Shown: in pieces, positions 1 through 12,179 of the stretch
Position numbering within the stretch: the stretch's first letter is position 1
Layout: the number at the start of each line of letters is the position of its first letter
Source of the DNA: Lachnospiraceae bacterium
Lineage (GTDB): Bacteria; Bacillota; Clostridia; Lachnospirales; Lachnospiraceae
Direction: 5' to 3'
Length of the DNA stretch: 12,179 nucleotides
NCBI GenBank assembly: GCA_017651385.1
Contig: JAGCCY010000078.1
Span: forward strand, 1 to 12,179
The notes under the pieces: generated by a model
Databases searched by the model: none
What the model saw: only the letters and a program-made list of their open reading frames with translations
Told to the model about the DNA's origin: nothing
Translations under genes and position numbers: made by a program

Positions 1-159
1 CACATTAATCTTCTCGACAACACGGTCGAAGGTGTAAGCGCCGAAGAAGACCGTGTATTTTCGGTACAATATCATCCCGAAAGTGCACCCGGTCCGCAGG
101 ACAGTTTTTACCTGTTCCCGAAATTTATCAAGTCTATGGAGAATTCGAAAAATGCCTAA
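1..159 (+). CDS. carA: Carbamoyl-phosphate synthase small subunit, C-terminal end (partial)
   Basis: Only the last 52 codons are present; the gene enters from the left edge and ends in TAA at 157-159. The visible protein carries the C-terminal hallmark of the class I glutamine amidotransferase domain, VFSVQYHPESAPGP. The His and Glu of the YHPE motif complete the Cys-His-Glu triad that releases ammonia from glutamine; the nucleophilic Cys lies outside the window. CarA passes this ammonia to CarB for carbamoyl phosphate synthesis in the cytoplasm. The stop codon overlaps the carB start by 8 bases, which implies translational coupling and a fixed subunit ratio. The YHPESAPGP signature followed by carB makes the identity secure despite the short fragment. 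Confidence 0.94.
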   Translation, partial: HINLLDNTVEGVSAEEDRVFSVQYHPESAPGPQDSFYLFPKFIKSMENSKNA

Positions 160-3100
160 AAGAAGTGATATCCGCAAAGTAATGGTCATAGGCTCGGGAC
201 CGATAGTCATCGGTCAGGCGGCTGAGTTTGATTATGCCGGCACACAGGCATGTCTTGCGTTAAGAGAAGAAGGCTACGAAGTGGTGCTGTGCAACTCAAA
301 TCCCGCCACGATCATGTCCGATACCGCCATAGCCGACAAGATATATATGGAACCGCTGACCGTTGAATTCCTTTCAAAGATCATACGGCACGAAAGACCC
401 GATGCCATCCTTCCGGGTATAGGCGGACAGACCGGCATTAACCTTGCGGTCGGCCTTTATAGAAGCGGAGTGCTGGATGAGTGTAACGTTGAGCTTCTGG
501 GCACAAAGATCGAAAGTATCGAGCAGGCGGAGGACAGGGAGAAGTTCAAAAGTCTTTGTATAAGCCTTGGCGAACCTGTGCTTCCTTCCGAGACTGCCAC
601 CACAATGGAAGAAGGCCTTAAAGTTGTCGAAGAGATCGGTTATCCCGTGGTATTGAGACCGGCATTTACACTGGGCGGTACAGGCGGCGGATTTGCGGCA
701 AACGAGGAAGAATTCTTACCTCTTATGAAGAACGCCCTTGCGCTTTCGCCGGTGTCCGAGGTGCTCATCGAGAAAAGCATAAAAGGCTACAAGGACATAG
801 AATACGAAGTAATAAGGGACAGTAACGATACAGCGATCACGGTCTGCAATATGGAAAACATCGATCCCGTCGGTATCCATACGGGTGACTCGATAGTCGT
901 ATGTCCTTCGCAGACTCTTACCAACAAGGAATATCATATGCTCCGTGACAGCGCTCTTAAGATAATAAGAGCCTTAAAGATCGAAGGCGGCTGTAATGTA
1001 CAGTTTGCATTGGATCCTAAGTCATTTAAGTATTTTCTTATAGAAGTAAACCCGAGAGTTTCAAGATCGTCGGCACTTGCATCGAAGGCAAGCGGTTATC
1101 CGATCGCAAGAGTTTCTGCCAAGATCGGTGTGGGCATGACGCTTGATGAGATACCTATAGCCAACACACCCGCTTCTTTTGAGCCTACTCTTGATTATGT
1201 GGTCACAAAGATGCGGAGATTTCCTTTCGATAAATTTGCCGATGCCGACAACGCCCTTTCCACTCAGATGAAAGCGACGGGCGAGGTCATGAGCGTCGGA
1301 AGGACTTTTGCGGAAAGTCTTCTTAAGGCCGTAAGTTCGCTTGAAATAGGTTTATTCCACATGGAAAGCTCAAAGTTTGACGGCATGAAGGACGGAGAGC
1401 TTGCGGAATATATAAAAGAAGGAAGAGACGACCGTATCTATGCGATAGCAAAGCTTTTAAGAGACGGCGTTTCCGCAGGTAAGATATCTGAGATCACGGG
1501 AATAGACAGACTGTTTACCGAAGAGTTTTCAAAGATAGTAAAGGCCGAGCAGGAGATCTCCCTTAAAGGTCTTGATAAAAAAACAATTCTGATGGCCAAA
1601 AAACTCGGTTTTTCGGATAAAGAGATAGGAAAGCTTACCGGTAAGACAGAAGATGAAATAAGAAAGTTCAGGACCGACAACGGGATCATTCCCGTATATA
1701 AGATGATCGATACATGTGCATCGGAGTTTTTAAGCTATATCCCGTATTTTTATTCGACTTATGAAGATGAAAACGAGTCGATAATATCCGATAAAAAGAA
1801 GATCATCGTTATAGGTTCGGGCCCGATCCGTATCGGACAGGGTGTTGAATTCGATTATTCGACCGTTCACGCTGTAATGACCATTAAGGCCAACGGCTAT
1901 GAAGCGATAATAATAAACAATAACCCCGAGACCGTTTCGACCGATTATACCTGCTCGGACAAGCTTTATTTTGAGCCTCTCACGTTTGAGCACGTTATGA
2001 ACGTTATAGATATGGAAAAGCCTGACGGTGTCATCGTATCACTCGGCGGTCAGACTGCCATAAATCTTGCGGATGTCTTAAGTGCCCACAATGTACCCAT
2101 CATCGGAACGGGCCGTGAGGCGATAGATACTGCGGAAGACAGGGATCTTTTCGAAAAACTTCTTATAAGGCTTGATATCCCGAGACCTGCGGGTCAGGCC
2201 GTTACTTCCATAGAGGAAGGCGTTGAAGCCGCAGCGGCTATAGGTTATCCCGTTCTTGTGCGTCCAAGCTTCGTGCTCGGAGGCCGGGCAATGCAGATAG
2301 TTGCCAAGGAAGAGGAACTGTTAAATTACTTAAAGACCGCTGTTGAGATCGATAAGGATAAGCCCGTTTTGGTGGATAAGTATATCCGCGGCAAGGAAGT
2401 GGAGGTCGATGCGGTCTGTGACGGCGAAAGGGTATTTATACCCGGTATCATGGAGCTTGTGGAGCGTACGGGTATCCATTCCGGCGACTCGATAAGTGTT
2501 TATCCGCCTTACAGTATTTCACAAAACGTTAAGGACAAGATCCTTGATTATACCGAAAGACTCGGCATAGCGATCGGCATAAGAGGTCTTTACAATATCC
2601 AGTTTATCGTCACCAGAGAAGAGGATGTCTATATCATAGAGGTCAACCCGCGTTCTTCCAGAACGGTACCGTTTTTGTCAAAGTCAACGGGCTATTCGCT
2701 TGCGGATATCGCCACCAAGGTAATGATGGGCATTTCATTAAAAGAGCAGGGGATCACCGATAAATATCCGGGTGAAAAGGATATGTTCTACGTTAAGGTT
2801 CCCGCATTTTCGTTCCTTAAGCTTCAGGGCATGGACGCATATCTTTCACCTGAGATGAAGTCGACCGGCGAAGCCATCGGTTACGATAAAAAACTTCATC
2901 GTGCGGTCTATAAAGCGCTCATCGCTTCGGGCATCAAGGTTACGGACTACGGAACGGTAATATTTACGCTTGCCGATGAAGACAAGATCGAAGCACTTCC
3001 TCTTGCAAAGAGATTTCTGGACTTGGGCTTTAATATCGAGGCTACAAGTCTTACGGGAACGGTGTTCAAAGAACACGGCATCCCCACCAAGAAGCTTAAG

Positions 3101-3328
3101 AAGATAAGCGAAGGAAGCGAAGAGATACTGGATGCCATCCGTTCGGGCCGCATAAGCTATATCGTCAATACCCGTGCGATCTTATCGGGCGTCCACTATA
3201 TAGACGGCGAGCTTATAAGAAAATGTGCGGTACAGAACAATATCACGATGTTCTCATCGCTTGATACGGTCAAGATGCTGCTCGATGTACTTGAAGAGAT
3301 ATCCATCGGAGTATTCACGATCAACTGA
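152..3328 (+). CDS. carB: Carbamoyl-phosphate synthase large subunit
   Basis: This 1058-residue protein is full length for the family. It makes carbamoyl phosphate from bicarbonate, ammonia supplied by CarA and two ATP, feeding arginine and pyrimidine synthesis. The two homologous halves are clear: GSGPIVIGQAAEFDYAG near residues 14-30, and its repeat GSGPIRIGQGVEFDY near 553. Each half has an ATP-grasp domain, with glycine-rich LGGTGGG in the first and metal-binding NPRVSRSS and NPRSSRT motifs. From about residue 925 there is a methylglyoxal-synthase-like domain (SLTGTVFKEHG), the usual allosteric region. I chose ATG at 152 because MPKRSDIRKV matches the family N-terminus and a GGAG lies 10 bases upstream. 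The reading frame stays open back to 53, but that extension is carA sequence read in another frame. It overlaps carA by 8 bases. Confidence 0.98.
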   Translation: MPKRSDIRKVMVIGSGPIVIGQAAEFDYAGTQACLALREEGYEVVLCNSNPATIMSDTAIADKIYMEPLTVEFLSKIIRHERPDAILPGIGGQTGINLAVGLYRSGVLDECNVELLGTKIESIEQAEDREKFKSLCISLGEPVLPSETATTMEEGLKVVEEIGYPVVLRPAFTLGGTGGGFAANEEEFLPLMKNALALSPVSEVLIEKSIKGYKDIEYEVIRDSNDTAITVCNMENIDPVGIHTGDSIVVCPSQTLTNKEYHMLRDSALKIIRALKIEGGCNVQFALDPKSFKYFLIEVNPRVSRSSALASKASGYPIARVSAKIGVGMTLDEIPIANTPASFEPTLDYVVTKMRRFPFDKFADADNALSTQMKATGEVMSVGRTFAESLLKAVSSLEIGLFHMESSKFDGMKDGELAEYIKEGRDDRIYAIAKLLRDGVSAGKISEITGIDRLFTEEFSKIVKAEQEISLKGLDKKTILMAKKLGFSDKEIGKLTGKTEDEIRKFRTDNGIIPVYKMIDTCASEFLSYIPYFYSTYEDENESIISDKKKIIVIGSGPIRIGQGVEFDYSTVHAVMTIKANGYEAIIINNNPETVSTDYTCSDKLYFEPLTFEHVMNVIDMEKPDGVIVSLGGQTAINLADVLSAHNVPIIGTGREAIDTAEDRDLFEKLLIRLDIPRPAGQAVTSIEEGVEAAAAIGYPVLVRPSFVLGGRAMQIVAKEEELLNYLKTAVEIDKDKPVLVDKYIRGKEVEVDAVCDGERVFIPGIMELVERTGIHSGDSISVYPPYSISQNVKDKILDYTERLGIAIGIRGLYNIQFIVTREEDVYIIEVNPRSSRTVPFLSKSTGYSLADIATKVMMGISLKEQGITDKYPGEKDMFYVKVPAFSFLKLQGMDAYLSPEMKSTGEAIGYDKKLHRAVYKALIASGIKVTDYGTVIFTLADEDKIEALPLAKRFLDLGFNIEATSLTGTVFKEHGIPTKKLKKISEGSEEILDAIRSGRISYIVNTRAILSGVHYIDGELIRKCAVQNNITMFSSLDTVKMLLDVLEEISIGVFTIN

Positions 3329-3369
3329 TATATATGATGCTTTGAAAGAAGCATTTTACGGAGGGGAAA

Positions 3370-4164
3370 ATGAAATTTACAAAAATGCAGGGACTCGGAA
3401 ACGATTATTTGTATGTGTACGGTGAAGTCCCGGAAAATATTGAGGAGTTATCGATCAAACTTTCCGACAGGCATTTCGGTGCGGGTTCTGACGGTATGAT
3501 ATATATAAGTCCTTCGGATATAGCGGATTTTAAGATGCGGATATTCAATGCCGACGGAAGCGAAGCCATGATGTGCGGAAACGGTATACGCTGTGTGGGA
3601 AAGTATGTCTACGAAAAAGGGTACACGGATAAGACCAACCTGAAGATAGAAACACTTTCCGGCATTAAATATCTAAGCTTAAATCTCTGCGGAGGCCTTG
3701 TGAAAAATGTATCCGTCAACATGGGACAGGCGATCGCGGGAAAAGACAAAAAGCTGATCATAGACGGTAAGGAGATCATATTGACGCCCGTATCGGTCGG
3801 TAATCCTCATGCCGTGATCTTTACGGAAGATGTTGAGAGCGTAAAGCTTGAAGAAATAGGACCGAAGATCGAAAATCACGAAGAGTTTCCGGGCGGAGTA
3901 AACGTCGAATTTGTGCAGGTCATAGGCGAAAACGAATTAAGGATGCGTGTATGGGAGCGCGGGAGCGGGATCACCATGGCATGCGGGACCGGAGCCTGCG
4001 CGGTAACGCTTGCAAGCGTCAAAAAAGGTATAGCGGACAGCGATACCGATATAAGGATCCATCTTGACGGCGGTGTTCTCACCACAAAGGTATCAAACAA
4101 CGATTATCTTTTGATGACCGGCCCTGCCGAATTTGTTTTTTCAGGAGAAACGGAATTATGTTAG
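3370..4164 (+). CDS. dapF: Diaminopimelate epimerase
   Basis: This 264-residue protein converts LL-diaminopimelate to the meso form, the direct precursor of lysine and a peptidoglycan cross-link residue. Its size is normal for the family. The N-terminus MKFTKMQGLGNDY is typical. Both catalytic cysteines of the cofactor-free two-base mechanism are present: C69 in ADGSEAMMCGNGIRC and C205 in GSGITMACGTGAC. A strong GGAGGGG at 3360-3366 precedes the ATG. It starts 41 bases after carB, so it may share that transcript. Its stop overlaps the start of the next gene by 7 bases, fitting a coupled dapF-dapL pair in which the neighbour makes the substrate this enzyme epimerises. Confidence 0.97.
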   Translation: MKFTKMQGLGNDYLYVYGEVPENIEELSIKLSDRHFGAGSDGMIYISPSDIADFKMRIFNADGSEAMMCGNGIRCVGKYVYEKGYTDKTNLKIETLSGIKYLSLNLCGGLVKNVSVNMGQAIAGKDKKLIIDGKEIILTPVSVGNPHAVIFTEDVESVKLEEIGPKIENHEEFPGGVNVEFVQVIGENELRMRVWERGSGITMACGTGACAVTLASVKKGIADSDTDIRIHLDGGVLTTKVSNNDYLLMTGPAEFVFSGETELC

Positions 4165-5336
4165 TGCCCAATAAAAATTATGCGGATCTAAAGGATTCAT
4201 ATCTGTTTTTTAATATTTCGGGAAAGGTAAAGGAATACAGCGAAAAGCATCCTGACGACCATATTTTAAGGCTCGGTATCGGAGATGTTTCTTTGCCCCT
4301 TTGCGATACCGTCATAGAGTCTTTGCACAAAGGCGTTGATGACCAGAGCGTTAAAGAACGCTTTCACGGTTACATGCCCGAGGTCGGTGCGGACTTTTTA
4401 AGAGAAAAGATAAAAGCCTATTACGGTAAAAGGAACGTAGTTCTTGATGCGGACGAAGTCTTTGTGTCAAGCGGAGCAAGCGATGAGCTCGGCGATATTC
4501 TCGATCTTTTCGACAGATCGAATTCGGCGCTTGTGATAGAGCCCGCAGACCCCGCTTATGTGGATGCCAATATCATTGCAGGCAGAAAGATAGTGCATCT
4601 TGAATCGGGAAGAGCCGATAATTTCCTTCCTATGCCCGACGAAAAGCTTTCGGCGGATATTCTGTATATCTGCTCACCCAATAACCCGACGGGCGCGGTC
4701 TACACAAAAGAAGGCTTAAAGGCATGGGTCGACTATGCCAACAGACACGGCTCGGTCATCCTGTTTGATGCCGCCTATGAAGCTTTTATAGAGGAGGACA
4801 GACCTCACAGTATATTTGAGATAGAAGGCGCAAGAACCTGCGCGATCGAGATATGCTCGCTTTCAAAGACCGCGGGCTTTACCGGTACAAGACTCGGTTA
4901 CACCGTTATCCCGAAAGATCTTGTGCGCGAAGGCATGAGCCTTAACAAGATGTGGGTAAGAAACCGCACCACAAAGACAAACGGAGTCTCATATATAATC
5001 CAGCGCGGCGGTGAAGCGGTATTTACCGATGAAGGCCAGAAGCAGATAAAAGAAAACATAAAGGTCTATAAGGACAATGCAAAAGTTCTTATGAAGGCGC
5101 TTGATGAGATCGGTATATGGTATTGCGGAGGAAAGAACGCTCCTTACATCTGGCTTGAATGCCCGGATAAGATGGGGAGCTGGGAGTTCTTTGACCTTCT
5201 TTTAAATAAACTTCAGATAGTAGGAACTCCGGGTGAAGGTTTCGGTAAATGCGGTGAAGGATTCTTCAGATTTTCAACCTTCGGAGATCCCGCCGATACG
5301 ATCGAGGCCGCAAGAAGGCTTAAAACCCTGCTGTAG
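4158..5336 (+). CDS. dapL: LL-diaminopimelate aminotransferase, divergent
   Basis: This 392-residue fold-type I PLP aminotransferase is a little shorter than typical DapL proteins (about 400-410). DapL makes LL-diaminopimelate from tetrahydrodipicolinate and glutamate in one step, bypassing the succinylase and acetylase routes. Family segments include LRLGIGDVSLPL (37-48), FHGYMPEVG (69-77), SPNNPTGAV (173-181), LFDAAYEAF (202-210), SLSKTAGFTGTR (234-245) with the PLP lysine K237, and TNGVSYIIQRGGEAVF. Two positions depart from the family: the usual GSK/GAK is GAS (S108), and the usual DPVYP is EPADP (D131). By my recollection of the Arabidopsis DapL structure these are the PLP and substrate contacts Lys129 and Tyr152. 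Position directly after dapF supports the DAP role, but a shifted specificity is possible. The start is ATG 4158, with AGGAG in the end of dapF. Confidence 0.88.
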   Translation: MLVPNKNYADLKDSYLFFNISGKVKEYSEKHPDDHILRLGIGDVSLPLCDTVIESLHKGVDDQSVKERFHGYMPEVGADFLREKIKAYYGKRNVVLDADEVFVSSGASDELGDILDLFDRSNSALVIEPADPAYVDANIIAGRKIVHLESGRADNFLPMPDEKLSADILYICSPNNPTGAVYTKEGLKAWVDYANRHGSVILFDAAYEAFIEEDRPHSIFEIEGARTCAIEICSLSKTAGFTGTRLGYTVIPKDLVREGMSLNKMWVRNRTTKTNGVSYIIQRGGEAVFTDEGQKQIKENIKVYKDNAKVLMKALDEIGIWYCGGKNAPYIWLECPDKMGSWEFFDLLLNKLQIVGTPGEGFGKCGEGFFRFSTFGDPADTIEAARRLKTLL

Positions 5337-5368
5337 AAGTTAATTTTTCGTGAACAATCCGGCATGAT

Positions 5369-5410
5369 GCGGTCAAAGGCGTAAAATAAACGCTTTTGGC
5401 CGTTTTATAT
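5369..5410 (+). terminator. Rho-independent terminator after dapL
   Basis: A 13-base-pair stem (5370-5382 with 5390-5402), containing two G-U pairs, encloses a 7-base A-rich loop and is followed by TTTTATATT. It lies about 35 bases after the dapL stop and separates the carAB-dapFL block from the trxA promoter. Confidence 0.8.
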
Positions 5411-5434
5411 TAAACTTTCAGAAAGTATAAACTA

Positions 5435-5462
5435 TTGACAAACAATAAAATTGTGCTAAACT
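5435..5462 (+). promoter_or_regulatory. Sigma-A-type promoter of trxA-rbr
   Basis: A perfect -35 box TTGACA (5435-5440) is followed by a 16-base spacer and the -10 hexamer TAAACT (5457-5462). A TGC immediately before the -10 gives an extended -10 element that can offset the weaker hexamer. The predicted transcript start is near 5469, giving a leader of roughly 75 bases before the trxA ATG. Confidence 0.78.
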
Positions 5463-5463
5463 A

Positions 5464-5483
5464 AAAATCAGTAATGATTATTA
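5464..5483 (+). promoter_or_regulatory. Candidate PerR operator, copy 1
   Basis: AAAATCAGTAATGATT begins at 5464, and the 15-base core CAGTAATGATTATTA spans 5469-5483. The core has the 7-1-7 layout of Fur-family boxes and matches the Bacillus subtilis PerR consensus TTATAATNATTATAA at 10 of 14 positions. It begins six bases after the -10 hexamer, so a bound repressor would cover the transcript start. Near-identical copies lie beside perR at 9735 and 9796. PerR binding is inferred. Confidence 0.62.
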
Positions 5484-5543
5484 ATTTTGAGAGTTGTGGG
5501 TGTAAATAATATAATCCGTTTTTCTACTATGAAAGGAGATACT

Positions 5544-5855
5544 ATGGCTGAGATTACATTAACTAAGGATAACTTTGAGGCAGAAGTACTTAAATCGGAT
5601 ATTCCGGTTGTTGTGGATTTCTGGGCAACATGGTGCGGACCCTGTCAGATGATGGGACCTATTATCGAGAAGTTTGCCGAAGAATTTGAAGGCACGTATA
5701 CGGTTGGCAAGGTAAATGTCGATGATGAAGAAGAACTTGCCGAAGAATACGGTATCATGAGCATTCCCAGTATCAAGATATTTAAGAACGGCGAGAACGT
5801 AAAGAGTGTTGTGGGCGTTCAGTCAAGAGAGAAGCTTCTCGATCTTCTTAAATAA
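5544..5855 (+). CDS. trxA: Thioredoxin
   Basis: This 103-residue protein is a standard-length cytoplasmic thioredoxin that reduces disulfides in target proteins such as peroxidases and ribonucleotide reductase, and is itself recharged by thioredoxin reductase. The active site WCGPC (C31, C34) lies in VDFWATWCGPCQMM, and the cis-proline is P75 in SIPSIKIF. I chose ATG at 5544, giving MAEITLTKDNF, because AGGAG at 5534-5538 is correctly spaced. An in-frame TTG at 5487 would add 19 residues unlike thioredoxin and would sit close to the predicted transcript start. The gene is first in a two-gene unit with rubrerythrin 62 bases downstream. The candidate PerR operator at the promoter suggests induction by peroxide. 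Confidence 0.96.
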   Translation: MAEITLTKDNFEAEVLKSDIPVVVDFWATWCGPCQMMGPIIEKFAEEFEGTYTVGKVNVDDEEELAEEYGIMSIPSIKIFKNGENVKSVVGVQSREKLLDLLK

Positions 5856-5917
5856 GACAGATCTTCAGGATCAAAGAGATATTAAAAGCAAAAACTATAT
5901 AAAAGGAGAGGTTGGCT

Positions 5918-6571
5918 ATGAAAACTTACAAATGTTTGGTGTGCGGAGAAGTCTTTACGGTAGAGGACGGAGTTGAACCCGTATGCCCCAGATGCGGTGT
6001 TAAGGGCGATAAGCTCGTGCTTGCAGAGGACAAGAAGAATCCTTACGCAGGTACTCAGACAGAGAAGAATCTTCAGACTGCATTTGCAGGCGAGTCCCAG
6101 GCTCGTAACAAGTATACTTATTTTGCATCCAAGGCAAAGAAGGAAGGCTTTGAGCAGATAGCTGCTTTATTCTTACAGACAGCCGATAATGAAAAAGAAC
6201 ACGCAAAAATGTGGTTCAAAGAACTCGGCGGTATCGGCACCACAGCAGAAAACCTTGCTGCAGCCGCAGACGGTGAGAATTATGAGTGGACCGACATGTA
6301 TGATGATTTTGCAAAGACAGCCGATGCCGAAGGTTTCCATGATCTTGCTGAAAAGTTCAGAGGCGTTGCCGCTATCGAAAAGCATCATGAAGAGAGATAT
6401 CGTGCTCTTTTACACAATGTTGAGGCTCAGGAAGTATTTAAGAAGAGTGAAGTCAAGGTTTGGGAATGCCGTAACTGCGGTCATATCGTAGTAGGTACCC
6501 AGGCACCTGAGGTTTGCCCTGTATGCGCTCATCCTCAGAGCTACTTTGAAGTAAGTGCGACCAACTACTAA
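5918..6571 (+). CDS. rbr: Rubrerythrin with rubredoxin-like domains at both ends
   Basis: This 217-residue non-haem iron peroxidase reduces hydrogen peroxide to water in the anaerobe cytoplasm. Domain order is a short N-terminal rubredoxin-like knuckle (C6, C9, C23, C26), a ferritin-like diiron four-helix bundle (about 45-170), and a C-terminal rubredoxin-like domain (C184, C187, C200, C203). Likely diiron ligands are E59 (AGESQARN), E92 and H95 (EKEH), E123 and D126 (EWTDMY), and E154 and H157 (EKHH). D126 replaces the glutamate (E97) of Desulfovibrio rubrerythrin. Classical rubrerythrin has only the C-terminal iron centre and reverse rubrerythrin only the N-terminal one; this protein has both. 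I chose ATG 5918 because AGGAG is 9 bases upstream; an in-frame TTG at 5912 is too close to it. It probably shares the trxA promoter and is followed by a terminator. Confidence 0.95.
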
Positions 6572-6584
6572 GATCTTGGGTCGC

Positions 6585-6616
6585 TTTAAAAACTAAAGCT
6601 TATGTGCTAACATAAT
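6585..6616 (+). promoter_or_regulatory. Possible ldhA promoter overlapping a 16-base palindrome
   Basis: A perfect inverted repeat TTATGT-GCTA-ACATAA spans 6600-6615. It overlaps a possible extended -10 element, TGC TAACAT (6605-6613), which has a weak TTTAAA 17 bases upstream (6585-6590). This would suit an operator controlling the D-lactate dehydrogenase gene. The repeat does not clearly match the Rex box I know (TTGTTAANNNNTTAACAA), and the promoter match is weak. The following hairpin would then sit at the 5' end of the transcript. Confidence 0.33.
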
Positions 6617-6618
6617 AT

Positions 6619-6654
6619 TGCCCGCTGCCTTATGGGTAGCGGGTATTTATTTTA
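6619..6654 (+). terminator. Hairpin terminator after rbr
   Basis: A 9-base-pair stem (CCCGCTGCC at 6621-6629 with GGTAGCGGG at 6635-6643, one G-U pair) has a TTATG loop and is extended by two weaker pairs. It is followed by TATTTATTTT. It ends the trxA-rbr transcript about 50 bases after the rbr stop, and would act as a leader hairpin if the ldhA promoter lies upstream of it. Confidence 0.77.
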
Positions 6655-6704
6655 CACACAGAAAAATACCGGAAATGCACAAAAGCCGTAAAAGGAGGGT
6701 TTAC

Positions 6705-7736
6705 ATGATAAAGATAGCTTTTTTCGATGCAAAGGATTATGATATCAATTCTTTCAACAAAAATCTGACCGATGAGTTTGAAGTAAAGTTTTTTGAAACT
6801 CATCTTTCGATAGATACCGTTTCACTCGCCGCAGGTTTCGACGCGGTCTGCGTATTTGTAAACGATATGATCGACAAGGCCGTGATAGATGAGCTTGTAA
6901 AGCTTGATATAAAGCTTATTGCCCTTCGCTGCGCAGGATACAATAACGTGGATATCGAATATGCATTTAAAAAGATCCATGTCGTAAGAGTACCCGCATA
7001 TTCACCTTATGCGGTCGCTGAGCATGCAATGGCTCTTTTGCTTACATCCATAAGAAGGATCCACAAAGCCTATATCCGTACCAGGGATTTTAATTTCAGC
7101 TTATCGGGTCTTACCGGTTTCGACCTTCACGGAAAGACCGTAGGTGTAGTGGGTACAGGTAAGATCGGCCGCATCTTTATAGATATCTGTAAAGGTTTTG
7201 GCATGAACGTGATCGCCTATGATAAATTCCCTGCTAAGGACAGCGGTATAGAGTATGCGGAACTTGATGAGATATGGGCCAAAAGCGATATAATCTCCTT
7301 CCACTGCCCGCTTACAAAAGAAACCGAGCATGTGGTAAACGCGGATTCGATAGAAAAGATGAAAAAGGGAGTTGTGCTCATAAATACATCCCGAGGTGCC
7401 CTTGTGGATTCAGAAGCCCTGCTTGAGGGCATAAAAGCCAGAAAGATCGGCGCAGCATGTCTTGATGTATATGAAGAAGAATCCGATGTGTTCTTCCACG
7501 ATTTCTCGGGTCATATCGTAAACGATGATGTGCTTGCACGCCTTATCTCCATGCTCAATGTCATAGTTACTTCACATCAGGCATTTTTGACGGCAGAGGC
7601 TCTTGAAAACATTGCGGATACCACATATGCAAACATCCGTGAGTTCTTTAAGGACGGGAAATCCATAAACGAAGTGTGTTATGTATGTGACAAGATCGCT
7701 ACCTGTCCGCAGGAACATAAGGGTAAATGTTTTTAG
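6705..7736 (+). CDS. ldhA: D-lactate dehydrogenase, NAD-dependent (LdhA type)
   Basis: This 343-residue protein reduces pyruvate to D-lactate with NADH, regenerating NAD during fermentation. It follows Escherichia coli LdhA closely: LIALRCAGYNNVD (71-83), VRVPAYSPYAVAEHA (94-108), the NAD-binding GTGKIG (150-155) with D173 for NAD preference, and SFHCPLT. Catalytic residues are R230 (NTSRGALVDS), E259 (DVYEEE) and H291 (SHQAFLTAEAL). I chose ATG 6705 because AGGAGG at 6693-6698 is ideally placed and the protein then starts like LdhA; the frame extends back to 6618 only through the terminator. The last 19 residues, after INEV, hold four cysteines (C325, C328, C334, C342) that E. coli LdhA lacks. 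It is probably the first gene of a unit with the thioesterase (36-base gap) and cls. Confidence 0.93.
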   Translation: MIKIAFFDAKDYDINSFNKNLTDEFEVKFFETHLSIDTVSLAAGFDAVCVFVNDMIDKAVIDELVKLDIKLIALRCAGYNNVDIEYAFKKIHVVRVPAYSPYAVAEHAMALLLTSIRRIHKAYIRTRDFNFSLSGLTGFDLHGKTVGVVGTGKIGRIFIDICKGFGMNVIAYDKFPAKDSGIEYAELDEIWAKSDIISFHCPLTKETEHVVNADSIEKMKKGVVLINTSRGALVDSEALLEGIKARKIGAACLDVYEEESDVFFHDFSGHIVNDDVLARLISMLNVIVTSHQAFLTAEALENIADTTYANIREFFKDGKSINEVCYVCDKIATCPQEHKGKCF

Positions 7737-7772
7737 ATAGAATTTTGACAGTTTAATAAGCCGGAGGGGAGA

Positions 7773-8183
7773 ATGTACAAACACGATTATAAGCATACGG
7801 TTCAATATTATGAAACGGATAAAATGGGGGTTACGCACCATTCGAATTATATAAGGTGGATGGAGGAAGCCAGGGGTGATTTCCTTGAGAAAAACGGTAT
7901 AGGCTATGCCGGAATGGAAGAAAAGGGGATAGTATCGCCTGTTGTATCGATAAACTGTGACTATAAGCGCACCACGACCTATGCCGACACCATCGATATA
8001 GAACTTTGGATAAAAGAATACGACGGGGTCAAACTGACCGTTTCATATGACATGAAGCTTGACAGTCAAACGGTATTTACGGCCGAATCATCCCATTGTT
8101 TTTTGACCAAAGAAGGAAAGATCGTTATCTTAAAGAAAAAATATCCGGAATATGATACAATACTTAACAGTCTTAAGGGGTAG
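7773..8183 (+). CDS. Acyl-CoA thioesterase, YbgC/FadM-type hotdog fold
   Basis: This 136-residue protein has the size and N-terminal signature of the 4-hydroxybenzoyl-CoA thioesterase family: YYETDKMGVTHHSNYIRWMEEAR at residues 12-34, split here as YYETDKMGV and HHSNYIRWMEEAR. D16 is the expected catalytic aspartate, and H22/H23 and Y26 line the CoA-thioester site. Members hydrolyse acyl-CoA or acyl-ACP in the cytoplasm; the natural acyl chain cannot be told from sequence. GGAGGGG at 7763-7769 precedes the ATG. It lies between a fermentation enzyme and a phospholipid synthase with gaps of 36 and 20 bases, which fits a housekeeping role in CoA recycling or lipid metabolism, though this is inference. 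Confidence 0.9.
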   Translation: MYKHDYKHTVQYYETDKMGVTHHSNYIRWMEEARGDFLEKNGIGYAGMEEKGIVSPVVSINCDYKRTTTYADTIDIELWIKEYDGVKLTVSYDMKLDSQTVFTAESSHCFLTKEGKIVILKKKYPEYDTILNSLKG

Positions 8184-8203
8184 AACGTATTTCGGAGAAG
8201 AGA

Positions 8204-9730
8204 ATGAAGAATTACTTTAGCGGGTTTTTAAGAGCTTTGGTGGTATCCCTTTTGATCCTTTTACAGTTCGGGATAATAATCGCGATCGGGATCACTTTAA
8301 GGAACAAGGGAATATATGTTTATCTTTTGGTGGAGTTTGCGTTTACGATAGTCATACTCTGCCTTTTAAACAGGCGGGCCAACAATCTTTATAAGTTTGG
8401 CTGGCTTTTTCTTATTGCCGTTCTGCCGGTGAGCGGTATCATCATGTATCTTCTTTGGGGCAGGGAGAGAAGCACCAAAAAGATAAGAGACAGATCCAAG
8501 AAGCTTCTTTCTTACGGAGAACGGTTTGACACATATTCTTACGAAGCATCGAAAAGATTAAATGACCTGTTTCCCGACGAAGTAAAACTGTCAAAATTTC
8601 TTGAAGGCTTTCATTTCCCGCTTTCGGTCGGCAATATGTTTAAATATTTCGATTCCGGCGAAAGCGTATTTGATGCGGTGATCGAGGATATTAATAGGGC
8701 GGAAAGGTTTGTTTTTCTTAACTTCTTTATCCTTGCCGACGGGGAGCTTTGGAACCGTGTAAAGGAAGCGATACTTAAAAAACGCGAAGAGGGCGTTGAA
8801 ATAAGGATACTCTACGATGATTTCGGCTCGATGTTCCGTACCGACAGGCAGTTTTTCAAAGAACTTGAAGATAAGGGTATATTGACTGCCTGCATTAACC
8901 CGATCTCAAAATATCTCAATAAGCTATATTTTAATTACAGAGATCATCAGAAGATGATAATAATCGACGGAAATATCGGATATACCGGCGGGTTTAACCT
9001 TGCCGACGAGTATGTGAACATCATAAAACGCTTCGGATATTGGAAGGACGGCGGCGTCAGGATAGAGGGACCGGGCGTTAAGGATATGACTTCCAGATTC
9101 TTAAATATGTGGGGACTGTCAAAAGGAAAGAATGAAGAAGACTACAAAAAGTACGATCCTGATGCGGCTCCGATATCCACGGTCGGCTTCATGCAGTTTA
9201 TATCCGACGGGCCCGAGAACAATCCGGACAACCCGGTCGCAGATACTATAATGCAGCTTATATATAATGCAAAGGATTATCTGTATATAACAACTCCGTA
9301 TCTTCTTATTGAGGATGATATGAGCGAGGCATTGGTGCGCGCCGCAAAGTCGGGAGTCGATGTAAGGATAATAACACCGCACATTCCCGATAAGAAGATG
9401 GTCTTTTTGCTTACGAGAAACAACTACGGAAAGCTTTTGCAGGGAGGCGTCAGGATATTTGAATATACTCCCGGTTTTGTCCATGCCAAGAACATAGTCA
9501 CAAGGGATGTTTCGGTTATCGGTACCATCAACCTTGATTACAGAAGTCTTTTCCTTCACTATGAATGCGGCGCTGTGATATATGACAATAATCTTTCTTT
9601 TACCGTAAAAGAAGATATATTAAAAATGATCGAAGCCTCCGAAGAGGTTACCTACGAAAACTGGCTTAAACGCCCGTTATGGGATAAAGTGCTTCAGTGG
9701 TTCTTAAATGTATTTTCGGGTCTTGCCTGA
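8204..9730 (+). CDS. cls: Cardiolipin synthase
   Basis: This 508-residue membrane enzyme joins two phosphatidylglycerol molecules into cardiolipin plus glycerol. The N-terminus has three likely membrane segments (about 8-31, 37-56 and 66-85, the last ending in the family motif YLLWGRE). Two phospholipase D domains follow. HKD motif 1 is H248, K250, D255 in HQKMIIIDG, with GYTGGFNLADEY after it. Motif 2 is H427 and K429 in FVHAKNIVTRD, with GTINLDYRS after it; the usual motif Asp (lysine plus five) is R434 here, and the next residue is D435. Length and layout match bacterial Cls. A GGAG 6 bases upstream supports the ATG. No terminator is visible after it, so read-through into perR is possible. 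Confidence 0.95.
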   Translation: MKNYFSGFLRALVVSLLILLQFGIIIAIGITLRNKGIYVYLLVEFAFTIVILCLLNRRANNLYKFGWLFLIAVLPVSGIIMYLLWGRERSTKKIRDRSKKLLSYGERFDTYSYEASKRLNDLFPDEVKLSKFLEGFHFPLSVGNMFKYFDSGESVFDAVIEDINRAERFVFLNFFILADGELWNRVKEAILKKREEGVEIRILYDDFGSMFRTDRQFFKELEDKGILTACINPISKYLNKLYFNYRDHQKMIIIDGNIGYTGGFNLADEYVNIIKRFGYWKDGGVRIEGPGVKDMTSRFLNMWGLSKGKNEEDYKKYDPDAAPISTVGFMQFISDGPENNPDNPVADTIMQLIYNAKDYLYITTPYLLIEDDMSEALVRAAKSGVDVRIITPHIPDKKMVFLLTRNNYGKLLQGGVRIFEYTPGFVHAKNIVTRDVSVIGTINLDYRSLFLHYECGAVIYDNNLSFTVKEDILKMIEASEEVTYENWLKRPLWDKVLQWFLNVFSGLA

Positions 9731-9734
9731 TCAT

Positions 9735-9753
9735 AAAACAGTAATAATTCCTA
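9735..9753 (+). promoter_or_regulatory. Candidate PerR operator, copy 2
   Basis: AAAACAGTAATAATT runs from 9735 to 9749, with the 15-base core CAGTAATAATTCCTA at 9739-9753. It starts just after the cls stop and ends 8 bases before the perR -35 box. It is in the same orientation as copy 1 and inverted relative to copy 3, whose centre is 57 bases downstream. Two sites flanking the promoter suggest cooperative autoregulation. Binding is inferred from similarity. Confidence 0.5.
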
Positions 9754-9761
9754 TTTTCTTC

Positions 9762-9789
9762 TTGACTTTACTTGAAAGGATGGTATAGT
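9762..9789 (+). promoter_or_regulatory. Sigma-A-type promoter of perR
   Basis: TTGACT (9762-9767), a 16-base spacer and TATAGT (9784-9789), with TGG before the -10 as an extended element. The spacer length and extended -10 layout match the trxA promoter. Predicted transcript start is near 9796. Confidence 0.8.
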
Positions 9790-9795
9790 AAAAAT

Positions 9796-9815
9796 GAGGA
9801 ATGATTACTGATTTT
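9796..9815 (-). promoter_or_regulatory. Candidate PerR operator, copy 3
   Basis: Read on the minus strand, AAAATCAGTAATCATT (9815-9800) matches copy 1 at 15 of 16 positions; only the central base differs. The 15-base core occupies 9796-9810 and begins six bases after the -10 hexamer, the same placement as copy 1 at trxA. A bound repressor would block the perR start site, giving negative autoregulation. Confidence 0.6.
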
Positions 9816-9825
9816 AGGAGGCAAT

Positions 9826-10218
9826 ATGAATCACAGCAAGCAACGGGATCTCATAACGGATTATCTTATGAGCACAAAATCTCATCCAACTGCTGAGGAA
9901 GTATATAACGAAGTCAAGTTAAAAGAGCCAACCATAAGTCTGGGCACGGTCTACAGGAATTTGAATCTTCTTGCGGACAATAATATCATCGTGCGGCTTC
10001 ACATGAAAGACGGCATTGATCATTATGATGCGGACACAAGTGAGCATTATCATTTTTACTGTAACTGCTGCGGCCGCGTATACGATCTTGATATAAAGGC
10101 TCCCGCTGCATTTAACAAATGTATCGCTTCGAAGGGTGATGCATCGGGTCATAAGATCGAAGGCGCCATGGTGTATTTTTACGGAACATGCAAGGATTGT
10201 GCGCTTAAGACAGACTGA
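9826..10218 (+). CDS. perR: Peroxide-sensing Fur-family repressor PerR
   Basis: This 130-residue DNA-binding repressor has an N-terminal winged helix (recognition region PTISLGTVYRNLNLL, 35-49) and a C-terminal metal-binding dimerisation domain. Aligned to Bacillus subtilis PerR, the regulatory metal ligands are H20, D68, H74, H76 and D87 (equivalents of H37, D85, H91, H93, D104). The structural zinc cysteines are C79, C82, C122 and C125. Aspartate at the D104 position is the feature associated with peroxide sensing rather than iron sensing, so PerR is favoured over Fur. The protein is about 15 residues shorter than the Bacillus form, with the loss at the N-terminus. AGGAGG at 9816-9821 supports ATG 9826. 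It has its own promoter flanked by two operator-like copies, and a terminator follows. Confidence 0.9.
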   Translation: MNHSKQRDLITDYLMSTKSHPTAEEVYNEVKLKEPTISLGTVYRNLNLLADNNIIVRLHMKDGIDHYDADTSEHYHFYCNCCGRVYDLDIKAPAAFNKCIASKGDASGHKIEGAMVYFYGTCKDCALKTD

Positions 10219-10247
10219 TGAAAAAATGAACGCTATATGATAAAATG

Positions 10248-10280
10248 ACCTTAATCTTTAAGATTAAGGTTTTTTATTTG
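10248..10280 (+). terminator. Rho-independent terminator after perR
   Basis: A perfect 9-base-pair stem (10248-10256 with 10262-10270) with a 5-base loop is followed by a run of T residues ending in ATTTG. It lies about 30 bases after the perR stop and only about 10 bases before the start of the acyltransferase gene, leaving no room for a promoter between them. Confidence 0.83.
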
Positions 10281-10288
10281 GGGTCTTT

Positions 10289-11275
10289 ATGGACGATAAG
10301 AGATTATATTACATAGATTTTTTAAAATTCTTAGGACTTACGGGTATCATTCTCGTACATGCCGATCCGCCGTTCTGGGCTGTATGGCTTCGAAGCTTCG
10401 ATGTGCCGATAATGGTGTTTTTGTCGGCTTATCTGGCGGCGCGTTCTTTTAAAAGATACGCTGAAAATGGTAAGACGGCCGCTTACATCATAGACCGCGT
10501 AAAAAGGCTTGTGATCCCGACCTGGGTATTTTTATCGCTGTATTTTATACTTGATCTTATTTTCGGAAATCTGTACGACATCGGGTTTTATCTAAGATCG
10601 TACGGCATGACGCTCTACGGGATAGCTTATGTATGGGTGATCCTCATATACCTTTATTCGGCGGTTTTAACTCCCGTATTTGACCGGTTTAAGCCCACAA
10701 TACTTGTTTTTCTTACTTTGCTCATAATTTATTCACTTTACGAGATAGGGATTTTTTACGATCTGAATAAAAATCCTTTTGTCAATAACACCGTATTCTA
10801 CATTATCCCGTTCGGGATCGTGGCTTATATGGGTTATCACTATGCGGGATTTGACACTAAAACGAGGATATTGATGTTTGTATCGTTTCTTACGGTATTT
10901 GTCGTCGGAGTGATCATGTATGCAAGAAACGAAGGAAGGATCGTAAATGTAAGCACTGCTTCTTTTCCTCCGAGGATATATTACCTAAGCTACGGTCTGA
11001 GCGTGACAACGGGGCTTATGCTCTTATGCTCCAAAAAGGAGCTTAAGCTTTATAAAAATCCTTTGATCGTATTTATCTCAAAGCATTCGATGTGGATATA
11101 TCTTTGGCATATACTTACGGTAAGGATCGCCGAGTTTTTGAAGCTTCCGGACAGCTGGATATTAAGATTTGTGTTTATATATGTTTTAGCGGTACTGATA
11201 ACATTCTGTGTCGATCTTTTCTTTAAAAAGATCGATAAGGAAGGAAAATTTGCATTTTCAAAGTATTTGCGTTAG
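10289..11275 (+). CDS. Membrane acyltransferase, acyltransferase-3 family
   Basis: This 328-residue polytopic membrane protein has about ten hydrophobic segments and matches the acyltransferase-3 (OafA/WecH-like) family. These enzymes move acyl groups, often acetyl, onto sugars or other surface molecules across the cytoplasmic membrane. Evidence includes the N-terminal YYIDFLKFLGLTGIILVHA with the conserved histidine H24, the RVKRLVIPTWVF loop (70-81), and the C-terminal SMWIYLWH (267-274), a typical late family motif. No extra domain is attached, and the substrate is unknown. The start at 10289 has only a weak GGGG upstream and follows the perR terminator closely, so its promoter is unclear. 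The capA-like gene begins 7 bases after its stop, and that gene's AGGAG overlaps the stop codon, indicating one transcript. Confidence 0.88.
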   Translation: MDDKRLYYIDFLKFLGLTGIILVHADPPFWAVWLRSFDVPIMVFLSAYLAARSFKRYAENGKTAAYIIDRVKRLVIPTWVFLSLYFILDLIFGNLYDIGFYLRSYGMTLYGIAYVWVILIYLYSAVLTPVFDRFKPTILVFLTLLIIYSLYEIGIFYDLNKNPFVNNTVFYIIPFGIVAYMGYHYAGFDTKTRILMFVSFLTVFVVGVIMYARNEGRIVNVSTASFPPRIYYLSYGLSVTTGLMLLCSKKELKLYKNPLIVFISKHSMWIYLWHILTVRIAEFLKLPDSWILRFVFIYVLAVLITFCVDLFFKKIDKEGKFAFSKYLR

Positions 11276-11282
11276 GAGCCTT

Positions 11283-12179
11283 ATGAAGGACGGTTTATCG
11301 ATAGCCTTTACCGGTGATATTGGGTTTGACGGCTATATGAACGGAAAATGGAACGACGAAGAGCTTATTTCGGGGGAAGTCATGGATTTTATCGCTTCTT
11401 GCGACCATGTATGCGTAAATGTCGAGGGAGCGCTTTCGGCAAAAGAAAAAGTGAACCGCAAAAATACGGTAGCGGCTCTTACCCACAGCATGGATCCTGA
11501 GGTTACGGGCTTTTTAAAAAGGATAAAGGCCGATATCTGGAATATCTGCAACAATCACATTATGGATGCGGGTCCGGACGGTCTTTTCGATACGCTTGAT
11601 GAAGCGAAGGCGGCGGGGGCTTCGACGATCGGCGCCGGAATGGACATAAACGAGGCTTCAAGACCGCTTATCATACCCGATGCGGGCGGGATAGGCATTT
11701 TTGCGGTCGGCTATCAGAGAGCCTGCAGGAAAGCTGATGAGAACACGGCAGGCTGCTTAAGTTGGAGTGACCTTGACCGTATCAGGGCAAACATCGATAA
11801 CATCAAGAAAACATGCAGGCACTGTGTGATCGTGGCCCATGCGGGCGAAGAATTTACCGCTTTACCGTCTCCTTACACAAGAGAGAGATATCTAAAGTAT
11901 CTTGAAATGGGTGCGGACATTGTGGTCGCTCATCACCCCCATGTCCCGATGAATTATGAAACGGTCGGTGATAAGGCGATATTCTATTCGCTCGGAAATT
12001 TCGTGTTTGATACTGATTATCAGCGCTCTCAGTATTATACCGAATACGGTATAGTGCTTAAGATAAACTTTACAAATGATTCTTTTTCTTTTGAAGCACT
12101 GGGTATAAAGACAGACAGGGACGAAGAAAAAGTTGTTAAGGACAGGCTTCCCGATATCTTTACCGATATTTCGGAGGGC
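11283..12179 (+). CDS. CapA-family metallophosphatase-like protein (3' end missing)
   Basis: The first 299 codons are present with no stop before the right edge. The sequence fits the CapA / poly-gamma-glutamate synthesis family, a calcineurin-like metallophosphoesterase fold. Visible metal-site motifs are TGDIGFDG (D12), NVEGAL (N46, E48), NICNNHIMDAG (N91, H92), VIVAHAGEE (H186), VVAHHPHVP (H217, H218, H220) and YSLGNFVFD (236-243). The protein begins directly with the first motif and has no signal peptide or membrane anchor, unlike classical CapA, so it is probably cytoplasmic. Several such proteins may act in envelope polymer synthesis or as hydrolases; the exact role is unknown. AGGAG at 11274-11278 supports ATG 11283. 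It is translationally linked to the acyltransferase gene upstream, which suggests a shared job in modifying a surface molecule. Confidence 0.88.
   Translation, partial: MKDGLSIAFTGDIGFDGYMNGKWNDEELISGEVMDFIASCDHVCVNVEGALSAKEKVNRKNTVAALTHSMDPEVTGFLKRIKADIWNICNNHIMDAGPDGLFDTLDEAKAAGASTIGAGMDINEASRPLIIPDAGGIGIFAVGYQRACRKADENTAGCLSWSDLDRIRANIDNIKKTCRHCVIVAHAGEEFTALPSPYTRERYLKYLEMGADIVVAHHPHVPMNYETVGDKAIFYSLGNFVFDTDYQRSQYYTEYGIVLKINFTNDSFSFEALGIKTDRDEEKVVKDRLPDIFTDISEG

What the first reader, a model, noticed from the sequence alone, without database searches (positions are those of the whole stretch)
5464..9815. Three copies of a PerR-box-like motif with identical placement at two promoters
The motif AAAA(T)CAGTAATNATT occurs at 5464-5479, at 9735-9749, and on the minus strand at 9815-9800. 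Copies 1 and 3 match at 15 of 16 positions. At both promoters (trxA-rbr and perR) the 15-base core starts exactly six bases after the -10 hexamer, and both promoters have a 16-base spacer and an extended -10 TGN. The orientation is reversed between the two, as expected for a dimer-binding site where only the centre position matters. The core has the 7-1-7 Fur-family layout, but one half (CAGTAAT) differs from the Bacillus PerR half-site (TTATAAT), so this may be a lineage-specific PerR operator.
Basis: partly seen in the sequence, partly recalled or inferred. Interest (0 to 1): 0.7.

Follow-up and report, generated by a model that had tools for sequence, protein, structure and literature searches.

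The report
Peroxide-sensor operator with variant half-sites
Three short DNA sites in front of a peroxide-sensor gene and a peroxide-removing gene pair look like the docking sites of that sensor, in a spelling that differs from the textbook one and recurs across a large family of gut bacteria.

Summary
The motif is one half, plus the centre, of a 7-1-7 palindrome, YAGTAAYNRTTACTR. All three window copies are one change from its 13-base core; only six such sites exist in the 1.9-Mb draft genome. Of 105 perR upstream regions from relatives, 78 carry the core within one mismatch, against 0.4 expected. It recurs before reverse rubrerythrin, AhpC, rubredoxin and other peroxide-defence genes. So it is very probably the PerR operator. 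Corrections: being palindromic, its 'reversed orientation' means nothing; at relatives of the window's rbr it is mostly absent, also in genomes that have PerR; and the same operator type was predicted for Desulfovibrio PerR in 2004 (PMC545781), so it is not unique to this lineage. New lead: these PerR proteins keep the PerR metal ligands and Asp104 but have Arg at DNA-reading position 61 (Asn in Bacillus) and Gly at 57; Gly57 against Ala57 tracks operators with G against A at position 3, the best-associated of 126 columns, though only two supported independent pairs exist. I have no binding data.

The parts
5469..5483 (+). Operator O1, CAGTAATGATTATTA, 7-1-7, centre 5476, in the trxA-rbr promoter
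   Evidence: identical in sister genome G063
5435..5462 (+). trxA-rbr promoter: -35 TTGACA 5435-5440, extended -10 TGC TAAACT 5454-5462
   Evidence: sequence; conserved in G063
5544..5855 (+). trxA, thioredoxin
   Evidence: TIGR01068 122 bits over cut-off 96.8; PF00085
5918..6571 (+). rbr, rubrerythrin; rubredoxin-like domain at the C end and a second rubredoxin-like stretch at the N end
   Evidence: NF045767 251 bits over cut-off 200; PF02915, RUBY_RBDX with two stretches (best 182-211), DUF7130 at 3-36
9739..9753 (+). Operator O2, CAGTAATAATTCCTA, upstream of the perR -35
   Evidence: identical in G063
9762..9789 (+). perR promoter: -35 TTGACT 9762-9767, extended -10 TGG TATAGT 9781-9789
   Evidence: sequence; conserved in G063
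9796..9810 (+). Operator O3, GAGGAATGATTACTG, over the expected (not mapped) transcription start of perR
   Evidence: similar position in relatives
9826..10218 (+). perR-like Fur-family regulator, 130 aa; ligands H20 D68 H74 H76 D87, CxxC pairs 79/82 and 122/125, G40 and R44 in the reading helix
   Evidence: PF01475 88 bits; alignment to B. subtilis PerR 2fe3; 20-row alignment

Best explanation
The three sites are operators of the PerR-type repressor encoded at 9826-10218. Inferred mechanism: a metal-loaded PerR dimer binds the 15-bp palindrome over the start of transcription of trxA-rbr and of its own gene and blocks RNA polymerase, with O2 upstream of the perR promoter as a second contact. 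Peroxide oxidises a metal-ligand histidine (H20 or H74, the equivalents of Bacillus His37 and His91), the dimer lets go, and thioredoxin, rubrerythrin and PerR are made. Shown here: the sites, their place, their conservation and target genes across relatives, and the metal-site residues. Inferred: binding, peroxide response, repression. The operator spelling goes with a PerR group that has Gly57 and Arg61 (Bacillus numbering).
For: Operator core within one mismatch in 78 of 105 perR upstream regions (42 exact), 0.38 expected from shuffles, 1 of 105 with the reversed pattern. Across those loci 119 hits against 8 for the reversed pattern in 534,905 bases. Of 41 hits outside the perR promoter I followed 35; 34 have a rubredoxin-rubrerythrin (reverse rubrerythrin) gene right after them. 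Perfect sites also precede AhpC, rubredoxin, flavin reductase-rubredoxin, Fe-hydrogenase and rubrerythrin genes at 10 of 49 further loci. Three of the window genome's six near-matches lie at these two promoters. Ligands H37, D85, H91, H93, D104 and both CxxC pairs in 20 of 20 aligned proteins. In the genus, rbr has the operator in 2 of 2 genomes with PerR and 0 of 15 without.
Against: No binding or expression data. Exact sites are not over-represented genome-wide (95 against 163 for the reversed pattern in 60 genomes, my sums). At the best rbr of 29 family genomes examined (G000 included) the operator within one mismatch stands in 3, and 17 of the 26 without it do have a PerR-type protein by my reading; so absence of PerR does not explain most absences, and the genus result (2/2 against 0/15, two sister species) is at most one event. 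27 of 105 perR regions have no site within one mismatch and 7 none within two. NCBIfam PerR models match below cut-off (104.9 against 180).
Confidence: 0.86

Rival explanations
1. The sites are bound by the other Fur-family protein of the genome (C274), and perR is only a neighbour.
For: A second Fur homologue exists. Fur, PerR and Zur boxes share the TAATNATTA core, and Gram-positive Zur boxes share G at position 3 (TCGTAATNATTACGA, PMC545781). The C274 protein also has Arg at 61 and looks Zur-like to me (label recalled).
Against: The site follows perR itself and peroxide-defence genes in relatives. In the genus, genomes with a C274-like protein but no PerR lack it at rbr. By eye no metal-uptake gene stood out among the sites, but most of those genes were not searched against a library.
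Confidence: 0.08
2. Chance: AT-rich promoter sequence.
For: The in-window count alone is reached by 20 of 200 shuffles; matches to the core across whole genomes do not exceed the reversed pattern.
Against: (78 of 105 against 0.38 expected), the clustering, and identity in G063.
Confidence: 0.02
3. Only O3 at perR is a working operator; O1 and O2 are weak or secondary.
For: A second site within two mismatches is uncommon (5 of 105 perR regions), and the operator is absent at most rbr relatives, also where PerR is present.
Against: O1 and O2 are unchanged in G063, and O1 has the same placement as O3.
Confidence: 0.17

Closest known systems
Bacillus subtilis PerR and PerR box (TTATAATNATTATAA, as quoted in PMC545781)
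   Same: 7-1-7 palindrome with TAAT-N-ATTA centre; all five regulatory ligands including Asp104; site at its own gene and at peroxide-defence genes
   Different: Half-site YAGTAAY instead of TTATAAT; Arg instead of Asn at 61 and Gly instead of Ala at 57
Predicted PerR sites of Desulfovibrio (PMC545781 Table 7, passage seen)
   Same: D. vulgaris perR-rbr-rdl AtCAGTAATtGTTACTGgT, rbr2 AATAGGAATCGTTCCTGTT and ahpC cACAGGAATGATTCCTGTT: same operator type, same target classes, including the GGAAT half seen at O2 and O3
   Different: Another phylum; prediction only; residue 57 of that PerR was not checked here
Fur box (GATAATNATTATC; recalled, and E. coli consensus in PMC545781)
   Same: Arg at position 61 (PMC8638851); 7-1-7
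   Different: Positions 2-3 are G-A there and A-G here; Fur has Glu at 104 (PMC8638851)
Gram-positive Zur box (TAAATCGTAATNATTACGATTTA in PMC545781)
   Same: G at position 3, TAAT centre
   Different: C instead of A at position 2; zinc-uptake targets

Membership tests
PerR (peroxide-sensing Fur family) | Fur fold / Pfam FUR | tested here: met
   PF01475 88.3 bits, cut-off 23.1
PerR (peroxide-sensing Fur family) | Regulatory metal ligands H37, D85, H91, H93, D104 (list recalled; H37, H91 and D104 also) | tested here: met
   H20, D68, H74, H76, D87 in the window protein; invariant in 20 of 20 rows
PerR (peroxide-sensing Fur family) | Structural zinc: two CxxC | tested here: met
   C79/C82 and C122/C125, 20 of 20
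PerR (peroxide-sensing Fur family) | Asn61 in helix 4, called canonical for PerR in PMC8638851 | tested here: not met
   Arg in the window protein (R44) and in 105 of 105 relatives (75 of them fetched with a peptide that contains this Arg, the 30 others not)
PerR (peroxide-sensing Fur family) | NCBIfam PerR equivalog cut-off | tested here: not met
   NF052545 104.9 of 180; NF047406 79.6 of 200
PerR (peroxide-sensing Fur family) | Sites at own promoter and at peroxide-defence genes | tested here: met
   perR, reverse rubrerythrin, AhpC, rubredoxin, rubrerythrin in relatives; presence of sites only, not regulation
PerR (peroxide-sensing Fur family) | Metal-catalysed histidine oxidation and release from DNA | not testable with these tools
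   needs purified protein
Bacillus PerR box | 7-1-7 palindrome around TAAT-N-ATTA | tested here: met
   98 of 105 perR regions have a site within two mismatches of AGTAAYNRTTACT
Bacillus PerR box | Half-site TTATAAT | tested here: not met
   0 of 196 half-sites (sites chosen by likeness to AGTAAT, so biased); with the neutral core TAAYNRTTA no half with T-A at positions 2-3 among 81 sites of the family and named Gly57 sets
Fur box | Half-site GATAAT | tested here: not met
   no window half-site; in relatives one GA/GA site and some single GA halves among 81 neutral-core sites
Zur box | Half-site TCGTAAT and zinc-uptake targets | tested here: not met
   0 of 196 half-sites (biased as above); a C-G half occurs in 3 class sites; annotated targets are peroxide and redox genes

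The most novel reading that the evidence does not exclude
The Gly57/Arg61 PerR proteins are a third DNA-reading class of the Fur family. With Ala57, Arg61 reads a G at operator position 2 (Fur-like GATAAT); with Gly57 the helix can sit deeper and Arg61 reads the G one step inward (AGTAAT). One small residue, which I did not find described in the papers searched, would then shift the register and keep PerR and Fur regulons apart although both carry Arg61.
Probability: 0.4. Interest if true: 0.6.

Novelty: new variant of a known kind. Interest (0 to 1): 0.45.

Why it matters
It gives a sharp operator model for finding peroxide regulons in a dominant family of anaerobic gut bacteria, where a screen with the Bacillus PerR box would miss them, and it turns a vague question (what separates Fur, PerR and Zur boxes) into a one-residue test.

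Tried and rejected
Chance was tested with shuffles, the reversed pattern and genome-wide counts. Counting sites genome-wide led nowhere (95 against 163 for the reversed pattern, my sums; 6 against 6; 33 against 104 in G000, 61 against 157 in G063), so I relied on place. A wider regulon in the window organism was not found: of the other three near-matches in G000 two lie inside ORFs and one (C71:2891) precedes a lipoprotein-like gene. Of the weaker sites I looked at nine stretches besides C71: one pair shared with G063 lies inside an ORF, another shared pair has no recognised gene, the rest are unshared; the remainder were not examined.

Conservation upstream of rbr was expected and is mostly absent, also in genomes with PerR. 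My first wording, that the rbr relatives without a site are mostly in genomes without PerR, did not survive recounting: in the family set 9 of 26 lack PerR and 17 have it; adding the genus, 4 of 21 PerR-positive against 0 of 24 PerR-negative genomes have the site at their best rbr (Fisher 0.04, relatedness ignored). I lowered the main confidence from 0.88 to 0.86 for this. A simple rule 'Arg61 gives AGTAAT' was rejected: Ala57/Arg61 proteins have GATAAT-type sites. A tree of PerR proteins is too poorly resolved to settle whether the window's perR was gained or kept.

Papers: PMC4866751, PMC4324032, PMC11980386, PMC3828012, PMC13404960, PMC8638851, PMC3293774, PMC4219657, PMC545781 were seen as found passages only. 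Hillmann 2009 (PMC2747897) is not held. That this operator is not in print for Lachnospiraceae rests on searches of an open-access library only; RegPrecise logos and subscription papers were not seen.
Full report
What is there. The window codes for carB, dapF, an LL-diaminopimelate aminotransferase, trxA (5544-5855), rbr (5918-6571), a 2-hydroxyacid dehydrogenase, a thioesterase, a cardiolipin synthase, a Fur-family regulator (9826-10218), an acyltransferase and a PGA_cap-domain protein (carB and dapF are named by recall from their translations). The window is contig C42 of a 1.9-Mb, 72% complete draft.

The motif is a palindrome. The upstream regions of perR in relatives show that CAGTAATNATT is one half and the centre of YAGTAAYNRTTACTR. 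I took 105 upstream regions of up to 200 bp (30 from unnamed family genomes, one locus giving two genes; 75 from named records; five loci dropped: two with a protein already counted, one too short, two in which my gene pattern failed). The core AGTAAYNRTTACT occurs exactly in 42, with one mismatch in 36, with two in 20, and in 7 not within two; shuffles give 0.38 regions within one mismatch and the reversed pattern gives 1. The flanks are conserved too (mostly AAA before, TTT after). For 94 of 98 sites a promoter could be fitted with the -10 sought only in the 24 bases before the site; the 15-mer then starts most often 4 or 5 bases after the -10 (46 of 94); the window's two have 6. Half-sites over the 98 sites (196 halves, chosen by likeness to AGTAAT) are TAGTAAT 52, CAGTAAT 43, TAGTAAC 25, TAATAAT 16, CAGTAAC 12, CAATAAT 8, TAGGAAT 7, CAGGAAT 6, TGATAAT 6 and rarer ones. 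The window's TAATAAT and TAGGAAT halves are among them; GAGGAAT is not.

In the window genome six sites lie within one mismatch of AGTAATNATTACT; three are the window's (the reversed pattern also gives six; binomial for three in this window 5e-6, post hoc). In sister genome G063 seven exist, three at the same promoters with identical letters. The other three in G000 are in ORFs (two) or before a lipoprotein-like gene.

Targets. In the perR loci of relatives the core within one mismatch occurs 119 times in 534,905 bases, against 8 for the reversed pattern; 78 are in the perR promoters and 41 elsewhere. I followed 35 of the 41 (left out: three second copies in the same stretch and three distant hits): 34 have, after the site, a gene for a rubrerythrin with an N-terminal rubredoxin domain (reverse rubrerythrin; family seen from the sequence and from Pfam on one like it, L295), and for one no gene was found; the 34 proteins align at 75% mean column identity. 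Of perfect sites in 60 family genomes (75 of 95 listed) 24 lie within 200 bp of perR and one 789 bp past it, by my reading of the coordinates. I fetched the 49 loci with the other 50 sites: many lie inside ORFs, but ten loci have the site before genes for AhpC (L293), reverse rubrerythrin (L295), rubredoxin-domain proteins (L296, L308; at L308 my rough ORF test calls the site inside a 163-codon ORF), flavin reductase-rubredoxin (L298), Fe-hydrogenase (L305, L310) and rubrerythrin (L315, L329, L333) (Pfam; only these ten proteins were searched). Total exact sites are not in excess (95 against 163 reversed), so place, not number, carries the evidence.

The rbr gene of the window. Of 30 rbr loci examined in the family (of 77 matches listed) the operator within one mismatch is upstream in three: the window, L283 (61% identical Rbr) and L284 (67%); one locus lacked a recognisable start motif and the other 26 have three or more mismatches within the stretch held. 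A second rbr of G031 (71% identical), found through its site, also has it (L333). By my reading, 17 of those 26 genomes do have a PerR-type protein, so lack of PerR does not explain most absences. In the genus, rbr is found in 17 of 18 genomes; the two with a PerR orthologue (window and G063) have a trxA and the operator upstream of rbr; in the 15 without PerR neither was found in the fetched stretch (only 302 bp upstream for L171; Fisher 0.007, but the two positives are sister species). The Fur homologues of these genera that my pattern could read (eight besides PerR of G063) lack the HPTA histidine and have His, not Asp, at position 104. So rbr came under this operator, with trxA, in the window's lineage, or kept it there while most relatives did not.

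The regulator. The window protein aligns to B. subtilis PerR (2fe3, E 7e-20) and keeps all five regulatory ligands and both CxxC pairs, invariant in 20 of 20 relatives. Asp at 104 is held to make PerR peroxide-sensitive and Asn61 against Arg61 to separate PerR and Fur boxes in B. subtilis (PMC8638851, passage). The window protein has Asp104 but Arg61, as do 105 of 105 relatives for Arg61 (the 75 named ones were fetched with the peptide SLGTVYRNL and are biased, the 30 unnamed are not). It works like PerR by ligands and linked genes, but is not canonical in DNA reading.

Residue 57. In other families of the class, proteins with GTVYRNL mostly have AGTAAT operators and proteins with ATVYRNL mostly GATAATNATTATC (first seen). 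I took every gene found in 241 loci (206 distinct genes, 19 duplicates dropped, 17 loci without a gene found) and required only the neutral core TAAYNRTTA within 200 bp. Among Arg61 genes with a site, G stands at position 3 of at least one half in 101 of 115 with Gly57 and in 1 of 12 with Ala57; without the biased named set 46 of 55 and 1 of 12 (Fisher 1.3e-6). Of 126 protein columns residue 57 is the best associated, the next having p 0.00025. In the loci fetched after the idea arose (L413-L474) the counts are 16 of 17 and 0 of 4 (some of these share near-identical sites). Limits: 48 Gly57 and 14 Ala57 genes had no core site, among them the window's own perR, whose two sites each have one GGAAT half; and on a tree only two supported independent pairs exist, mean agreement 1.8 of 2 over random pairings, which cannot reach significance. 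Structure gives some support: the equivalent of Arg61 in E. coli Zur bonds to purine N7 (PMC4219657, passage), and a model of a cyanobacterial PerR puts the Ala of ATVY near the bases (PMC3293774, passage).

Known before. The Bacillus PerR box and the Gram-positive Zur box are quoted in PMC545781, whose Table 7 predicts Desulfovibrio PerR sites with the same AGTAAT and AGGAAT halves at perR-rbr-rdl, rbr2 and ahpC (passage). The operator type is therefore not new to science; its use across Lachnospiraceae and the link to residue 57 are what I did not find in print (searches; open-access library only).

Noticed in passing
window 9826-10218; L062: perR is present in only 2 of 18 genomes of the window's genus; its nearest outside relative is in a Treponema-labelled MAG (55% identity; starred branch) with a perfect CAGTAATGATTACTG operator. 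Gain by transfer, or a misbinned contig.
   Followed up: partly
window 5918-6571: The rubrerythrin has rubredoxin-like stretches at both ends; L315, the rbr of G055 with two perfect operators upstream, has a similar layout.
   Followed up: partly
L046 (G038:C8): Two perR copies side by side, one SLGTVYRNL and one SLATVYRNL; the Ala57 copy has a mixed site AGATAACAATTACTA, a natural pair for the residue-57 idea.
   Followed up: partly
L041, L049, L054 downstream of perR: Two operator copies in tandem before the reverse rubrerythrin gene.
   Followed up: no
window 9739-9753: Operator O2 begins 9 bases after the cls stop codon, so cls and the perR promoter are packed together; centre-to-centre distance to O3 is 57 bp (about five and a half helical turns).
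   Followed up: no
L002 (G000:C274): The genome's other Fur-family protein lacks the HPTA histidine and Asp104 and has ATVYRNL; it looks Zur-like (label recalled).
   Followed up: no
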